Shown here: positions 1 to 64,000 of the stretch, piece after piece
Layout of the letters: each line of letters begins with the position of its first letter
Numbering within the stretch: position 1 is the stretch's first letter
Assembly: GCA_035653615.1 (NCBI GenBank)
Contig: DASRBN010000039.1
Location: 124,001 to 188,000, forward strand
Direction of reading: 5' to 3'
Length of the DNA stretch: 64,000 bases
From: Ktedonobacteraceae bacterium
Lineage (GTDB): Bacteria; Chloroflexota; Ktedonobacteria; Ktedonobacterales; Ktedonobacteraceae
The notes under the pieces: generated by a model
The model's input: only the letters and a program-made list of their open reading frames with translations
Databases searched by the model: none
What the model was told of the DNA's origin: nothing
Position numbers and translations under genes: made by a program

Positions 1-161
1 AGCCTGCCTTCGTATAGAACACCACCCGGGTCGTTGCCGGTCGTTTTGCCTTATCCAAAAATATGACTCCATACAACTTTGCTTGTTATCGCCATCTTAC
101 CATACTTAGAGACAAGATGGTAGGGTCTGTATGCCAGATTCGTCAGTTTTGCGGCATGAAG

Positions 162-225
162 AAACGCGGCATGGCCGGAAAAGCAGGTCATCAGATATAT
201 CCGCTTTTCCGGCCATGCCGCGTTT
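162..225. terminator. Perfect 23-bp inverted repeat, probable terminator
   Basis: The arms at 162-184 and 203-225 are exact reverse complements (23 bp, GC-rich core GGCATGGCC) separated by 18 nt. The hairpin lies 50 nt beyond the stop of the small leftward gene at 275-463, so it most likely ends that transcript. Bases 1-161 show no other gene or structure that I can support. Confidence 0.6.
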
Positions 226-274
226 GTTTGGCAAAGATTGTGTACTGCCCTGGCGCAGTCAGACTTTGTGCTGT

Positions 275-463
275 TTAGCACATCCTGGGCGGAGCCGGGC
301 AGTACCAGTTGGGATCATCTGCCAGCTGGCTGCTATGAATGCTCGTGTGATGTTGAGGCATAGCTTGAAGCGTTGCCATACGTACCGTCCAGCCAAACAA
401 TCCTGCTACCAATGCTAAAGCCATTGCTACAAGTACAATAAATTTCTTCATAGAAAGTACCAT
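275..463 (-). CDS. Small membrane-anchored or secreted peptide, unknown function
   Basis: This is a 62-residue product that I do not recognise. Residues 6-26 form a hydrophobic segment after a Lys-Lys pair, like a signal peptide or single membrane anchor. The tail is polar and ends in a Cys-containing stretch (WYCPAPPRMC). An AAGGAGA ribosome site sits 5-6 nt before the ATG at 463, which makes it a credible gene despite its size. A second ATG at 451 would give 58 residues. It is divergent from the sigma-factor gene at 665 and is followed by a strong hairpin at 162-225. Codon use looks unremarkable. Confidence 0.55.
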   Translation of the reverse strand: MVLSMKKFIVLVAMALALVAGLFGWTVRMATLQAMPQHHTSIHSSQLADDPNWYCPAPPRMC

Positions 464-664
464 CGAAGTCTCCTTTTCTTTTGTGAGCGAAAGGGGCTTC
501 CTTCCGCCCTCCCCGTTTTGATGAGGGCCATTTCTCTCCGTCTATTGAGGTAGGTGAGAGAAAAATGGCAAAATCTTGCAGTTTGGGGGGAATAAAAATT
601 AGAGGCTTTTAGGAGACAAACTGTCATTGCGGAGTGTGTAATCGTCAGGATAGAAGGTGAGGCC

Positions 665-1462
665 ATGATCGAGTCAGGCAGTGATCTTCGTTCAGATATT
701 AAAGGTGTAGCCAGAAATGCTGTGCGTGCTTACGCACAGAGCATAGTTTCAGCGGAATGGCTAGAAGAGCAAATTTTGATGGACTGGGAGGGTAGGCGCT
801 GCGGAGAAGACCCACCATCACGCTCAGTTCTGATACGCATCGCGCAGAGGATTTGTAGCCAGAAATTATACGAGGCCTGGCGCTCCTCTGACAGCCACCT
901 GAGCGAACTGGCTTTCGAAAATCTCAGGCGCTACCTGGAATTTTCATTATCTCATAGCCGCTACGCTCAGCAGCTCGCACAACTTGCGCATGCCGTGGAT
1001 GATGTCCTGAATCAGACTCTGGTGGAACTTCATCAAGCCCTGCTTCGCACCACATCTGCCGGACCAGATGACCCGGCAGCTTTCCTGAAATGGACGCAAA
1101 CAATTGTACTCCGCCAGGCACACACTTTTTTGCAGAAAAACCGGCGCGAGCAACATATCTCACTGGATAATCAGCCCGAGGGGTTTATGGAGCAGTTCGT
1201 TGACAGCAATAATGCCGACCCCCAGGAGCAAGTAGTGCGAAAGGAATTGCAAGAAACTCTTAAAAATGCTATTCTATCCTTGAAGAACCCCCGTTACCGG
1301 GACGTGCTTCTCTGCACCTACCTGGCAGGTATTGATGAGGGTGAACTGGCGTCGCGGTTAGGTGTGCAGGTACAGGATGTCTACATGTGGCGACATCGGG
1401 CGTTGAAAGCGCTCCGTAGCAAGCCGGAAGTGATGCAGGCTCTTTGGCCATGGCTGCGGTAG
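665..1462 (+). CDS. ECF-like RNA polymerase sigma factor
   Basis: The 265-residue protein has sigma-70 features near its C-terminus. Residues about 200-255 form a region-4-like helix-turn-helix (LKNPRYRDVLLCTYLAG, then ASRLGVQVQDVYMWRHRA). The central part (about 110-150, DDVLNQTLVELHQ) resembles region 2. Such factors direct core RNA polymerase to a small promoter set. The N-terminal 80 residues are longer than in classical ECF factors. The next gene, 50 nt downstream on the same strand, encodes a zinc-finger protein of anti-sigma type, so the two probably form a sigma/anti-sigma pair. The target promoters cannot be read from the sequence. Confidence 0.75.
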   Translation: MIESGSDLRSDIKGVARNAVRAYAQSIVSAEWLEEQILMDWEGRRCGEDPPSRSVLIRIAQRICSQKLYEAWRSSDSHLSELAFENLRRYLEFSLSHSRYAQQLAQLAHAVDDVLNQTLVELHQALLRTTSAGPDDPAAFLKWTQTIVLRQAHTFLQKNRREQHISLDNQPEGFMEQFVDSNNADPQEQVVRKELQETLKNAILSLKNPRYRDVLLCTYLAGIDEGELASRLGVQVQDVYMWRHRALKALRSKPEVMQALWPWLR

Positions 1463-1511
1463 CAAGTTCTCGTTGAGCTGATAGGGGATTCAGTTTGAGA
1501 GGAAGAAGGCC

Positions 1512-1868
1512 ATGGGTTGTGACGAATTGCGTCGCGTCTTACGTCTATATGGCTCTGAGTCAGATATCGCTTGCAGCCTTATCGCCACTCATATCCGCTC
1601 TTGCCCAATCTGTAGTCACGGTGTTGATCGACTCACCGCCGATTTACTTGCTAAAAAGCAGGACAATCTTACCTGCGAGGAGTGCCGCAATCGTTTCCCT
1701 TCCTATTATGAGGCGGCTCGTCCCGAATATCCACTGGTAAAAATGCCTGACGTAGAAATGACCGAGATGGCTTTGCATCTTGGCTCCTGTGACGCCTGTA
1801 GAGATCAATACGAGTCGTTCGTGCTGCTTTCAGAACTGGAAGAGCGCGATGAGATGGCTGACTTATAA
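1512..1868 (+). CDS. Double zinc-finger anti-sigma-like protein
   Basis: This is a 118-residue soluble protein with no membrane segment. It contains two motifs typical of zinc anti-sigma domains: C3 with H27-x3-C31-x2-C34, and C55-x2-C58 with H89-x3-C93-x2-C96. Each looks like a zf-HC2/ZAS fold, so the protein reads as a tandem duplication of that domain. Its place directly behind the sigma-factor gene suggests it binds and restrains that factor, perhaps in response to redox or zinc. A start at 1512 has an AGGAAG ribosome site. Its TAA stop lies inside the convergent hairpin at 1865-1942. Confidence 0.7.
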   Translation: MGCDELRRVLRLYGSESDIACSLIATHIRSCPICSHGVDRLTADLLAKKQDNLTCEECRNRFPSYYEAARPEYPLVKMPDVEMTEMALHLGSCDACRDQYESFVLLSELEERDEMADL

Positions 1869-1942
1869 ATTTCAGAGAGAGCAACATGGCCCCGGTGCCG
1901 AACGAACAGCGCCAGGGCCATGTTGCTCTCTCTGAAATTTAT
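1865..1942. terminator. Convergent bidirectional terminator containing both stop codons
   Basis: The arms 1865-1892 and 1915-1942 are perfect reverse complements over 28 bp, with a 22-nt loop. The AT-rich outer ends (ATAAATTT/AAATTTAT) provide a U-run in both directions. The TAA of the anti-sigma-like gene (1866-1868) and the TAA of the PIG-L gene (1939-1941 on the minus strand) occupy nearly mirrored places in the two arms. Confidence 0.85.
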
Positions 1943-2775
1943 TCTTCGACTTGTGCTTCCTTGTTTGTTTCTGGTTCCTCTTTCTTAGGAACGTAGAGCT
2001 TGATCCTGCGGAAAGACTCGGCATACTGCATATCGAGATTATATTTCTCTTTAGCCTCTTTTGCCGTTTCAGCAGCCCATTCGCGGATACGATCAGTCAT
2101 CTTTGCCTCTGGCCCGAACTGTGTGACGTGGCACATCAACCCTCTGGCCTTCAGATCAATCGTTTCGGTGATGTCAACGTAGGTATTTGCTGGTTCACCA
2201 TGATACAGGTACAGTTCGTGAACCTGGTAAGGGAGTAAGTCCTCCGCCAGTAGCTCGCGGTACGAACGGGGATTGCCGACCGGCGGGAAGATGGCATCAA
2301 GCACGATATTGCCGGTCGCCCTGTGATCGCTATGATTGATGTAAGCCGTTTCTTCGGGCTTTTCATTGGGATCGGGAGCGAAGATGAATTGGGTCGGGTC
2401 GTGCGTTACCACCAGGCGCGGGCGATACTTGCGGATCAATCTCACAATTGCCTTGCGCGCCTCTTCACTGTTTGTGAGGTGCCCATCGTGAAAGCGTAGA
2501 AATTCGACTGCCTGCACGCCTAACACTTCGCAGGCCATACGCTGCTCCTGCTCGCGCAGGAGCATCAATTCAGTATCGATCAGGCTGGGGACTTCACTGC
2601 CCTCAGCTCCATCGGTCATAATAACCCAGACGACCTTTTTGCCCTGCTTCGCCCACAACGCGCTTGTTCCACCAGCCCCAAAGTCGTTATCGTCGGGATG
2701 CGCGCCGATTACCATTGCTTCATAATCGGGAGTTTTCACGACCTGCAACGCGCCAGGAGCATTTCTGTCTGCCAT
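1939..2775 (-). CDS. PIG-L/LmbE family N-acetylglucosamine-type deacetylase
   Basis: The 278-residue protein carries the zinc-binding AHPDD motif of the PIG-L family at about residues 25-29. It also has a later HSDH motif (about 145-148) that supplies the remaining metal and catalytic histidines. Family members remove acetyl groups from N-acetylglucosaminyl-inositol, bacillithiol or mycothiol precursors and other GlcNAc conjugates. The exact substrate is not evident here. There is no signal peptide, so it is cytoplasmic. A convincing promoter (2829-2858) precedes it and a shared terminator follows it. Confidence 0.85.
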   Translation of the reverse strand: MADRNAPGALQVVKTPDYEAMVIGAHPDDNDFGAGGTSALWAKQGKKVVWVIMTDGAEGSEVPSLIDTELMLLREQEQRMACEVLGVQAVEFLRFHDGHLTNSEEARKAIVRLIRKYRPRLVVTHDPTQFIFAPDPNEKPEETAYINHSDHRATGNIVLDAIFPPVGNPRSYRELLAEDLLPYQVHELYLYHGEPANTYVDITETIDLKARGLMCHVTQFGPEAKMTDRIREWAAETAKEAKEKYNLDMQYAESFRRIKLYVPKKEEPETNKEAQVEE

Positions 2776-2828
2776 AATACTAACCTCTCAAAAGAAAATT
2801 TGAACGTGTTTTCCAAAAGTCTGACATT

Positions 2829-2858
2829 GTTATAGAACATGCAAAAGTTGGATGTCAA
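2829..2858 (-). promoter_or_regulatory. Sigma-70-type promoter of the PIG-L gene
   Basis: On the minus strand there is TTGACA (2858-2853), an 18-nt spacer and TATAAC (2834-2829), about 54 nt before the PIG-L ATG. The -35 box overlaps the last codons of the lipoate-ligase-like gene. Confidence 0.6.
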
Positions 2859-3640
2859 GTTGGCAGCGAAAAAATAACTTCTTCAAATGCGCCAATCACT
2901 TCCTGTGGTGTTATAACGCGCCCGGCTAATGTATCTATTCCAACTGCTCGTTCCAGCAGTCCTTCACGCAAAATCGCCTGTTCCTGAGAATTGTGGCCCA
3001 GCAATTGGGCCAGCGTTTCCGTTTCCCAGCGCAGGAGTACACCCGCCTGTAACAAACTTGCATTGCGACGGCGTATCATATCAAGCCCCACTACTTTACG
3101 CTGCCCCACGACGACTTCATAAGGAGAAAGCGAGCCATAACATGCTCTACGCAGGATCGCTTCACGTTCGCGTGTTGCCTCCTGTTTCAGCAGCTTGCGC
3201 AATTCGTGGGCCTCGTCCGGCAGAACCGCGCGTGTTTCTATTCCCAGGAGATGCAGTGCTTCCACCCAGGCCTCGCCCAGCCATTGGTAGGATTTCACGA
3301 TATCGCTCAGCACCAGAGGAGAATCGGCGGGCAAAATCACATCCAGGCTAAGCAGGTCAGGTCCTACCAGCACCGCTGTTCCACCGGCGCGTCGCTGATA
3401 GATAGGGATATGCTGGAACGGGCCTGCCACACCGTTGATGAGCGGATGAAGCATGTCCTGCTTCTGGGAATAACCAAGCACGAGTCCCAACTTATCTGCC
3501 TGCGACCAGTACAGAACAGGCCGGTCGCCTGGTGACATCCCGGCAAGTAGCCGCTCACTTCGCTCGATATGAGTTTGTTGATCCGCGATGGTGAGCGGCA
3601 GCACGCGCCAGTTGCTAATCGATGAGTGCAGACTCTGCAA
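2855..3640 (-). CDS. Lipoate-protein ligase A-like protein
   Basis: The protein belongs to the biotin/lipoate ligase fold. It has the RRAGGTAV-type substrate loop at about residue 80, preceded by a conserved region with a GYSQ segment, and a later VVGQRKVVGL strand matching the G-x-K element of LplA/LipM/OctT enzymes. These proteins attach or transfer octanoate or lipoate to E2 and GcvH proteins. The open frame extends to an ATG at 3679, but a TTG at 3640 has a well placed GGAGA (6-nt gap) and gives a more typical 261-residue protein. It overlaps the upstream MFS gene by 26 nt and is likely the last gene of the MerR operon. Adenylation activity versus pure transfer is unresolved. Confidence 0.7.
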   Translation of the reverse strand: MQSLHSSISNWRVLPLTIADQQTHIERSERLLAGMSPGDRPVLYWSQADKLGLVLGYSQKQDMLHPLINGVAGPFQHIPIYQRRAGGTAVLVGPDLLSLDVILPADSPLVLSDIVKSYQWLGEAWVEALHLLGIETRAVLPDEAHELRKLLKQEATREREAILRRACYGSLSPYEVVVGQRKVVGLDMIRRRNASLLQAGVLLRWETETLAQLLGHNSQEQAILREGLLERAVGIDTLAGRVITPQEVIGAFEEVIFSLPT

Positions 3641-4949
3641 GACTTTTCTCCGCCGGTTTGCGTAGTATCCAGCCGCCAACAGCCGCGGCCAGGCTCAGCA
3701 AGGCTCCAACTAATAATGCGATAGGTGCATTATACAGGTGAGCCAGTCCACCGATAAAGAGATTGCCTAGTGGAGTGCTACCCGCGAACACCATCATATA
3801 AACGCTCATGACCCTTCCACGCAGGTGATCAGGCGTAACCGTCTGTAACGTTGTATTCGCCAGGGCCGAAAATGCGATCTGGGCGAATCCTACCCCTGCT
3901 ATGAGGACGAGCGACAGCAGGTAGAGGTGCGATAGGGCAAACAGCGCTTCTAAAAAGCTGAAAGCGATTGCTCCCAGCAGCAACTGGCGCATACCGGGCT
4001 TTTTATTGCCCCAGGCCAACCAGAGCGCCGAAAGCAGCGATCCAACGCCAAAGGTGGCGGAAATGAAGCCAAAACCTATCGATCCTACATTCAGTACGTT
4101 GGTGGCAAACAGCGGCAGCACGACATTAAAGTTGATGCCGAACAGCGAGACTATACCAACGACCGCGATGACCAGGAAAACCACGGGCGTATTGCGCACA
4201 TAGGCAAGCCCCTCAACCAGGCTCTTCATAGTTCCTGCTCCATGCCTGCCATGCTCTGGCTTCTCATGAATGGTTTGCGCGTGCAATTGATGCATATCAA
4301 TCATCGCCAGCCCGATAATCACCGCGATAAAGCTGATGCCGTTGAGCAGGAAGAGGGGTGCGACTCCCAACCACGCGATCAGGATGCCTCCAATACCCGG
4401 GCCAATAATACGCGCCATATTGAACAGCGATGAATTCAAAGCTACCGCGTTCGGTAAATCATCGCGCCCGACCATCTCAACTACAAAAGCCTGGCGCGTC
4501 GGCATATCGAGCGCGTTTACCAGACCTAGCAAGGTTGCCAGTATGAGTACATGCCAGAGCTGCACCGCTCCTGTAGCAACGAGTATCCAGAGTACAAGAG
4601 CAAGGAGCATGGCAGATGATTGTGTAAAGAGTAATACCCTCCGTTTTGGCAAACGGTCCGCCAGAACGCCGCCGAAGAGCGCAAACAGCAGCACCGGCAG
4701 GAATTGCAATGCGCCTACCACACCAAGCCACCATGCGCTGTTGGTTAGCTCCAGCACCAGCCAGGCCTGAGCGGTGGTCTGCATCCAGGTTCCGATCAAC
4801 GAAATAAGTTGGCCGAACCAGAAAAGGCGGAAATTGCGGTGGCGCAGCGCTACAAATGTCCGTGTCAGGCCCCTCGCCTGCCGCGTTTCCTCAGTGGTGA
4901 CTCCGACAACAACGGGAAGTTCCGCAGAGTCAGGTGATAATGCTTTCAT
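3615..4949 (-). CDS. MFS exporter, EntS/DHA3-like
   Basis: The 444-residue integral membrane protein has about 12 hydrophobic helices. It has the family-typical opening FRLFWFGQLISLIGTWMQ and loop motif GVLADRLPKRRVL. This is the MFS_3 group, whose members export siderophores, macrolides or other small molecules. It is transcribed directly after a MerR regulator (40-nt gap), which suggests drug- or metabolite-induced expression. The start at 4949 has only a weak ribosome site. The substrate is unknown. Confidence 0.85.
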   Translation of the reverse strand: MKALSPDSAELPVVVGVTTEETRQARGLTRTFVALRHRNFRLFWFGQLISLIGTWMQTTAQAWLVLELTNSAWWLGVVGALQFLPVLLFALFGGVLADRLPKRRVLLFTQSSAMLLALVLWILVATGAVQLWHVLILATLLGLVNALDMPTRQAFVVEMVGRDDLPNAVALNSSLFNMARIIGPGIGGILIAWLGVAPLFLLNGISFIAVIIGLAMIDMHQLHAQTIHEKPEHGRHGAGTMKSLVEGLAYVRNTPVVFLVIAVVGIVSLFGINFNVVLPLFATNVLNVGSIGFGFISATFGVGSLLSALWLAWGNKKPGMRQLLLGAIAFSFLEALFALSHLYLLSLVLIAGVGFAQIAFSALANTTLQTVTPDHLRGRVMSVYMMVFAGSTPLGNLFIGGLAHLYNAPIALLVGALLSLAAAVGGWILRKPAEKSLAESALID

Positions 4950-4989
4950 AAGGCATAAAAGTCCAATCTAGTATAAAAAATTTTGGTAG

Positions 4990-5466
4990 TTATTTATCTT
5001 TCATTAATGCTTCGCGTACTTGCTGATGACGTTCTATCTTAGCTTGCAGTGCTGTACGCATCTCTTCCAGGCCGATTATTTTTTGTTCGATTAAGTGCAA
5101 TTGTGTGCGAATAAGCTCATCGGAGCGATCTAACTGCGCTATCTTGGCCGCGGCCTCAGTCTCGTTTTTATAGGCGACCTTAATCTGCCCGCGTTCATCC
5201 TCGGCCTCCATAATCTCGCGAATATCGGCCAGAGAAAATCCCAGCAGGTCACGCAGTCTCTTAATATTCTCCAGCCTCTGGATATCATCTTTAGTATAAC
5301 GCCGGTAGTTTCCCTCGGTGCGATCTGTCGGAGGAAGCAAGCCAACTTCCTCATAATAGCGCAGCGTGCGCTTTGTCAAACCTGTTTTGGCCGCTACCTG
5401 CTCAATGGTGAACGTCTGAGGTTCTTCTGTGCTCGTTGATACAAATTCATCGTTTGCCGCAATCAT
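4990..5466 (-). CDS. MerR-family transcriptional regulator
   Basis: The 158-residue protein has an N-terminal winged helix at about residues 18-85 (FTIEQVAAKTGLTKRTLRYYEEVGLLPP, given here only as the family hallmark region). A long coiled-coil dimerisation helix follows (about 95-155). There is no separate effector-binding domain and no obvious metal-binding cysteine, so the signal is unclear. It heads an operon with the MFS exporter and the lipoate-ligase-like gene. The dyad at 5539-5554 between promoter boxes is a plausible binding site for its own control. Confidence 0.88.
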   Translation of the reverse strand: MIAANDEFVSTSTEEPQTFTIEQVAAKTGLTKRTLRYYEEVGLLPPTDRTEGNYRRYTKDDIQRLENIKRLRDLLGFSLADIREIMEAEDERGQIKVAYKNETEAAAKIAQLDRSDELIRTQLHLIEQKIIGLEEMRTALQAKIERHQQVREALMKDK

Positions 5467-5524
5467 ATGCTATAATCCTCCCGGAAAGGGATAGGAGACG
5501 GAGTAATCCACAGAATACACCTAT

Positions 5525-5554
5525 ACTATATCACAAGATTGCCGTTTACGTCAA
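5525..5554 (-). promoter_or_regulatory. Autoregulated MerR-type promoter and operator
   Basis: On the minus strand there is TTGACG (5554-5549), an 18-nt spacer and TATAGT (5530-5525), about 60 nt before the merR start. A dyad TTGACGT-AA-ACGGCAA (5554-5539, one mismatch) begins at the -35 box and enters the spacer, the usual position for MerR proteins. The remaining intergenic bases (5555-5829) hold only short GC-rich palindromes near 5730-5790 and the ribosome site of the next gene. Confidence 0.5.
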
Positions 5555-5829
5555 GGTTAGGCTTCCCAAATCACAGTCGGGAATGGTAATCCCCCTCAAG
5601 AGTAATTCCGTACTCTAAAGATAAATTAGTGATGTCACGCGGAGGGAATATGCCCTGTCTGCCTCGCGTTATACACAGCAAATCAACTGCGTTCATCCCT
5701 TTCCGATCAATTTCTGGTATAGTAGGGGCAGGGGTATTCCCCTGGCGAGTTTTGGAAACCCCTGCCTGGGAAGCAGGTAATCCCCAAATGTCCTCTCTTT
5801 AAAGGTGTTAGAAAGGAGCCAGAAAGAGT

Positions 5830-6417
5830 ATGGCGAGGAAATTTATTATGCAGCCTGAGCGCATCGCCTATTTCGAAGCTGCCGGGTGGAAGGCGTATTA
5901 TGATCGTAAGTGGTTCAAGATGTTGTGGTTGCTCGTTCGCCTGTGCCAGGAGCAATTTCATATCCCATTCCCCATGTCCCTGCTCGCAGCCTATTACACG
6001 ACACGCGCATCGCTGGCCTGGGTGCCTGTGGAGCATGACGAAAAGAAGGTACTGAGATACCTTGAAAAATTCTATGGCGTCGCGCATCGCTATTCGGGCC
6101 TGGATTATGATGTCAAGAAGGTAGCCAACCTTGAATTGAAGTACTTCGAAGTTCACCGGCGCTTATCGGGCAAACCAGAAAAAGAGGAATTGATACAAAC
6201 ACTTGTCGAACTGCATAGCGCCTTGTTTGGATTGACCGCGGAGCAGGTACGCGAATCGGCGGAATGGCGCACGCTAGCAGCCGATACCGTAGACCTGATT
6301 ACCAGCAGGACCTCGACCAACATTGAACAGGATTGGCGCAAACTGGAGGAGTATTTACAGAAAGCATATGGTTCAATTGCCCAGGGATTAGATAAGCGCG
6401 AAAAGCCTGCCTCATAA
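5830..6417 (+). CDS. Conserved-looking hypothetical protein, helical
   Basis: I do not recognise this 195-residue protein. It is predicted to be mostly alpha-helical and soluble, with many aromatic residues in the first 60 positions (AGWKAYYDRKWFKML) and a charged C-terminal half. There is no signal peptide or membrane span. The ATG at 5830 has an AAGGAG site. A 149-codon frame on the opposite strand overlaps it, but this strand has the better start. It is followed after about 100 nt by another unknown helical protein, so the two may be expressed together. Confidence 0.6.
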   Translation: MARKFIMQPERIAYFEAAGWKAYYDRKWFKMLWLLVRLCQEQFHIPFPMSLLAAYYTTRASLAWVPVEHDEKKVLRYLEKFYGVAHRYSGLDYDVKKVANLELKYFEVHRRLSGKPEKEELIQTLVELHSALFGLTAEQVRESAEWRTLAADTVDLITSRTSTNIEQDWRKLEEYLQKAYGSIAQGLDKREKPAS

Positions 6418-6518
6418 TATGATAAAATAAAATTGGCTCCCGGAATGTATCAGCGGGTAATTACAAGTGCTATAAAATTGGCTTTATAAGCTCCGAATTA
6501 TTTCAAGGATAGAGAAAT

Positions 6519-7313
6519 ATGCATGAAACGCTATCGTCCCTGGTTGAAAGAGCTTTAAATGGTAATCGTCGTCCCCTGGAGTTTTATCTACGCGAACAGA
6601 GCCGTTTACCCGGGAAACGTGCTAACCTGGAACTGGCGATTGAGTTCAGCAACCTTCTGGGGGCCGTCGTCCCGGAATATGCCAGGCAAACACGCGAGTT
6701 ATTGACGTATCTCTTGCATGATGGCGAACATATTGAGGTAAATACTCCTGGTGAGTTTGTTGTGCTTTGTGGTATCGTGGCTTCGGGTGCGTGTGCGGCC
6801 GTTCTACCCGGTTGGCGCGAGGAAATCTATAAATTATTGGGTCATTATGCGAGCAGCCTTTCCTGGCGTGTGCGCGAAGCGGTCGCTATGGGTTTTCAGC
6901 AGCTTTTGCCCGCCGCTCCCGAAGAGACCATTGCCTATTTAATGACGCTGGCCGCTGAGGGGGACAACTTTCAGCAGCGAGCAAGTATTGCCGCCGTCGC
7001 CGAACCTCCATTGCTTCACGCTCCCGAAATCGTCAATGCCGCCCTCTCAATCCAGCGTCTGGTGTTAGAGCGTATGCACTCCGTTCCTATCGCTGAGCGG
7101 AAACGCGAGGATTTCCGAGCATTGCGCCAGGCCCTGGGGTACACACTCAGCGTCGTGACAGCGGCTGCGCCCGAAAAAGGTTTCGCGCTGATGAGCCAAT
7201 CGGCGTCCTGGAATGATCCCGACATCAACTGGATACTGCGCGAAAACCTCAAAAAGAAGCGCCTGGCAAAATTCGCCGAACATACGGAGAAACTATCCAG
7301 AATGCTAGCTTGA
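6519..7313 (+). CDS. HEAT-repeat-like helical protein, unknown function
   Basis: The 264-residue product is rich in paired amphipathic helices, for example SLSWRVREAVAMGFQQLL and the following PEETIAYLMTLAAEG. It resembles HEAT-like or DNA-alkylation-repeat scaffolds. No catalytic motif is visible. It has no signal peptide. It sits between an unknown gene and efp without overlap. Assignment to the alpha-solenoid class rests on pattern only. Confidence 0.55.
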   Translation: MHETLSSLVERALNGNRRPLEFYLREQSRLPGKRANLELAIEFSNLLGAVVPEYARQTRELLTYLLHDGEHIEVNTPGEFVVLCGIVASGACAAVLPGWREEIYKLLGHYASSLSWRVREAVAMGFQQLLPAAPEETIAYLMTLAAEGDNFQQRASIAAVAEPPLLHAPEIVNAALSIQRLVLERMHSVPIAERKREDFRALRQALGYTLSVVTAAAPEKGFALMSQSASWNDPDINWILRENLKKKRLAKFAEHTEKLSRMLA

Positions 7314-7468
7314 TGCTTCTCATCATCTTGCATGGCATGATAAACTATTGGGTGAAGCGAATGTTAGGGGTGAAGCGGATACAGTCCTCTGCTAAACTTT
7401 GAAGTGACCCTAAATAATTCAAAGAAATGCTATCTTTTTTTGTGTTTGGTTGAAAGGAGAATCCACCA

Positions 7469-8035
7469 ATGGCTGCGACAACAACAGCCGATTTTTATAA
7501 CGGCATGGTTATACGTTATAACAACGAATTATATACTATTACTGAGTTCCATCATGTTAGTCCGGGGAACTGGCGCGCTTTCGTGCGTGCGCGTTTGAAG
7601 AATCTGAGGACCGGGCGTGTCATTGAGCAGCGCTTCCGCGCGGGCGAAGAGATTGAGGCTGTCCGCGTCGAACATCAGAACTGGCAGTTCCTGTATATCG
7701 ATGGCGATGACTACATATTCATGAATACCGAAACGTTTGATCAGCAGCCCATTCCTAAGGAGATGCTTGGCAGTGCCGTGCAGTTCATCAAAGAGCAGGA
7801 TATCGTGGAAATGCTGGTAGATGGCGATAATATCATTGCCGTTGAGTTGCCAAACTTCGTCGAACTGACGGTGGAGAGCGCTGAGCCGGGTGTGCGTGGC
7901 GATACTGCCAACAATGTCACAAAGCCCGCGACGCTGGAGACCGGGGCCGTGGTCAATGTGCCCCTGTTCGTGAATCCCGGCGACAAGATTCGCATCGATA
8001 CCCGTACCGGGCAATACGTCGAGCGTGTGAAGTAA
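7469..8035 (+). CDS. efp: Elongation factor P with Asn at the tip position
   Basis: The 188-residue protein aligns without gaps to the N-terminal KOW-like domain of EF-P. It contains the C-terminal signature GDTANNVTKPATLETGA and ends in RTGQYVERVK. EF-P binds next to the P-site tRNA and relieves stalling at polyproline runs. The tip loop reads SPGNWRAF, so residue 34, normally Lys (beta-lysylated) or Arg (rhamnosylated), is Asn and residue 35 is Trp. Known modification enzymes could not act on this side chain. An AAGGAG site precedes the ATG. It is followed after 7 nt by a permease gene. Confidence 0.93.
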   Translation: MAATTTADFYNGMVIRYNNELYTITEFHHVSPGNWRAFVRARLKNLRTGRVIEQRFRAGEEIEAVRVEHQNWQFLYIDGDDYIFMNTETFDQQPIPKEMLGSAVQFIKEQDIVEMLVDGDNIIAVELPNFVELTVESAEPGVRGDTANNVTKPATLETGAVVNVPLFVNPGDKIRIDTRTGQYVERVK

Positions 8036-8042
8036 CAATACA

Positions 8043-9311
8043 TTGAATTCGCCTGCTCATCATCAAGATAAAGAGCATGTAGAAGCGGCTGTAGCGCAGC
8101 AAGTGAGGTTTGCGCGGCTCCAAATAGGGCTTGCTTTTTTCTCATTTATCTTAATTGGAGCGAACGACGGAGCATTTGGCGTTCTGATACCGGGCATACA
8201 GGCGCATTATGGTATCGATAAGGCTACCGTTGGCCTGCTCTTCCTCGCGTCAACTCTTGGCTATCTGATCGCTGCTTTCAACACCGGATTGCTTGTCCAG
8301 AAATTGGGGAACAGGCGCTTCCTGGTACTGGGCGCGTTCAGTTTTCTGCTGGGCGCGCTGGCCCTTGGCTTCATGCTTCCATTTGACATCGTGCTGGTTA
8401 CGATGCTCATGCTCGGTTTTGGCGTAGCCATTATCGATGCGGGCCTCAATGCGTACATCGCTGGATTACCACGCAATGCCGCTCTCTTGAACTATCTGCA
8501 TGCTTTCTACGGCAGTGGGGCTTTGCTCGGTCCGCTCATCGCATCGACTATCCTGGCGATCAGGTGGGGGTGGAACAGCGTCTACTTCGTATGGGTTGCC
8601 ATCGTCCTGATTCTGCTGGTTGGCTACAGACAAATTTTCGCCAAGCGCCAGAACGACCAGCAAACGGAAGTGACCGGGGGTCTGCAGGGCAACATTTTTG
8701 TCAACACCCTCAAGCTGCCGGTGGTGTGGATTGCGGCCTTTTTCCTGCTTGTCTATGTGGGCGCCGAGGTGAGTGTAGGCAGCTGGGTCTATAGTTTGCT
8801 GACCGAGGAGCGGCACTTTTCTATTCTCTATTCAGGCTGGATGGTCAGTGGCTACTGGTTGGGGCTAACGCTGGGACGAGTGGCGCTGGCCAGAGTTGCT
8901 TTGCGTATCGGCACTCGGCGGCTGGTACAATATTGCCTGCTAGGGACAATTGTCGCGGCTCTGCTATTCTGGCTCGTACCGCTGTTTTCTGTCTCCGCGT
9001 TCGGCCTCTGCCTGTTAGGTTTTAGCTTCGGGCCTATTTACCCCATCACCATTGCTTTTCTCTCAAGCCGCGTGCCAGCGCATATTCTAGCTGGTGCGGT
9101 TGGTTTCCTTGCCAGCCTGGGCAGCGCCGGCGCGGCAATGTTTCCCTGGCTTACCGGCTTTCTGGCACAGCATGTCGGACTATGGACATTGATGCCCCTG
9201 GTGGTATTTCTGGCGATTGTGATGGTCTGCTTGTGGCAGTTAGTGAATCAATTCCCACAAGTGGGGTACGAATACGAACAGGCCAATCACAACAGCGAGA
9301 ATGGCGCTTAG
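8043..9311 (+). CDS. MFS permease, FucP/YfkF-like
   Basis: The 422-residue membrane protein has about 12 hydrophobic segments beginning near residue 28 and the MFS signature region around GLLVQKLGNRRFLVLG. It resembles the sugar or fucosidase-type permease branch (MFS_1). The assigned start is a TTG 7 nt after the efp stop and has no clear ribosome site, so translation may be coupled to efp. The C-terminal 24 codons overlap the convergent dgkA gene by 72 nt. The substrate is unknown. Confidence 0.75.
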   Translation: MNSPAHHQDKEHVEAAVAQQVRFARLQIGLAFFSFILIGANDGAFGVLIPGIQAHYGIDKATVGLLFLASTLGYLIAAFNTGLLVQKLGNRRFLVLGAFSFLLGALALGFMLPFDIVLVTMLMLGFGVAIIDAGLNAYIAGLPRNAALLNYLHAFYGSGALLGPLIASTILAIRWGWNSVYFVWVAIVLILLVGYRQIFAKRQNDQQTEVTGGLQGNIFVNTLKLPVVWIAAFFLLVYVGAEVSVGSWVYSLLTEERHFSILYSGWMVSGYWLGLTLGRVALARVALRIGTRRLVQYCLLGTIVAALLFWLVPLFSVSAFGLCLLGFSFGPIYPITIAFLSSRVPAHILAGAVGFLASLGSAGAAMFPWLTGFLAQHVGLWTLMPLVVFLAIVMVCLWQLVNQFPQVGYEYEQANHNSENGA

Positions 9312-9641
9312 AAGTACGGCGCCCGCTGCCACATCCTTCGCGATTTTCGCCAGGGGATGGTATTCCGGCGAGGCCAGATCAATACATAACTCGATAACCG
9401 TATTGAACATCTCGGCGATGAAGACACCGGTAATTGCCACGAAGATCATCGCAAACTCAACTGCTGAAATGCGCAGCACGATACCCAGGGCAATCGCGAG
9501 AACCGCTATAATGATGTGTACCCACATGTTGCGCTGGGTGCGAAGCGCATACCACAGTCCGGCGAAGGCATAACCAAAACTGGCAATGAATTTCGCCCAT
9601 TCGCTTTTTGGCGAACCCGCCGGTAGTGGCGATTTGCTCAT
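9240..9641 (-). CDS. dgkA: Diacylglycerol/undecaprenol kinase, DgkA family
   Basis: The 133-residue membrane protein has three hydrophobic helices and the DgkA hallmark region (AEMFNTVIELCIDL, with E and N of the active site) near residue 80, plus KIAKDVAAGAVLL. Gram-positive-type members phosphorylate undecaprenol for wall precursor recycling. Others act on diacylglycerol. The frame opens at 9659, but ATG 9641 overlaps the ybeY stop as ATGA, so I chose it. Gene order ybeY-dgkA is widely conserved. The 3' end overlaps the convergent permease gene. Confidence 0.9.
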   Translation of the reverse strand: MSKSPLPAGSPKSEWAKFIASFGYAFAGLWYALRTQRNMWVHIIIAVLAIALGIVLRISAVEFAMIFVAITGVFIAEMFNTVIELCIDLASPEYHPLAKIAKDVAAGAVLLSAILAVVIGLFVFVPHLWELIH

Positions 9642-10222
9642 TGGTTTTGCGCTTTCCACCCCATCGCTTCCAATACCGCTCGTTGTAAATTCACCATTGC
9701 GCTGTACCCGGCCTCTGTCGCATCATCGTAGCCAACGAGGTGTAAAATACCGTGAGCGAAAAGGTAGAGTAGTTCATAAGCAGGCGTATGCCCTGCTTGT
9801 GCCGCCTGGCGCACGACTGTCGGCCATGAAATGACGATATCACCTAAGTTCAGAGGTAATTCAGATGGGGTAATAAACTTTGGTAGATTGCTTGTCTCTG
9901 CGCTTACTTCGCCATTGTTGCCCTCGGCAAATGCCCAGAGCTGGTCATCGGGCGCCTTCACCAATGGTTTATCCAGTAAAGGAAATGAAAGCACATCGGT
10001 TGGTTTATCTTGCTGTCGATAACGCTTATTCAAATCTTGCATCATTGCATCTTCTGTTACGACAAGTGTCACCAGCGCAGCTTGTGAAATACCCGCTTCG
10101 CGCAGCGTCTTCTCAAGAAGCTCTTCTAGTGAAAGAGAGGCAAGTAACTCATGAATGATCGAATCGGTTTCTTCGTCTCCTGTGTCGATAGAAAGTTCTA
10201 TTTCTGATTTGTATTTTTCCAT
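9638..10222 (-). CDS. ybeY: YbeY-family endoribonuclease with altered zinc site
   Basis: The 194-residue protein matches YbeY, the metal-dependent RNase for rRNA 3' maturation and ribosome quality control. It has LNKRYRQQDKPTDVLSFP and the C-terminal signature HGILHLVGYDD. The family signature is HGxLHLxGYDH, and the third histidine, a zinc ligand, is Asp here. The N-terminal 25 residues are acidic and longer than usual. There is an insertion of about 25 residues after the LSFP motif (KAPDDQLWAFAEGN region). It is coupled to dgkA by an ATGA overlap. Confidence 0.88.
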   Translation of the reverse strand: MEKYKSEIELSIDTGDEETDSIIHELLASLSLEELLEKTLREAGISQAALVTLVVTEDAMMQDLNKRYRQQDKPTDVLSFPLLDKPLVKAPDDQLWAFAEGNNGEVSAETSNLPKFITPSELPLNLGDIVISWPTVVRQAAQAGHTPAYELLYLFAHGILHLVGYDDATEAGYSAMVNLQRAVLEAMGWKAQNQ

Positions 10223-10357
10223 AATTCACCGGGAACATTCAACCACAGGCGTATAGGGCCTGGTAAAAAATGAAGCCTCCTCCTGAAAAAGATGATACGA
10301 GGTACAACTACTACCGCATCACCCGAACAGGTGGAGGCAAATCTCTTATGTGCGAAA

Positions 10358-10543
10358 TTATGCTTTGTGAGCGTTTCTGCGCCGTCTCGCGGCTGCTTCT
10401 TTTTTCTTCCGTTTGACGCTCGGCTTCTCGTAATGCTCTCTGCGGCGAGCTTCAGCCAGTATGCCATCTTGCTGAATCTTACGATTGAACCGTTTGAGAG
10501 CAGTTTCAAACGATTCGTTTTCGCCGATCTTGACTTCCGACAC
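10358..10543 (-). CDS. rpsU: Ribosomal protein bS21
   Basis: The 61-residue basic protein matches bS21 of the 30S subunit: start [18 protein letters not shown], central [14 protein letters not shown] and an Arg/Lys-rich tail. bS21 sits near the anti-Shine-Dalgarno end of 16S rRNA. The start codon is GTG (10543-10541) with a GGGGGTGAG purine stretch upstream. The gene lies upstream of ybeY on the same strand, a common association of translation genes. Confidence 0.95.
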
Positions 10544-10691
10544 CAGGGCTCACCCCCTTGTGGCCAGTTTTGAGGGTGCAGGTGAAACACAAAACCTACG
10601 CAGCCCTGAACCCTCACGACCTGCTGAAAAATTATAGTTCAGGCTCATTGCCATGTCAAGATTTTTGGCCGTGGTGATTGCTCATAAGTGA

Positions 10692-10723
10692 CGGGGGATT
10701 CTGAGCGCAGCGAAGAATCCCCG
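10692..10723. repeat. Single GAGCGCAGCGAAG-family repeat unit
   Basis: GGGGATTCTGAGCGCAGCG followed by AAGAATCCCC forms a short palindrome between rpsU and phaB. It is the first member of the dispersed repeat family seen at 29.7, 37.6, 40.0, 45.7, 49.5, 57.9 and 59.2 kb. Confidence 0.8.
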
Positions 10724-10761
10724 CGGCTTTGATGCTTCGTTTGCCTGATCTTCTTGCAGGA

Positions 10762-11508
10762 CTAGATGTAAACGCCTCCGTTAATACTGATAGCCTGGGC
10801 AGTCATGTAATCGGCTTCAGTGACAATATACCTCACGCACGAGGCAATCTCTTCTGCCGTGCCGAAGCGCGCCATGGGAATCTTTTCCAGGATACGCTGG
10901 CGTATGTTCTCCGGTACTTCAAACAACATATCGGTCTCTGTGAAGCCTGGGCAGACCGCATTGACCGTAATGCCGTGACGAGCAACCTCAAGCGCTACTG
11001 ATTTGGTGAATCCGATGATGCCTGCCTTGGTCGCGGCATAGTTTGCCTGTCCAATATTGCCTGCCAGGGCCACAAAAGAACTGATATTGACAATCTTGCC
11101 GCTCTTGCGCTCTAGCATAAAGGGTAAAACCTGCTTGGTGCAATTGAATGTGCTGCCAAGATTGACGTTGATTACCTCGTCCCAATGCTGCCTGGTCATA
11201 TTCTTCAGCGTTTTGTCGCGGGTGATGCCGGCGTTGTTTACTAAGATATCGATCTGGCCGAAAGTCTCGATAGTTTGCCGTACCATCTCGCCGACCTGGT
11301 CGTAATCGGTGACATCAGCGCGAATCGGCAGCGCCTGCACACCGGTCTCGCGAATCTCCTCGGCCAGCTGCTCAGCGGACTCGGCGCTGCGCGCGTAGTT
11401 GATAACCACATTTGCCCCTGTAAGGGCCAGTTCTTTCGCTATCGCCCGGCCAATACCGCGGCCCGCTCCAGTTACAATGGCAGTTTTACCGTCCAGTCGT
11501 CTGCACAT
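10762..11508 (-). CDS. phaB: Acetoacetyl-CoA reductase / 3-oxoacyl-ACP reductase
   Basis: The 248-residue short-chain dehydrogenase has a TGAGRGIG cofactor loop (residues 14-21), an NNAG motif, catalytic Ser in NISSF and YAATK (Tyr-x3-Lys). It reduces acetoacetyl-CoA (or 3-oxoacyl-ACP) with NADPH to the R-3-hydroxy form, the PHA monomer precursor. Sequence alone cannot separate PhaB from FabG. Position next to phaC/phaE favours PhaB. AAGGAGGAG lies 6 nt before the ATG. It is separated from the class III phaC by about 480 nt, so it may have its own promoter. Confidence 0.85.
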   Translation of the reverse strand: MCRRLDGKTAIVTGAGRGIGRAIAKELALTGANVVINYARSAESAEQLAEEIRETGVQALPIRADVTDYDQVGEMVRQTIETFGQIDILVNNAGITRDKTLKNMTRQHWDEVINVNLGSTFNCTKQVLPFMLERKSGKIVNISSFVALAGNIGQANYAATKAGIIGFTKSVALEVARHGITVNAVCPGFTETDMLFEVPENIRQRILEKIPMARFGTAEEIASCVRYIVTEADYMTAQAISINGGVYI

Positions 11509-11716
11509 AAGTCTCCTCCTTGCGTGAAATAACTTGCTGATATCGATTCAACGCTTAAGCGTGGGCAAGCATAGAAAAGAGAGGATCCGGCCATTGACCG
11601 GCAGGTCTGCCAGATGCCACTACTATCTCCATGCCTTGCTCGCAAAAACACGCTCATGCTTTAATGGTAACTACAAGAATGGTGGTGTATTAGAAATGAA
11701 GAGCTATGCTTTGCCA

Positions 11717-11791
11717 CTCATCATTTCTCTATGTGACAATTGTTCTGAGTGGTTCCCGGAAACATTGTAACACATAGAAAAATGAAATGAG
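11717..11791. repeat. Imperfect inverted repeat between phaC and phaB
   Basis: A left arm containing TTTCTCTATGTGACAAT and a right arm containing ATTGTAACACATAGAAAAA pair imperfectly around a loop of about 20 nt. It lies downstream of the leftward phaC and upstream of phaB, so it may be an intervening terminator or attenuator. Nothing else in 11509-11813 is recognisable. Confidence 0.4.
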
Positions 11792-11813
11792 ATTTCGCAA
11801 GCAAAGGGGCAGC

Positions 11814-11951
11814 ATGTCAAACACGAATGAAGCCGAACTGCTGGATAGCGTGCTGAACAAGAATCCTGGCGACAGGGTGGCGCTACAGGTCTACTGTGGC
11901 AGTCGGCTTTCGACGGTAAACGTCACGCCCGGTAAATTAAGCACGCCTTGA
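11814..11951 (+). pseudogene. PDZ-domain C-terminal remnant of an HtrA-like protease, or small ORF
   Basis: The 45-codon frame (MSNTNEAELLDSVL... PGDRVALQVYCGSRLSTVNV) resembles the last strands of the PDZ domain found at the C-terminus of S1C serine proteases, which usually read PGDTVxLTVxRxGxxLTVxVTLG. No protease domain or upstream PDZ part is present on this strand. An AAGGGG lies 5 nt before the ATG, so some translation is possible. I favour a gene fragment left by rearrangement. It is oriented against the flanking pha genes. Confidence 0.4.
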
Positions 11952-11986
11952 TGAGGAGTGGCTGTTCAGACTTCTTCAGGCATCAG

Positions 11987-13060
11987 CTAAACTGAACGAG
12001 GCTCCAACCAGCTCTCGATCTTGGGCCAGAGATTCCTCCTGGCATCGGCGCCCGTCAGCAGGCCCACATGTCCGGCGTTGAGAACGTAGAATTCCTTATC
12101 CTGGCTGCTAATCAGGCGCATAATGGCCTCGGCTTGCGGCAGAGTGCAGATGTGATCCTTTTTTCCCGCGATATCAAGGACGGGGCAGGTAATATTTGAG
12201 AGGTCTACTCTTCGCCCGCGCAGCATGATCTCGCCCTTGACCAGCTTATTCTGCTGGTAAAACTCGCGAATCCATTGCTTGAACGTGGCTCCGGCGAAAG
12301 GCACACCGTCGTTTACCCATTTGTTCATCGCCAGCCATGTTTCCATCGGCTTATCGTGCATGATGCGGTCCCACATGGTCACGTATGTTCCAACATAGTT
12401 GGTAACTGGCCTCACCAGGCGATTGCCCGTATCAACAAGTTCACCGGGCACATTACCATAGAGATCTACCAGCACGTCGGGATCGAAATGTTTCTCGCTG
12501 GTGAACACTCCGTACAAGCCCATGTTTTCCTCGGTAAAATCTATGGGCGCGGTCAGCAGGATCAGATTCTTCAGGGGTTTACCGGGGAAGAGCGCGGCAT
12601 ACATTGCGCACATGGTGCCACCCATGCAGAATCCAAAGAGGGTGAGTTCATCGGCCTGGGACGTTTTCAATACTTTTTTCACGGCGCGAGCGATGTAGTC
12701 CAGTACGTAGTTTTCAAATGTGAGGTCTTTATCTTCATCGCCGGGGGTGCCCCAGTCAAGCATATAGACATCAAAACCCTTGTTGACAAGATATTCTACC
12801 AGGCTGTTGCCGGGCATCAGGTCTAAAACGTAGGAGCGATTGATCAATGCATAAATCAGCAGAATCGGCACCGGGAAGCGCTTTTTCACCGGGGATAGAT
12901 AGTGGTAGAGTTGAGCCTTGTTCTTTGTCCAGATCACCTCTTTCGGCGTCTGTCCTGTGTCGGCTTTTGCTCCATCCAGAACAATCCGCATACCAGTTTT
13001 AAGCTTTTTTAATGTACTTTCGATATCACTAAACGGTGATGCGCTATGCTCAATAGCCAT
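11987..13060 (-). CDS. phaC: Class III PHA synthase catalytic subunit PhaC
   Basis: The 357-residue protein has the length of class III/IV PhaC. The lipase-like box GFCMGG places the nucleophile at Cys145. Asp302 (GKKDHI) and His331 (NAGHVGLL) complete the triad at the positions known for class III enzymes. It polymerises R-3-hydroxyacyl-CoA into granule polyester and needs a PhaE or PhaR partner. phaE is encoded directly upstream (58-nt gap). A GAGGGG ribosome site precedes the ATG. Confidence 0.92.
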   Translation of the reverse strand: MAIEHSASPFSDIESTLKKLKTGMRIVLDGAKADTGQTPKEVIWTKNKAQLYHYLSPVKKRFPVPILLIYALINRSYVLDLMPGNSLVEYLVNKGFDVYMLDWGTPGDEDKDLTFENYVLDYIARAVKKVLKTSQADELTLFGFCMGGTMCAMYAALFPGKPLKNLILLTAPIDFTEENMGLYGVFTSEKHFDPDVLVDLYGNVPGELVDTGNRLVRPVTNYVGTYVTMWDRIMHDKPMETWLAMNKWVNDGVPFAGATFKQWIREFYQQNKLVKGEIMLRGRRVDLSNITCPVLDIAGKKDHICTLPQAEAIMRLISSQDKEFYVLNAGHVGLLTGADARRNLWPKIESWLEPRSV

Positions 13061-13118
13061 GAAGCTTTTCCCCTCTATTCTTTTTTAATATCATGCGATA
13101 GGACTACGATGTCCGACC

Positions 13119-14126
13119 TTACGACCCGGCTTCAGCAGGTTGACCGGCGGCCTCTGTTTGAGACGCCTTTTTCCTTTGAGGCTTATGAGGTGCCCGCGCT
13201 TTCGCTTCGCCATGGCCGTCAGGCTCATAAGCCTCGAGCTTTGAAAACTTCGTCAAGATAGTATCCAGCTTGCCTTCAACCTGTTCCAGGCGTTGGGCCA
13301 GGTCCTGGATTGCCCTGAACTGTCCAGCTTGCTCTTGAAGCGCATCCAGCTTACCCTCAACCGTGGCTAAGCGACTCTCCAGCTCTGGAGCAATCGTGGC
13401 CGCCTGGCTCTCAATATGCTTCAAGTATACTTCGATACTGGAAATCGCCTGAGTTAGCTGGCTCCCAGCCTGCTGCACGTTTCCTTCTACGCTGGCAATA
13501 GATTGATTTAGGCGACTCTCGGCAGCTGCCAGGCGATGCTCAATGCCCTCAATCGCCTCGCGCTTTACGGTTTGAGCGAGGGCAGCGTCAACATCCTCAA
13601 ACCTCTCGTCTAGCCGGTCAAACTTCTCTTCCAGGGCAACAACGAGTTCGGATACGTGCGATACATCGGAGCGCGAGGGCAATTGCAAGATGCGCAGGTA
13701 CTCTTCGTTGGCGCGCCGGAATGCCCGCGAGAAACTGGCATAGCTTTCCAGAAACTGCTTGTTGAATTCGAGGAATTGTTCGGAAGCGATGATGCGTTCG
13801 ACTATGCTAGACCAGGATTCGCTAATAGCGTCGTACCACTCTTTCAGGAAAGTGAAAGGGTCGGACGGGACGGTTCCTCCGGCCAGCAATTTCTCCTGTA
13901 TCGCCTCCATCATCTCCAGCCATTGTGAAGTAAGTCCTAACGGGTCGGTTCCCATTTCAGCAGTTTTTTGCCAGGTAGACATCGTCGCATCAAGCCATTG
14001 TTTCCAGGCTTCTCTTGAATTTTGCATGCCCTGGGCTGTCGCTTTCAGAACCTGATCTTGCCCTTCTTGCAGGTTTTTTAACCAGAGCTGGTAAAAGCCG
14101 TAGGAGTCTGAGTTAGCCTCTTTCAC
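13119..14126 (-). CDS. phaE: Class III PHA synthase subunit PhaE
   Basis: The 335-residue protein has a Trp-rich helical N-terminal two thirds (LTSQWLEMMEAIQEKL, FTFLKEWYDAISESW) typical of PhaE. A long coiled coil follows at about 175-300 (repeated ALEEKFDRLDERF and RLAAAESRLN patterns), with a Lys/Ala-rich tail. Its length fits PhaE, not the shorter PhaR of class IV. It activates PhaC in a granule-bound complex. Its ATG overlaps the phaQ stop (ATGA), so phaQ-phaE-phaC form one operon. The extended coiled coil is longer than I would expect for PhaE. Confidence 0.8.
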   Translation of the reverse strand: MKEANSDSYGFYQLWLKNLQEGQDQVLKATAQGMQNSREAWKQWLDATMSTWQKTAEMGTDPLGLTSQWLEMMEAIQEKLLAGGTVPSDPFTFLKEWYDAISESWSSIVERIIASEQFLEFNKQFLESYASFSRAFRRANEEYLRILQLPSRSDVSHVSELVVALEEKFDRLDERFEDVDAALAQTVKREAIEGIEHRLAAAESRLNQSIASVEGNVQQAGSQLTQAISSIEVYLKHIESQAATIAPELESRLATVEGKLDALQEQAGQFRAIQDLAQRLEQVEGKLDTILTKFSKLEAYEPDGHGEAKARAPHKPQRKKASQTEAAGQPAEAGS

Positions 14127-14536
14127 TTTTCATCCTTCTTTTCTTTTGGCGATGGCCTGCCGGTATAGATGCGGAAGAACGCATCCATCATCTTCTGGTA
14201 CTGGTCCAATGACTCTGCCCAGAACTTCAGGTAAGCCTCACCAGCCTCGGTAATCTTGTATATGCGCCTGGCAGGGCCGCCCTCTGAGGTATCCCAACTG
14301 GAACTGACCATGCCTTGCTTTTCCATTTGCCGCAGTGTTCGATAGAACGTCCCCGGATTCATCGCTGCCAGGCCAAATGCTGCCATCTTCTCCATCAATT
14401 CATACCCATAGGAACTCCACTCGCGCAGCATGAGCAGCACGACCGGCACAACCCAGTTCTTCGACCACGCATCCGTGGCAGAATTTTGAAATTCTTTTTC
14501 CTGATCCTTCTCTTGATCCTCGTTCATATGCACCAT
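14123..14536 (-). CDS. phaQ: PhaQ-like PadR-family PHA-responsive repressor
   Basis: The protein has a PadR winged helix: VVPVVLLMLREWSSYGYEL, then NPGTFYRTLRQMEKQGMV and a beta-wing with PARRIYKITEAGEAYL. PhaQ of Bacillus represses phaQ and phasin genes until it senses PHA. This gene heads phaQ-phaE-phaC, which fits. The frame opens at 14554. ATG 14536 has a GGTGG stretch and gives 137 residues, but the start is uncertain. The dyad at 14604-14631 over its own promoter, repeated at the phasin promoter, is its likely operator. Confidence 0.8.
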   Translation of the reverse strand: MVHMNEDQEKDQEKEFQNSATDAWSKNWVVPVVLLMLREWSSYGYELMEKMAAFGLAAMNPGTFYRTLRQMEKQGMVSSSWDTSEGGPARRIYKITEAGEAYLKFWAESLDQYQKMMDAFFRIYTGRPSPKEKKDEK

Positions 14537-14603
14537 AATAATGCCACCACCCATTATTCAGTAATATAATAGCCCTTTAGCTTGCGTTTGAATTGACATT
14601 TTA

Positions 14604-14643
14604 CATCTATATGCATTTTACATCTAGATGCACGCTTTGTCAA
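14604..14643 (-). promoter_or_regulatory. phaQ-phaE-phaC promoter with PhaQ-type operator
   Basis: On the minus strand there is TTGACA (14643-14638), a 17-nt spacer and TAAAAT (14620-14615). A dyad with arms GCATCTAGATG and CATATAGATG flanks the spacer TAAAATG, so it covers the -10 box. A further ATGTAAAATG copy follows. The same layout occurs at 19271-19311. Confidence 0.75.
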
Positions 14644-14656
14644 GACAACGTCCTGG

Positions 14657-15718
14657 TTATTTCCTCTCCACAAGCCGGGCTGTGTATTCTATAAGGGCAC
14701 GCACACGATTGCCGAAAGCCGCGAAGCGTTCATCCTGCGTTTGCCCGCGCTTCCAGCGTACATAAATCTGCTGGATAATTACGGCCAGCTTGAAATACGC
14801 GAAGATCAGGTAAAAATCGAGCGAGGAGAGATCGCGCCCGCTCTTTTGCGCGTACATTTCCATAAATTGCTCGCGGTTGATGAAACCGGGCATCGTGGTT
14901 ACCGCGGGCAGGACTGTGCGCAGTTCTTCCGGATCATCGCTATTCACCCAGTAACTCAATGTAATGGCGAGATCAAAAAGTGGATCGCCGATGGTCGCCA
15001 TTTCCCAATCCAGCACTGCTGTTACCCTGGTCAGGTCATCTGCAGCCAGCAGCATGTTATTCAATTTGAAATCATTGTGAATAAGCGTTGCCGGTGGGCT
15101 TTGTGGCACGTGTTCTGCCAGCCAGCTGGTGAGAGGTACAACCTGGGGAATTTCATCGGTTTGCGCGCGGAAATAGCGCTCGATCCAGCCCTTTACCTGG
15201 CGTGCGAGAAAACCTTCGGGATGCCCAAACTCGCTCAATCCTGCCGCCTGCCAGTCGATAGCGTGTATCTGCACCAATGTCTCGACGACCGTTTGCGACA
15301 TGCGGGCGCATAATTCTTCTGTAGGTGTGACGCCGGGCGGGAACCTGTCATTGACAACCACCCCTCTGCGTCTTTCCATCACATAAAAGGGCGCACCTAA
15401 AATGTTCAGGTCGTTGCAGAAGAAGTAGGGCATGGGCGCGAGGGGAAAGACGGGAGCAATCTTGCGCAACAGGCCGGATTCCCTTTCCATATCGTGGGCT
15501 TTTGGTGGAACCGGGCCAAACGGCGGGCGGCGCAGCACACCTTCCCAATCGCCTATTTGCAGCAAGTATGTCAGATTAGAAGCCCCGGATGGGAACTGCC
15601 TGACACGCAATGGGCCGGGGCCTAAGCCCTCGATATGCTCGCGCAGGTATTGTTCCACCTTTGGAACGTCAAAATCCTCTCCTGAGCGAATAGCAATTGT
15701 CTCGTCCTGAACGTTCAT
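14657..15718 (-). CDS. APH-family phosphotransferase (ACAD10/11 kinase-like)
   Basis: The 353-residue protein has the aminoglycoside-phosphotransferase/choline-kinase fold. It has a Gly/Ser loop near residue 40 (PSGASNLTY), LIHNDFKLNNML (catalytic HxDxxxxN) and AVLDWEMATIGDPLFDLA (metal Asp). The closest theme is the kinase domain fused to human ACAD10/11 and found with fatty-acid genes in bacteria, which phosphorylates 4-hydroxyacyl-CoA. That link is family knowledge, not shown here. It follows the class I phaC by 23 nt, so a role in hydroxyacyl-CoA supply or salvage is likely. The longer frame to 15865 overlaps phaC and is unlikely. Confidence 0.8.
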   Translation of the reverse strand: MNVQDETIAIRSGEDFDVPKVEQYLREHIEGLGPGPLRVRQFPSGASNLTYLLQIGDWEGVLRRPPFGPVPPKAHDMERESGLLRKIAPVFPLAPMPYFFCNDLNILGAPFYVMERRRGVVVNDRFPPGVTPTEELCARMSQTVVETLVQIHAIDWQAAGLSEFGHPEGFLARQVKGWIERYFRAQTDEIPQVVPLTSWLAEHVPQSPPATLIHNDFKLNNMLLAADDLTRVTAVLDWEMATIGDPLFDLAITLSYWVNSDDPEELRTVLPAVTTMPGFINREQFMEMYAQKSGRDLSSLDFYLIFAYFKLAVIIQQIYVRWKRGQTQDERFAAFGNRVRALIEYTARLVERK

Positions 15719-15741
15719 CCTTGTACATTGCCCCTTTTCTT

Positions 15742-17574
15742 TTACTTTTCCAGCACGTAGCTGCCCGGCGCCGGCATAAGTGGTGGATAAGCAGCGCTGC
15801 CCATTGTTGGTGGCGCTGCCAGTTCGCCTGAACGCAGTTTTAGCCACTCCAGCCAGTCTGCCCACCAGCTACCATCGTGATGCTCTGCCGACTTGAACCA
15901 TTCATCGGCGCTCTTTACGGGCTTATCGTTCGTCCAGTAGCCTCTTCCCTTGCTCGGTGGATTGATGATACCGGCGATATGACCGCTGCCGCCCAGCACG
16001 AAACGCGACTTGCCACTGGCGAGCTGCGTAATTCTCCAGGCCGATTTCCAGGGGACGATATGGTCCTGTTGCGTGCCGACCGCGTAGATATCCTGGTCAA
16101 TTTTGCCCAGATCGATAGGCACTCCTTTCAAGACAATCTTATTGGGCTTGATAAGATTGTTCTCCAGGTAGGTATTGCGCAGGTAGAAGGAGTGCGCTTT
16201 GCGGGCCATACGTGTCCCATCATTGTTCCAGTAGAGCAGGTCAAAGGCAGGTGGCTCCTTGCCCAGCAGGTAGTTGTTGACGACATTGCTCCAGATCAGG
16301 TCATTCGCGCGCAGCATGTTGAACATCGTCGCCATCGAGCGGCTATCCAGGTAGCCGCGCTCCATCATCTGTCCCTCGATATACCTCACCTGTGGCTCGT
16401 CGATGAAGACCGATGTATCGCCAACCTCGCTGAAATCTTGCAGGGAGACGAAGAACGTCGCTGAGTTAGCCGTTTCATCTCCTTTGGCTTTCATATAAGG
16501 CAATGCCATTGACAGCAGCGTGCCACCGATACAATAGCCCACCATATTGACCTTTTGCGATCTGGTGATCTCTTTAATCACATCCAGGGCGGCCAGCGGC
16601 CCCAATGTGAGATAATCCTCAAAGCTGGTCTCCTCCATCGAGGCGTCCGGGTTCTTCCAGCTGATGACAAAAACGGTGAAGCCATTGTCAACCAGAAACT
16701 TGATGAGGCTATTTTGTGGCTGCATATCCAGGATATAATACTTATTGATCCATGGCGGGATGAAGAGCAAGGGGATCGCGTAGACCTTTTCGGTCGAGGG
16801 TGTGTACTGGATCAGTTCGATCAGCTTGTTGCGATAGACCACCTGCCCGGGAGTAAGCGCGAGGTTGCGTCCAGGTTCAAAAGCCCCGGTATCGGTCATC
16901 TTAATCTGACCTGCTTCAATATCGCGTAGCAGGTGCTCCACACCATTTACCAGGTTTTTACCACCCGTTGTAATCGCCTCATGAATGACCTGCGGGTTCG
17001 TGAAAACGTAATTGGTGGGACTGATCGCATCGAGGAACTGGCGCAGGTAGAAGATTAACTTGCGTTGTTGTTTCTCATCCAGTCCCTGAACCTCCGAGGC
17101 GGTTTTCAGCAATGTCGTCGCGGCCAGAAGATAGCCCTGTTTGAGCGCATCGAAGGCCGGGTTGAGCTGCCAATCGGGCGCGTTAAAACGTTTATCGCCT
17201 TTCTCCGGGACGGCAACCGGCTCAGCATCCGTTTTAATACCCCAGAATTTGAGCGCCGTCGAGGTCACTAACTGCGTATATTCCTGGACGAAATTGGTGT
17301 AATTGGCCCAGTAACGCGCCGGGTTGCTCAGGGCGTCCAGCCAGATCTGCTGGAAGGCGCGCGCTATTTCTCCCGGGTCGATGGGCAATAATTTGCTATA
17401 GGGGTTAGCTTTCCAGAGCTGGTCAATGAAATTGGCCCAGGGATCATCCTTGCCGTCCGCAGCCTGTTTAACGGTCGTTTCCTGGTCGGTGTAAGGTTTC
17501 ATCGTGCTTTCAAACAGCTTGCTCCAGGCCTCGAATGCACCCGGTTCGGATGGTGAAGTGTATGTATCTGCCAT
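15742..17574 (-). CDS. phaC: Class I-type PHA synthase PhaC
   Basis: The 610-residue protein has the length of class I PhaC. The N-terminal domain (about 1-240) includes WxxNPxxRYW-like features. The alpha/beta-hydrolase domain has GYCIGG (Cys348), Asp504 (TQQDHIVPW) and His532 (GGSGHIAGI). It makes short-chain PHA without PhaE. It differs strongly from the 357-residue synthase nearby, so the locus holds two synthase classes. A phosphotransferase gene follows in the same operon. Regulation is unclear: no copy of the PhaQ dyad was seen upstream. Confidence 0.92.
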   Translation of the reverse strand: MADTYTSPSEPGAFEAWSKLFESTMKPYTDQETTVKQAADGKDDPWANFIDQLWKANPYSKLLPIDPGEIARAFQQIWLDALSNPARYWANYTNFVQEYTQLVTSTALKFWGIKTDAEPVAVPEKGDKRFNAPDWQLNPAFDALKQGYLLAATTLLKTASEVQGLDEKQQRKLIFYLRQFLDAISPTNYVFTNPQVIHEAITTGGKNLVNGVEHLLRDIEAGQIKMTDTGAFEPGRNLALTPGQVVYRNKLIELIQYTPSTEKVYAIPLLFIPPWINKYYILDMQPQNSLIKFLVDNGFTVFVISWKNPDASMEETSFEDYLTLGPLAALDVIKEITRSQKVNMVGYCIGGTLLSMALPYMKAKGDETANSATFFVSLQDFSEVGDTSVFIDEPQVRYIEGQMMERGYLDSRSMATMFNMLRANDLIWSNVVNNYLLGKEPPAFDLLYWNNDGTRMARKAHSFYLRNTYLENNLIKPNKIVLKGVPIDLGKIDQDIYAVGTQQDHIVPWKSAWRITQLASGKSRFVLGGSGHIAGIINPPSKGRGYWTNDKPVKSADEWFKSAEHHDGSWWADWLEWLKLRSGELAAPPTMGSAAYPPLMPAPGSYVLEK

Positions 17575-17782
17575 AATGCAGGCTCCTTTATATACTCAAA
17601 AAAGCTGAGGCAATACCTGAAAGCTCTTGTGAGAGCTTACCTGATGAATGGGATGATTCTGTCTGTCTACACTGTATTATATCTCACGAGAAGAGGTATA
17701 ATTAGTTTCTACAGCGTTTTTTTCAAGGACCTCTTTTCGCCTACCCCTGAACGCGATAGGCGATATCATCAGCTAATCCAGC

Positions 17783-17811
17783 TTGACATTCGCCGTATAA
17801 ACTGTCAAAAT
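17783..17811 (+). promoter_or_regulatory. Probable promoter of cardiolipin synthase
   Basis: TTGACA (17783-17788), a 17-nt spacer and CAAAAT (17806-17811) lie 73 nt before the cls ATG. The rest of the 310-nt gap (17575-17782) separates the divergent phaC. It contains AT-rich sequence with a TATAAT-like box on the minus strand near 17684-17689, but no -35 that I can defend. Confidence 0.5.
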
Positions 17812-17884
17812 CGGTAAACGAAATGAGCAATGCCAATTACAGAGCGGTGTAATGAAAGAAAAAACATCGCGTGGGTGAATCTGA

Positions 17885-19180
17885 ATGAGCGAAAACGCGC
17901 TAAAGGAACAAGTACAGGCAAGGCAGAAGGGACCTATCGTTCATAGAAGGCCCCGGATTTCTATTCGCCGCATTGCGCTGCATGCGTTCGGCATAATGGT
18001 TGCACTGCAAGCAATCACAGTAGCAGCGCTGCGGGTAGTGGCAATCGTGTACCGGCGGAAGCGAAAGAACGATCAAAAGCCCTTTCCACACCGGCGCTTT
18101 CAGCCTGTGCATGTCGATAGTAATGAACTCCAGCTCTATGACTATGGATGCGATCTCTATGAAGATATGCTGGCCGCTATCGATAGCGCTAAGGAATATA
18201 TCTACCTTGAAACCTACATCTGGAAAGATGATGAGATCGGCAGGAAGTTTAAAGAACACCTGGCAAAAAAAGCTGCCGAGGGAGTAGAAGTATACGTCGT
18301 CTTCGACTGGTTCGGCAATCTTGTCGTACCACGGGCATTCAAATCGTTTCCTTCCTCGATCCATAAGATGGCCTATCACCCTATCAAACACCCATGGCAG
18401 CTCTTTGATCCACGGCGCTATGCGCTCGATCATCGCAAAATGCTCTCGGTTGATGGCAAGATCGGGTTCATCGGCGGCTTCAACCTGGGTAGTCTCTACG
18501 CGACGGAATGGCGAGATACACACCTGCGTATCACCGGGCCATTCGCTGCCGACCTGGCGCGCGCGTTCATCGACTTCTGGAACCGCTCCAGCCCTAAAGG
18601 TGACACTATCAACCGGCGTATGCAGCGAAAGTTTGATCCGTTCATCTCTTTGCGTGGAAATGATGCCATACGCCTGACCTTTCCTATTCGCGATATGTAT
18701 ATCGATGCGATTGACAAGGCGGAACATTCGATCATGCTCACTAATGCGTACTTTGTTCCCGATCACATTTTGTTGGGGGCTTTAAAATCTGCCGCCGCTC
18801 GTGGAGTGGAGGTACGAATTCTGGTGCCCTGGGTCTCCAATCATATCGACGTTGACTGGGTAGCGCGAGGCTACTTTCATGAGTGTCTCAAAGCAGGGAT
18901 TCGCATCTTCGGTTATCAGCATATGTTGCACGCTAAGACATGTACAATTGATGGTCAATGGTCCACGATCGGTACCGCTAACCTTGATCGTTTGAGTTCC
19001 ATCGGAAATTTTGAAATCAATGTCGAGGTGTACAGTGCTGAGTTCGCGCAGCAAATGCAGGAACTCTTCGAATGCGACCTGACCGATGCTGAAGAGCTAA
19101 CACTCGATAAGTGGGTACACCGGCACTGGTACACGAAGTTGAGCGAACGCATTCTGGCCCCGCTGCGTTTTATGATGTGA
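17885..19180 (+). CDS. cls: Cardiolipin synthase, phospholipase D family
   Basis: The 431-residue protein has an N-terminal membrane segment (about 28-52) and two HKD motifs: LDHRKMLSVDGKIGFIGG (near 180) and MLHAKTCTIDGQWSTIGT (near 345). The enzyme joins two phosphatidylglycerols, or a PG and another head group, at the membrane. A 288-codon antisense frame inside it is a shadow. It lies between the class I phaC and the phasin gene and has its own promoter. Confidence 0.92.
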   Translation: MSENALKEQVQARQKGPIVHRRPRISIRRIALHAFGIMVALQAITVAALRVVAIVYRRKRKNDQKPFPHRRFQPVHVDSNELQLYDYGCDLYEDMLAAIDSAKEYIYLETYIWKDDEIGRKFKEHLAKKAAEGVEVYVVFDWFGNLVVPRAFKSFPSSIHKMAYHPIKHPWQLFDPRRYALDHRKMLSVDGKIGFIGGFNLGSLYATEWRDTHLRITGPFAADLARAFIDFWNRSSPKGDTINRRMQRKFDPFISLRGNDAIRLTFPIRDMYIDAIDKAEHSIMLTNAYFVPDHILLGALKSAAARGVEVRILVPWVSNHIDVDWVARGYFHECLKAGIRIFGYQHMLHAKTCTIDGQWSTIGTANLDRLSSIGNFEINVEVYSAEFAQQMQELFECDLTDAEELTLDKWVHRHWYTKLSERILAPLRFMM

Positions 19181-19270
19181 GCGTGGTTATTCAGAGCCGT
19201 AGTCAACCATTTTCGAGGAAACTGGAAAATGGTTGGCTATGATTTGCCCCAAAAATTCCCCATGACCCCC

Positions 19271-19311
19271 TTGACAAATGTTGCATCTATATGTAAAATG
19301 CATATAGATGC
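19271..19311 (+). promoter_or_regulatory. Phasin promoter with PhaQ-type operator
   Basis: TTGACA (19271-19276), a 17-nt spacer and TAAAAT (19294-19299) form a near-consensus promoter. An 11-bp perfect dyad, GCATCTATATG (19283-19293) and CATATAGATGC (19301-19311), flanks TAAAATG and buries the -10 box. It is nearly the same as the site upstream of phaQ. The leader to the ATG at 19469 is about 160 nt. Confidence 0.8.
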
Positions 19312-19468
19312 TAAAAGAAACCTTACCGGGAGAAACGTAAGTGACCGGGCGCATCTGGCCGCGAATAACCGGTGTGAACATCGACGACGATCCACGCGTG
19401 CGGCGCACATTTGTGGAGTGAATACAGTCTTACAAGTACGTACATGCACAAGAAACAAGGAGCGAAAA

Positions 19469-20065
19469 ATGACAACCAGAGAGATCAACGAAGCAACGGT
19501 CAATTTGACCAAATCCTGGCAGGAGACGAACAAAGCCATTGCGGATAGTCTTGTTGCCGCGCAAGAGCGCAACCTGCGCTTTGCTCAGAGCGTTTTTGAG
19601 AGCGGTGTAGAGGTTCTTAAGAATCAGGCCGAAGATGCTCACACCGTTATGCAGGAATTTGTGGAGCAGCCCCAGAAACAGCAGGGAACGCTACAGACGG
19701 TTACCGAGAGCGTAATTGCCGCCCAGAAGCACAACCTGAAATATGCCCAGAGCATCTATGAGAATGGGACCGAACTGTTGAGGAGTCACGCGGGCGGCGC
19801 GCGTGGTCTTATGGAGACCCTCGTAGAGCAGTCGCATGCCCAGCAAGAGGCTTTTCAGACCATTGCTCGTGAATCAATGAACGCCTACATCGATTTCCTC
19901 TATGCTCCATTCGCTTACTACCAGCAGGCGGTAGAGACGGCCCAGGTTATCGCACGCCAGGGTGTTGAGACTGCGCAGCGAATTTCTCGCCAGGGATGGG
20001 ATGCTGCCCAGACCGCGGCTCGCCAGGCGACTGAGGCTGTCCAGACCGGCACGCATCAGGGGTAA
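19469..20065 (+). CDS. Phasin-like PHA granule protein with internal duplication
   Basis: The 198-residue, helix-rich, Gln/Ala-rich protein has no signal or membrane segment. Residues 27-78 and 81-132 are a tandem repeat (SLVAAQERNLRFAQSVFES versus SVIAAQKHNLKYAQSIYEN). The middle AYIDFLYAPFAYYQQAVE is followed by heptad-like ETAQVIARQG repeats. Phasins coat PHA granules. This assignment rests on composition, the PhaQ-type operator and location. Start 19469 has AAGGAGCG. The frame opens upstream at 19229, but that part contains the promoter and is not coding. A hairpin terminator follows. Confidence 0.75.
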   Translation: MTTREINEATVNLTKSWQETNKAIADSLVAAQERNLRFAQSVFESGVEVLKNQAEDAHTVMQEFVEQPQKQQGTLQTVTESVIAAQKHNLKYAQSIYENGTELLRSHAGGARGLMETLVEQSHAQQEAFQTIARESMNAYIDFLYAPFAYYQQAVETAQVIARQGVETAQRISRQGWDAAQTAARQATEAVQTGTHQG

Positions 20066-20100
20066 AAAATCCGGGCGATTCCAGAGTATTGCTTTTCGTT

Positions 20101-20137
20101 GATAGAGGGCCGGAGCTGCAGTTTCCGGCCCTCTATC
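20101..20137 (+). terminator. Terminator after the phasin gene
   Basis: GATAGAGGGCCGG (20101-20113) and its exact complement (20125-20137) form a 13-bp stem with an 11-nt loop, 35 nt past the phasin stop. Confidence 0.65.
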
Positions 20138-20199
20138 CTCATGTTAAAATACGTAGAGATCTTGATTGATGCGTTTTCTAACATAAAGGGATATTTGCT

Positions 20200-21030
20200 A
20201 TGGATGGGACAGCCGATTCTCAAGGAATATGTCCTGCGATTTCTCCTTCTGAAACTTCCGGGGAAAGCCGATCTGAACAGGTGAGGTTGAGGCCGCATCC
20301 TATCGGCATTGCCCTGTTTGTCGCGGGTGTAATACTGTTATCAACCGCGTCTGTGCTTGTTCATGGTCATCCACAGCCCTACCCGCTCGACCTGGATACG
20401 ACCCTGACCGTGCAACACCTGCATCCTTATCCCTGGGTCAACGACTTCATCGAATTTGTCAGCGCGCTTAATAATCCGACCCCTACTCTTGTGGCCCTGG
20501 CGCTATGGCTGGTCGGCTTAGTCACTGCCGGCATAATCAGGCACCTCAAGGGTAAATCAGCGCTTGCGTGCTACGAGTCGGCTGCCGGTATTGTGGGCAC
20601 AGTTGCCATTGCCTCTGGAATCAATTTTATTATCAACACCCTCGTCGCTCGCCCGCGTCCGCTGCCGGATGATTGTCTCGCACCCCATGACTGTGTGAAA
20701 GTTCTGAGTACTATTCCGGTTCATAGCTTCCCCTCTGGTCACACCGAAACGGATGTAGCCTATTATGGTTTTTTGCTGTATCTCAGCTTCACGCCCGCGA
20801 TACGTCAGTGGCGCTACTATCATTTCTTGATCCCATTACAGGTGTTTGCCGCGTTAGATATTCTGCTGATTGGATATTCGCGCATCCTGGAAGGCGAACA
20901 CTGGCTGACCGATGTTCTCGCGGGCTACCTCTCCGGTGCGCTCTGGCTCGCCCTCTGCATCTTCCTCTATCGCTTGATCACTTACTGGATAAAGCAAAAG
21001 CTTGAAATGAAGGCGACCATTGCCGGCTAA
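20200..21030 (+). CDS. PAP2-family membrane phosphatase
   Basis: The 276-residue membrane protein has the three PAP2 acid-phosphatase motifs: VARPRP (after about residue 145), SFPSGHTETD and SRILEGEHWLTDVLAG. About six hydrophobic segments are present. Members dephosphorylate phosphatidate, phosphatidylglycerol-phosphate or undecaprenyl pyrophosphate. The substrate is not readable. The N-terminal 35 residues are polar and poorly conserved-looking, and a later start near the first membrane helix is possible. Confidence 0.82.
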   Translation: MDGTADSQGICPAISPSETSGESRSEQVRLRPHPIGIALFVAGVILLSTASVLVHGHPQPYPLDLDTTLTVQHLHPYPWVNDFIEFVSALNNPTPTLVALALWLVGLVTAGIIRHLKGKSALACYESAAGIVGTVAIASGINFIINTLVARPRPLPDDCLAPHDCVKVLSTIPVHSFPSGHTETDVAYYGFLLYLSFTPAIRQWRYYHFLIPLQVFAALDILLIGYSRILEGEHWLTDVLAGYLSGALWLALCIFLYRLITYWIKQKLEMKATIAG

Positions 21031-21227
21031 CGTAAAAAGCGTATTTCTCACCCGCGCCAAAATGTAATATACTAAATTCGTAAGTAACTCCACCTCATGC
21101 TACATATTTGTCAGCTCTCTAACCTTGAGGTGATTCGGGGAAGCCCCGGCCTGGGGCGCGATAAATCTGGCCCCTACGTTCACCCCAATGGCTAGAGAAC
21201 TATTTGCTTGGTAAAGGAAGGATAAGT

Positions 21228-23204
21228 ATGGCAGCTCCAGTAACCGAAGGAATGCTTCTCTGGGAACCATCCGAGGAGATGAAACGACAGGCTAATCTCA
21301 CCCATTATATGCAGTGGCTTGAAAAAGAGAAGGGCCTGCATTTTGACGACCCCGAAGAACTCTGGCAATGGTCGGTCGACAAACTTGAAGACTTCTGGGC
21401 TTCGCTGTGGGAATTTTTTCAAATCAAGGCCTCGCAGCCTTACAGCGCCGTACTGGTGGAAAGAAAAATGCCCGGCGCGCAGTGGTTTCCAGGTGCGAAA
21501 CTCAATTACGCGGAACACGTCTTCCGCAATGCTACGACAGAGCGTCCGGCGTTGTTGTTCCAGTCAGAATCGCAGCCCTTAACGGAAATATCGTGGGATG
21601 AACTGTACCGCAAAGTAGCTACCGTCGCGGCTGCGCTGCGCGGCATGGGTGTACAATCGGGTGACAGAGTAGTTTCCTATATGCCGAATATTCCGGAATC
21701 GGCAATCGCGTTTCTGGCCTGTGCCAGCATTGGGGCGACCTGGTCAAGCTGCTCGCCCGACTTTGGCACGCGCAGCGTCATCGATCGTTTTCAGCAGATC
21801 GAGCCGAAGGTTCTTTTCGCCGTAGATGGATACATGTATAACGGCAAAATTATTGACAGGCGGGCTATCATATCAGAGCTGCAAGAAGCTTTGACTACAG
21901 TGCAAAAAACCATCGTCGTTCCCTATGTGTTCAAAGACTCGGGCGCTGAACGGTATGCTAATGCCATGATGTGGGATGATATGCCGGCCAGCAATGCCGA
22001 ACTGACCTACGAGCAGGTGCCGTTCAGTCATCCCCTGTGGGTGCTTTATTCATCCGGCACCACCGGCCTGCCCAAAGCTATTGTGCAGGGCCAGGGCGGA
22101 ATTCTGCTTGAGCATTTGAAGCAATTGTATATGAGCCTCGATCTCAAGCCGGAAGATCGATTTTTCTGGTATACCACAACCGGCTGGATGATGTGGAACC
22201 TGCTTCTGGGGGGATTGTTGCTTGGAACAACGGTCTTGCTCTATGACGGCAGTCCATCCTATCCCAGTATGAATGCGCTTTGGGAATACGCCGAAAAGTC
22301 TGGCATGACATTCTTCGGCACCAGCGCCGGATTTATACTCGCCTGCATGAAAGCGGAGATTGAGCCGGGCAAAACATTCGACCTGAGCAAGCTGCGCGGC
22401 CTTGGCTCGACCGGCTCTCCGTTGCCACCCGAAGGTTTCCAGTGGATATACGAGCATGTCAAAGAGGACCTCTGGCTGGCTTCGGTCAGTGGCGGTACTG
22501 ACGTATGTTCGGCTTTCCTGGGCGGCTCAGTACTGCTACCTGTCTACGCGGGCGAATTGCAGTGCCGCGCGCTGGGAGCAAATGTGCAGGCGTTCGATGA
22601 CAATGGGAATCCGCTTATCGATGAGATGGGCGAGCTTGTCATTACCGAACCGATGCCATCCATGCCGCTGTTTTTCTGGAACGATGCGAACAATAAGCGC
22701 TATCTCGAAAGCTACTTTGAGATGTATCCTGGTGTGTGGCGACATGGCGACTGGGTGAAGATTACTTCCAGGGGAAGCGCCGTCATCTATGGCCGGTCGG
22801 ATTCCACGATCAATCGCAAGGGCATTCGCATGGGCAGCAGCGAGATTTATCGTGTGGTAGAAGACCTGCCAGAAGTACTCGATAGTCTTGTTATCGGTAT
22901 GGAACGTCCAGGAGGAGGATACTACATGCCCCTCTTTGTCGTTCTCAGGCCGGGGGTAGAGCTAGATGATGCGCTCAAGGTGCGCATCCGCGATAAGATT
23001 CGCAGCAATCTTTCGCCGCATCACGTGCCTGACGATGTGTTCGTCATCCCAGAGGTGCCGCGCACTCTGAATGGCAAGAAGTTGGAGGTCCCGGTGAAGA
23101 AAATCTTCATGGGCGCCCCAATGGAAAAAGCCATCAGCGTAGACTCGATGAGCAATCCGCAATCCATGCAGTACTTCGTCGAGTTCGCGCGCCGGTTAGG
23201 TTAA
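21228..23204 (+). CDS. aacS: Acetoacetyl-CoA synthetase
   Basis: The 658-residue adenylate-forming enzyme has the start region LWEPSEEMKRQANLTHYM typical of acetoacetate-CoA ligase. It also has the AMP-binding P-loop YSSGTTGLPKA, the GxTxxxW-like GSTGSPLPPEGF element and the GWxxTGD-equivalent HGDWVK, with the catalytic Lys near NGKKLEVPVKK. It activates acetoacetate for PHA or lipid synthesis and so links ketone-body/PHB recycling to this locus. Start 21228 has AAGGAAGG. The frame is open from 21204. Confidence 0.88.
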   Translation: MAAPVTEGMLLWEPSEEMKRQANLTHYMQWLEKEKGLHFDDPEELWQWSVDKLEDFWASLWEFFQIKASQPYSAVLVERKMPGAQWFPGAKLNYAEHVFRNATTERPALLFQSESQPLTEISWDELYRKVATVAAALRGMGVQSGDRVVSYMPNIPESAIAFLACASIGATWSSCSPDFGTRSVIDRFQQIEPKVLFAVDGYMYNGKIIDRRAIISELQEALTTVQKTIVVPYVFKDSGAERYANAMMWDDMPASNAELTYEQVPFSHPLWVLYSSGTTGLPKAIVQGQGGILLEHLKQLYMSLDLKPEDRFFWYTTTGWMMWNLLLGGLLLGTTVLLYDGSPSYPSMNALWEYAEKSGMTFFGTSAGFILACMKAEIEPGKTFDLSKLRGLGSTGSPLPPEGFQWIYEHVKEDLWLASVSGGTDVCSAFLGGSVLLPVYAGELQCRALGANVQAFDDNGNPLIDEMGELVITEPMPSMPLFFWNDANNKRYLESYFEMYPGVWRHGDWVKITSRGSAVIYGRSDSTINRKGIRMGSSEIYRVVEDLPEVLDSLVIGMERPGGGYYMPLFVVLRPGVELDDALKVRIRDKIRSNLSPHHVPDDVFVIPEVPRTLNGKKLEVPVKKIFMGAPMEKAISVDSMSNPQSMQYFVEFARRLG

Positions 23205-23371
23205 CTACGATCCGGTAACACAACAGTAGCCAGACGTGATAGAATGGTTTACGTGGAGGGAAGTTGTTTCCATTTTGAAACGGCGGGCGTATTAAAGATG
23301 TATTTCGCGCGATAGTGCGAGAATGTCATACATAGAACTGTATATAGGGAGCGCAGGGAGATTATCGACAG

Positions 23372-23509
23372 TGTTTGCTTTGCTTTGCTTGTGGTTGGGT
23401 AGATGAAGATTTGACGCTTGCTGATCGGGTTTTTGTCTGTAAGCGCTGTTGCTTGTCGCTTGACCGTGATCTCAATGCGGCCTTGAGTATTCGAAATGAA
23501 GCACTCTGA
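23372..23509 (+). pseudogene. TnpB (IS605 OrfB) zinc-ribbon remnant
   Basis: In one frame the bases read CFACGWVDEDLTLADRV then FVCKRCCLSLDRDLNA and ALSIRNEAL before TGA at 23507-23509. These are the two CxxC pairs and the following RDxNAA motif of the TnpB C-terminal zinc ribbon. No RuvC catalytic part is present upstream. The sequence between 23205 and 23371 and after the stop up to 23660 is otherwise featureless and may hold further decayed element ends. It is a relic of an IS200/IS605-type insertion. Confidence 0.65.
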
Positions 23510-23672
23510 TGGCTGTCGGACGTGCCGGAACTGGCTTCGCCGGCACGCAAATTCGCCTGTAGAGCAGCAAGCGGTGGCTTTCGGTGGATAGGGTGAAACT
23601 TGCTGCGGTGAAGCAGGCACTGGAGGGTGGTAAACTCCTTTTTTACCACGTTTTAGAAAGCAGATTTTGCGC

Positions 23673-24842
23673 ATGAAAATTGGCATAGTGACGCCCTACG
23701 ATTGGAGTTATCCAGGTGGGGTGCGTGACCATGTCTGGCATCTGGCTAACGAATTCATAGCAATGGGGCATGATGTGCGTGTGCTGGCACCAGCATCCGG
23801 CTCGAAAGGGAGGCTAACCGAAAGGAATGTCCTCAAAATGGGCCGGACAACTCCAATACCGATCAATGGTTCGATAGCGCGTATCATGCTTGATCCATCG
23901 CTGGTCTTGCGTGTGCGCAGGGTATTACAGCGGGAACACTTCGATGTGCTGCACGTTCATGAACCGCTGATTCCTGGCCTTTCGCTGGCTGCCCTGCGGT
24001 GTTCTCGCACACTGACCGTCGGAACGTTTCATGCCTCATCGTATCCGCGCCTGTATTCTACTTCTAACCTTGCATACGCGTCCGCCTTTCCATTCTTGCG
24101 ACCCTATTTTCGCAGACTTGCCGGGCGCATCGCCGTTTCCAGTGCCGCTTACCAGTTCGTTTCGCGCTACTTCCCCGGTGATTATCGTGTCATTCCTAAC
24201 GGTGTCAATCTCGAACGCTGCAAAACGGAGGTTGCGCCGTTTCCGCAATATATGGATGGCAAACGTAATATCCTCTTCGTAGGACGCTTTGAGAAGCGAA
24301 AGGGAGCGAAGTATCTGTTACGCGCTATCCCTTACATTCGCGAAAGGTACCCGGACACGCGATTTCTTTTTGTAGGAGATGGCCGCCTGAGACGAGGTTT
24401 TCAGAAGTTTGTCGAGAAGCATGGGTGGCAGGATGTCATCTTCACCGGCTATGTCCCGGATGAAGATAAATGGCGTTACTTCGCCAGTGCGCATGTCTTC
24501 TGCTCGCCTGCTACCGGAGGAGAAAGTATGGGCGTCGTGCTGCTGGAAGCGATGGCATCGGGTACTCCTGTGGTGGCATCGGATATCAGTGGATATCGTA
24601 CTGTGATCAGCAATGGCATCGATGGGCTTTTGACCGCTCCACGTGATAGTGAAGAACTGGCCTGGGCCATAGGCCAATTGCTTGAGCACGAGCCTCTGCG
24701 GCAGAAGTTTATTCAGGTGGGCAAGCAAAAAGCGTTTGATTATGCCTGGCCGCGTGTCGCGCAGCATATTCTCGACTATTATTATGAATTAATGGAAGAG
24801 CGAGATAATCCGTACTTCAGACAAATCTCGCGCGCCCTGTAA
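23673..24842 (+). CDS. GT4 glycosyltransferase, PimA-like mannosyltransferase
   Basis: The 389-residue GT-B enzyme has the PimA opening IGIVTPYDWSYPGGVRDHV. It also has the donor-binding GRFEKRKGAKYLL segment and the ESMGVVLLEAMASGTPVV motif with the E-x7-E glutamates. Actinobacterial PimA adds mannose to phosphatidylinositol. The adjacent acyltransferase genes are in line with glycolipid synthesis, but the acceptor here is unknown. It precedes the PHP gene by 15 nt. Confidence 0.8.
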   Translation: MKIGIVTPYDWSYPGGVRDHVWHLANEFIAMGHDVRVLAPASGSKGRLTERNVLKMGRTTPIPINGSIARIMLDPSLVLRVRRVLQREHFDVLHVHEPLIPGLSLAALRCSRTLTVGTFHASSYPRLYSTSNLAYASAFPFLRPYFRRLAGRIAVSSAAYQFVSRYFPGDYRVIPNGVNLERCKTEVAPFPQYMDGKRNILFVGRFEKRKGAKYLLRAIPYIRERYPDTRFLFVGDGRLRRGFQKFVEKHGWQDVIFTGYVPDEDKWRYFASAHVFCSPATGGESMGVVLLEAMASGTPVVASDISGYRTVISNGIDGLLTAPRDSEELAWAIGQLLEHEPLRQKFIQVGKQKAFDYAWPRVAQHILDYYYELMEERDNPYFRQISRAL

Positions 24843-24857
24843 AGGATAACGCAGATC

Positions 24858-25646
24858 ATGCAACATGCTTCGAAGAATGTAGTGGATCAGCAAGAGTACA
24901 AAAAGCCTCTGGAAGCGCCTGTTGGATATAGCCGGGCCGATATTCATATGCACACCAATCTTGGCGATGGTTGGGCCAGTCCTGCGCGCGTGATTGAGGT
25001 GGCTACCCGCAAGGGTTTGCCCCTGATCGCCGTTACCGATCACGATCATCTCGAAGGCGCAAAACGGGTGGAGGAGTTAATCGCAAAGCAGAATAGCCCG
25101 CTACAAATGATAACCGGTGTCGAAGTCTCGACACGCCAGGGACATCTGCTGGGTCTGTTCGTCAAGAAGGCGCCCAGGGCGATGCGTCCTGTCGAGGAAA
25201 GCATCGATGCGATCAAAGAACAGGGTGGCCTGGTAGTTGTCCCTCATCCGTTTGGGCAACTCGTTCCCAGTTTGAATCGCAAGAAGATCGATGAGTTGCT
25301 GGAAAGGGGCTACGCCATCGATGGCATCGAAATATACAATCCCACGCCGGCGAATGCCTGGGTGCGCGCAAAAGTGCGCGAGGCCAATCAACAATGGCAT
25401 TTTGCCGAAACAGGCGGAAGTGATGCGCATTTCTGGCAGCATATTGGAGCCGCCTATACTCTTTTCCCGGGTCGTACTCCCGGTGATTTCCGCCGGGCCA
25501 TCCTTGAACGCACCGCTCGCTCCGGTGGACAGGAAATCCCGCCGGTTCGCCTTTCGCCGGGGGTCTACGTGGCGCAATGTGCCTGGAGCTGGTTTGTTGA
25601 TCCCCCACGTCGCATGATGCGCTCGCTCAGGAGTGAGGGTCAGTAA
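24858..25646 (+). CDS. PHP-domain metal-dependent phosphoesterase
   Basis: The 262-residue protein has the PHP motifs RADIHMHTNLGDG (HxH), TDHDHLEGA (DHD), VVPHPFG and a C-terminal GSDAHF, as in TrpH/YciV-type phosphoesterases. They bind three metals and cleave small phosphoesters or nucleotides. There is an AAAGGA ribosome site. It is cotranscribed with the PimA-like gene. The last 20 nt overlap the convergent acyltransferase gene. Confidence 0.82.
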   Translation: MQHASKNVVDQQEYKKPLEAPVGYSRADIHMHTNLGDGWASPARVIEVATRKGLPLIAVTDHDHLEGAKRVEELIAKQNSPLQMITGVEVSTRQGHLLGLFVKKAPRAMRPVEESIDAIKEQGGLVVVPHPFGQLVPSLNRKKIDELLERGYAIDGIEIYNPTPANAWVRAKVREANQQWHFAETGGSDAHFWQHIGAAYTLFPGRTPGDFRRAILERTARSGGQEIPPVRLSPGVYVAQCAWSWFVDPPRRMMRSLRSEGQ

Positions 25647-26517
25647 TCCAGACGGGGGAAAAAACGACCCATTGCTCGGGATGCGCTTTGATGATCCGCT
25701 CCATCCTTTTAATCAGGCCGTCCATCACGGCATCGGGATTCTTCCGCTCTTCTTGCGGCAGTTCAAGTGTGAGGGGCACAAATTCGCCCTTGATTTCGTT
25801 TCTCGAAGCGTGCCAGCTAAAGGCTCCAACGAGAGGCGCTCCTGTGCGCAGTGAAAGGGAAACGGGTCCCAGAGGCAGGCGCGCAATTGCTCCAAAAAAG
25901 GGCTTTTCCACGCTCTCTCCTTGCACCGCACGGTCGCCGGTAATCAGCACAAGCTGGTTATTCCGCAGGGCCTGCACAATTGCTCGCATTGGAGCGCTGC
26001 CGCCCAGGGGCACAAAATGCACGCCTTTGCTGCTGCGTAATGAGACCATCAGCTTCAGCATTCGTTCATCTTTCAGGCGTTCCACGGGTATCGTCAGTTG
26101 ATAGCCTTTCGCGGAGAACCACTGGGATACGTAATCAAAAGGCCCAAAATGCGCGGAAAAGAGAATAACGCCTTTTCCCAGCGCCAGAGCTTCTTCGAAG
26201 TGTTCTATCCCACGAATGTCGGGCATACGCCGTAACAACCTTTCTGGCGATTCATAAGGCAAATAGAACACTTCGAGGTAATTACGCATGCTGTTCTGGA
26301 ACATGCCGCGTACCGTGCGCCGTAACCGGCGGCGTCCGGCTCGTGTTGAGCGTATCTCAGGCCCAAGGACATGCAGCGCGTTGATCGTCGCCTGCTTTCT
26401 AGCTTTAGCTGCAATAAGCCAGGCGAGCGTACCCGCTATAATGGAGATGACCAGTATGAGCTGCCGTGGCAGGCGCGGGATGATAAATGAGCCGAGGCGA
26501 AACAGATTATACATCAT
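25627..26517 (-). CDS. LpxL/PatA-type lipid acyltransferase
   Basis: The 296-residue protein has one N-terminal membrane segment and the HxxxxD catalytic motif in ILFSAHFGPFDYV, followed by GDRAVQGESVEKPFFG. It belongs to the LABLAT fold group that includes lauroyl-transferases of lipid A and mycobacterial PatA. No lipid A genes are seen here, so a PIM-like glycolipid is the more likely acceptor. The frame opens at 26607, but ATG 26517 follows the stop of the upstream paralogue by 10 nt and is a better start. Confidence 0.8.
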   Translation of the reverse strand: MMYNLFRLGSFIIPRLPRQLILVISIIAGTLAWLIAAKARKQATINALHVLGPEIRSTRAGRRRLRRTVRGMFQNSMRNYLEVFYLPYESPERLLRRMPDIRGIEHFEEALALGKGVILFSAHFGPFDYVSQWFSAKGYQLTIPVERLKDERMLKLMVSLRSSKGVHFVPLGGSAPMRAIVQALRNNQLVLITGDRAVQGESVEKPFFGAIARLPLGPVSLSLRTGAPLVGAFSWHASRNEIKGEFVPLTLELPQEERKNPDAVMDGLIKRMERIIKAHPEQWVVFSPVWITDPHS

Positions 26518-26527
26518 ACATGTCCAA

Positions 26528-27421
26528 TCAGCTCTCCGGGGGCCAGAATGGACGGAACATATACCAGTGTTTGGGCCACTCGCGTACCACCTCTTCCATT
26601 GTATCAAACATGTATTGCGTCAATCGTATCACTTCGCCAGCCTGGTCCACGTCTTTCCCCTGCCTGGGGAAAATCGGCGGAAACGTTCGCACATAAAACC
26701 GGTTATGATGCCCATACCAGATATAGCCGGGCATAATCGCGGCACCACTTTTCAGCGCCAGCGTTGCGGTACCGGCCGGCACGTAGGTTTTGCGACCGAA
26801 GAATGTGATGGGTATGCCTTCGCTTGCCTGCGAGGGACGATCAATAAGAAGAGCCACGAATTGATTATCGCGGAGTACTCGTAAAATTTTTCGCGCTGAA
26901 CCCTCAAGCGGAATAATATCGATGCCCTTCTCCATGCGCTGATTTTGAACCAGCACATTTAACTTTGGGTCGCTGAACGTCTCGGCAATAGCATACAGGT
27001 GTACATAGCGGGCCATAATAGCCCCACCCAGATCATAGTTTCCGAAGTGCGCTGTGACGAATAACGCTCCTCGTCCTGGCTTGAGCGCCTGATCGACATA
27101 ATCTTGCCAGCGACTCGCGCCCTGCGTCAAATCGAGTATATTTTGCTCAACGCTTTCGACATCGATATGAGGGAAATATAAAAAATCTGAAACGTAGCGG
27201 CCGTAATTCCACCAGGAGAGAAAAGCCAGGCGACGCACGCGGGGATCATGTGCCGGCAGTCCTGTTACCTGAGCCATGTTCTGCCGGGTGATAATGCGTT
27301 TGGAACGCCAGCCAAAGTAAATAGCCCCGCTCATAGCCGAGCCAACAAAATGCCTCACATTACGTGGCGTCCAGCCGGCGATACTGCCTGCCCCCCGCAA
27401 TATATTGTAGATAATTGACAC
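26528..27421 (-). CDS. LpxL/PatA-type lipid acyltransferase, second copy
   Basis: The 297-residue paralogue of the next gene has the HxxxxD motif ALFVTAHFGNYDLGG and the later LLIDRPSQASEGIPITFFG element. It starts with GTG at 27421 behind an excellent GGAGG. Two acyltransferases in tandem beside a PimA-like transferase suggest acylation at two positions of one glycolipid. Substrates are not known. Confidence 0.8.
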   Translation of the reverse strand: MSIIYNILRGAGSIAGWTPRNVRHFVGSAMSGAIYFGWRSKRIITRQNMAQVTGLPAHDPRVRRLAFLSWWNYGRYVSDFLYFPHIDVESVEQNILDLTQGASRWQDYVDQALKPGRGALFVTAHFGNYDLGGAIMARYVHLYAIAETFSDPKLNVLVQNQRMEKGIDIIPLEGSARKILRVLRDNQFVALLIDRPSQASEGIPITFFGRKTYVPAGTATLALKSGAAIMPGYIWYGHHNRFYVRTFPPIFPRQGKDVDQAGEVIRLTQYMFDTMEEVVREWPKHWYMFRPFWPPES

Positions 27422-27476
27422 GAAATCCTCCAGAAAATTGTTTCCTGCTAATACTATCCTCTTAGCTCAGCACGTG

Positions 27477-28079
27477 TCAATGCAGAGTCTCAAGTAGTAC
27501 CTGCGCCTGGCCACATAGCTCGCACCAGCCCACGAGCCTGCCCGATTCTTCTTCCACGTGTGAAAGACGGCGCGCGCAGCGACAGACATATCCATGGTGC
27601 CGTGCCGGATTGCCAAAAACAAGCGCGTAGGGAGCTACATTGTGTGTGACAACCGAACCGGCGCCCACCAGCGCAAACTCTCCAATCGTAATACCACAAA
27701 CAATGATCGAACCTGCTCCTACCGATGCTCCATACTTCACCAGTGTTGGCGTAATTTCCCAATCATCCGCGCTTTTCAGCTTTCCCCCGGGTGTGATGGC
27801 ACGCGGCAACAAATCATTGGTGAAACAGACATGGGGGCCGATAAAGACGCCATCCTCAAGCGTCACGCCCTCAAAGATAGACGCATGATTCTGGATTTTC
27901 ACTTTTGAGCCGATTCGCACGTGCGCGTCGATGTAGACGCCCTTGCCGATGTTGCAGGTCTCGCCAATAGACGCGTGTTCTCGCACCTGCGCTTGCCGCC
28001 AGATGCGTGTTCCCGTACCAATATGCGCGTCAGGTGATACTTCGGCAGTGGGATGAACATAGAATGATACTTCCGGCAT
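27477..28079 (-). CDS. WbpD-like hexapeptide-repeat N-acetyltransferase
   Basis: The 200-residue left-handed beta-helix protein has many [LIV]G-x4 hexapeptides and the WbpD-type segment with FTNDLLPRA and GAGSVVT. WbpD acetylates the 3-amino group of UDP-2-acetamido-3-amino-glucuronate. WbpB- and WbpE-like genes lie about 27 kb away at 53.9-56 kb. The C-terminal tail has two Cys pairs (CRCAR, CELC) resembling a small zinc site. AAGGAAG precedes the ATG. Confidence 0.82.
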   Translation of the reverse strand: MPEVSFYVHPTAEVSPDAHIGTGTRIWRQAQVREHASIGETCNIGKGVYIDAHVRIGSKVKIQNHASIFEGVTLEDGVFIGPHVCFTNDLLPRAITPGGKLKSADDWEITPTLVKYGASVGAGSIIVCGITIGEFALVGAGSVVTHNVAPYALVFGNPARHHGYVCRCARRLSHVEEESGRLVGWCELCGQAQVLLETLH

Positions 28080-28316
28080 GTATGTCTTCCTTCCAAATAT
28101 AGATCGGTGAATGAGTCAGCATACGTGTTTGGGATGCCTCACCAAACATATCACATTTCCGTCATAACCGAAATTATCCTTATAACAAGGTCAGTGTCTA
28201 CAAATATGCACCGTGTAACCTTGATTGCTACGTTTTCTGAACATCCATCAAAACGATATTCCTCTTGAGAAAAAGCTAAGGTTATAAAAGACCTGTTTTT
28301 CACAATGTAGCCGGGA

Positions 28317-29714
28317 GTGGATAGTAACGCTATGAACCTTGTAGCTTTCTCTATCAAGACCAAGGGCGTGCATAACTTTGCTCGTCGCCTGCGAACTGTT
28401 TTTACGCGCTTTGGTTTTACCGAAGCGCAAACCCGGCGAGCTTTGCAGGCTATTATCGATACCCTGCGGAGCTACAATGCCGCACCGACGTTCTTCATAC
28501 CGGCCGTTGTTCTGCAAAGGCATGCCAGGCTGATAGCAGGAATCGCGCGTCTTGGAACTGAGATAGGCGTCCATGGCTATGTCCATAATGATTATCGAAC
28601 TCTGACAAACTATGAGCAATATAAACAAACGCGGAAAGCGGTCTCTGTCTTTCAACGGTTACAGGTGCCTTTCCAGGGGTTTCGCAATCCCTATCTCGGC
28701 TGGAATGATACCTCGCTGCGCGTCTACGCGGCATTGGATTTCACCTATGAAAGCAACCTCGCGGTCTTGCATAAGGTGATCGATGTCGAGAAACTTTCAC
28801 CTCGTATCAGGAGCGGGTTTGAGAAATCATTACAACTCTTTCAAGCTACTGCTTGCAATGCATACGCGCTGCGCCCTCAATTTGAGGGAACGTTGCTGCG
28901 TATTCCAACCAGCATTCCAGATGATGAGATGCTATTTGACCGTTTGCGTATCACCAGCGCCGGTGAAGTTGGCGACATATGGAGCCAGGTGATGCAACGT
29001 GTCTATGATCTGGGTGGCCTGTACACGCTCAATTTACACCCGGAACGCGGCATCTTGTGCAGGCAGGCACTTCAGCTATTGTTGACCTATGCTTGCAGTC
29101 GCCCGCTGCCGGTCTGGGTTACTCGCATTGGCGATATTGCTCAATGGTGGAAGGAACGCAGCCGGTTCCGCTTCAGATTGATCAAAGTGGATGACACGCG
29201 TTGGCAGGTAGAGGCAATATGTCCCGCTAAAGCGACGGTTCTGGCCCGCCACCTCACGATAGAAGACCAGCCGGTTCCGCGGTGGTTTGGTAGTGATGAA
29301 CGGGTGACAACAGACCATTTTGTGGTACATGCCTCAACCTGTCCCTGTATCGGACTCTCGGAGAGAACGCCGGATGAGGTGATGAACTTCCTGCACGAAC
29401 AGGGGTATCCAACAATAAGGTGTGCGGTTGAAGATGCCGGCCTCTATGCCATATATCTCGATAGAGCCGGGGGTTTGGGCAACACATCTCAAGAGCGATA
29501 TGCGACGAAGATTGCGCTGGTGGAGCAGGTTGAGTCAATCGAGCGTCCATTACTCCATTTTGGCTGCTGGCCTGATGGATATCGTGCTGCTCTCTGTATA
29601 TCAGGGGATATCGACTCGGTGACCGTACAGGATTTCTTTTTGCGCATCCTGGAAGTATTCCGCCCATCGCACATGTCATTCTTCGCCTCGCTCAGAATCC
29701 GCGGCAAGCCCTAA
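28317..29714 (+). CDS. Polysaccharide-deacetylase-like protein with repeat-derived tail
   Basis: The 465-residue protein has NodB-like elements: RSYNAAPTFFIPA, the second metal motif GVHGYVHNDY and PFQGFRNPYLGW. The first Asp-Asp motif is not visible at the start, but GDIDSVT occurs near the C-terminus, so the fold may be permuted or the enzyme inactive. The last 15 residues (SHMSFFASLRIRGKP) are the translated palindromic repeat at 29668-29714. The GTG at 28317 or ATG at 28332 may start it. The promoter is not identified. Confidence 0.6.
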   Translation: MDSNAMNLVAFSIKTKGVHNFARRLRTVFTRFGFTEAQTRRALQAIIDTLRSYNAAPTFFIPAVVLQRHARLIAGIARLGTEIGVHGYVHNDYRTLTNYEQYKQTRKAVSVFQRLQVPFQGFRNPYLGWNDTSLRVYAALDFTYESNLAVLHKVIDVEKLSPRIRSGFEKSLQLFQATACNAYALRPQFEGTLLRIPTSIPDDEMLFDRLRITSAGEVGDIWSQVMQRVYDLGGLYTLNLHPERGILCRQALQLLLTYACSRPLPVWVTRIGDIAQWWKERSRFRFRLIKVDDTRWQVEAICPAKATVLARHLTIEDQPVPRWFGSDERVTTDHFVVHASTCPCIGLSERTPDEVMNFLHEQGYPTIRCAVEDAGLYAIYLDRAGGLGNTSQERYATKIALVEQVESIERPLLHFGCWPDGYRAALCISGDIDSVTVQDFFLRILEVFRPSHMSFFASLRIRGKP

Positions 29715-29832
29715 TGCAGATTCTTCGCCTCACTCAGAATGACATGTGCGGGCTGTCATTCTTCGCCTCACTTAGAATGACATGTGCGGGCTGTCATTCT
29801 GAGCGGAGCGAAGAATCTGCGGCAAGCACATG
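29668..29832. repeat. Cluster of four palindromic GAGCGCAGCGAAG-family units
   Basis: Four alternating copies of GTCATTCTGAGCGGAGCG-type and inverse units, partly with the variant GCCTC/GAGGC, alternate with GACATGTGCGGGC. The first copy overlaps the 3' end of the deacetylase gene and supplies its stop. Confidence 0.8.
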
Positions 29833-29974
29833 TAGCATATCAAGAAATGTAGACGCTACCTATATCTTTGAAACGTAATTTCAACGGAAACATCAACCTG
29901 GAGAGCATAACCGGCATTTTATGCTTGGCAAGATGGGGATAATTATTCGCAGGTACGTTTTTGAGGAGGCGAGG

Positions 29975-30673
29975 ATGAAACTCGAAGAGATGTATACCTC
30001 AGGTGAATATTTAGAGAAAAATCCAACCTGGCACGTGGAAGAATCTCCGTGGAAAGCAAAGCAGATTATGCGCTTGATAAGGCGAAATGGCATCGCGCCG
30101 GATACGATCTGTGAAGCAGGATGTGGGGCCGGGGAGGTGTTGAATCAGTTGCAAGGAAAAATGGCGGCTACTTGCTCGTTCTGGGGATATGAGATTTCTC
30201 CACAGGCGTTCGCTCTTTCGGAGAGCAGGGCTAACGAGAGGCTGCATTTCAAATTGGCGGATCTGACAAAGGAAGAGGGAGTCTTTTTCGATCTCATGCT
30301 CATTCTGGATGTCATTGAACACGTGGAAGATTACTTCAGTTTTCTACGCGCCTTAAAACCAAAGAGTAGATACAAAATAATTCACCTGCCCCTGGATCTG
30401 TCAGTACAGTCACTACTACGTCCCGGCGGCTTACTCGGTGTGCGCAGGGCATATGGGCATGTCCACTACTTTGATAAAGGTCTTGCCCTTGCAATGTTCG
30501 AAGAGGTTGGCTACGAACTGCTGGACTACTTTTATGCGCCGCGATCAATAGGTCTTGCTGATACGCTTGCGAAGAAGCTGCTCATTCCCCCACGGATGCT
30601 GTTTTATGCTATCCACAAGGACCTGGCTGTACGCATTTTAGGCGGCTACAGCCTGTTGGCACTGCTGAAATGA
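29975..30673 (+). CDS. SAM-dependent methyltransferase
   Basis: The 232-residue class I methyltransferase has a motif I glycine loop CEAGCGAGEVLN, an acidic residue at the end of strand 2 (GYEIS) and LILDVIEHVED. The position in an EPS region suggests a sugar or glycan methyltransferase, but the substrate is unknown. Start 29975 has AGGAGG with a 5-nt gap. The frame is open from 29921. Confidence 0.75.
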   Translation: MKLEEMYTSGEYLEKNPTWHVEESPWKAKQIMRLIRRNGIAPDTICEAGCGAGEVLNQLQGKMAATCSFWGYEISPQAFALSESRANERLHFKLADLTKEEGVFFDLMLILDVIEHVEDYFSFLRALKPKSRYKIIHLPLDLSVQSLLRPGGLLGVRRAYGHVHYFDKGLALAMFEEVGYELLDYFYAPRSIGLADTLAKKLLIPPRMLFYAIHKDLAVRILGGYSLLALLK

Positions 30674-30704
30674 GGCCTGAGTAGATAACGGAAAGGCAAT
30701 CGCT

Positions 30705-32642
30705 ATGTGTGGCATTTGTGGTGTGTTCAACGCGCGGAGTAAAGAACCGGTCGCGCCGGGATTGATGGAGCGAATGAGGAGTGTTATCGTTCATCGCGGC
30801 CCTGATGAGCATGGAATGTACCTCGATGGCCCGGTAGGATTGGGTATTGTACGCTTGAGCATCATCGATCTCAGCGGCGGGCATCAACCAATTGCGAATG
30901 AAACGGGGAATATCTGGCTTGTCTTCAATGGCGAGATCTGGAATTATCAGACCTTGCGTAAAGAGCTTATCGAGAAAGGACATACTTTCTCTACCAGTAG
31001 CGATACGGAGACGATTGTCCATGCCTATGAAGAATATGGTGTGGATTGTGTGGCGCGCTTGCATGGGATGTTCGCGTTTGCGCTTTGGGATAACTTGCGG
31101 AAGCGTTTGTTATTAGCGCGTGATCGCGTTGGAAAGAAACCGCTGTATTATACACTCGTAGATGGGAATCTACTCTTTGCCTCTGAGATCAAATCGCTCC
31201 TGTGCCATCCAGGTGTAAGGAGGGAGGTTGATGCGCAAGCGCTGGCCGATTTTCTGAGTATACGTTATGTTCCGGCCCCTGCCACGCTCTTCGCGAATAT
31301 CTACAAAGTGTTGCCAGGTCACTGGTTGCTCTATGAGAATGAGGTGGTACGCGAGGAGTGCTACTGGGATGTTAGCTTTGGCAAAGTCGAGCGCCGCCCA
31401 ATAGCGGAGTATCTCCAGGGGGTTCAACAGCATGTATCGCGCGCGGTTGAAGAGCGTTTGATGGCTGACGTGCCGGTGGGAGCTATGCTGAGCGGGGGAG
31501 TAGATTCGAGTATTGTGACCGGTGTGATGAGCAGTTTGACGGCACAGCCTGTGCAGACCTTTTCGGTTGGTTTCGATCATCCTGATTATAATGAGCTGCC
31601 TTATGCCAGGTTGGTTGCCGGACACTTTGGTACTGAACACCACGAGTTGGTGGCAAAATCCGCGGATATGATGCGCTACTGGCCGTTGTTGACATGGCAC
31701 AGGGACGAGCCTGTCAGCGAGCCTTCTGATCTGGGGGTCTATTTACTTGCCAAACTTGCGCGCCAGTATGTCAAAGTTGTGCTCTCGGGTGAAGGGGGCG
31801 ATGAGCTATTTGCCGGCTATCCCAAGTATCTTGTTGATGGAATGGCCCGTTACGTTCATCTCATTCCGCCTTCTGTACGCGAAAATATGCTGCTGCCTGT
31901 TATTGATCATTTGCCGTACTCTATGCGCAAGCTGAAGATGGCGGCGCACAACCTTTGCCAGCCGGCGCCACAACGTTGGATGTCCTGGTTCGGCATTTTC
32001 AATGGCAGATTGAAAGAGCAGGTCCTTGCTGCCCACGTGATGGCAATGATTGATGCTGATGCCAGTCGCGTGTTTCGACGCTGGCTTGAGAAGAATCCGC
32101 AGCGGGATGCCCTTTCGTCGATGCTCTACCTGGATACCAAGATCTGGCTCCCCGATAACCTGCTGATGAAGGCCGATAAGATGACGATGGCCGCTTCTCT
32201 GGAGGCGCGCATTCCGCTGCTAGATTATCATTTGATCGAATACGCGGCACGTATTCCCTCGGAGATGAAGATTCGACCGTTTCAGGCCAAGTATTTGCTG
32301 AAACGAGCCTTTGCGGACGTTCTTCCGGCGGCAATTTTGAGGCGCAAGAAGATGGGATTTAACGTTCCAACAGGTATCTGGTTCCGCGAGGGTCAGCGCG
32401 GTATGATGACACGATTGCTGCTTTCTGAACGCGCCCGCGACCGTGGTTTTCTGAATACTGACTTCGTCGCGGCGCTGCTGAGAGATCATTTGCATGGTAA
32501 AACGAACTACCAGAACCAGTTGTTTATCCTTGCCAGTCTAGAAATCTGGTTCCGGGTTTTTATAGATAACGAGTCCCTGGAATATCCGGCGCTATCGCTA
32601 GAAGAACTGTTGGAAGAGCAAACGCTAGTGCCGGCTTTGTAG
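30705..32642 (+). CDS. asnB: Glutamine-hydrolysing asparagine synthase
   Basis: The 645-residue protein begins MCGICGVFNA (nucleophile Cys2 of the class II glutaminase). Its synthetase domain has the PP-loop LSGGVDSS, SGEGGDELFAGYPKY and DKMTMAASLEARIPLLD. It transfers glutamine nitrogen to an activated carboxylate. EPS clusters often contain such genes, where they may amidate uronic acids, so the substrate may be a sugar acid and not aspartate. It follows the methyltransferase by 31 nt and precedes a GT4 gene by 23 nt. Confidence 0.88.
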   Translation: MCGICGVFNARSKEPVAPGLMERMRSVIVHRGPDEHGMYLDGPVGLGIVRLSIIDLSGGHQPIANETGNIWLVFNGEIWNYQTLRKELIEKGHTFSTSSDTETIVHAYEEYGVDCVARLHGMFAFALWDNLRKRLLLARDRVGKKPLYYTLVDGNLLFASEIKSLLCHPGVRREVDAQALADFLSIRYVPAPATLFANIYKVLPGHWLLYENEVVREECYWDVSFGKVERRPIAEYLQGVQQHVSRAVEERLMADVPVGAMLSGGVDSSIVTGVMSSLTAQPVQTFSVGFDHPDYNELPYARLVAGHFGTEHHELVAKSADMMRYWPLLTWHRDEPVSEPSDLGVYLLAKLARQYVKVVLSGEGGDELFAGYPKYLVDGMARYVHLIPPSVRENMLLPVIDHLPYSMRKLKMAAHNLCQPAPQRWMSWFGIFNGRLKEQVLAAHVMAMIDADASRVFRRWLEKNPQRDALSSMLYLDTKIWLPDNLLMKADKMTMAASLEARIPLLDYHLIEYAARIPSEMKIRPFQAKYLLKRAFADVLPAAILRRKKMGFNVPTGIWFREGQRGMMTRLLLSERARDRGFLNTDFVAALLRDHLHGKTNYQNQLFILASLEIWFRVFIDNESLEYPALSLEELLEEQTLVPAL

Positions 32643-32665
32643 ATGAACACAGGAGCGTATCGGGG

Positions 32666-33868
32666 ATGGCAAACGTGCTGAAAGTGCTGATGATTGTGGA
32701 AAATGTGCCCGCGCCTAAGGATCGACGGGTGTGGCCGGAAGCGATAACATTGCGAGATCATGGATACCAGGTAAGCATTATTAGCCCGAAAGGGGCGACG
32801 GCATATAGAGAGTCATATAGTTGTATTGATGGCATTCATATTTACAGGTACCATCTGCCGGCGGTGAGGGGCAAGTATGTTAGCCACGTGGTGGAGTACA
32901 CGGTGGCGCTGGTCATGACGTGCTGGTTGAGCTTGAAGGTGCTGGTGCGGCATGGCTTTGATGTCATTCATGTCGCCAATCCCCCGGATATATTTTTTAT
33001 CGTCGGGATGTGCTATCGCCTGCTGGGAAAGAAGTTTGTGTTTGACCAGCATGATCTGGCGCCAGAGCTTTTCCAGGCGCTCTTCAAGAGAAATTCCAGG
33101 CTTCTGTACAGATTGATGGTGTTTCTGGAATGGTGTACGTATAAGATGGCTAACCTGGTGCTCGTGACAAATGAATCGCAGAGACGAAACGCCATCGAAC
33201 GTGGGAGTTGTGATGATGGGAAGCTGGTTGTGGTGCGTAATGGCCCGAATCTCGAGCAACTGAAACCGGTTTCACCCGAGCCTGGGCTAAAGAACGGGTG
33301 GCGCTATGTATTAGGCTATGTAGGCATTATGGGCGTACAGGATGGGGTTGAGTATGCGCTGCGAGCGCTGTATGAACTGGTGTACAGGCGTGGGAGGAGA
33401 GATGTCGGGCTGATATTGATGGGCGAGGGTGAAAGCCTGTGCATGCTTCAAGCGCTTGCTCACGAACTAGGATTGGATGAGTATATCAATTTTACCGGCT
33501 GGATTCCTATCAAAGATGTGGCGCGCTATCTGAGTGTGGCGGATATTTGCCTGATACCCGATCCGTTGAATGGGGTAAATGAGTACAGCACAATGTTGAA
33601 GACGATGGAATACATGGCGATGGGGAAGCCTATCGTGGCATTTGACCTCTATGAGACGCGCTATTCGGCGGGGGAAGCAGCGCTGTATGCCGTGCCAAAC
33701 CTGGCGAGCGACTTTGCGAACAAGATCGAAGTATTGCTGGGCGATGAAGCGTTGCGTTGTAGGATGGGGACCATAGGGCGAAGGCGTGTTGAGGAGGAAC
33801 TGAGCTGGGAGCATAGCAGGAAGAACCTTTTGCGAGCATACGAGACCTGTTTTGCCAGGAGAAAGTGA
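32666..33868 (+). CDS. GT4 glycosyltransferase
   Basis: The 400-residue GT-B enzyme has an N-terminal acceptor domain with MIVENVPAPKDRRVWPEA, donor site YVGIMGVQDGVEYAL and NGVNEYSTMLKTMEYMAMGK with the E-x7-E-like feature. It is a typical exopolysaccharide mannosyl- or rhamnosyl-type transferase. The sugar is unknown. It is cotranscribed with the asparagine synthase. The next gene is convergent 27 nt on. Confidence 0.82.
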   Translation: MANVLKVLMIVENVPAPKDRRVWPEAITLRDHGYQVSIISPKGATAYRESYSCIDGIHIYRYHLPAVRGKYVSHVVEYTVALVMTCWLSLKVLVRHGFDVIHVANPPDIFFIVGMCYRLLGKKFVFDQHDLAPELFQALFKRNSRLLYRLMVFLEWCTYKMANLVLVTNESQRRNAIERGSCDDGKLVVVRNGPNLEQLKPVSPEPGLKNGWRYVLGYVGIMGVQDGVEYALRALYELVYRRGRRDVGLILMGEGESLCMLQALAHELGLDEYINFTGWIPIKDVARYLSVADICLIPDPLNGVNEYSTMLKTMEYMAMGKPIVAFDLYETRYSAGEAALYAVPNLASDFANKIEVLLGDEALRCRMGTIGRRRVEEELSWEHSRKNLLRAYETCFARRK

Positions 33869-33895
33869 AAGGCGGGCGACCACCAGGGTACGCTC

Positions 33896-34531
33896 CTACG
33901 AACCATTTGTGCCGGCAAAGATCGCTCGTTCCACAAGTTCGCTCAAAATATGGCCGATCAGCATGTGTGCTTCCTGGATACGAGGGGTATCGGTAGAGGG
34001 AACACAGAGACAATAATCGGCCTCCCTTTTGAGCAGGCCGCCATGTTCTCCTGTCATTGCGATAGTCAGCATTTCTCTCTTGTTCGCGGCCCGTAGCGCC
34101 TCTACAACATTGCGTGAGTTGCCGCTGGTGGAGAGACCAATGGCCACATCTCCTGCCTGGCCGAATGCCTCGATCTGACGAGAAAAGACCAGGTCGAAGC
34201 TGTAGTCATTGCCGATGGCGGTCAGAGCTGAGGGATTGACCGTTAAAGCCTGTGCCGGGAGTGCCGGTCGATCCAGGTAGTATCTTCCGACAAACTCGGC
34301 GGCAAGATGCTGTGCATCAGCGGCGCTGCCACCATTGCCGAAGAAGAGCAGCTTGTGGCCGCTTCGGATGGCTCCAATGATCCTCTCTGCCACCTCAGCA
34401 CAGACCTCGGTATAGCTCAGAAGTCGTTGTTTGGCGGCAATACTTTCTTCGATGCGCTCTTTAAAGAGAGCTTGAAACTGTGTGATAGACTCGATTTGTG
34501 TTTTACTCTGTTGTGCTGACCTGAGGAGCAT
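33896..34531 (-). CDS. gmhA: Sedoheptulose-7-phosphate isomerase
   Basis: The 211-residue SIS-domain protein has FFGNGGSAADAQHLAAEF (GmhA/DiaA hallmark) and STSGNSRNVVEAL. It forms D-glycero-D-manno-heptose 7-phosphate, the first step of heptose nucleotide synthesis. hddA and hddC lie upstream in the same operon. The ATG at 34531 overlaps hddA by 29 nt and has GGAGGGTG. Confidence 0.9.
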   Translation of the reverse strand: MLLRSAQQSKTQIESITQFQALFKERIEESIAAKQRLLSYTEVCAEVAERIIGAIRSGHKLLFFGNGGSAADAQHLAAEFVGRYYLDRPALPAQALTVNPSALTAIGNDYSFDLVFSRQIEAFGQAGDVAIGLSTSGNSRNVVEALRAANKREMLTIAMTGEHGGLLKREADYCLCVPSTDTPRIQEAHMLIGHILSELVERAIFAGTNGS

Positions 34532-35546
34532 ATGCGTTCACCCTCCATGTTTGCAAGCCCAGAGGCTCGAAACTCATGTCGATGATTGTACAACCAAGTT
34601 CTTTGAGCTTTGCTGCCACGGTGTGTTTCCTCTCGGCGGGACAATAAAGCAGCAGGTATCCTCCACCGCCTGCCCCTGTGATCTTTCCGCCCAAAGCTCC
34701 GTACTTGCGCGCGGTTGCGTAAAGACCATCAAGCTGTGGATTGGTTATGCGGCTAGACAACATTTTTTTACACTGCCATTCCCTGTGAAGTAGTTCTCCA
34801 AAGTTGTCAAGTTGCTGCCGGAGCAAGGCATTCTTCATCTCAACGGTGAGCGCTTTCAGTTCGTGTAGCGCCAGCATTGTCATTGCTTCTTTCCGCTCAT
34901 AGCGATCAATTTGATCCGAGAGGATGTGAGACGATAGACGCATTGTACCCGTATAGCAGAGCATGAGATTATACTGTAATTCGTTCAACACATTGGGGCT
35001 AAGCTTGAGTGGATTCACGACCACGTGGTCAGGCAGAAATTCGATATAGTTGAAGCCCCCGAAAGCAGCAGCATACTGGTCCTGTAGCCCTCCCTCGATA
35101 CCCAGTTCTTCGCGCTCGATAACGCAGGCCAGGTCCGCGATTTCATAATCTGTGAGCGGCAGGTGTTCAAACTCTTTCAGCAGACCAACCAGCGCTACGA
35201 TCATCGCAGATGATGCGCCCAGCCCTGAACCGGGAGGCGCGTCACTATGCAGCAGGAGGTCGAAGCCCCTATGCTCCGCCGCTACCAGCTTGCGGATGGC
35301 GGCTTTGACGAGGTCAAGTTTGCCATCGTAGATGAGCCGGTCCTCGGGGTCGTAGGTGACCGAGACGCCAAAGTCGAGAGAATGAACGCAAATATTCCCG
35401 TCGCGGCGGGGTTGAAGCGTCCCATAAGCATAGCGATTGATGGTTGTACTCAGGACGCAGCCGCCTTCTAACTGAGGAAAGGGCGGTACGTCGGTTCCTC
35501 CCCCGGAAAGGCTGATTCTCAGTGGCGCCCTGGCGCGAATGAACAT
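34503..35546 (-). CDS. hddA: D-glycero-D-manno-heptose-7-phosphate kinase
   Basis: The 347-residue GHMP kinase has N-terminal RAPLRISLSGGGTDVPPF, the ATP loop PPGSGLGASSAM and the C-terminal GKITGAGGGGYLL. HddA phosphorylates C1 of heptose 7-phosphate to give the alpha-anomer used for GDP-heptose. AAGGAAGG precedes the ATG. It lies 5 nt after hddC. A phosphatase (GmhB) is not seen in the window. Confidence 0.88.
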   Translation of the reverse strand: MFIRARAPLRISLSGGGTDVPPFPQLEGGCVLSTTINRYAYGTLQPRRDGNICVHSLDFGVSVTYDPEDRLIYDGKLDLVKAAIRKLVAAEHRGFDLLLHSDAPPGSGLGASSAMIVALVGLLKEFEHLPLTDYEIADLACVIEREELGIEGGLQDQYAAAFGGFNYIEFLPDHVVVNPLKLSPNVLNELQYNLMLCYTGTMRLSSHILSDQIDRYERKEAMTMLALHELKALTVEMKNALLRQQLDNFGELLHREWQCKKMLSSRITNPQLDGLYATARKYGALGGKITGAGGGGYLLLYCPAERKHTVAAKLKELGCTIIDMSFEPLGLQTWRVNAYAPQVSTTE

Positions 35547-35551
35547 GCTGA

Positions 35552-36271
35552 CTACCTTCCTTGTTCTATTGCGGCCAACAGTGGTACAGGATGAGATTGA
35601 AGCCTCGTATAATCCGCGGGCATGCCGATATCGATGAAAAAGCCGTTCAATGGTAGACCATATAAGCCTTGCCCAATGAGTCTGGGCAAAATGTCATTTT
35701 CCAGGGAAACCGGCTTTCCCGCGGGTATGAAATCGAGTAACTTGCGCGCGAAAACGTAGACACCGCCATTAATCAGGCCCCTGGTATGACCCTGGCCTTT
35801 CTCAATGAAACTTGTGATGCGGCCTGCTTCATTCAAGCCCACTGCGCCATAACGTTGCATGTCGTCGACATCGGTGAGCGCTAATGTTGCTAGCGCTTCC
35901 ATCTCGCGGTGATAGGACATCAATGCTTGCAACTCAATATCGAACAAAGAATCGCCGTTCATGACAAAAAAGTCTTCCTCATGAATCAGGTCTCCGGCGA
36001 GCTTAAGCGCTCCTGCTGTTCCACGCAGTTCAGGCTCGTAGGAGTAGTTAACCTTGATGCCCCAACGATCTCCCTTCCCAACATGTGATTGAATAAGATC
36101 AGCTTTATAGCCGAGGCAGAGAATAACTTCATCAACCTGGTGCTTCTTAAGCTGTAGGAGCAGGTACTCCAGAAAAGGTTTGCCACCTATTGGAGCCATT
36201 GGCTTATTCAGTTGTGCCAGTACCGGGCGGAGGCGGGTGCCAGCGCCGCCGGCCAGGATGAGAGCTTGCAT
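35552..36271 (-). CDS. hddC: Heptose-1-phosphate guanylyltransferase, nucleotidyltransferase
   Basis: The 239-residue enzyme has the sugar-1-phosphate nucleotidyltransferase opening ALILAGGAGTRLRPV and NKPMAPIGGKPFLEYLL, then FVMNGDSLFD. With gmhA and hddA this forms GDP-D-glycero-D-manno-heptose for surface glycans. The frame opens at 36301, but ATG 36271 begins the conserved strand and has a GAGG. It is the first gene of the operon hddC-hddA-gmhA. Confidence 0.85.
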   Translation of the reverse strand: MQALILAGGAGTRLRPVLAQLNKPMAPIGGKPFLEYLLLQLKKHQVDEVILCLGYKADLIQSHVGKGDRWGIKVNYSYEPELRGTAGALKLAGDLIHEEDFFVMNGDSLFDIELQALMSYHREMEALATLALTDVDDMQRYGAVGLNEAGRITSFIEKGQGHTRGLINGGVYVFARKLLDFIPAGKPVSLENDILPRLIGQGLYGLPLNGFFIDIGMPADYTRLQSHPVPLLAAIEQGR

Positions 36272-36337
36272 CGTATTCCTCAAGGATAGTTCGTCAAACA
36301 AAAGATCGTAACAGCGCCTGACTCTATCGATCTGGCG

Positions 36338-37585
36338 TTAGTGATCGCTGCCTTGCTTTTCGTCCCGGCGTGCATGAGTTCTTGCCAGGGCCGCTTCATT
36401 GCTGAATTCGTCTAGAATGCGCACCAATTGGGCGCAGGCTGTTTTCCAGCTGTATTCGGCCTCTACCAGGGCGCGACCTGCATTTCCAAGGGCCATGCGC
36501 AGCTGGGGATTGCGCAGCAGTTCCACTACTGCGCTAGCAAATTCCGCCGGCTGGTCTGCTACCAGCAGGTGCTTGCCCGGCTCTACGACCAGCCCTTGAT
36601 AACCAACAGTGGTGGAGACGATGGCTTTGCGCATGGCGAGGGCTTCAAGTATCTTGACGCGCGTGCCACTGCCAATCTGCAAGGGGGCGATGGCTACGGC
36701 GGATGAGGCCAGGTAGGGGCGTATATCACGGACGGGACCTGTGACGGTGACGCCCGGTAGTCCGGCCAGGCTGCAAACTTCCGGCGGTGGATTTCTGCCG
36801 ACGATGTGCCAGGTGGCGTCGGGTATGTGTTGTCGAATGATGGGCCAGCAGTGTTGGGCGAAGAAGATCACTGCGTTCGTGTTTGGATAGTAGTTCATTG
36901 TTCCTGTAAAGACGATCTGGTGGGGGATTACTTGTACGGCGTCAATCTCGCCAAAGGTCTCAACGTCGATTCCTGTGCGAACGACTTCGATGCGCTGCTG
37001 CGGCAAGGATTGTTGTAAGAGCAGGCGCTCGCGTTCGCTGGTGACGAGGACGAGGTTGGCTTTGGCGCAACGCTGCAGTTCAGCGGGTTTGACGAGCTGG
37101 TATTCGTGGCGATTGTACCATTGACGCAGCGGGTTCTTTTCGTGTTCGTAGGTAAGCTGCAAGAGTTCGTGCTCAATATTATGCTGGTCGATGATGATTT
37201 TGATGCCTGCCGGCAAGCGATAACCGGCTACGTGCGAGCTTTCGAAAAACACGGCGTCGTAGTGGCGGCTGGCGAGCATGTTATCCAGGGCGGATTGCAT
37301 TGCTGGCAGGAGAAAGAGATGCAGCAGGAAAGATTTTCCGCGAGCCACGCTCAACAATTGCCGTAAACGCTTAAGAGAAGGAGTCTGAAACGGTATCAAT
37401 TGCACGGGATAGGCGAGATCTTGCAATGCTTTTCCCACATCATGGGCTTGAAGATCGCCGCTATCTACCAGGCTGAGTAATGAGATGGTATGGTGTTGTG
37501 CCAGGGCTTGCAAAAAATGGTAGTTTCGCTCGCCGGCTGTAGTTCGCGGGTCTGGTAGATGGGCGGATATCATGAGCAGATTCAT
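36338..37585 (-). CDS. GT4 glycosyltransferase
   Basis: The 415-residue GT-B protein has an N-terminal start with MISAHLPDPRTTAGERNYHF, central FTGTMNYYPNTNAVIFF, VTGPVRDIRPYLASSAVAI and KILEALAMRKAIVS. It is an EPS glycosyltransferase of unknown sugar. ATG 37585 has GGAAG. A longer frame to 37696 would translate a repeat pair (37611-37674) and is probably not used. The gene may head the operon with hddC (66-nt gap). Confidence 0.8.
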   Translation of the reverse strand: MNLLMISAHLPDPRTTAGERNYHFLQALAQHHTISLLSLVDSGDLQAHDVGKALQDLAYPVQLIPFQTPSLKRLRQLLSVARGKSFLLHLFLLPAMQSALDNMLASRHYDAVFFESSHVAGYRLPAGIKIIIDQHNIEHELLQLTYEHEKNPLRQWYNRHEYQLVKPAELQRCAKANLVLVTSERERLLLQQSLPQQRIEVVRTGIDVETFGEIDAVQVIPHQIVFTGTMNYYPNTNAVIFFAQHCWPIIRQHIPDATWHIVGRNPPPEVCSLAGLPGVTVTGPVRDIRPYLASSAVAIAPLQIGSGTRVKILEALAMRKAIVSTTVGYQGLVVEPGKHLLVADQPAEFASAVVELLRNPQLRMALGNAGRALVEAEYSWKTACAQLVRILDEFSNEAALARTHARRDEKQGSDH

Positions 37586-37610
37586 GGATAGCTTCCTTCG
37601 TGGCCGCAGA

Positions 37611-37674
37611 GATTCTTCGCTGCGCTCAGAATGACATGCCTTGCGGCATGTCATTCTGAGCGCAGCGAAGAATC
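37611..37674. repeat. 30-bp perfect inverted repeat of the GAGCGCAGCGAAG family
   Basis: The arms at 37611-37640 and 37645-37674 match exactly with a 4-nt loop (TTGC). Each arm holds one GATTCTTCGCTGCGCTC unit plus AGAATGACATGCC. It lies just upstream of the GT4 start. The rest of 37675-37973 shows no gene. Two short frames there lack support. Confidence 0.88.
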
Positions 37675-37973
37675 GGCCTTCGTGTTTCTTCACCAACGTT
37701 TTTCCGGCTTAAGCGTACAGCGCGCATATTGGTAAGGTGGTTGTTCTGGATGTTGAGATGAGGTGACGAAAACCATGCAGGGTATATATCCCTCGCCTTG
37801 CTGTCCTGAAGGTGGGATTGGTTCTCTACGTTTTCGTGCGCGAAATTACTCCTTCTCTACCCTGATGGACATCTCCTGGGTACATGGAGGTGGTATTTCT
37901 TATCTAGAGCGGGACAGGGACGAGGGGCAGGTGAATGTTGACGAAGGAAAAGGGAAATGAGAGAGGTGACGTG

Positions 37974-38528
37974 ATGAAGCGGGGGCTGGCAGCTGCCATG
38001 AAATATTTGACGAACCATGTAGTGAATCATATTCCGTCTTATACCATACGTCACGCCTGGTATCGCGATGTGCTGGGTTGGAGCATCGGGCCGGGAGCTT
38101 CGATTCTCTTAAACCAGCATATTCAGATGGCGGGCGTACGCAGTAGCGGGCGCAAGGTGGTGATTGGCAAGGGGACGGTCATCAACTACGGGTGCTTGCT
38201 TTATACGACGGGGGGAATTGTGATTGGAGACCAGGTGAGTATTTCGAGTGGGGTATGGCTGGTAACAGGTATGCATGATATGAACGATGCGGGGTTTGCT
38301 GTGAGCTACAAGCCCATCATCATTGGCAACTACGCCTGGATTGGCATGCGCGCGACGATACTGGCGGGCGTGACTATTGGCGAGGGAGCTGTCGTTATGG
38401 CAGGGGCGGTGGTCACACGTGATGTTCCACCTTACGCGGTGGTAGGCGGTGTGCCGGCCAGAGTGGTTGGGAATCGAGCGCTCTGCGATCCTTCCTACAC
38501 GCTGGATTTCCGTCCGCTTTTTGAATGA
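37974..38528 (+). CDS. Hexapeptide-repeat acyltransferase
   Basis: The 184-residue left-handed beta-helix protein has VVIGKGTVINYG, GDQVSISSGV and GAVVMAGAVVTRDVPPYAVVGGVPARV, matching maltose/galactoside O-acetyltransferase-like enzymes. It is likely to O-acetylate an EPS sugar. ATG 37974 has AGAGGTGA. The frame opens at 37935. It precedes the flippase gene by 16 nt. Confidence 0.8.
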   Translation: MKRGLAAAMKYLTNHVVNHIPSYTIRHAWYRDVLGWSIGPGASILLNQHIQMAGVRSSGRKVVIGKGTVINYGCLLYTTGGIVIGDQVSISSGVWLVTGMHDMNDAGFAVSYKPIIIGNYAWIGMRATILAGVTIGEGAVVMAGAVVTRDVPPYAVVGGVPARVVGNRALCDPSYTLDFRPLFE

Positions 38529-38544
38529 AAGGATACATGCGCTG

Positions 38545-40194
38545 ATGAATGCTGCCGCGGAAAACCAGCAACACGGCCAGAAAGGGCGCGCTATCCATAT
38601 AAGCGTGAAGCATATCGTAAACAATACGGTTATTTCGCTGGCTGGGCAAGTAGTGACATGGTCTTCAACGCTTGTGCTGCTGATCGCTTATGGGCGTTTT
38701 CTGGGCGCTGCGAAATTTGGCGAACTCTACCTGGCAATTACGTTGGTCGGGCTGGTTGGATTTCCTGTTGAGTTTAGTTTTAGCCAGCAACTGACGCGTG
38801 AAGTGGCGCAAGATGCGAGCAAGGCGAAAAGCTATCTTACGAACGCGCTGCTGTTAAAAGTTGCGCTGTGGCTGGGCTTGTTTAGCCTGCTGGTATTCCT
38901 TAGCCACCTGCTGGGCTATGATAGGGAGCAAGGTGTCCTGGTTGCGATTTGCGGAATTACGCTGCTGAGCACTTCTATAGCCAGTACTTTCGCATCATTG
39001 CATGTAGCTTTTGAGCGAGTGATCTACCCGGTTGTTGGTTCGATCTGCGAAAAAGGGGTAGCCGCGCTGGTTGGCTATCTTGTACTTCGACACGGGGCAG
39101 GGGTAGAAGTAATGGCCTGTGTGCTTCTAGGTGCTTCTATCGTCAATGCAATCTGGCAGGCCAGCTGGTTTATCCGCCTGGTAGGAGTTGGCTTTGACAT
39201 TGATTGGAAACTTATCTGTGGCCTGATACGCGCAAGTATACCGTTTGTGACCTATGGCGTATTGGGCGTGCTCTATTATCGTATCGATACTGTTCTTCTC
39301 TCTGTTATGACAAACTCAGCTGTGGTGGGCTGGTATGGTGCTGCGTATCGCCTGTTCGATACGCTGAACTTTTTACCGACGATCCTCATGACGCCCATTA
39401 TGTATCCCGTTTTTTCGAAACTCTCTACTAGCACGGACGATGAGAGGCTGAAGGTGGCGATTGAAAAGACGATGAACTTCTTACTCTTCTTCGGTATACC
39501 TATGGCTGTGGGAATGATCGTGGCGGCTCCAAATATCGTGGGCTTTCTTTACCATCGAGCGGAATTCTCGCATACCATCCCTACGCTTCAGGGTCTGGCG
39601 CCAGGCTTGATCCTGCTCTACATAAACGCGGTTTTGGGTACGATCATCGTGAGTACAAAGCAAGAGAAAACATTCCCTGTTATGGCCGCGATTGCTCTCG
39701 TTTTCAATCTTGGACTCAACCTGCTATTGATACCCATCTATCGGCATGTGGGAGCGGCAATAGTGACCTCTCTTACCGAAATGCTCTTAGCCTGTATGGC
39801 GATAGTCTTTCTGCCAAAGCGCCTGCTGCCGGTAGGTAGTTTGCCTGTCGCGGTCAAATCGCTCGCGGCAAGCCTGGCGATGGCGGTAGTGATCATGTTC
39901 ATGAGTAGCTATCAGATTCTGGTCATACTCCCGGTCGCTATGCTGGTCTATTTTGGCATGGCCACGCTACTGAGAACAATACCTGCTCAAGACATGCAGG
40001 CTCTTTACAACGCGGTACGCCATAGGCGTGTCATTCTGAGCGCAGCGAAGAATCCCGTCGAGACGCAAGAAGCGTCACAGATAGCTGGGGAGGAACCGTA
40101 TCATGGACGTATCATTCTGAGAGACTGGCCATGTCATTCTGAGCGCAGCGAAGAATCTCTGCCGCACGTGGATTCTGAGCGCAGCGAAGAATGA
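38545..40194 (+). CDS. Wzx-type polysaccharide flippase with repeat-derived tail
   Basis: The 549-residue membrane protein has about 14 hydrophobic helices in the polysaccharide biosynthesis/MATE-like fold (LIAYGRFLGAAKFGELYL, GVLGVLYYRIDTVLLS). It flips lipid-linked repeat units across the membrane. The frame opens at 38449. ATG 38545 fits. The last 60 or so residues (from RRVILSAAKNPV on, to HSERSEESLPHVDSERSEE) are the translated palindromic repeat cluster, so the true tail is probably a recent extension. It is followed by a GT4 gene. Confidence 0.82.
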   Translation: MNAAAENQQHGQKGRAIHISVKHIVNNTVISLAGQVVTWSSTLVLLIAYGRFLGAAKFGELYLAITLVGLVGFPVEFSFSQQLTREVAQDASKAKSYLTNALLLKVALWLGLFSLLVFLSHLLGYDREQGVLVAICGITLLSTSIASTFASLHVAFERVIYPVVGSICEKGVAALVGYLVLRHGAGVEVMACVLLGASIVNAIWQASWFIRLVGVGFDIDWKLICGLIRASIPFVTYGVLGVLYYRIDTVLLSVMTNSAVVGWYGAAYRLFDTLNFLPTILMTPIMYPVFSKLSTSTDDERLKVAIEKTMNFLLFFGIPMAVGMIVAAPNIVGFLYHRAEFSHTIPTLQGLAPGLILLYINAVLGTIIVSTKQEKTFPVMAAIALVFNLGLNLLLIPIYRHVGAAIVTSLTEMLLACMAIVFLPKRLLPVGSLPVAVKSLAASLAMAVVIMFMSSYQILVILPVAMLVYFGMATLLRTIPAQDMQALYNAVRHRRVILSAAKNPVETQEASQIAGEEPYHGRIILRDWPCHSERSEESLPHVDSERSEE

Positions 40195-40195
40195 C
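40029..40195. repeat. Palindromic repeat cluster inside the flippase 3' end
   Basis: Three copies of TTCTGAGCGCAGCGAAGAAT (20-base core) with a partial fourth lie at about 40034, 40136 and 40170, all in one orientation and in the open frame of the flippase. The last copy ends in the TGA stop. Confidence 0.85.
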
Positions 40196-40274
40196 ACGAC
40201 CTAGACGACAGACAGGCGGTGATTGGTTTGATTCAGCAGGGTGAGTGATGTTTTGAAGGGAGATCGAGCGATAG

Positions 40275-41441
40275 ATGAATGGTGAGGCGAAGCGTATCAA
40301 CATCGCGTTTTTGACGGCCTTTGACCTTGAGGATATACAGGCCTGGTCATGGGCCGGCACGTTTTATTTCATGGCTCAAGCTCTTGAGAAGTACTGCGGA
40401 GAGGTATCTCACATCGGCCCAATAAATTGTTGGGAACAGGTGGCGGCGCGGGTGATTCGCAAGGGTTCATCGCTTTTACTCAAGAAGAACTATGTGTCAT
40501 ATCACAACTTCCTGGTCGCCAGGAAGTACGCGAAAGTCGCGGCGCGGCGACTGGCGAGAGGGACGTTTGATGTGATCTTTACCCCGGTAGGCGAGCCAGA
40601 AATAGCCTTTCTGAAAACAGATATTCCTATCGTGCTGTTTGAGGATGCGACCTATGGTCAATTGATGAATTATTACCCGGCTTACTCGAACCTGCTGAAG
40701 CGGTCGATCTATGAGTTGAATACGTTGGAGGAACTGGCGCTCAAGAAGGCGAGCCTGGTTCTATGTAGTTCAGAATGGGCGGCCCGTTCCGCTCTTGAGG
40801 ATTACCATACGGAGAAGCGGAAAGTACATGTGCTTCCTCAGGGCACAAATATCGAGCATCCGCCCGCGAGGGAAGAGGTCTGGCGGAAGCGCAAGTCTGA
40901 TCGCTGCCGCTTATTATTCGTGGGGGTCGATTGGCAAAGAAAAGGGGGCGAGATAGCTTTTGAGACCCTTTTGCGGCTTGAGGAATTGGGGATTCAAGCA
41001 GAGCTAATCGTGTGCGGCTGCGTGCCCCCGCCGCAGTTTTCCCATGAGAGGATGATGGTTATCCCTTACTTGTATAAGAGCGACGAAAAACAGCGCGAGC
41101 AGCTAGAACAGCTGTATATGACATCCGATTTCTTCCTCTTGCCGACCAGAAGTGAAAGTTATGGGATGGTGTTTGCTGAAGCAAGCGCATTTGGATTGCC
41201 TTCCATTACCAGTGATACGGGAGGTGTTTCTGAGGTAGTGAGAAATGGTGAAAACGGCTTTGTGTTAGCATATCATGCACGAGGCGCCGAGTACGCAAAA
41301 GTGATCGCGGACATCTACCGCGATGATCAGCGCTATAAGGAACTGGTGAGGTCGAGTAGAGCGGCTTTTGATACAAGATTGACCTGGGATAGCTGGGGAA
41401 TGGCGGTGGCAGATTTGATTGCGCAACTGTTGGGCCGGTGA
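40275..41441 (+). CDS. GT4 glycosyltransferase
   Basis: The 388-residue GT-B enzyme has N-terminal INIAFLTAFDLEDIQAWSW, FVGVDWQRKGGEIAFETL (donor-site strand) and LLPTRSESYGMVFAEASAFGLP with E-x7-E-like acidic positions. It resembles EPS transferases such as mannosyl- or glucosyltransferases. The sugar is unknown. It follows the flippase by 80 nt and has a GGGAG ribosome site. Confidence 0.8.
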   Translation: MNGEAKRINIAFLTAFDLEDIQAWSWAGTFYFMAQALEKYCGEVSHIGPINCWEQVAARVIRKGSSLLLKKNYVSYHNFLVARKYAKVAARRLARGTFDVIFTPVGEPEIAFLKTDIPIVLFEDATYGQLMNYYPAYSNLLKRSIYELNTLEELALKKASLVLCSSEWAARSALEDYHTEKRKVHVLPQGTNIEHPPAREEVWRKRKSDRCRLLFVGVDWQRKGGEIAFETLLRLEELGIQAELIVCGCVPPPQFSHERMMVIPYLYKSDEKQREQLEQLYMTSDFFLLPTRSESYGMVFAEASAFGLPSITSDTGGVSEVVRNGENGFVLAYHARGAEYAKVIADIYRDDQRYKELVRSSRAAFDTRLTWDSWGMAVADLIAQLLGR

Positions 41442-41601
41442 TTCCAGGTAGCGATATCATGGAATGTAATAAAATAATCCGGCAACAGAGACGGGCCGAT
41501 GATTGTTTTTCACAAAATAATTCAGCAATGGTTGGTTCCCTAAGCGGGCGATGAATCGGCGGTGGGCACGATCAATTGCCCCTACGGAAGGATTTTTTTT
41601 C

Positions 41602-43071
41602 ATGTATAAGCCAGGCGCGAAGACGATCATGAGGCGCTTAAAAATCGGTGTGATCCCTATGCTGGCAATCTTCCTTGTGGGATGTTCGTCCGGCATGGCG
41701 GTAACGTCCCCGTCACAACAAGCCGGGCAGCATACGGCAAGAAAAGGGACAGTGTACTATGTTTCTAAAAATGGAAACAATACCAGTGGTACATCATGGA
41801 AGACGGCATGGTCTGAGTTAGGGAACATAAACTGGATGGTGGTCAAGCCGGGAGATACCATTGTATTAGATGGAGGTGCCAGGCAAATGGTCTATACCAC
41901 CACGCTCACATTAGAGAAAAGCGGCTTGCCTGGAGCGCCGATTACCATTAAACGCTCTACCGACCTGGGGCATAATGGGACGGTGGTTATCTTCGGCGGT
42001 AGATCGCAACCACTGCCGTATTGTGGTGAATCCCCAGCTTCGTATCACCTGCGCAGTCCGGTGCTGAGTACCGGTATCGAGGCAGGCAACGCCTCATGGG
42101 TGACGGTTGATGGCATGGCATGGCACGGCATTCAAATACACGGCGCCGGATGGCTGGGCGGTATAAGTATGAGAAATATGAGTATAACATCGGGTCATGA
42201 TATTTTCCGCGATATGGAGATTTATGATAATGGCTCGGCGTTTCTCACGCAGACAGATGGCTGGAATCCTTTTGGGCCGGGAATAGATCCGCAAGGGGCA
42301 AATGTGACGTTTGAGGACATGGACATTCATGATAACGGGGCCAACGCTTTTCAATCGGGTGGGCCGCTCAATGGAATGCTGGTACGAGATACCTGGATGC
42401 ATTTTCTACGCACGTTTCCAGGTCACCCGAGTACGTCATATAATCTCTGCACGCATAATGATGGGTTTCAAATCATTAATGTCGCCAACCGGAATTCCGG
42501 ACTGGATTTTGAGGATGATATCATCGGGCCGGGTGTCACCAACGCGATTATCAATAGTGACTCTGGGCACGCCTCAAACGTGAGAGTGAGCAATGTTTTG
42601 ATCCTGGACCCGGGCAGTAACGGCATTTTTCCCGATACGGCAAAAGTGACAAACTGGGTCGTTGATCACGTGACATCTATCGCGCAAAACGGGAACCTGG
42701 CCCTGGCAGGTAGCGGAAATAGCGTGATGAATTCCATCTTTTATGATGGATATATGTATGAACATAATTCTGGCGGGCCGCTAGGCGCTTTGAATAGTGT
42801 CGCGCTATCGGTGAATAACTGCCAATGGCAAACAGCGAATGATGTGGCCGGGATAGAGGGCCAGATAGCCAATCCGGAGTTTATGACAGATCTCTCGTCC
42901 TATCCCGCGCACGCAAACGGGACCGACCCGAACCTGAGTGGTACGGATAGCTATCCGACGATAGATTTTCTCGATCACGCGGATTTCTCCCTGCAAGCAG
43001 GCTCACCCTGTAAAGGGGCAGGCTCCAGGATTACCTCGGTTTCTCAATTTCTGAGGATGGTTGCCGGCTGA
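41602..43071 (+). CDS. Secreted beta-helix lipoprotein
   Basis: The 489-residue protein has a signal peptide with lipobox FLVGC near residue 30. It continues with a right-handed parallel beta-helix domain (repeats of short strands such as MRNMSITSGHDIFRDMEIYDN and DMDIHDNGANAFQSG, from about residue 70). Such folds occur in pectate lyases, alginate lyases and epimerases that act on polysaccharides. No catalytic set could be pinned down. The location in an EPS cluster suggests it trims or modifies the product outside the cell. ATG 41602 has GGAAGGA. A shorter start at 41629 also works. Confidence 0.72.
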   Translation: MYKPGAKTIMRRLKIGVIPMLAIFLVGCSSGMAVTSPSQQAGQHTARKGTVYYVSKNGNNTSGTSWKTAWSELGNINWMVVKPGDTIVLDGGARQMVYTTTLTLEKSGLPGAPITIKRSTDLGHNGTVVIFGGRSQPLPYCGESPASYHLRSPVLSTGIEAGNASWVTVDGMAWHGIQIHGAGWLGGISMRNMSITSGHDIFRDMEIYDNGSAFLTQTDGWNPFGPGIDPQGANVTFEDMDIHDNGANAFQSGGPLNGMLVRDTWMHFLRTFPGHPSTSYNLCTHNDGFQIINVANRNSGLDFEDDIIGPGVTNAIINSDSGHASNVRVSNVLILDPGSNGIFPDTAKVTNWVVDHVTSIAQNGNLALAGSGNSVMNSIFYDGYMYEHNSGGPLGALNSVALSVNNCQWQTANDVAGIEGQIANPEFMTDLSSYPAHANGTDPNLSGTDSYPTIDFLDHADFSLQAGSPCKGAGSRITSVSQFLRMVAG

Positions 43072-43243
43072 TATGGAGCTATAGAAAGCGGTGTGTGAGG
43101 ACGGGGCCGATCAATCGGCGATGTGTACGATAAATCGGCCCCTACGGGCCGTAGCAGTCCGTCAAACGTCATTTGACCGATTTGAAATAGCTTCAGCAGC
43201 GTTGCCAAAAGCGCCAAACGAAGGTTGGCGGACTGGTAGGGGC

Positions 43244-43347
43244 CGATTCATGGAGTATTTCAAGTTCGATGCAAGAGATGCGATGGGATAGGCAAAAGCG
43301 GCGTCCCCGCGAAAGGGTCGATTCATAGAGTGTTTCAAGTTCGATAC
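43244..43347 (+). repeat. 29-bp direct repeat, one copy covering the 3' end of the glycosidase-like gene
   Basis: CGATTCATGGAGTATTTCA... at 43244-43272 and CGATTCATAGAGTGTTTCA... at 43319-43347 differ at three positions and are 75 nt apart. The second includes the last codons of the gene at 43335. The flanking region from 43072 also holds GGGGCCGATC-type dispersed repeats. Confidence 0.6.
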
Positions 43348-44372
43348 TGCTGGATCAGGGTTTTCAAGGCGTAATACTGGGGTCTGGGCGAATTGTTGTG
43401 GACATCAAACAGGTCAAGTCGCCCATAACCTGCGTAGCTCGCGGCATCAAATTGACAGGCGAAAGCAACACCTGCCAGGGCCATGGCTTGAATGGCGAGA
43501 GCTGTGAATGTGGTAATAAACGTGGCGTCGTTTCCATAAGCGGGCGGTGGATTGCTCCCATCAGCATTCCATTCGCTAACGCCGATGGGCAACTCCTTAC
43601 CGAGCGTTTCGCGTATCAGGGCGCGGATTTGTCGCGCGAGTTGACGCACGTTTCCTGCCTGGCCCAGGCAAACCTGCGCTATACGTTGCCAGCAGGCATA
43701 CCAGTGAAAACTGATGGCATCCGGCAACACCCGCGAAGCCTTGACCCCTTGCAGAAATGCGTAGAGAAAGCCCATGTTGCCGGTAACCGGGCCAATAAAT
43801 CGAGCGCGCGGGTTGATCTTGCGCAAGCGCGGGATGAGCGTATTCCATTGTTTGAGGTAGGTGTCAACGGAGATACCGCTGTAATCCGGCTCGTTACCAA
43901 ACTCATACAGGTCGCAGCGCGAGCCGGCATAGGAAACAACATGGGTATCAAACGGGGCATTGAAGATGTTGACTAAGACGCCAAGGCAGGTCATGCCACT
44001 ACGCTCGATGGTTTTTAAGCGTTGTTCGATCTGCGAATCGGTTGTGGCGCGATGATCAACCAGGCTTCTATCAAAGAAGAAGGTGCGCATAAGGGTGAAA
44101 TGGGCAGATTGCAATGCCTGCTGCATGGGCGTGCTGGTTTCAATGTTATTGGCGCTCCATTCCTGGGTGTCATTTGTACCGAAGAGGAAGGAAGAGATGT
44201 TGTCCTTCCAGAGCTGCTGGCCCGGAAGCAATGTTGGCGGCGCTTGAGATGCCTGTGTAGAACCCTGCCCTGTATGCGAACAGGCGGCGCATACAAGGTA
44301 ACAGGTGAATATGACTACAAGCTGGCGACGTTGTCTCCATACGGGAGCAAGAAGCGGTTTCACGCGCGGCAT
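43335..44372 (-). CDS. Clan-A glycoside-hydrolase-like lipoprotein
   Basis: The 345-residue protein has a signal peptide with lipobox CYLVCAAC. It carries the (beta/alpha)8 clan-A features LYEFGNEPD (acid/base Glu, NEP) and PIGVSEWNADG (nucleophile Glu). Members cleave beta-linked glycans, here perhaps the EPS itself. The frame opens at 44402. ATG 44372 has GAGAGGGG. It is transcribed away from the methyltransferase gene. Substrate unknown. Confidence 0.72.
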   Translation of the reverse strand: MPRVKPLLAPVWRQRRQLVVIFTCYLVCAACSHTGQGSTQASQAPPTLLPGQQLWKDNISSFLFGTNDTQEWSANNIETSTPMQQALQSAHFTLMRTFFFDRSLVDHRATTDSQIEQRLKTIERSGMTCLGVLVNIFNAPFDTHVVSYAGSRCDLYEFGNEPDYSGISVDTYLKQWNTLIPRLRKINPRARFIGPVTGNMGFLYAFLQGVKASRVLPDAISFHWYACWQRIAQVCLGQAGNVRQLARQIRALIRETLGKELPIGVSEWNADGSNPPPAYGNDATFITTFTALAIQAMALAGVAFACQFDAASYAGYGRLDLFDVHNNSPRPQYYALKTLIQQYRT

Positions 44373-44677
44373 GTACCCCTCTCTTTCTGGCGATCTGTTC
44401 ATCGCTCAAACTGTAGGAGACGGGGGTGGTGAGGAGATAGCGATGCGCGTCGTGATGCGGTTGAAACATGCCGCCGTTTCGATAGAAGCCACAACCAGCT
44501 GTTGAGCTTCCTTTATGCGAGGTTGAGGTAGCTGTACTTGCCGGCGCGGGGCATCACCGGCTTTACATGCCCATTTTCACGGGAGCATTACCAGGTGCTG
44601 CTACGCTTAGCGGTAGCGCGGGTGGCAGCAGGAGAAATGGATGAGCGTGGCGCGGTGACACAGAAAGGTAGTGTACG

Positions 44678-45598
44678 ATGATCAAGTATGTGATGACGGC
44701 GACGGCACTGAAGTTGTTTTCCGCTACGCCGCAAACGAGGAGATTCTACCGCCAGCTGGGGAATGCGATTGGCCCGAGGGTGAGAAAGCATATCGGCCTC
44801 AATAAAATGTACCTGGATCGTGTGAGGTCTGTGCTGGATGTATGCAGGCAGCATGACGTGATTCAGCCAGGAGGGAAGCTATTAGAGGTAGGCACCGGTT
44901 GGCTGCACTGGGAATCCACGATCATCCGGCTTTTCTATGATGTGGAGATTACGTTATTTGATATCGTGGATAATCGCCAGCTGGCGGCTTACAAGCACTA
45001 CCTTGGACAACTTGAGCAGGTGATTGATGAAGTGGTAGAGATGACGGCGGCAGAACATGAGCGCGTGCATGATTTACTGTGGCGTATTCTAAACGCTGAT
45101 TCATTCGATGAAGTCTACGAAATGCTGGGTTTTCATTATGTCATTAATCCAGGTGGAACACTCAAGCACTTTCAGGACGAGTCTTTTACGCTCATTTACA
45201 GCAGCAATGTGCTTGAGCATATAGATAGGCGTATACTGCCGGATTTTATTCACGACTACCGGCGTGTATTGCAGCCGGGCGGCCATTCCATTGATCTGAT
45301 TGATCTGAGTGATCACCTGTACTGGTATGACGAGCATGTTTCTATTAAGAACTATTTAAGATATTCGGATAAGGTATGGAGACGGTATTTCGAGAACGAG
45401 GTGCAGTATATCAACAGGGTGCAGCGGCCCGAGTGGCTTGAACTGTATCGTAACGCGGGGCTTGACCTGGTTGAGGAGGAGGCGATAACGGCGGACATCG
45501 GAAGCATGGACATTGACGAAGGCTACAAGCACCTGGACAACGAGGATTTGCGCTGTGTGACGCTCAGGGTTGTGCATCACAAACCACGGCTTCATTAA
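44678..45598 (+). CDS. SAM-dependent methyltransferase
   Basis: The 306-residue class I enzyme has LLEVGTGWLHWES (motif I) and a second LIYSSNVLEHIDRRILPDFI strand with VLQPGGHSIDLID. It is likely to act on a glycan or lipid in the EPS pathway. The first 45 residues are basic and may help membrane contact. The 275-nt gap before it (44403-44677) holds no supported gene. Confidence 0.72.
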   Translation: MIKYVMTATALKLFSATPQTRRFYRQLGNAIGPRVRKHIGLNKMYLDRVRSVLDVCRQHDVIQPGGKLLEVGTGWLHWESTIIRLFYDVEITLFDIVDNRQLAAYKHYLGQLEQVIDEVVEMTAAEHERVHDLLWRILNADSFDEVYEMLGFHYVINPGGTLKHFQDESFTLIYSSNVLEHIDRRILPDFIHDYRRVLQPGGHSIDLIDLSDHLYWYDEHVSIKNYLRYSDKVWRRYFENEVQYINRVQRPEWLELYRNAGLDLVEEEAITADIGSMDIDEGYKHLDNEDLRCVTLRVVHHKPRLH

Positions 45599-45607
45599 TC
45601 GGCGCCC

Positions 45608-45820
45608 TGATGAATTTTGCCAATCGAATCAGGCAATGAGAGGCCTTCTGTGCCCCTGTCATTGAAGGGTCATGTCATTCTTCGCTGCGCTCAGAATCCC
45701 ATGGCCCTTCAATGACAGGGGCATGTCATGCTGAGCGCAGCGAAGAATCTCAGCCGGGCGAGTGAGATTCTTCGCTGCGCTCAGCATGACATGGCCCGAT
45801 GCGGTCATCAAAATTCATCA
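45608..45820. repeat. Composite nested palindromic element of about 213 bp
   Basis: The outer ends TGATGAATTTTG and CAAAATTCATCA are exact inverted repeats. Inside, 45651-45673 pairs with 45701-45723 (one mismatch) around a GATTCTTCGCTGCGCTC-type unit. A second unit pair, 45722-45752 with 45763-45793, forms a 31-bp perfect inverted repeat. Confidence 0.8.
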
Positions 45821-45830
45821 GAGTGTGTGG

Positions 45831-47051
45831 TCAGCCTGTCCGGCTAGTGCGTATCCACTCTGCGGTGTGCTTTTTGCTGTGCTTGAGTACGAGAAGCACC
45901 CATAGCTTCCAAAGCATGAATGCCGGCGCGTAAAGCAGAGACCTATAAACCGTTACGGGGGGGCGCAACAGCAGGAATACTGTGCTGACGTAGAAGGCCA
46001 GGCCGGCAATAAATGCGAAACTCAGCAGGAGTGCCGGCGGAAACGATAACAGGGCCGATAGGACGAGCGCCAGTAAAGACGAGCCTGCTAAAAAGGAAAG
46101 CGGCGGGGTCAGGAGTTCTAGCATAGCTTCAAAGCAGGCCCATGTGCGGCGTTGTAGGGTTGCTTTGAGCAGGTCGATGGCGATCTGCCAGGTAGTATTG
46201 CCGTTTCCCAATGTTTCCCATCGTATGTCCTGCGTGCGCATGGCGGCGAACGTGGTTGGCATGATCGAATAGATAATGGCTTCCGGTACGTAGCGCACGC
46301 GTTCGCCCTGCCGCACGAGGGAGAGGTAGTATTCGTAGTCTTCGGCAAGTGAGTATGCCTGCCAGGGATGACGTTGTAAGAGGCCGCTGCTGAAGCACAT
46401 ACCGTTGCCCGTAAGTGTGGAGGATGCGCCCAGGTATGTCCTGGCGAGGGGACGCACGTGGGCATGAAGGGCTACGGCGATCCAGCGCAGGGCGCTGCCG
46501 GGTGATGCGCTGGCATTCAGCACCGTCCAGCGTCCTTGCAGCGCCTCTGCTCCGCGTGCTAGCTCTCTTGCCATATGCTGCAAAAAAGCTGGTTCTGTTT
46601 CGGAATCGGCATCGATGATGACATATGCGTCATACGTTGAGGGGCTTGCCGCGATCTTTTGCAGCATCCAGTTGAGCGCATAGCCCTTGCCACGCCTGGC
46701 CGAGTCGCATCGTTCATAGACGCTAACGCCGTCAAAGCGGCGTGCCAGTTCTGCCGTGGTGTCGGTACAGTTGTCGGCGATGACGTAGACGGTGTAGCGG
46801 TCTTTGGGGTAGGCAAGCCTGGCAAGGCTCGTTAAGAGGTTGCCCAGCAGCAGCTCTTCGTTATGCGCAGGGACGAGGATGGCGAAGTTGTAACGGGGCG
46901 TTTCTTTGGCGCTGGGGCGAGTACCAGCGGCCTTGCGTTTTTGCGTGGCGACGATGGCGGTGAGCGAGAGGACGATCAGGTAAAGAATGGGGGCCGCGAT
47001 CACTACCTCTGCTGCCAGCAGAAGCAATCTGAGAAGCTGGATCATGGACAT
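45831..47051 (-). CDS. GT2 family membrane glycosyltransferase
   Basis: The 406-residue protein has an N-terminal membrane segment (about 10-30). The GT-A domain has FAILVPAHNEE, VIADNCTDTTAELA, DADSE (DxD) and SLAEDYEYY, with a later IRWETLGN element like the QxxRW region of processive enzymes. Three C-terminal hydrophobic helices follow. It may be a polymerising or lipid-linked transferase. ATG 47051 (or 47045, ATGA overlap) links it to the Wzy-like gene. Confidence 0.82.
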   Translation of the reverse strand: MSMIQLLRLLLLAAEVVIAAPILYLIVLSLTAIVATQKRKAAGTRPSAKETPRYNFAILVPAHNEELLLGNLLTSLARLAYPKDRYTVYVIADNCTDTTAELARRFDGVSVYERCDSARRGKGYALNWMLQKIAASPSTYDAYVIIDADSETEPAFLQHMARELARGAEALQGRWTVLNASASPGSALRWIAVALHAHVRPLARTYLGASSTLTGNGMCFSSGLLQRHPWQAYSLAEDYEYYLSLVRQGERVRYVPEAIIYSIMPTTFAAMRTQDIRWETLGNGNTTWQIAIDLLKATLQRRTWACFEAMLELLTPPLSFLAGSSLLALVLSALLSFPPALLLSFAFIAGLAFYVSTVFLLLRPPVTVYRSLLYAPAFMLWKLWVLLVLKHSKKHTAEWIRTSRTG

Positions 47052-48571
47052 GGTTGGGACGTTTCCTTTGCATGTTGTTTCTCTATCGACGGGAGTTTCA
47101 TCAAGATGCCGGCCAACATGCCAACATAGATGACGTTGCGATAGAAAGAGAGTTGATAATCCGCGAAAGCGACCATGATCTCCATGATGATCATGCAGAC
47201 AACATAGATGGCGATGAGCCGCAGGTACTGGTCGCGCAACAGGCGGGCGTAGAGGCACCCGCGCACGATGATGGCTCCGAAAAGATACCAGAGGGCGAGA
47301 TAACCGAGCGGGCCTAAGCGCATCCACACCCAGTAGATGGTGTTGTGGGGTATGAAGTTGTAGACCGGGTCGTCCTTTGAAATGTCGATGAGCGGAATTG
47401 GCTCCAGGAATGGTTTGCCGAAACCGAGTCCTAATGGATTGAGCCTGGCGGTGTAGATGAGATCGAAATTTTCGGTGTCACGGTACAGGTTGGAGGCGGC
47501 ATCGGAGGGGTCGGGGTGAAAAACTGAGACAATGGCGCGCGCGGGTTCGCTGAAGCCCCCTGCTCCTTTGTAAAAGAGTGCTACATAAGTGCTGCCTGGC
47601 AAAAGGGTGAGTAGCAGGAGGACGGCCAGTAATTTGCGCGCTTCTGGCTTGATGGCAAAAATAAGCGCCCAGGCGACCAGCAGTCCGACGAGAAGGGCGA
47701 TGAAATCCGCGCGCCGGTTATTGGCGATCAGCGAAATAAGGAGGAACGGTAGAAGCGCGAGGGCTGTATAGAATTGCGGGTGGTATTTATAGTACAGGCT
47801 GAACAGCGCGATCAGCAGGAGGATGGATATCCAGAAATAGGACTCCTCATGTGACATGATCTGGTGATAATCGGCAAGGTCGCCATGTATGACGATGAAG
47901 TAGATGTACACACCTTCCAGGGCTTTGATGCCGGCGCAGGCGATGACGAGCCAGAAGAAGTAGCGTAGATGTAATCGAGAGCGAACCAGATTATAGGCCA
48001 GGAGATATCCCAGGAATAGATACCAGAACGATCTGACTTCATTGACGGTGATTTTCAAATTTCCGCCGGTCGCCAAGCCGTGTACTATGCCCCATACAAT
48101 GCAGAGCAAGAAGAGAGTGAATGGAAGGATGAGTTGCCCGCCCTGCACCATTTTTTGCCGCTTGAGGAGGTTTTGAACGATCATGACGAGCAAGACGAAC
48201 AGCATGAAGAAACCGATTGGCCGGTCTGGCAATCCTTGGAGGGCCAGTGGCCAGTAGAAGACAAACACATTGGGTGTGCCGCCGAAAACGAGCAAGGGAT
48301 TTTGCTCAATGAGGAGCGTACAACTAAGTACGGCAAAGAAGCCAATTACAGGCCAGCGAAAGGTGAGGACGAGAATGATTGAGACCACCAGGAGTTGCAC
48401 TGCAAGAAAGAATCCGGTGGATACCGCGGCGACAACCAGCAAAAATACAAGGCCGAGCATGCCACTAAAAAGTGACAGAAACAGCACCAGGTCACTCCGC
48501 TTGCGCTCAGAGAGCAAGAGAGCGACGGTGTCTCGCTTTTTTGGTGATGCAGTTGGTTGAAGAAGCTCCAT
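47042..48571 (-). CDS. O-antigen ligase/polymerase-like membrane protein
   Basis: The 509-residue membrane protein has about 12 hydrophobic helices with a large periplasmic-type loop (about 345-420) ending in NFIPHNTIYWVWMRLGPLG, the PF04932-like WaaL/Wzy region. Members polymerise or transfer lipid-linked repeat units. The pairing with Wzx, Wzz-like and an initiating transferase suggests a Wzy role. A small 44-residue protein gene lies 11 nt upstream. Confidence 0.8.
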   Translation of the reverse strand: MELLQPTASPKKRDTVALLLSERKRSDLVLFLSLFSGMLGLVFLLVVAAVSTGFFLAVQLLVVSIILVLTFRWPVIGFFAVLSCTLLIEQNPLLVFGGTPNVFVFYWPLALQGLPDRPIGFFMLFVLLVMIVQNLLKRQKMVQGGQLILPFTLFLLCIVWGIVHGLATGGNLKITVNEVRSFWYLFLGYLLAYNLVRSRLHLRYFFWLVIACAGIKALEGVYIYFIVIHGDLADYHQIMSHEESYFWISILLLIALFSLYYKYHPQFYTALALLPFLLISLIANNRRADFIALLVGLLVAWALIFAIKPEARKLLAVLLLLTLLPGSTYVALFYKGAGGFSEPARAIVSVFHPDPSDAASNLYRDTENFDLIYTARLNPLGLGFGKPFLEPIPLIDISKDDPVYNFIPHNTIYWVWMRLGPLGYLALWYLFGAIIVRGCLYARLLRDQYLRLIAIYVVCMIIMEIMVAFADYQLSFYRNVIYVGMLAGILMKLPSIEKQHAKETSQPCP

Positions 48572-48582
48572 GATAGCCCTTC

Positions 48583-48717
48583 TTATTTTTTTAGCGTGAC
48601 ATAGGCGATCATACTGATGGTTACGAGCAAGACGAGCAGGCGGGTTTTCTTATCATAGTCGCGAGAAATCAAGCCCAGGCTAATAAATACGGCGAACAAT
48701 ACCAGAATTGCTTGCAT
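48583..48717 (-). CDS. 44-residue single-membrane or two-helix peptide
   Basis: ATG 48717 has an excellent AAGGAGTCATT ribosome site. The product has two hydrophobic stretches (QAILVLFAVFISLGLI and LLVLLVTISMIAYVTL) joined by SRDYDKKTR and ends in two lysines. It is unrecognised. It sits in the EPS operon between the CpsD-like and Wzy-like genes and may be an accessory membrane subunit. Confidence 0.65.
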   Translation of the reverse strand: MQAILVLFAVFISLGLISRDYDKKTRLLVLLVTISMIAYVTLKK

Positions 48718-48745
48718 AATGACTCCTTTGCTACGCGAGTACCTG

Positions 48746-49783
48746 TTAAAGAATCTGCCGTATCCAATGAGGAACGTGGCTTTCCATGTGATTGAGAATG
48801 ACGCCTCGAACAGGGAGATCTTTAATCCTCGCATAGGTTTCTTTCAACATGCTCTCAGAGATGATCTGCGAATGCGCAACGATAATGATCGACTCGGGTA
48901 AACAGGCGGCCAGGTAGCTATAACCGGCGGTAAGCATGGCAGGGAGATCAACGACCAGCAGGCGATTCTTGTCGCTAAAGATATTGTGCAGACCAACGCG
49001 CTGGATATGATGCAGCAATTTCATCGCGTCTTGCGAGCCATCACCGGCGGGGATTACTGTTAAATTGTTCTCGACCTGGTAACAAACATCCTCTGCCGTA
49101 CATGATCCGCGCACGAATTCCGCCAAACCGGGAGCTTCAGGCAGGTGAAAGTACTTATGAAGGGTAGGGTTTTCCCAGTTACATTCGAGCAATGTAACTG
49201 GCTCTAGCGAGTCACGCGCTAACACCTGTGCCATTAATAGTGAGATGAGCGATTTTCCTTCGCCATCAATCGAACTGGTAAATCCGACGCTGCGTACAGG
49301 AGCGTGCTCATTGAAAAAAAGGGAGATGCACAACTGCCGGTAACGGTTTTGGAATATCTGAGCAGCCGCGGAATTTTGTTTATGTATTTTTGTGATGAAT
49401 GCATTGTCCACGGGTGCCTTATTATGGACGATAACAGGTTGCGGCGGCGGAAGAGGTGTTTCAGCTATACGCTGTACCTCTCTTGATAGAGGCTGCGTAG
49501 CCGGCTGCTCATCATCTTCCAATGCAGGGTGTGTTCCGGCGGGATTCTTCGCTTCGGGAAGAATGACTTGAGTGGGCCTGTCGTCTACTTCCAATGCAGG
49601 GTGTGTTCTGGCAGGATTCTTCGCTTCGTTCAGGTTGGCATCAGGGTGCCTGTCATTCTTCCCGAAGCGAAGAATCCTTCGCGCCTCTTTTGAGAGGGAT
49701 GTAGGGATGGCTTGTGTTTGCTCCGTGGACGAGTCTTCTTGTGTTTCACTAACCGGTACATTAGCATTGGAATTGCTTGCCAT
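48746..49783 (-). CDS. Degenerate CpsD/BY-kinase-like ATPase
   Basis: The 345-residue protein has a P-loop SSIDGEGKSLIS and the strand VTLLECNWENPTL where CpsD kinases read LLIDADxRxP, so both Asp of Walker A' are changed. Walker B reads LLVVDLPA. There is no tyrosine cluster at the C-terminus. Residues about 30-90 contain two copies of a 24-residue stretch derived from the palindromic repeats (period 72 bp). Such partners control Wzz activity in EPS chain length. ATG 49783 has AAGGAGACC. The kinase activity is probably lost. Confidence 0.75.
   Translation of the reverse strand: MASNSNANVPVSETQEDSSTEQTQAIPTSLSKEARRILRFGKNDRHPDANLNEAKNPARTHPALEVDDRPTQVILPEAKNPAGTHPALEDDEQPATQPLSREVQRIAETPLPPPQPVIVHNKAPVDNAFITKIHKQNSAAAQIFQNRYRQLCISLFFNEHAPVRSVGFTSSIDGEGKSLISLLMAQVLARDSLEPVTLLECNWENPTLHKYFHLPEAPGLAEFVRGSCTAEDVCYQVENNLTVIPAGDGSQDAMKLLHHIQRVGLHNIFSDKNRLLVVDLPAMLTAGYSYLAACLPESIIIVAHSQIISESMLKETYARIKDLPVRGVILNHMESHVPHWIRQIL
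49515..49690. repeat. Repeat-derived stretch in the CpsD-like gene
   Basis: Three GATTCTTCGCTTCG-type units and a 72-bp tandem duplication (CTTCCAATGCAGGGTGTGTT at 49516 and 49588) lie within the coding frame. The variants GAAGC and CTTCG replace the core GCAGCG. Confidence 0.75.
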
Positions 49784-49895
49784 TATGGTCTCCTTATGAT
49801 TCATCTGATTTGAACGTTCAGGCATAGATGATGCTCGCGATCTAGATGCTAAGTTTTTATCATCAAAATTGGGAAGAGCCTTGTGGCCATATGTG

Positions 49896-50918
49896 TTACT
49901 TATTCTCGCGCACTAGTTGCTCTCGCGCGGTATTTGGGATCAGGAGCGAAATGGTAGGAAGTGAGAGATTGGGCAATTGCATGACGACAGGAGGAGCAAT
50001 AATATGTTGCAGCTCGACAGCAGAGTATATTGTATGGTCACGGCGGACGAGAATAACAAGGAAGAGCGTATCGGCCAGTAGGGCAAGAGCCAGGCCGGCC
50101 CCCCCACCGAGAAGATAGGATTTCAGGCGCGAAACCGGTCTATCGGGTAACTGGGGAGGGTCAAGAACCTGGAAGAGGCTGCTTACATTTGTCCCTTGCG
50201 CGCCGATTGACTGCTCGATGGTGTTAATGGTGGCCTGTATATTCTGCACGGTGAGTTGTGCCTGCACCCTGGTCGCATCGAGGTTAGCTAGTTGAGGATC
50301 ATTCGCCAACTGGCTGGTGGGATGTGCTGATACGTAGCTGGCTTCAGCTGCGGCTGCATCATTGGCGCTTTTCTGAGCGGTAGCAAGTTGCTGTTGATAG
50401 CTAGCTAAGAGGTTGCGCCCCTCAGCAATTGATAAATCCAGGCTTTGCGCTCCATATTGCGAGATAATAGACGCTACGACCTGGCGAGCTATATAAGGAT
50501 TTGCGTTCGTATAACTCACCGCGAAGAGATTATATGCCTGGGGAGTGACCACGACGTTCTTCGATAGGTCATTAAAAAGCGCATCTTCCAATAGCTGTGG
50601 ATTGTCGGTGGTGGTCGAGTCGAGATTGAGTGTTGGAGCAAGATCAATACCCTTGACCACCGTATCAACAAACGCGCGGGTCTGGAGCAATTCGCTAAGA
50701 GCTGTTGCCTGCGTTTGGGCCGGCGTAGATGTCAGATCAGCCTCGGGGCCAGTTGCGCCGATGACCGCATAGCGATGCAAAGCCCATAGTGATGCCGTTG
50801 ATTGATAGGTTCGCGGAACCATAACGTAAATGACCGCTACCCCTACCATAGGCAGCACGACCAGAAAGATCAAAAATCGTAAAGGATAGCGAAAAAAAAC
50901 CTCTAGAGTCCGTCTCAT
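49896..50918 (-). CDS. Wzz-like chain-length determinant protein
   Basis: The 340-residue protein has two membrane segments (about 13-35 and 267-292), as expected of Wzz/polysaccharide co-polymerase proteins. It has a coiled-coil periplasmic-type domain (ARQVVASIISQYGAQSL, SYQQQLATAQKSANDA) and the proline-rich motif near the second segment (DPPQLPDRPVSRLKS). It sets chain length with the Wzy-like enzyme. It is 112 nt upstream of the CpsD-like gene on the same strand. Confidence 0.85.
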   Translation of the reverse strand: MRRTLEVFFRYPLRFLIFLVVLPMVGVAVIYVMVPRTYQSTASLWALHRYAVIGATGPEADLTSTPAQTQATALSELLQTRAFVDTVVKGIDLAPTLNLDSTTTDNPQLLEDALFNDLSKNVVVTPQAYNLFAVSYTNANPYIARQVVASIISQYGAQSLDLSIAEGRNLLASYQQQLATAQKSANDAAAAEASYVSAHPTSQLANDPQLANLDATRVQAQLTVQNIQATINTIEQSIGAQGTNVSSLFQVLDPPQLPDRPVSRLKSYLLGGGAGLALALLADTLFLVILVRRDHTIYSAVELQHIIAPPVVMQLPNLSLPTISLLIPNTAREQLVRENK

Positions 50919-51331
50919 GATTGTCTATCCCTCTAAACGTCGTTCTTTGTAGGGGCGTACCGCGTGACGAGTGCGATGAATGATTATGTGCTAGATACAT
51001 CTGCACTCTACACAAATTCGCACGCTACGGTCGCCCGCCTTTCACTAGCTAGAGAGAAGGATACTCTCGATAGAGAAGCATAGCGTGTGTGGTGGGCGTG
51101 TAAATCAGGTGGAAAGGGATGCGCTGAAGTACAGAAAATATTACCGGGCAAGCCGGCTTCCGGGTAATGACTCTGCACTTTTCTTCTGCAAATAGTATGA
51201 CTTCTCTACCCCCATAACTACTATATCAACACTTACCGGTGCTAATTTGATGATCAGGTCATGGGGCAGGGCGCAAGTGAAGCGATGCACGAATATGTTA
51301 CATGGTTGATTCTCTATCAAAGGAGACAAAA
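50919..51331. other. Intergenic region with short palindromes, no gene
   Basis: It contains a short inverted repeat at 51140-51168 (ATTACC ... GGTAAT), a GGTCGCCCGCC dispersed repeat at 51028-51038, and the ribosome site AAGGAGACAAAA of the next gene. It separates the divergent Wzz-like and FAD-oxidoreductase genes. No convincing promoter boxes are seen. Confidence 0.5.
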
Positions 51332-52495
51332 GTGAAGAACGGAACAACAGTAGTTGTCGGAGCCGGGCCCTATGGGCTTGCGGTGGCCGCCCATCTCAAA
51401 GGAAAAGGTGTCCCGGCACAAGTATTTGGAAAGCCTATGGAACTCTGGCAAAAAATGCCGGCAGGTCTATGCCTGAAGTCGATCTGGACAGCCTCGTCTA
51501 TCTCTGATCCTGCCGGTAAATATACCATCGACCGTTACTATGCCCTGAATAAACTTCCCCGCCAGGAGCCAATTCCGCTGCGCAATTTTCTGAACTACGC
51601 GCTCTGGTTTCAGCAGCAAAATGTGCCCGATCTTGATGAAACGTACGTGGAGCGGCTTGCTGCTGATGGTAACGGTTTTCGCCTGGAACTTGCTGATGGC
51701 CGGTCAATCGAGGCGGAGAAGGTGATTGTCGCAGCAGGCATTTCCTCGTTTGCCTACCTGCCCGAGTACGCGCGAGACCTTCCTGAGACCCTGGCCGGTC
51801 ATACAGGGACAAATAAAGATCTTTCCGCCTTTGCCGGCCGCTCGGTGGTGGTGATCGGCAACGGGCAGAGCGCGCTGGAATATGCGGCGCTCTTAAATGA
51901 GGCCGGAGCAAATGTAGAGCTGATTGCACGAGGGCCTGTGCGATGGCACACGAAAATGCTGTACGAAAAGACTGGTCCGGCCAAACATATCTTTTACCCT
52001 CCCGGAGATGTTGGGCCTCCGGGTATCAACTGGCTAGTAGCTTTCCCCGGGTTGTATAGTCGTTTACCTGATGCGATCAGAATGCGGCTACACCGGCGTG
52101 CTGTGTTGCCTGGGGGATCGAAATGGTTGCGCCCGCGTGTCGAGGGACATGTGCGCATTACCGAGAAAACGCAGGTGGTGAAGGCAACGCCTTGTGGAGA
52201 AAGGCTGCATCTTGTATTGGATGATGGCACTACGCGCAATATCGATTATATGATGCTTGGAACGGGCTATAAGGCTGATGTGCGCAAATTGAGCTTCCTT
52301 GATGCGAGTCTGCTGCAAAAAATACAGGTGAGGAACGGCTATCCAATCCTCAATGAGGACTATGAGTCATCTGTAGCAAACCTGTATTTTGCCGGTATGT
52401 TAGCAGGGCATACCTTTGGTCCCACCTGCCGCTTTGTGTCGGGGACGAAGGCGCTCGCTCATCGCATCGCGAGTGGCGTAGCGCGGTCTTCGTAA
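51332..52495 (+). CDS. FAD-dependent NAD(P)-binding oxidoreductase
   Basis: The 387-residue protein has two dinucleotide folds: VVVGAGPYGLAVAAHL at the start (FAD) and VVVIGNGQSALEYAAL near 170 (NAD(P)H). It ends with LYFAGMLAGHTFGPTCRFV. It resembles flavin monooxygenases and lysine/ornithine-type hydroxylases. GTG 51332 with AAGGAGACAAAA is a better start than the ATG at 51302. It pairs with an ATP-grasp gene in the EPS cluster, which suggests a modification of an amino acid or sugar. Confidence 0.75.
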   Translation: MKNGTTVVVGAGPYGLAVAAHLKGKGVPAQVFGKPMELWQKMPAGLCLKSIWTASSISDPAGKYTIDRYYALNKLPRQEPIPLRNFLNYALWFQQQNVPDLDETYVERLAADGNGFRLELADGRSIEAEKVIVAAGISSFAYLPEYARDLPETLAGHTGTNKDLSAFAGRSVVVIGNGQSALEYAALLNEAGANVELIARGPVRWHTKMLYEKTGPAKHIFYPPGDVGPPGINWLVAFPGLYSRLPDAIRMRLHRRAVLPGGSKWLRPRVEGHVRITEKTQVVKATPCGERLHLVLDDGTTRNIDYMMLGTGYKADVRKLSFLDASLLQKIQVRNGYPILNEDYESSVANLYFAGMLAGHTFGPTCRFVSGTKALAHRIASGVARSS

Positions 52496-52527
52496 GTGAG
52501 CCGGTTTCACCTAAGAATAGGGAAGCA

Positions 52528-53799
52528 ATGTCCATTTTTTCGCACAGGAGAGTACTGCAAATAAGCGATCAACAGCGGGGTGGCGCGCCGGTTGAGCCTG
52601 CTTTCGATGTTATTTTTGAGGCTCCGGCGCCCACCCGGCAAACCGGCGCAGTTGTTTTTGGCGGCGATTTTCAAGGGTTGGGCATAGCGCGCAGCCTGGG
52701 AAGGCATGGCATACCCGTTTGCGTGGTCGATAATGAGTTCTTTATCTCACGCTTCTCTCGCTATACCACCCATGCCATCCGGGTAGCAGACCTGCGCGAT
52801 GAACAGCATGCAGTAGAAGCCGCGCTTCATATTGGCCGGAAATACAATCTCAAGGACTGGATACTGTATCCAACTCGTGATGAAACGGTGGCGGCTTTCT
52901 CCCGCTATCGTTCTCAGCTCATGCAGTTTTTTCGCGTTCCAACGCCTGATTGGGATTCTATTCAATGGGCGTGGAATAAAAGGAACACGTATCAACTTGC
53001 GCGGGAGCTAGGCATTCCTACGCCGCGTACCTGGTATCCAGCGGATGTTGGCGAGCTGGAAGCGCTTGAAGCAGCACTACCACTGGTAATAAAGCCAGCG
53101 GTGAAAGAGCATTTTATCTATGCAACCAGGGCCAAAGCCTGGCGAGCTGATACCTCGGCGCAATTACGAGAGCGTTTTTCGGAAGCCCTGCGCCTGGTTG
53201 GGCCTGGGGAAGCGATGATCCAGGAACTGATCCCTGGCGATGGACAGCAGCAATATGCATATTGTGCGTTCTTTAAGGACGGAAAGGCTATTGGCAGTAT
53301 GACTGCCCGGCGACGACGCCAACACCCGCCCGAGTTTGGCCGAGCGAGTACGTTTGTGGAGACGGTCGATCAGCCGCTGCTAGAGACCTATTCAGAACGT
53401 TTTCTAAGGGAGATCAACTATTATGGGCTTGCGGAACTGGAATACAAACTTGATGCTCGCGATGGGCAGTATAAGCTCCTGGACGTGAACGCGCGCACCT
53501 GGGGCTATCATACGCTTGGGCAGTGTGCCGGTGTCGATTTCCCATACATGCTGTTTTGTGACCAGTTGGGTGAGCCGCTGCAAACCTCTCGCGCCAGATC
53601 TGGCGTCAAATGGATTCGCCTCGTTACCGATCTTGCAACCGCGTTGGTCGAGATCAAGCGAGGCAATCTAGATTGGCAGAATTACCTGCAAAGCCTGAAA
53701 AACTTCGATATCGAATCCGTTTTCTGCCGCGATGACCCATTGCCTGCTGTAGTAGAGTTGTTACTTGTTCCATACTTATTTATGATGCGTGGTTTTTGA
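52528..53799 (+). CDS. ATP-grasp family carboxylate-amine ligase-like protein
   Basis: The 423-residue protein has a pre-ATP-grasp N-terminal domain (VVFGGDFQGLGIARSL) and the ATP-grasp core with LPLVIKPAVKEHF, MIQELIPGDGQ and LLDVNARTWGYHTLG. The family joins a carboxylate to an amine or thiol via acyl phosphate. It follows the FAD oxidoreductase by 32 nt, so the two likely act together, perhaps to attach an amino acid to an aminosugar. Substrates are unproven. Confidence 0.72.
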   Translation: MSIFSHRRVLQISDQQRGGAPVEPAFDVIFEAPAPTRQTGAVVFGGDFQGLGIARSLGRHGIPVCVVDNEFFISRFSRYTTHAIRVADLRDEQHAVEAALHIGRKYNLKDWILYPTRDETVAAFSRYRSQLMQFFRVPTPDWDSIQWAWNKRNTYQLARELGIPTPRTWYPADVGELEALEAALPLVIKPAVKEHFIYATRAKAWRADTSAQLRERFSEALRLVGPGEAMIQELIPGDGQQQYAYCAFFKDGKAIGSMTARRRRQHPPEFGRASTFVETVDQPLLETYSERFLREINYYGLAELEYKLDARDGQYKLLDVNARTWGYHTLGQCAGVDFPYMLFCDQLGEPLQTSRARSGVKWIRLVTDLATALVEIKRGNLDWQNYLQSLKNFDIESVFCRDDPLPAVVELLLVPYLFMMRGF

Positions 53800-53860
53800 G
53801 ACCACCAGATAGCGGGTGACCATCAGGGTACGTCTGCCCCTACGATGGTTAGCAAATAAG

Positions 53861-54868
53861 CTAGACGGCTACCGCATCACGCTGTCTTTCTCGATCTTCC
53901 AATACTTCTTGTACTGCTGCCAGTACCTTCACCACTTCTAATCCTACTCCGCCGTGGGCGCGGGGTTGTGTTCCTGTACGGATAGCATTTGCGAAATCGG
54001 CGCATTCCAGGTGCAAGGGTTCGATCCAGTCGATATGAGGAATGGTGATAGCGCCATAACGGTAGGAAACAACGGGATCAGCGTGAACATCGGCTCCTTT
54101 ATTGTAAATCTTGATCATCTCTGCCGGATTGGTATCATCATAAACTACCATACGAGCGTCGCCTATCACGGTTACGCGGCGAATCTTACAGGGATGCAGC
54201 CAGCTCACATGGATATGGGCAATGACTCCATGCGCGAATCCCAGGTCGAGATGTGCAATATCATGGATGTGTGGTTGTACATGCGCGTGTGCCTGGACGC
54301 GGATATCGCGGGGCTTTTCGCCCAGTAAATAGAGTAGTATTGAGACATCGTGCGGGGCGAGATCCCAGATCACGTTGATATCGTTGCGGAATAAGCCCAG
54401 GTTGAGCCTTTCTGCCTCGATGGAATAAATTCTCCCCAGGTCTCCGCTTTGTATCAATTTGCGCAGTTCGATCACACCAGGATTATATTCAAACGTGTGC
54501 CCTACCATCAGGATACGCTTGTGTTCGGCGGCAAGGTTGACAAGTTCTTGCGCTTCCTGGACGTTGGCGGTCAGAGGCTTTTCGACCAAAACATGTTTGC
54601 CATGCAGCAGGGCCGCGCGCGCCAGCTTGTAGTGAGTACGAACCGGTGTCGCGATCACGACGCCGTCGACGTCTGAGCGAAATATATCTCCTGCATCTGT
54701 CGTGGCCTGTATCCATGGTTGGTTTAATTTGAGTGAGGCTATGCGGTTCGCATCCGTATCGGCCATCATGGTCACGGCGGCGTGCGGCAAAGAATCCAGG
54801 TTGCGCGCAATTTTAGGTCCCCAGTATCCGCAGCCGATTACTGCAAAACGTAAATCTTTTGCTATCAT
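53861..54868 (-). CDS. Gfo/Idh/MocA oxidoreductase, WbpB-like
   Basis: The 335-residue protein has the Rossmann opening FAVIGCGYWGPKIARNL, VATPVRTHYKLA and EKPLTANVQEAQEL, with IWDLAPHDVSILLYL. WbpB oxidises UDP-N-acetyl-glucosaminuronate at C3. A WbpE-like aminotransferase lies just upstream on the same strand (60-nt gap). With the WbpD-like protein at 27.5 kb it could form a 2,3-diamino-sugar. AGGACAGG precedes the ATG. Confidence 0.82.
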   Translation of the reverse strand: MIAKDLRFAVIGCGYWGPKIARNLDSLPHAAVTMMADTDANRIASLKLNQPWIQATTDAGDIFRSDVDGVVIATPVRTHYKLARAALLHGKHVLVEKPLTANVQEAQELVNLAAEHKRILMVGHTFEYNPGVIELRKLIQSGDLGRIYSIEAERLNLGLFRNDINVIWDLAPHDVSILLYLLGEKPRDIRVQAHAHVQPHIHDIAHLDLGFAHGVIAHIHVSWLHPCKIRRVTVIGDARMVVYDDTNPAEMIKIYNKGADVHADPVVSYRYGAITIPHIDWIEPLHLECADFANAIRTGTQPRAHGGVGLEVVKVLAAVQEVLEDRERQRDAVAV

Positions 54869-54928
54869 TCTACCTGTCCTTTTGAAATATCACATGTAGC
54901 TTCACGCCGCATGTTTCTCAATATCCGT

Positions 54929-56047
54929 CTATAAGCTCGCCACGCCCGGTACGCAATATTTCTTAACCGCGTTGGCTACCACCTGTATCTTTTCTGCTGT
55001 CAATTCGGGGTACATCGGTAAAGAGACAATGCGCTTCATCGCCGCTTCTGTAACCGGCAGCATTCCTTGTGAATATCCGTAGTGCGTACAGGCGGGTTGC
55101 AGATGTAGAGGAATAGGATAGTGGACACCTGTAGCGATACCTTCCGCCTCTAAAGACTGGCGGAAACGGTCGCGTTCCTGTACCTGTATTACATAGGTGT
55201 AGTAGACGTGCGTTGCCCAGGGTCTTTCAACCGGTAGTCCCTCAACAAACCCCTGGAGCAATTTTGTGTAAAGCCGGGCGTGTTCGCGGCGCGCAGCATT
55301 CCATTGTTCGAGGTGTGGGAGCTTGACGTGGAGGATGGCGGCCTGCATTTCGTCCAGGCGCGCATTGACACCAGGCACGTCGTGATGGTAACGCGTGCGG
55401 GAGCCATGGTCGCGCAACATGCGCAACTTTTGCGCTAGCCCGGGGTTATTAGTGACGCATATACCAGCTTCTCCGTATGCTCCCAGGTTTTTACTGTAGT
55501 AGAGGCTAAAGCATCCAATATCTCCCAGGCTGCCGACTCGTTGCCCGCGATAGGTTGCTCCGTGGGCCTGGGATGCATCTTCAATCACATGCAGTCCATG
55601 CGCTTCCGCGAATGCCAGGACGGGCCACATATCTACGGGATGTCCGAAGAGATGGACAGGCAGGATAGCACGCGTGCGAGGCGTCAAAACATCCTCGAGC
55701 TGCCGCCAGTCAAGGGTATATGTTTCGGGGTCGATATCCACAAAGACGGGAGTAGCCCCTACCAGGGCAATTGCTTCTACAGTCGCGATAAAGGTATTGG
55801 CAACCGTTATGACTTCATCGCCCGGCCCGATTTCGCAACTTCGCAAAGCGAGCGCCAGGGCATCAGTACCCGTTGATACTCCGATTCCGAATTCGCAACC
55901 GCAAAAGGTCGCGAATTCCTCTTCAAAGGCCTGGCTATATGGGCCGAGAAAAAGCTGCATATGCTCAAGCACATCTTCGAGTACCGTGATCACATCATGC
56001 TTGATTGTCTCATATTGAGCGCGCAGGTCTACTAGTGGTATCTGCAT
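54929..56047 (-). CDS. DegT/DnrJ/EryC1 sugar aminotransferase, WbpE-like
   Basis: The 372-residue PLP enzyme has STGTDALALALRS, DASQAHGATYRGQRVG, SLYYSKNLGAYGEAG (Schiff-base Lys) and RLDEMQAAILHVKLP. It transfers an amino group to a 3-keto or 4-keto UDP sugar. The frame opens at 56311, but ATG 56047 fits the family start MQIPLVDLRAQYETI and has AAGGAG at an 11-nt distance. It is upstream of the WbpB-like gene on the same strand. Confidence 0.85.
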   Translation of the reverse strand: MQIPLVDLRAQYETIKHDVITVLEDVLEHMQLFLGPYSQAFEEEFATFCGCEFGIGVSTGTDALALALRSCEIGPGDEVITVANTFIATVEAIALVGATPVFVDIDPETYTLDWRQLEDVLTPRTRAILPVHLFGHPVDMWPVLAFAEAHGLHVIEDASQAHGATYRGQRVGSLGDIGCFSLYYSKNLGAYGEAGICVTNNPGLAQKLRMLRDHGSRTRYHHDVPGVNARLDEMQAAILHVKLPHLEQWNAARREHARLYTKLLQGFVEGLPVERPWATHVYYTYVIQVQERDRFRQSLEAEGIATGVHYPIPLHLQPACTHYGYSQGMLPVTEAAMKRIVSLPMYPELTAEKIQVVANAVKKYCVPGVASL

Positions 56048-56392
56048 ATGGAAAGTTGCTCCTTCATAAATAGCCATATTCTGTGATCGCAAATATTCCC
56101 ACACTGTTGGCACTCTAACATCCTCGCGTTTCTGTTTGATGCCAATGAGGGTTGAAATGGAGTTGCGCGCTTTCTTCTTGTGTTTAGAAAATCCTACCAT
56201 GGCGCGATCAATACGACAAACTGGTGCTTCCTCACCAGATTGCCGGTGAGCTGTATCAGAGTGATAACCAGGTCCCTCTTGAAGAATCCATATCTCTATA
56301 GCTGCCTGCACCGGTTATTCACCTGGCTCATTTATGCTTGGGAATACGTAGAAGTGAGATAGTATCGCTCGCAGAGAAAGGGAAGCTGATCA

Positions 56393-57061
56393 ATGTTTGT
56401 TCAGACATCATCTATTCAGGCCATCTCTATAAATACCGTTTATTTGAGGGCAAAACGTATCCTTGATATTATTTTCACCTTGCTTCTCATTGTGCCCCTG
56501 GCAATCGTGTTTGCTTTTGTTGCGGTAACGATTTGCCTGGATTCAGGCGGCCCAATTTTTTTTCGCCAAAAGCGAGTAGGATTGAACGGCAAAGAATTTA
56601 CCTTGCTCAAATTCCGAACGATGCATCACCATAGTGACGAGAGCATCCACCGCCAGGCTATCGAGCTATACATGCAGGGGGAAGCGCTTGGCGAGGGGAA
56701 TTCCATACAGTTTAAACTACATAATGATCCACGGATTACGAGGATAGGCCACTTTCTTCGTAAGACGAGTATAGATGAACTGCCTCAATTCTGGAATGTA
56801 TTATGTGGTGAGATGTCGCTGGTCGGCCCTCGCCCTCCGGTGCCTTATGAGGTGGAAAAGTACAGCCCGAATGATCTGCTGCGTTTAAGTGGAAAGCCGG
56901 GGTTGACTGGTATATGGCAAGTCTATGGCCGCAGCCGAGTGACCTTTCAAGAGATGGTAGAGATGGATATTGCGTATCTCCGGCGCCAATCTATCTTACT
57001 CGATCTGAAGCTTATTTTGCTTACGGTGCCGGTCATGGTCTTAGGGCGTGGAGGAGCATAG
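56393..57061 (+). CDS. Initiating sugar-phosphate transferase (WcaJ/EpsL-type)
   Basis: The 222-residue protein has one N-terminal membrane helix (about 25-48) and the bacterial sugar transferase domain: FFRQKRVGLNGKEFTLLKFRTM, FLRKTSIDELPQFWNVL (R-x-DELP), SLVGPRPP and GKPGLTGIWQV. It moves a sugar-1-phosphate to undecaprenyl phosphate to begin each EPS repeat. The gene is upstream of and convergent with the GspE-N-like gene. AAGGGAAG lies before the ATG. Confidence 0.92.
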   Translation: MFVQTSSIQAISINTVYLRAKRILDIIFTLLLIVPLAIVFAFVAVTICLDSGGPIFFRQKRVGLNGKEFTLLKFRTMHHHSDESIHRQAIELYMQGEALGEGNSIQFKLHNDPRITRIGHFLRKTSIDELPQFWNVLCGEMSLVGPRPPVPYEVEKYSPNDLLRLSGKPGLTGIWQVYGRSRVTFQEMVEMDIAYLRRQSILLDLKLILLTVPVMVLGRGGA

Positions 57062-57107
57062 TACGCAAAATAGCCCATTCACAAGCCTGTACCAACTGGG
57101 AGATCAG

Positions 57108-57554
57108 TTATTCCTGATTCTGTTGGTTTTCTAGCATGTACATAATAGTCATGACCATTACATCTATAAAGGCCGGGTTAAGAAAGGGTCGCTGCCCGAA
57201 TATCCTGGCCTTACTGCGTTGGTAATGCTCAAATCGTCGAATAACTAAACGGATTGTAACCGGACTGACTAAAACCGGGAAAATAGACCGTCCTAACAAC
57301 CGGCTCATTGTTTCAAGAATGGATATGTCCTCGTGATCGGAAATAGCAACGGTTACTACGCCGCGTGCTGAACCAATTACAACACATTGGTATTGCTTCA
57401 TCAAGGACAGCGAGAGCGTTTCACGATAGCGTTCGGGTATTCGCCGGAGGGTATTGTAGTAGGGGATCGCCTTATCATGACCAGTATCTGCCATGTTTTT
57501 CATCTCTCCCATGCCATTTAGGGGCCCATCAGAGATTGGTAGTTTAGAAATCAT
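57108..57554 (-). CDS. Stand-alone GspE N-terminal-like domain protein
   Basis: The 148-residue protein has a domain like the second half of the GspII_E_N/MshEN region of type II secretion/type IV pilus ATPases (ERYRETLSLSLMKQYQC, TVAISDHEDISILETMSRLLGR, IFPVLVSPVTIRLVI), but no ATPase domain. Three starts are possible (57611, 57554, 57494). I chose 57554. Its partner and ligand are unknown. It sits beside two response regulators. Confidence 0.55.
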   Translation of the reverse strand: MISKLPISDGPLNGMGEMKNMADTGHDKAIPYYNTLRRIPERYRETLSLSLMKQYQCVVIGSARGVVTVAISDHEDISILETMSRLLGRSIFPVLVSPVTIRLVIRRFEHYQRSKARIFGQRPFLNPAFIDVMVMTIMYMLENQQNQE

Positions 57555-57638
57555 CTCAGGTCTACTTTCCTCGCCAGCCGAGAAGGACAGACACCAGGCG
57601 CTGTCCCTCATGAATTGTGATGCCCGAATCGGGTTGCC

Positions 57639-57710
57639 CGGTAGGGACAGCGGCTTGTCCCTGTCCGCGTCCCCCCAGACTGGGGCAGGGACAAGCCGCT
57701 GTCCCTACCG
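57639..57710. repeat. 25-bp perfect inverted repeat, GGGACAGCGGCTTGTCC type
   Basis: The arms at 57639-57663 and 57686-57710 match exactly with a 22-nt GC-rich loop. A related short copy lies at 62423-62444 (GGACAGGCACTGTCCC), so this is a second repeat family. Confidence 0.8.
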
Positions 57711-57839
57711 CCCTAAATGCAGTAGAGCATGGTTGATTGACTTGCTGCAAGTATACAGAATCGTCGTGTACATCAGATGTTTCTCTTGACTGAGAAATGG
57801 TATCAATATATGAAGTGGAGTGAAGGAGTCATCACATCT

Positions 57840-57937
57840 GGAGAGAGATGCTTCGCTGCGCTCAGCATGACAGGCCCCGGAGACAGCCAGGTGTCTCCGG
57901 GGCCTGTCATGCTGAGCGCAGCGAAGCATCTCTCTCC
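57840..57937. repeat. 45-bp perfect inverted repeat with GAGCGCAGCGAAG units
   Basis: The arms at 57840-57884 and 57893-57937 are exact complements with an 8-nt loop (AGCCAGGT). Each arm holds a GATGCTTCGCTGCGCTCAG unit plus CATGACAGGCCCCGGAGAC. It lies downstream of the response-regulator gene and may act as its terminator. Confidence 0.88.
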
Positions 57938-57971
57938 TTGATTATCGCTCTTTATCGAAGAAATAGCGATA

Positions 57972-58712
57972 TCATAGAGAAGCGGCAAGCAGCGCATGGG
58001 CCGGTTCTTTGGCAGCCGGTTCTTCCACTGAACGGCGTACCAGGGTATAGCCTACACCGGGAACTGTCAAAATATAACGCGGCTGGCCAGGTTCTGGTTC
58101 TATTTTCTGGCGCAAATGACGAATATGCGCTTTAATTAAGCACGTATCGCCATCGTTACCAAAGCCCCAGATATGGGAAACGATCTGGTGCGAGGTGCAG
58201 ACGTTGTTGGCGTTGACTGCCAGCAAGTACAGCAATTTGCTCTCCGTTTGTGTTAAGCGCACCTTTTTCCCATGAATGGTGGCTTCATTATGCAACGAAT
58301 CAACAATAATCGGGCCGACTGTAAGGATGGAGGATGGCCGCTGTGCCAGGCTGGAGCGTCCCCTTCTAGAAACCGCGTGAATATGCGCCAGAAGCTGAGA
58401 CGGGAAAAAAGGCTTGCGCACATAATCATCGGCTCCAGACTCCAGACAACGAACTTCGTCCTGGACATCTTTTCCATCGGTTACTACAATTACCAGCGCA
58501 TCATGTTTGCTGCGCATGTCCCTGCACAACGTGAGCGCATCGATATCCTTCAATATATTGTCTATGATGACGAGATCTGGCTGTTCTTCTAGCCACACTC
58601 CTCTAGCCTGCTCTCCTGAATAGGCGCGATAGGCATCGTACCCCAGCGTTTTGAGCCAGCTCATGAGCATTTCAACCAGGTCTCTGTCAGGGTCGACAAT
58701 CAACAATTTCAT
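57972..58712 (-). CDS. OmpR/PhoB-family response regulator
   Basis: The 246-residue protein has a receiver domain (1-115) with Asp7, Asp9, phospho-acceptor Asp51, Thr79 and Lys101. The winged-helix DNA-binding domain (about 130-230) ends in PRYILTVPGVGYTLV. It would bind direct repeats when phosphorylated. No histidine kinase gene is adjacent, so it is an orphan in this window. The downstream 45-bp palindrome may end its transcript. Confidence 0.88.
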   Translation of the reverse strand: MKLLIVDPDRDLVEMLMSWLKTLGYDAYRAYSGEQARGVWLEEQPDLVIIDNILKDIDALTLCRDMRSKHDALVIVVTDGKDVQDEVRCLESGADDYVRKPFFPSQLLAHIHAVSRRGRSSLAQRPSSILTVGPIIVDSLHNEATIHGKKVRLTQTESKLLYLLAVNANNVCTSHQIVSHIWGFGNDGDTCLIKAHIRHLRQKIEPEPGQPRYILTVPGVGYTLVRRSVEEPAAKEPAHALLAASL

Positions 58713-58870
58713 GGTAACCCCCGTACTTGATCATCGATCATATATCTCATGTATGACGAGTATATGGTTTCTTGCTAAGCTCTACATAACGAACTGTATT
58801 AATTAAAGCATAAAGCAAGATTACATTTCAATTCCTCATTTTCAGTAGATAATTTTCACTGCCAGGTTCT

Positions 58871-59800
58871 TTATTCATCGTTTCCCCTGTTTTCTCCCCC
58901 CTCAAATGAGGTATAGGTGACGGCCTGGGTGCGATTCTTGACATGCAGTTTGCGTAAAATGCTCTGCACATGTTTCCCAACGGTGTAGTGAGAAATGGAG
59001 AGCTGAGTGGCAATATCTTTATTACTCTGACCCTGGCGCATCAGGTGAAAAACCTTCTCTTCCTGAGGTGTCAGGGTTTGTAACGGAGTCGTGGAAGAGC
59101 CAACGAAAACGGGCTTTGCGGAAGGAGGTAGAGGACTAAGCAATGGTTCTTTCGATTTTGTACTGTTTAAGTCGTGCATAATTGATTCTGAGCGCAGCGA
59201 AGAATGACATGTCCCGGATATACCTGGGTGTGTCCGGAGCCTGTCATTCTGAGCGCAGCGAAGAATCTGCCCTTCGAGACTATCACCGCGACATGAAAGT
59301 TCGTTACATTTTTTGACGAGTTGATGAATAAGGTTATTTGCCACAGCAGGCAGCATTGTGGGCGCGCCTTGCAGGTAACCTAGCAGGATGTTCATGATTT
59401 CAACCGCGGGGATGTCTTTCGTGAGATAACCATCCGCGCCGCTCAACATGGCTTCTAGCAGTGTCTCGTTGGTCATGGTCTCGGAGAGTACGATGATGGA
59501 GAGATGAGGGTTTACTTGTTTGAGTTGAGGAATAATTGAAAGCCCGCTTTCGCCGGGTAAGGAGAGGTCAATGAAAATCACATCGAGGGACGTACTCGCG
59601 GCTACCGCAAGGGCGGCTGTGCTTGAACCGGCTTCGGCAACGACCTGAAATCGCTGTATCCTGTTGATGAGGTCTCGCAAACCATGCCGGAAAATTTCAT
59701 GGTCATCGACGATGAGCACGCGCAACAGTTTTTCCCGTTGGGATACCCCTGGAGCATGCTGAAATATCTCTTGTTTATAGTGAGAATGGAAATGATCCAT
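58871..59800 (-). CDS. NarL/LuxR-family response regulator with repeat-derived linker
   Basis: The 309-residue protein has a receiver domain with Asp32-Asp33 and phospho-acceptor Asp78. The C-terminal HTH (about 240-300, LTPQEEKVFHLMRQGQSNKDIA then HYTVGKHVQSILRKL) is LuxR type. The linker is 70 residues too long. Residues about 179-207 (QILRCAQNDRLRTHPGISG...) are a translation of two palindromic units at 59183-59270. No kinase is adjacent. AAAGGAC lies upstream of the ATG. Confidence 0.82.
   Translation of the reverse strand: MDHFHSHYKQEIFQHAPGVSQREKLLRVLIVDDHEIFRHGLRDLINRIQRFQVVAEAGSSTAALAVAASTSLDVIFIDLSLPGESGLSIIPQLKQVNPHLSIIVLSETMTNETLLEAMLSGADGYLTKDIPAVEIMNILLGYLQGAPTMLPAVANNLIHQLVKKCNELSCRGDSLEGQILRCAQNDRLRTHPGISGTCHSSLRSESIMHDLNSTKSKEPLLSPLPPSAKPVFVGSSTTPLQTLTPQEEKVFHLMRQGQSNKDIATQLSISHYTVGKHVQSILRKLHVKNRTQAVTYTSFEGGENRGNDE
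59180..59272. repeat. Palindromic repeat pair inside the NarL-type gene
   Basis: Two ATTCTGAGCGCAGCGAAGAAT-like units (about 59184-59204 and 59244-59264) flank GACATGTCCCGGATATACC. They lie in the open frame between the receiver and HTH coding regions. Confidence 0.85.
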
Positions 59801-60041
59801 ATGACTATGTCCTTTAAACGGGTTGTGAAGCTTCTAAATTTTCCATAACCTGCCAGGCTTCTATCACTGAACGTCGTAAAGCCGCTTCGAGCTTAGCAAT
59901 ACCGGTATTTTTCTTCCCATCAAACTATAGCTTGTTGATTGGCAAAATTCAATGGAAAAAGCGATAAAATTCTAATTGTTGAGCACCCATCCCTGTGATA
60001 CAATTTTTAAGAAATGCGATGTCCAGGGAAGGAGACCTGAT

Positions 60042-60974
60042 ATGGAGACAGCTTCACCATCAACCCGGAATGCCGTTGTGATCCTTAATCCCGCCGCTAA
60101 TCGTGGTAAAATGGAATATCATCGTTCAATTGTGCAGGAGCGCGCGCAAAAGGAACGGGCCCATTATGTGGAGACGACGCAAGCATGGCAGGCGAAGGAA
60201 TTCGCTCTGGAAGCGGCCAGGAAGGATCGCCCCATTGTCGTGGTTGGTGGTGATGGTACTGTGCATGAGGTCGTCAATGGCATACTCGCTGCCGGAAGGC
60301 GCGTTCCGCTGGGGATTGTGGCGGCAGGTTCGGGCAATGATTTCGCCTGGAATACGCTGCGTTTGCCGCGAGACCCGGTTCAGGCAGTAGAGCGAGCCTT
60401 TCACGGCCAATCGGTAGACGTGGATGCAGGGCGAGTAAACGAGCGATATTTTGTCAATTCGTTCAGCGTGGGCCTGGACGCCGATATTGCTGTTGCGGCC
60501 AATCGCCTGAAGAAATACCCTCTAATGTCTGGATCGAGGCTATATTATATTTCGACGTTGAAACAATTGTTGTTTGGATATCATCGCTGTCCATGGTTAT
60601 CTTTCACGCTTGATGGGGGTGAACAAGCGCCTGACTGTCAGAAGCAGGAGGGGCGATATGTTTTGCTGGCAGTAACCAATGGGCCGACATACGGCGCCGG
60701 TTTCCGCATCAATCCCAGCGCGGATCATACGGATGGTCTTTTTGATGTCTGTTTTATCAGATATACATCTTTGCTGAGGGCTTTACAGTTGTTGCCGGTG
60801 GTGCAGAAGGGTCAACATCAAGAGAAGCATGTTCCGGAGATTGGCTGTTGCCGGGCAAAGGTGGTGCATATTGAGAGCCAGAAGCCGGTCAATGCGCAAA
60901 TGGATGGTGAGACATTCTGTGCGATCCGTTTCGACGCCGAAATTCTGATGGGCGCGTTGTGTGTAAGGATATGA
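60042..60974 (+). CDS. Diacylglycerol/lipid kinase, DagK/YegS family
   Basis: The 310-residue protein has ILNPAANRGKM, the VVGGDGTVHEVVNG nucleotide loop and AAGSGNDFAWN. It is a soluble or membrane-associated lipid kinase, probably phosphorylating diacylglycerol. The frame opens at 59976. ATG 60042 has AAGGAGACC. One nucleotide separates it from the plsC-like gene, so both are cotranscribed and may recycle diacylglycerol to phosphatidate and back. Confidence 0.88.
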   Translation: METASPSTRNAVVILNPAANRGKMEYHRSIVQERAQKERAHYVETTQAWQAKEFALEAARKDRPIVVVGGDGTVHEVVNGILAAGRRVPLGIVAAGSGNDFAWNTLRLPRDPVQAVERAFHGQSVDVDAGRVNERYFVNSFSVGLDADIAVAANRLKKYPLMSGSRLYYISTLKQLLFGYHRCPWLSFTLDGGEQAPDCQKQEGRYVLLAVTNGPTYGAGFRINPSADHTDGLFDVCFIRYTSLLRALQLLPVVQKGQHQEKHVPEIGCCRAKVVHIESQKPVNAQMDGETFCAIRFDAEILMGALCVRI

Positions 60975-60975
60975 A

Positions 60976-61626
60976 ATGCTGTATCGTTTCTTGCGTAGAT
61001 TTATCTGGGTGGTGACCCATTTCGCTTGTCGTTATGAGATACATGGTCGAGAGCGCGTGCCGGTGGATGGCGCGCTGCTGATCGTTGCGAATCATCCAAG
61101 CTGGTACGATCCGATGCTGTTGGGTGTTGTGGTTCCGAGGCGAGTCTGGTTTTTTGCCAAGTCTGAACTTTTTCGCTGGCCTCTGGTTGGCCTGCTCTGT
61201 TCCATGACCGGCCAGATACCGGTACATCGAGGCGAGAGTGACCGTGTTGCGCTGGAAAAGGGCCTGGTCTATTTGAAGGAGGGGCGGGCTGTCGTTGTAT
61301 TTCCTGAAGGGGCGGTTGAGCGAGGAGGGCGGATGATGCCCGCCCGTGCGGGTGCTGCGATGCTGGCTATTCGCTCTGGCGCAACCGTGCTGCCTGTAGC
61401 GAACATAGGGACGCGCCCGGTCCTGCGTTCGTTGCGTCATTTCTTGCCGCGCGTACAGGTACAGGTTGGCGAGCCTTTCGTGCCGAGACTGCCGGATGGC
61501 GTTTCACGCAAGGTTGGCCTGCAGATGCTAACAAATGATATTATGACGCGCATTGCGGAAATGCTGCCGCCTGAACAGCAGGGCATATATATGAAGCTAG
61601 CACATGCCGAACTGGTGGGCGACTGA
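60976..61626 (+). CDS. plsC: 1-acyl-glycerol-3-phosphate acyltransferase
   Basis: The 216-residue protein has the HxxxxD box VANHPSWYDPM and VVFPEGAVERGGRM (PEG motif) of PlsC. It acylates lysophosphatidate to phosphatidate. There is a hydrophobic N-terminal helix. It is 1 nt after the lipid-kinase gene. AAGGAT lies before the ATG. The end converges on nth (14-nt gap). Confidence 0.9.
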   Translation: MLYRFLRRFIWVVTHFACRYEIHGRERVPVDGALLIVANHPSWYDPMLLGVVVPRRVWFFAKSELFRWPLVGLLCSMTGQIPVHRGESDRVALEKGLVYLKEGRAVVVFPEGAVERGGRMMPARAGAAMLAIRSGATVLPVANIGTRPVLRSLRHFLPRVQVQVGEPFVPRLPDGVSRKVGLQMLTNDIMTRIAEMLPPEQQGIYMKLAHAELVGD

Positions 61627-61639
61627 ACGACCTTTTTTC

Positions 61640-62356
61640 TTACCGGCCAGATTCAGGCATATAAACGAGGCCGGATTTGGCGATAAAGGCGGAGGGGCAG
61701 AGATCGTTCAATGCGCACTCCTCACAGAGGGGTTTGCGAGCGAGACAGATGGCGCGCCCATGATAGATCAACATGTGCGAGAGGTTCAACCAGTCCTCTC
61801 GAGGAACAATCTTCATGAGGTCCTGTTCAACTTTGACGGGGTCTTCGTTGATGGTCCAGCCGAAACGCCGCACGAGGCGACCAACATGCGTATCGACGAC
61901 GATTCCCTCGACGATGCCAAAAGCGTTGCCCAGGACGACGTTAGCGGTTTTGCGGGCGACGCCGGGCAGGGTGAGCAATTCGGCCATAGTACGAGGGACC
62001 TCGCCTCCGAAGTCGGTGATGATGCGTTGGGCGGCGGCGCGAATATTTCTGGCTTTATTGCGATAGAAGCCGGTTGAGCGAATATCCTGCTCCAGTTCTT
62101 CCTGGCTCACGCGAGCGTAATCTTCGACGTGGCAATACTTACGGAAGAGATCAGTGGTGACCATATTAACGCGCTCGTCGGTACATTGCGCGGAAAGCTG
62201 CGTAGCGATGAGCAATTCGAGCGGGTTCGAAAAGTTAAGACTGCATCTGGCATCGGGATAGAGCCGGTGCAGTTCGGCCAGGATGGCCTGTATGTGTTCG
62301 GGCGAGCCGGGTGTTGGCCCTTTGTAGGTCGATGGTGTAGATGTTTCAGATTGCAT
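61640..62356 (-). CDS. nth: Endonuclease III
   Basis: The 238-residue protein has the helix-hairpin-helix LPGVARKTANVVLG with the catalytic Lys, then VDTHVGRLVRRFGW (catalytic Asp). Its iron-sulfur cluster motif is CLARKPLCEECALNDLC. It removes oxidised pyrimidines and nicks the abasic site. It is convergent with plsC. A short palindrome at 62423-62444 lies upstream. Confidence 0.95.
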   Translation of the reverse strand: MQSETSTPSTYKGPTPGSPEHIQAILAELHRLYPDARCSLNFSNPLELLIATQLSAQCTDERVNMVTTDLFRKYCHVEDYARVSQEELEQDIRSTGFYRNKARNIRAAAQRIITDFGGEVPRTMAELLTLPGVARKTANVVLGNAFGIVEGIVVDTHVGRLVRRFGWTINEDPVKVEQDLMKIVPREDWLNLSHMLIYHGRAICLARKPLCEECALNDLCPSAFIAKSGLVYMPESGR

Positions 62357-62451
62357 GTTGCTTTTCGTTCCTCATATGTTTTTGTGGCCTCATTATAGCA
62401 TTTTTGTTGGCAGCTCCGAAGAGGACAGGCACTGTCCCTACAGGGAAGATA

Positions 62452-64000
62452 TTATCCTCGCACATCCTTTCGTTTCAGGAATATGCCGGTAAGGGCGGTA
62501 AGAACGAGGATGGTGGCGGCAAGAGCGATCCAGGCGAGTGCGATACGCTGTATTCCATCTGCCTGCGTGTAGATAGAATACAGCGTCCCGTGATAGGTAG
62601 GGTCATTACCAAAGAGTTTGCCGCCGTCGATCTTGTCGCTATGTAAGCCAAACGAGGTGCCGAGGGCCGTCAAAGCCCAGCGCGATGGGAAAAGCGCGGC
62701 CATTCCCTGCGTGAACCAGTCCTTCAGTGGAATGATGGAGCCGGCAAAGATGACCTGTGGAATGATAACGATGGGGAGCAGGCTATTCGCTGTGTCATCG
62801 TTGGGTGAAGCTGCCGAGATCAGCAATCCGAGTATCACTCCGGCTATTGCGGCAAGCGCGAGTGTGATATATGTCTCTATGAATGGTTGCAGGAAGACGC
62901 TTTGCGAAAATGGTTCAAAGGCATACAAAATGAGGAGCATTGAAGCGCTTTGGAGCAGAGCCAGTATACCCAATACTGTTATTTTAGAAAGCAGGTAGGG
63001 CACGATGCCGAGATTGACGGCCCGCTCGCGCTGATAAATCGCGGCCTCTTTCACAATCTCACGCGTCCCATTGATGGTACCGAACAGCACGGCGAAGAAA
63101 CTGATGAGGAAGATGACGCGTTGCGCATCGCCACTATCGGCGGGAACGATAAAATTTTGCAGAGCCTGATTTGTGCCGCCATGTGCCTGGGCATACTGCA
63201 TACCATCAGGATCGGTATTGAGAAACGTGACGATTTGACTGCAATCTACCGTGGGAGGCAGTGTAGAGATATTAGGAAGCGCAAGTGGACCCGAGGAGGT
63301 GATGATCTCCGTCTGGCATTGGACAATATTGCCAGGACTGAGAATGCCGCCTCCGATTTCGAATCGAACCAGGAGCATGAGCAGCAGCGCGACCAGAGGA
63401 GCTTGCAGGAGCAGGATGCTGAGGTTGCTGGCATTATTTTTGAGCAATTCAACATGGCGCATGCTGAGCAGGATAAATTGCTTCCAGGGATTGCCGCGTT
63501 TCGAACGCTTTCCTTGTGTTGCTTTTGGCTTTTTTGGGGCTGAAATTGCGACCTTGCCCGTTGGTTCTTTTACATCGCGCAGAGGTTGCGCCACGTAGGT
63601 TTGATAATCTTTGGAGGTGCGGAAGTGCAGCTCGGCCTCTTCAGGGATGTCTCTATTCTCTTCGGTAGCTTCAAGATTGCTATAAATTTCCGCGAAATCA
63701 TCTCTATTGAAGAAAATCTTTGCCTGGTCGGGAGGCCCGAAGTAAGCGAGAAGCCCACCCTGGGCCAGAAAACAGACGTAGTCGCAGGTACTGATGTTGC
63801 TCGTGGCATGGGTAACCAGGATAATGGTATGTCCTTTATCGGCGAGCTTGCGCAAAAGGAACATCATCTTCCGATCCAGTCCGGGGTCAAGACCAGAGGT
63901 GGGCTCGTCGAGGAAAAAGAGTGGGGGATTGGCCAGTAATTCCAGGGCGATAGAAACACGTTTGCGCTGGCCACCCGAGAGTTTTCTGATGAGCAGGTTG
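62452..64000 (-). CDS. ABCG-type ABC transporter, 5' part missing
   Basis: The gene runs off the right edge. Reading on the minus strand from 63999, the frame has the ABC signature LSGGQRKRVSIA, Walker B LFFLDEPTSGLDPG and then the H-loop ILVTHAT. After a charged linker come about six hydrophobic helices (from about 470 residues before the end), the ABC2-type permease of the ABCG/White family. Members export lipids or drugs as dimers. The Walker A part lies outside the window. Upstream and partner genes are unknown. Confidence 0.88.
   Translation of the reverse strand, partial: NLLIRKLSGGQRKRVSIALELLANPPLFFLDEPTSGLDPGLDRKMMFLLRKLADKGHTIILVTHATSNISTCDYVCFLAQGGLLAYFGPPDQAKIFFNRDDFAEIYSNLEATEENRDIPEEAELHFRTSKDYQTYVAQPLRDVKEPTGKVAISAPKKPKATQGKRSKRGNPWKQFILLSMRHVELLKNNASNLSILLLQAPLVALLLMLLVRFEIGGGILSPGNIVQCQTEIITSSGPLALPNISTLPPTVDCSQIVTFLNTDPDGMQYAQAHGGTNQALQNFIVPADSGDAQRVIFLISFFAVLFGTINGTREIVKEAAIYQRERAVNLGIVPYLLSKITVLGILALLQSASMLLILYAFEPFSQSVFLQPFIETYITLALAAIAGVILGLLISAASPNDDTANSLLPIVIIPQVIFAGSIIPLKDWFTQGMAALFPSRWALTALGTSFGLHSDKIDGGKLFGNDPTYHGTLYSIYTQADGIQRIALAWIALAATILVLTALTGIFLKRKDVRG

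Follow-up and report, generated by a model that had tools for sequence, protein, structure and literature searches.

In the window (the whole stretch of DNA that was analysed, 64 000 nucleotides long), phaQ, a phaE-like gene and phaC lie on the reverse strand and a phasin-like gene lies on the forward strand (Table 1). PhaQ scores 142.8 bits against TIGR02719, the poly-beta-hydroxybutyrate-responsive repressor equivalog, just above the cut-off of 139.35, and 70.7 bits against PF03551 (PadR), and its AlphaFold2 model (pLDDT 77) matches PadR chains with Foldseek E values of about 1e-6 to 3e-5. Against the PhaQ profile, a single protein of the genome attains an E value of 1e-20. The phaQ start is more likely to be at 14536, behind GGGTGGTGG. 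Downstream, phaQ is adjoined by phaE and phaC, which is the PHA-gene context of a PhaQ, and the first 4 nt of the phaE-like gene are also the last 4 of phaQ. The phaE-like protein falls below the curated cut-offs (49.7 versus 148.4 bits for TIGR02132 and 18.3 versus 154.95 bits for TIGR01834), and its name is given on its position before phaC. The phasin-like protein matches PF09361 (Phasin_2) with an E value of 0.0014 and 19.2 bits, below the gathering cut-off of 24.9, and is not filed as a member of that family; the designation rests on neighbourhood, its homologues adjoining phaE, phaC and phaQ in relatives, with several of them behind the same operator. The gene identities of the first-pass annotation largely stand, with PhaQ and phaC over their cut-offs and the phasin and PhaE weak by profile.

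Table 1. Coordinates of the features at the PHA locus and at related loci. Plain coordinates refer to the window; L-numbers denote loci outside it.
Feature	Position	Strand	Basis or remark
fabG/phaB-type reductase gene	10762..11508	-	TIGR01830 over cut-off; farther downstream, 480-nt gap; candidate for same transcript
phaC, class III/IV-type PHA synthase	11987..13060	-	TIGR01836, 396.5 bits (cut-off 365.3)
phaE-like gene, PHA synthase partner subunit	13119..14126	-	Weak PhaR_Bmeg/PhaE profile matches, below cut-off; phaC-adjacent homologues in relatives
phaQ, PadR-family PHB-responsive repressor	14123..14554	-	TIGR02719, PF03551 PadR, PadR fold
Predicted operator dyad, phaQ-phaE-phaC promoter, GCATCTAGATG-TAAAATG-CATATAGATGT	14603..14631	-	Sequence; 33.3 bits (matrix)
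-10 box TAAAAT, phaQ promoter	14615..14620	-	Sequence; inside dyad's spacer
-35 box TTGACA, phaQ promoter	14638..14643	-	Sequence; 17 nt from -10 box
-35 box TTGACA, phasin promoter	19271..19276	+	Sequence
Predicted operator dyad, phasin promoter, GCATCTATATG-TAAAATG-CATATAGATGC	19283..19311	+	Sequence; 34.1 bits (matrix)
-10 box TAAAAT, phasin promoter	19294..19299	+	Sequence; inside dyad's spacer; 17-nt spacer to -35
Phasin-like gene, 198 aa	19469..20065	+	Weak Phasin_2 match; neighbourhood in relatives
Phasin-like repeat protein gene	L028:9012-9410 (G000:C42)		Just upstream of phaJ-like gene
Strong and weaker PhaQ-type operator, MaoC-domain phaJ-like gene	L028:9490-9567 and 9583-10041 (G000:C42)		
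Extra predicted operators before Pat-like genes	L051:9302, L052:11070, L055:3875, L056:14291, L060:9927, L061:6695, L065:10745, L066:11181, L069:11358		

Both promoters consist of TTGACA, a 17-nt spacer and TAAAAT, with a dyad of 27–29 bp centred on the -10 box; direct reading of the sequence confirmed this shared layout as first annotated. The arms of the phasin dyad (GCATCTATATG and CATATAGATGC) form a perfect palindrome of 11 bp per arm, again as first described, and in the phaQ dyad two of the 22 arm positions differ, which leaves nine of the 11 pairs symmetric. With up to three mismatches allowed, the 29-bp dyad has two matches in the window compared with 0.00 in 100 dinucleotide shuffles, and a pattern search of the whole 6.59 Mb genome gave no third copy; the 29-bp form is found at these two promoters and is not spread over many unrelated ones. 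The matrix scores in Table 1 come from a matrix built mainly from the phaQ promoters of other species together with three Ktedonobacterial-type sites, two of which are the window dyads themselves; the genome-wide searches used patterns and not the matrix. A loose 19-bp core is unspecific alone, with 13 matches in the genome versus 11 in the reversed control. The sole additional match to it that was fetched and scored above 5 bits (G000:C8:17162; 15.3 bits) precedes a gene with a Mom-family match and is probably due to chance, and a three-mismatch match in G036 was set aside as being unlike the motif outside the counted bases. The phaQ operator region (14594–14621) also contains a plus-strand TTGACA 17 nt from TTTTAC, at which no plus-strand gene is evident, and a second minus-strand TAAAAT.

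Between the two predicted operators (14657–17574, reverse strand) lie a class I PHA synthase gene (TIGR01838, 695.6 bits) and an APH-type kinase gene, so that two types of PHA synthase stand side by side. The class I phaC (15742–17574) has no operator by the matrix scan of the window, in which the next-best place after the two dyads reaches only 2.5 bits.

Searching with a slightly shorter pattern, of 27 bp, brings in a further strong site on contig C42, which belongs to this genome but lies outside the window. There, unlinked to the window, operators of 29.8 and 16.2 bits precede a gene for a MaoC-domain hydratase. Judging from its family, this protein would be a phaJ-like (R)-enoyl-CoA hydratase, the PhaJ type making (R)-3-hydroxyacyl-CoA for PHA synthase. 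The regulon of two promoters that had been proposed is correct in that both share the operator, but with the strong and the weaker site at the phaJ-like promoter the predicted regulon is larger than that.

The dyad and phaQ occur together in other Chloroflexota genomes. Within the class, phaQ is present in seven of 47 genomes, and each of these seven has a class III/IV-type phaC as well; phaC without a phaQ match occurs in another two, both of them incomplete assemblies. The 21-bp core (at most two mismatches) is found in all seven genomes with phaQ versus one of the 40 without it; this exception is an assembly of 76% completeness and has the core ahead of its phasin gene. For the phylum (400 Chloroflexota genomes) the core is found in nine of the 21 that have a PhaQ match and in one of the other 379 (Fisher 4e-12, which is not an exact probability because the 400 genomes are related), and the reversed control gave none. 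A close match to the core is lacking for some of the PhaQ-like proteins from Chloroflexota outside this class (G238 C637 and G299). Gene order varies, from phaQ-E-C here to phaP-E-C in three genomes (G020, G021 and G046), phaQ-phaP with a divergent phaE-C in G015 and phaQ-E-C-C in G252; despite this rearrangement of the operon, the operator remains before phaQ or phaP. A few strong sites precede genes without a known PHA role (G046:C138, G045:C4 and G046:C867). At L022:2230-2380 (G046:C138) and L148:3000-3186 (G045:C4), which come from two genomes of one genus and have no PHA gene, the shared operator is followed by about 100 nt that are alike and contain a short open frame of about 30 codons (M-RR-D-SGSGAKG-HAKSVPLLKSIHDK); the target at these loci is possibly a small protein or an RNA.

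Loci with phaQ were collected by scanning bacterial genomes with an alignment of PhaQ; they come from Chloroflexota, Bacillota (including Priestia megaterium) and Actinomycetota (mostly Rubrobacter). The pattern TANRTG-N7-CAYNTA was fixed once the Chloroflexota sites were known, when the promoters of Bacillota and Rubrobacter had yet to be inspected. It is present without mismatch in 60 of 65 phaQ upstream regions from the three phyla, whereas dinucleotide shuffles average 0.15; the 65 loci are not all independent, many being from related species. Nearly all of these sites have a -10 box in the spacer of the dyad and a TTGAC-type -35 box 16–18 nt upstream, a distance that is 16 nt in Rubrobacter and in other groups mostly 17. 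The half-site is TATATG or TAGATG here and mostly TAGGTG in Bacillota, and the P. megaterium site before phaQ is CATCTAGGTGTAAATTACACATATGGA. Over phaQ loci totalling 0.97 Mb, the training sites among them, the matrix finds 94 sites, versus four in the reversed control. The first-pass annotation had envisaged familiar regulatory logic acting in a distant phylum through a site peculiar to it. This does not hold: Bacillota, P. megaterium among them, have the same core, with 7 bp between the half-sites and the dyad placed over the -10 box, and the operator is thus not this lineage's own. The phaQ promoters of Bacillota and Rubrobacter rule out a phylum-specific operator, and the predicted operator is old and common to Chloroflexota, Bacillota and Actinomycetota, not new to Chloroflexota.

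Extra predicted operators were observed at some of these loci. In nine Actinomycetota loci (mostly Rubrobacter; Table 1) a GNAT acetyltransferase gene that weakly matches the protein acetyltransferase Pat is preceded by one of 15–31 bits, and in three Bacillota loci (L101:4991, L103:4989 and L097:4018) one of 28–31 bits lies 58–79 nt before phaC, inside the phaRBC cluster.

The closest known system is that of B. (Priestia) megaterium, in which PhaQ is reported to repress phaQ and phaP, to respond to PHB and to hinder RNA polymerase at the phaQ promoter (Lee et al. 2004, by way of PMC9049629 and PMC8390425), in agreement with what had been noted for Bacillus. The two systems share the repressor family by TIGR02719 (42% identity; 268.8 bits there and 142.8 bits here), a dyad core (in B. 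megaterium a presumed operator) with 7-bp spacing over the -10 box, and the inclusion of both phaQ and a phasin gene in the set. They differ in that phaQ and phaP form one operon in B. megaterium, with phaRBC in a separate divergent operon, whereas here phaQ heads an operon with phaE and phaC, the phasin gene is a separate unit with its own predicted operator, and the phaJ-like gene would be a third, unlinked target. The PhaR/AniA–phasin systems of Cupriavidus, Bradyrhizobium and others are alike in outline, with a PHA-binding repressor of the phasin gene that is released by granules, but involve an unrelated protein and another DNA element, as described in PMC9049629. The PadR repressors LmrR, cdPadR1 and Rv3488 have the winged-helix fold matched by the PhaQ model, and PMC5050560 describes inverted repeats over the -35/-10 region of their own promoters; they differ from PhaQ in their half-sites and spacing, which for many are ATGT/ACAT with 8–10 nt, and in their small-molecule effectors. 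The cdPadR1 site also differs (GTACTAT...AGTA), with the predicted motif at 200 genome sites.

As the same dyad precedes phaQ in three phyla, it is very probably the binding site of PhaQ. The suggestion first made, that an operator common to the phaQ-phaE-phaC and phasin promoters marks a PhaQ regulon, has strong support: PhaQ belongs to the family, the dyad is rare in the genome and co-occurs with phaQ, and it is conserved at phaQ promoters of three phyla. We consider it highly probable that both dyads are PhaQ operators through which the phaQ-phaE-phaC, phasin and phaJ-like genes would be repressed, with relief by PHA granules. A PhaQ dimer would read the two TANRTG half-sites, and since their 7-bp spacer holds the -10 box RNA polymerase would be kept off; the position of the site is observed, and occlusion is suggested by this position and by the B. 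megaterium protein. PhaQ would in this way repress its own operon (autoregulation and synthase), the phasin gene and the unlinked phaJ-like gene. As PHA granules form, PhaQ would be drawn onto the polymer, as is reported for B. megaterium PhaQ, and synthase, granule coat and monomer supply would be switched on together; once the granules are covered by phasin, PhaQ would return to the DNA. These sensing steps are modelled on B. megaterium PhaQ and on the PhaR/phasin model of other bacteria.

Other readings of the dyad were weighed against this one. The genome has other PadR-like candidates (16 at first look), and a second PadR-type protein or an unrelated repressor might read the dyad and control the PHA genes, phaQ being only a target. 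This is improbable, as the dyad tracks phaQ across genomes and lies directly before it at most loci in the three phyla, a single protein reaches the stringent PhaQ-profile threshold given above, and autoregulation of phaQ is reported for B. megaterium (PMC9049629). Activation or fine-tuning by bound PhaQ, with repression only at high PhaQ levels, would suit promoters that are strong and near consensus; however, near-consensus -35 and -10 boxes need no activator, a site over the -10 box is in the typical position for repression, and the B. megaterium protein is a repressor (PMC9049629), which makes this reading very improbable.

The dyad is also an inverted repeat near gene starts, as a chance similarity, a repeat element or a transcript hairpin might be. 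Against this stand the expectation of 0.00 in shuffles, the lack of repetition elsewhere in the genome and the conservation over phyla; moreover, leaders diverge while the dyad is kept, and most of the dyad would be untranscribed owing to its overlap with the -10 box. We regard this explanation as having almost no likelihood.

A possible clue to sensing lies beside the phaJ-like gene, where a tblastn match to PhaQ, seemingly a second PadR gene, is really the phasin-like repeat protein. The C-terminal helix of PhaQ (YKITEAGEAYLKFWAESLDQYQKMMDAFFR) is identical to the repeats of this protein at 15 of 29 positions (z of 12.7 against shuffles), with other PhaQs giving z of 7.4–11.5 and other PadR proteins from the same searches 2.9–6.0; because shuffling loses the helix periodicity, the likeness is a lead and not a demonstration. 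Against the TIGR02719 profile the repeat protein scores 28 bits (positions 95–117), far below the cut-off. Speculatively, the C-terminal helix could act as a granule sensor. It is a tentative proposal, and one we would sooner doubt than accept, that an ancient PhaQ–operator pair, kept through three phyla and rearranged operons, runs the full PHA regulon of synthase, coat and monomer supply and that PhaQ also detects the granule by means of a C-terminal helix akin to the phasin-like repeats. If true, the repressor would carry a piece of the granule coat and be titrated by the bare granule surface.

Taken as a whole, the locus is a new case of a PhaQ system of known type, well supported by comparative evidence, with a corrected account of the predicted operator, which is common to several phyla, and a regulon that is probably wider than had been proposed. 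In the literature searched we found no cross-phylum PhaQ-operator consensus. The consensus TANRTG-N7-CAYNTA over the -10 box, given here for the predicted operator, would allow PhaQ regulons to be predicted in any genome from its sequence. It extends predicted PhaQ regulons to Chloroflexota and Actinomycetota and adds a monomer-supply gene to them, and the likeness between the PhaQ helix and the phasin-like repeats suggests a testable route by which a repressor may sense an insoluble polymer.
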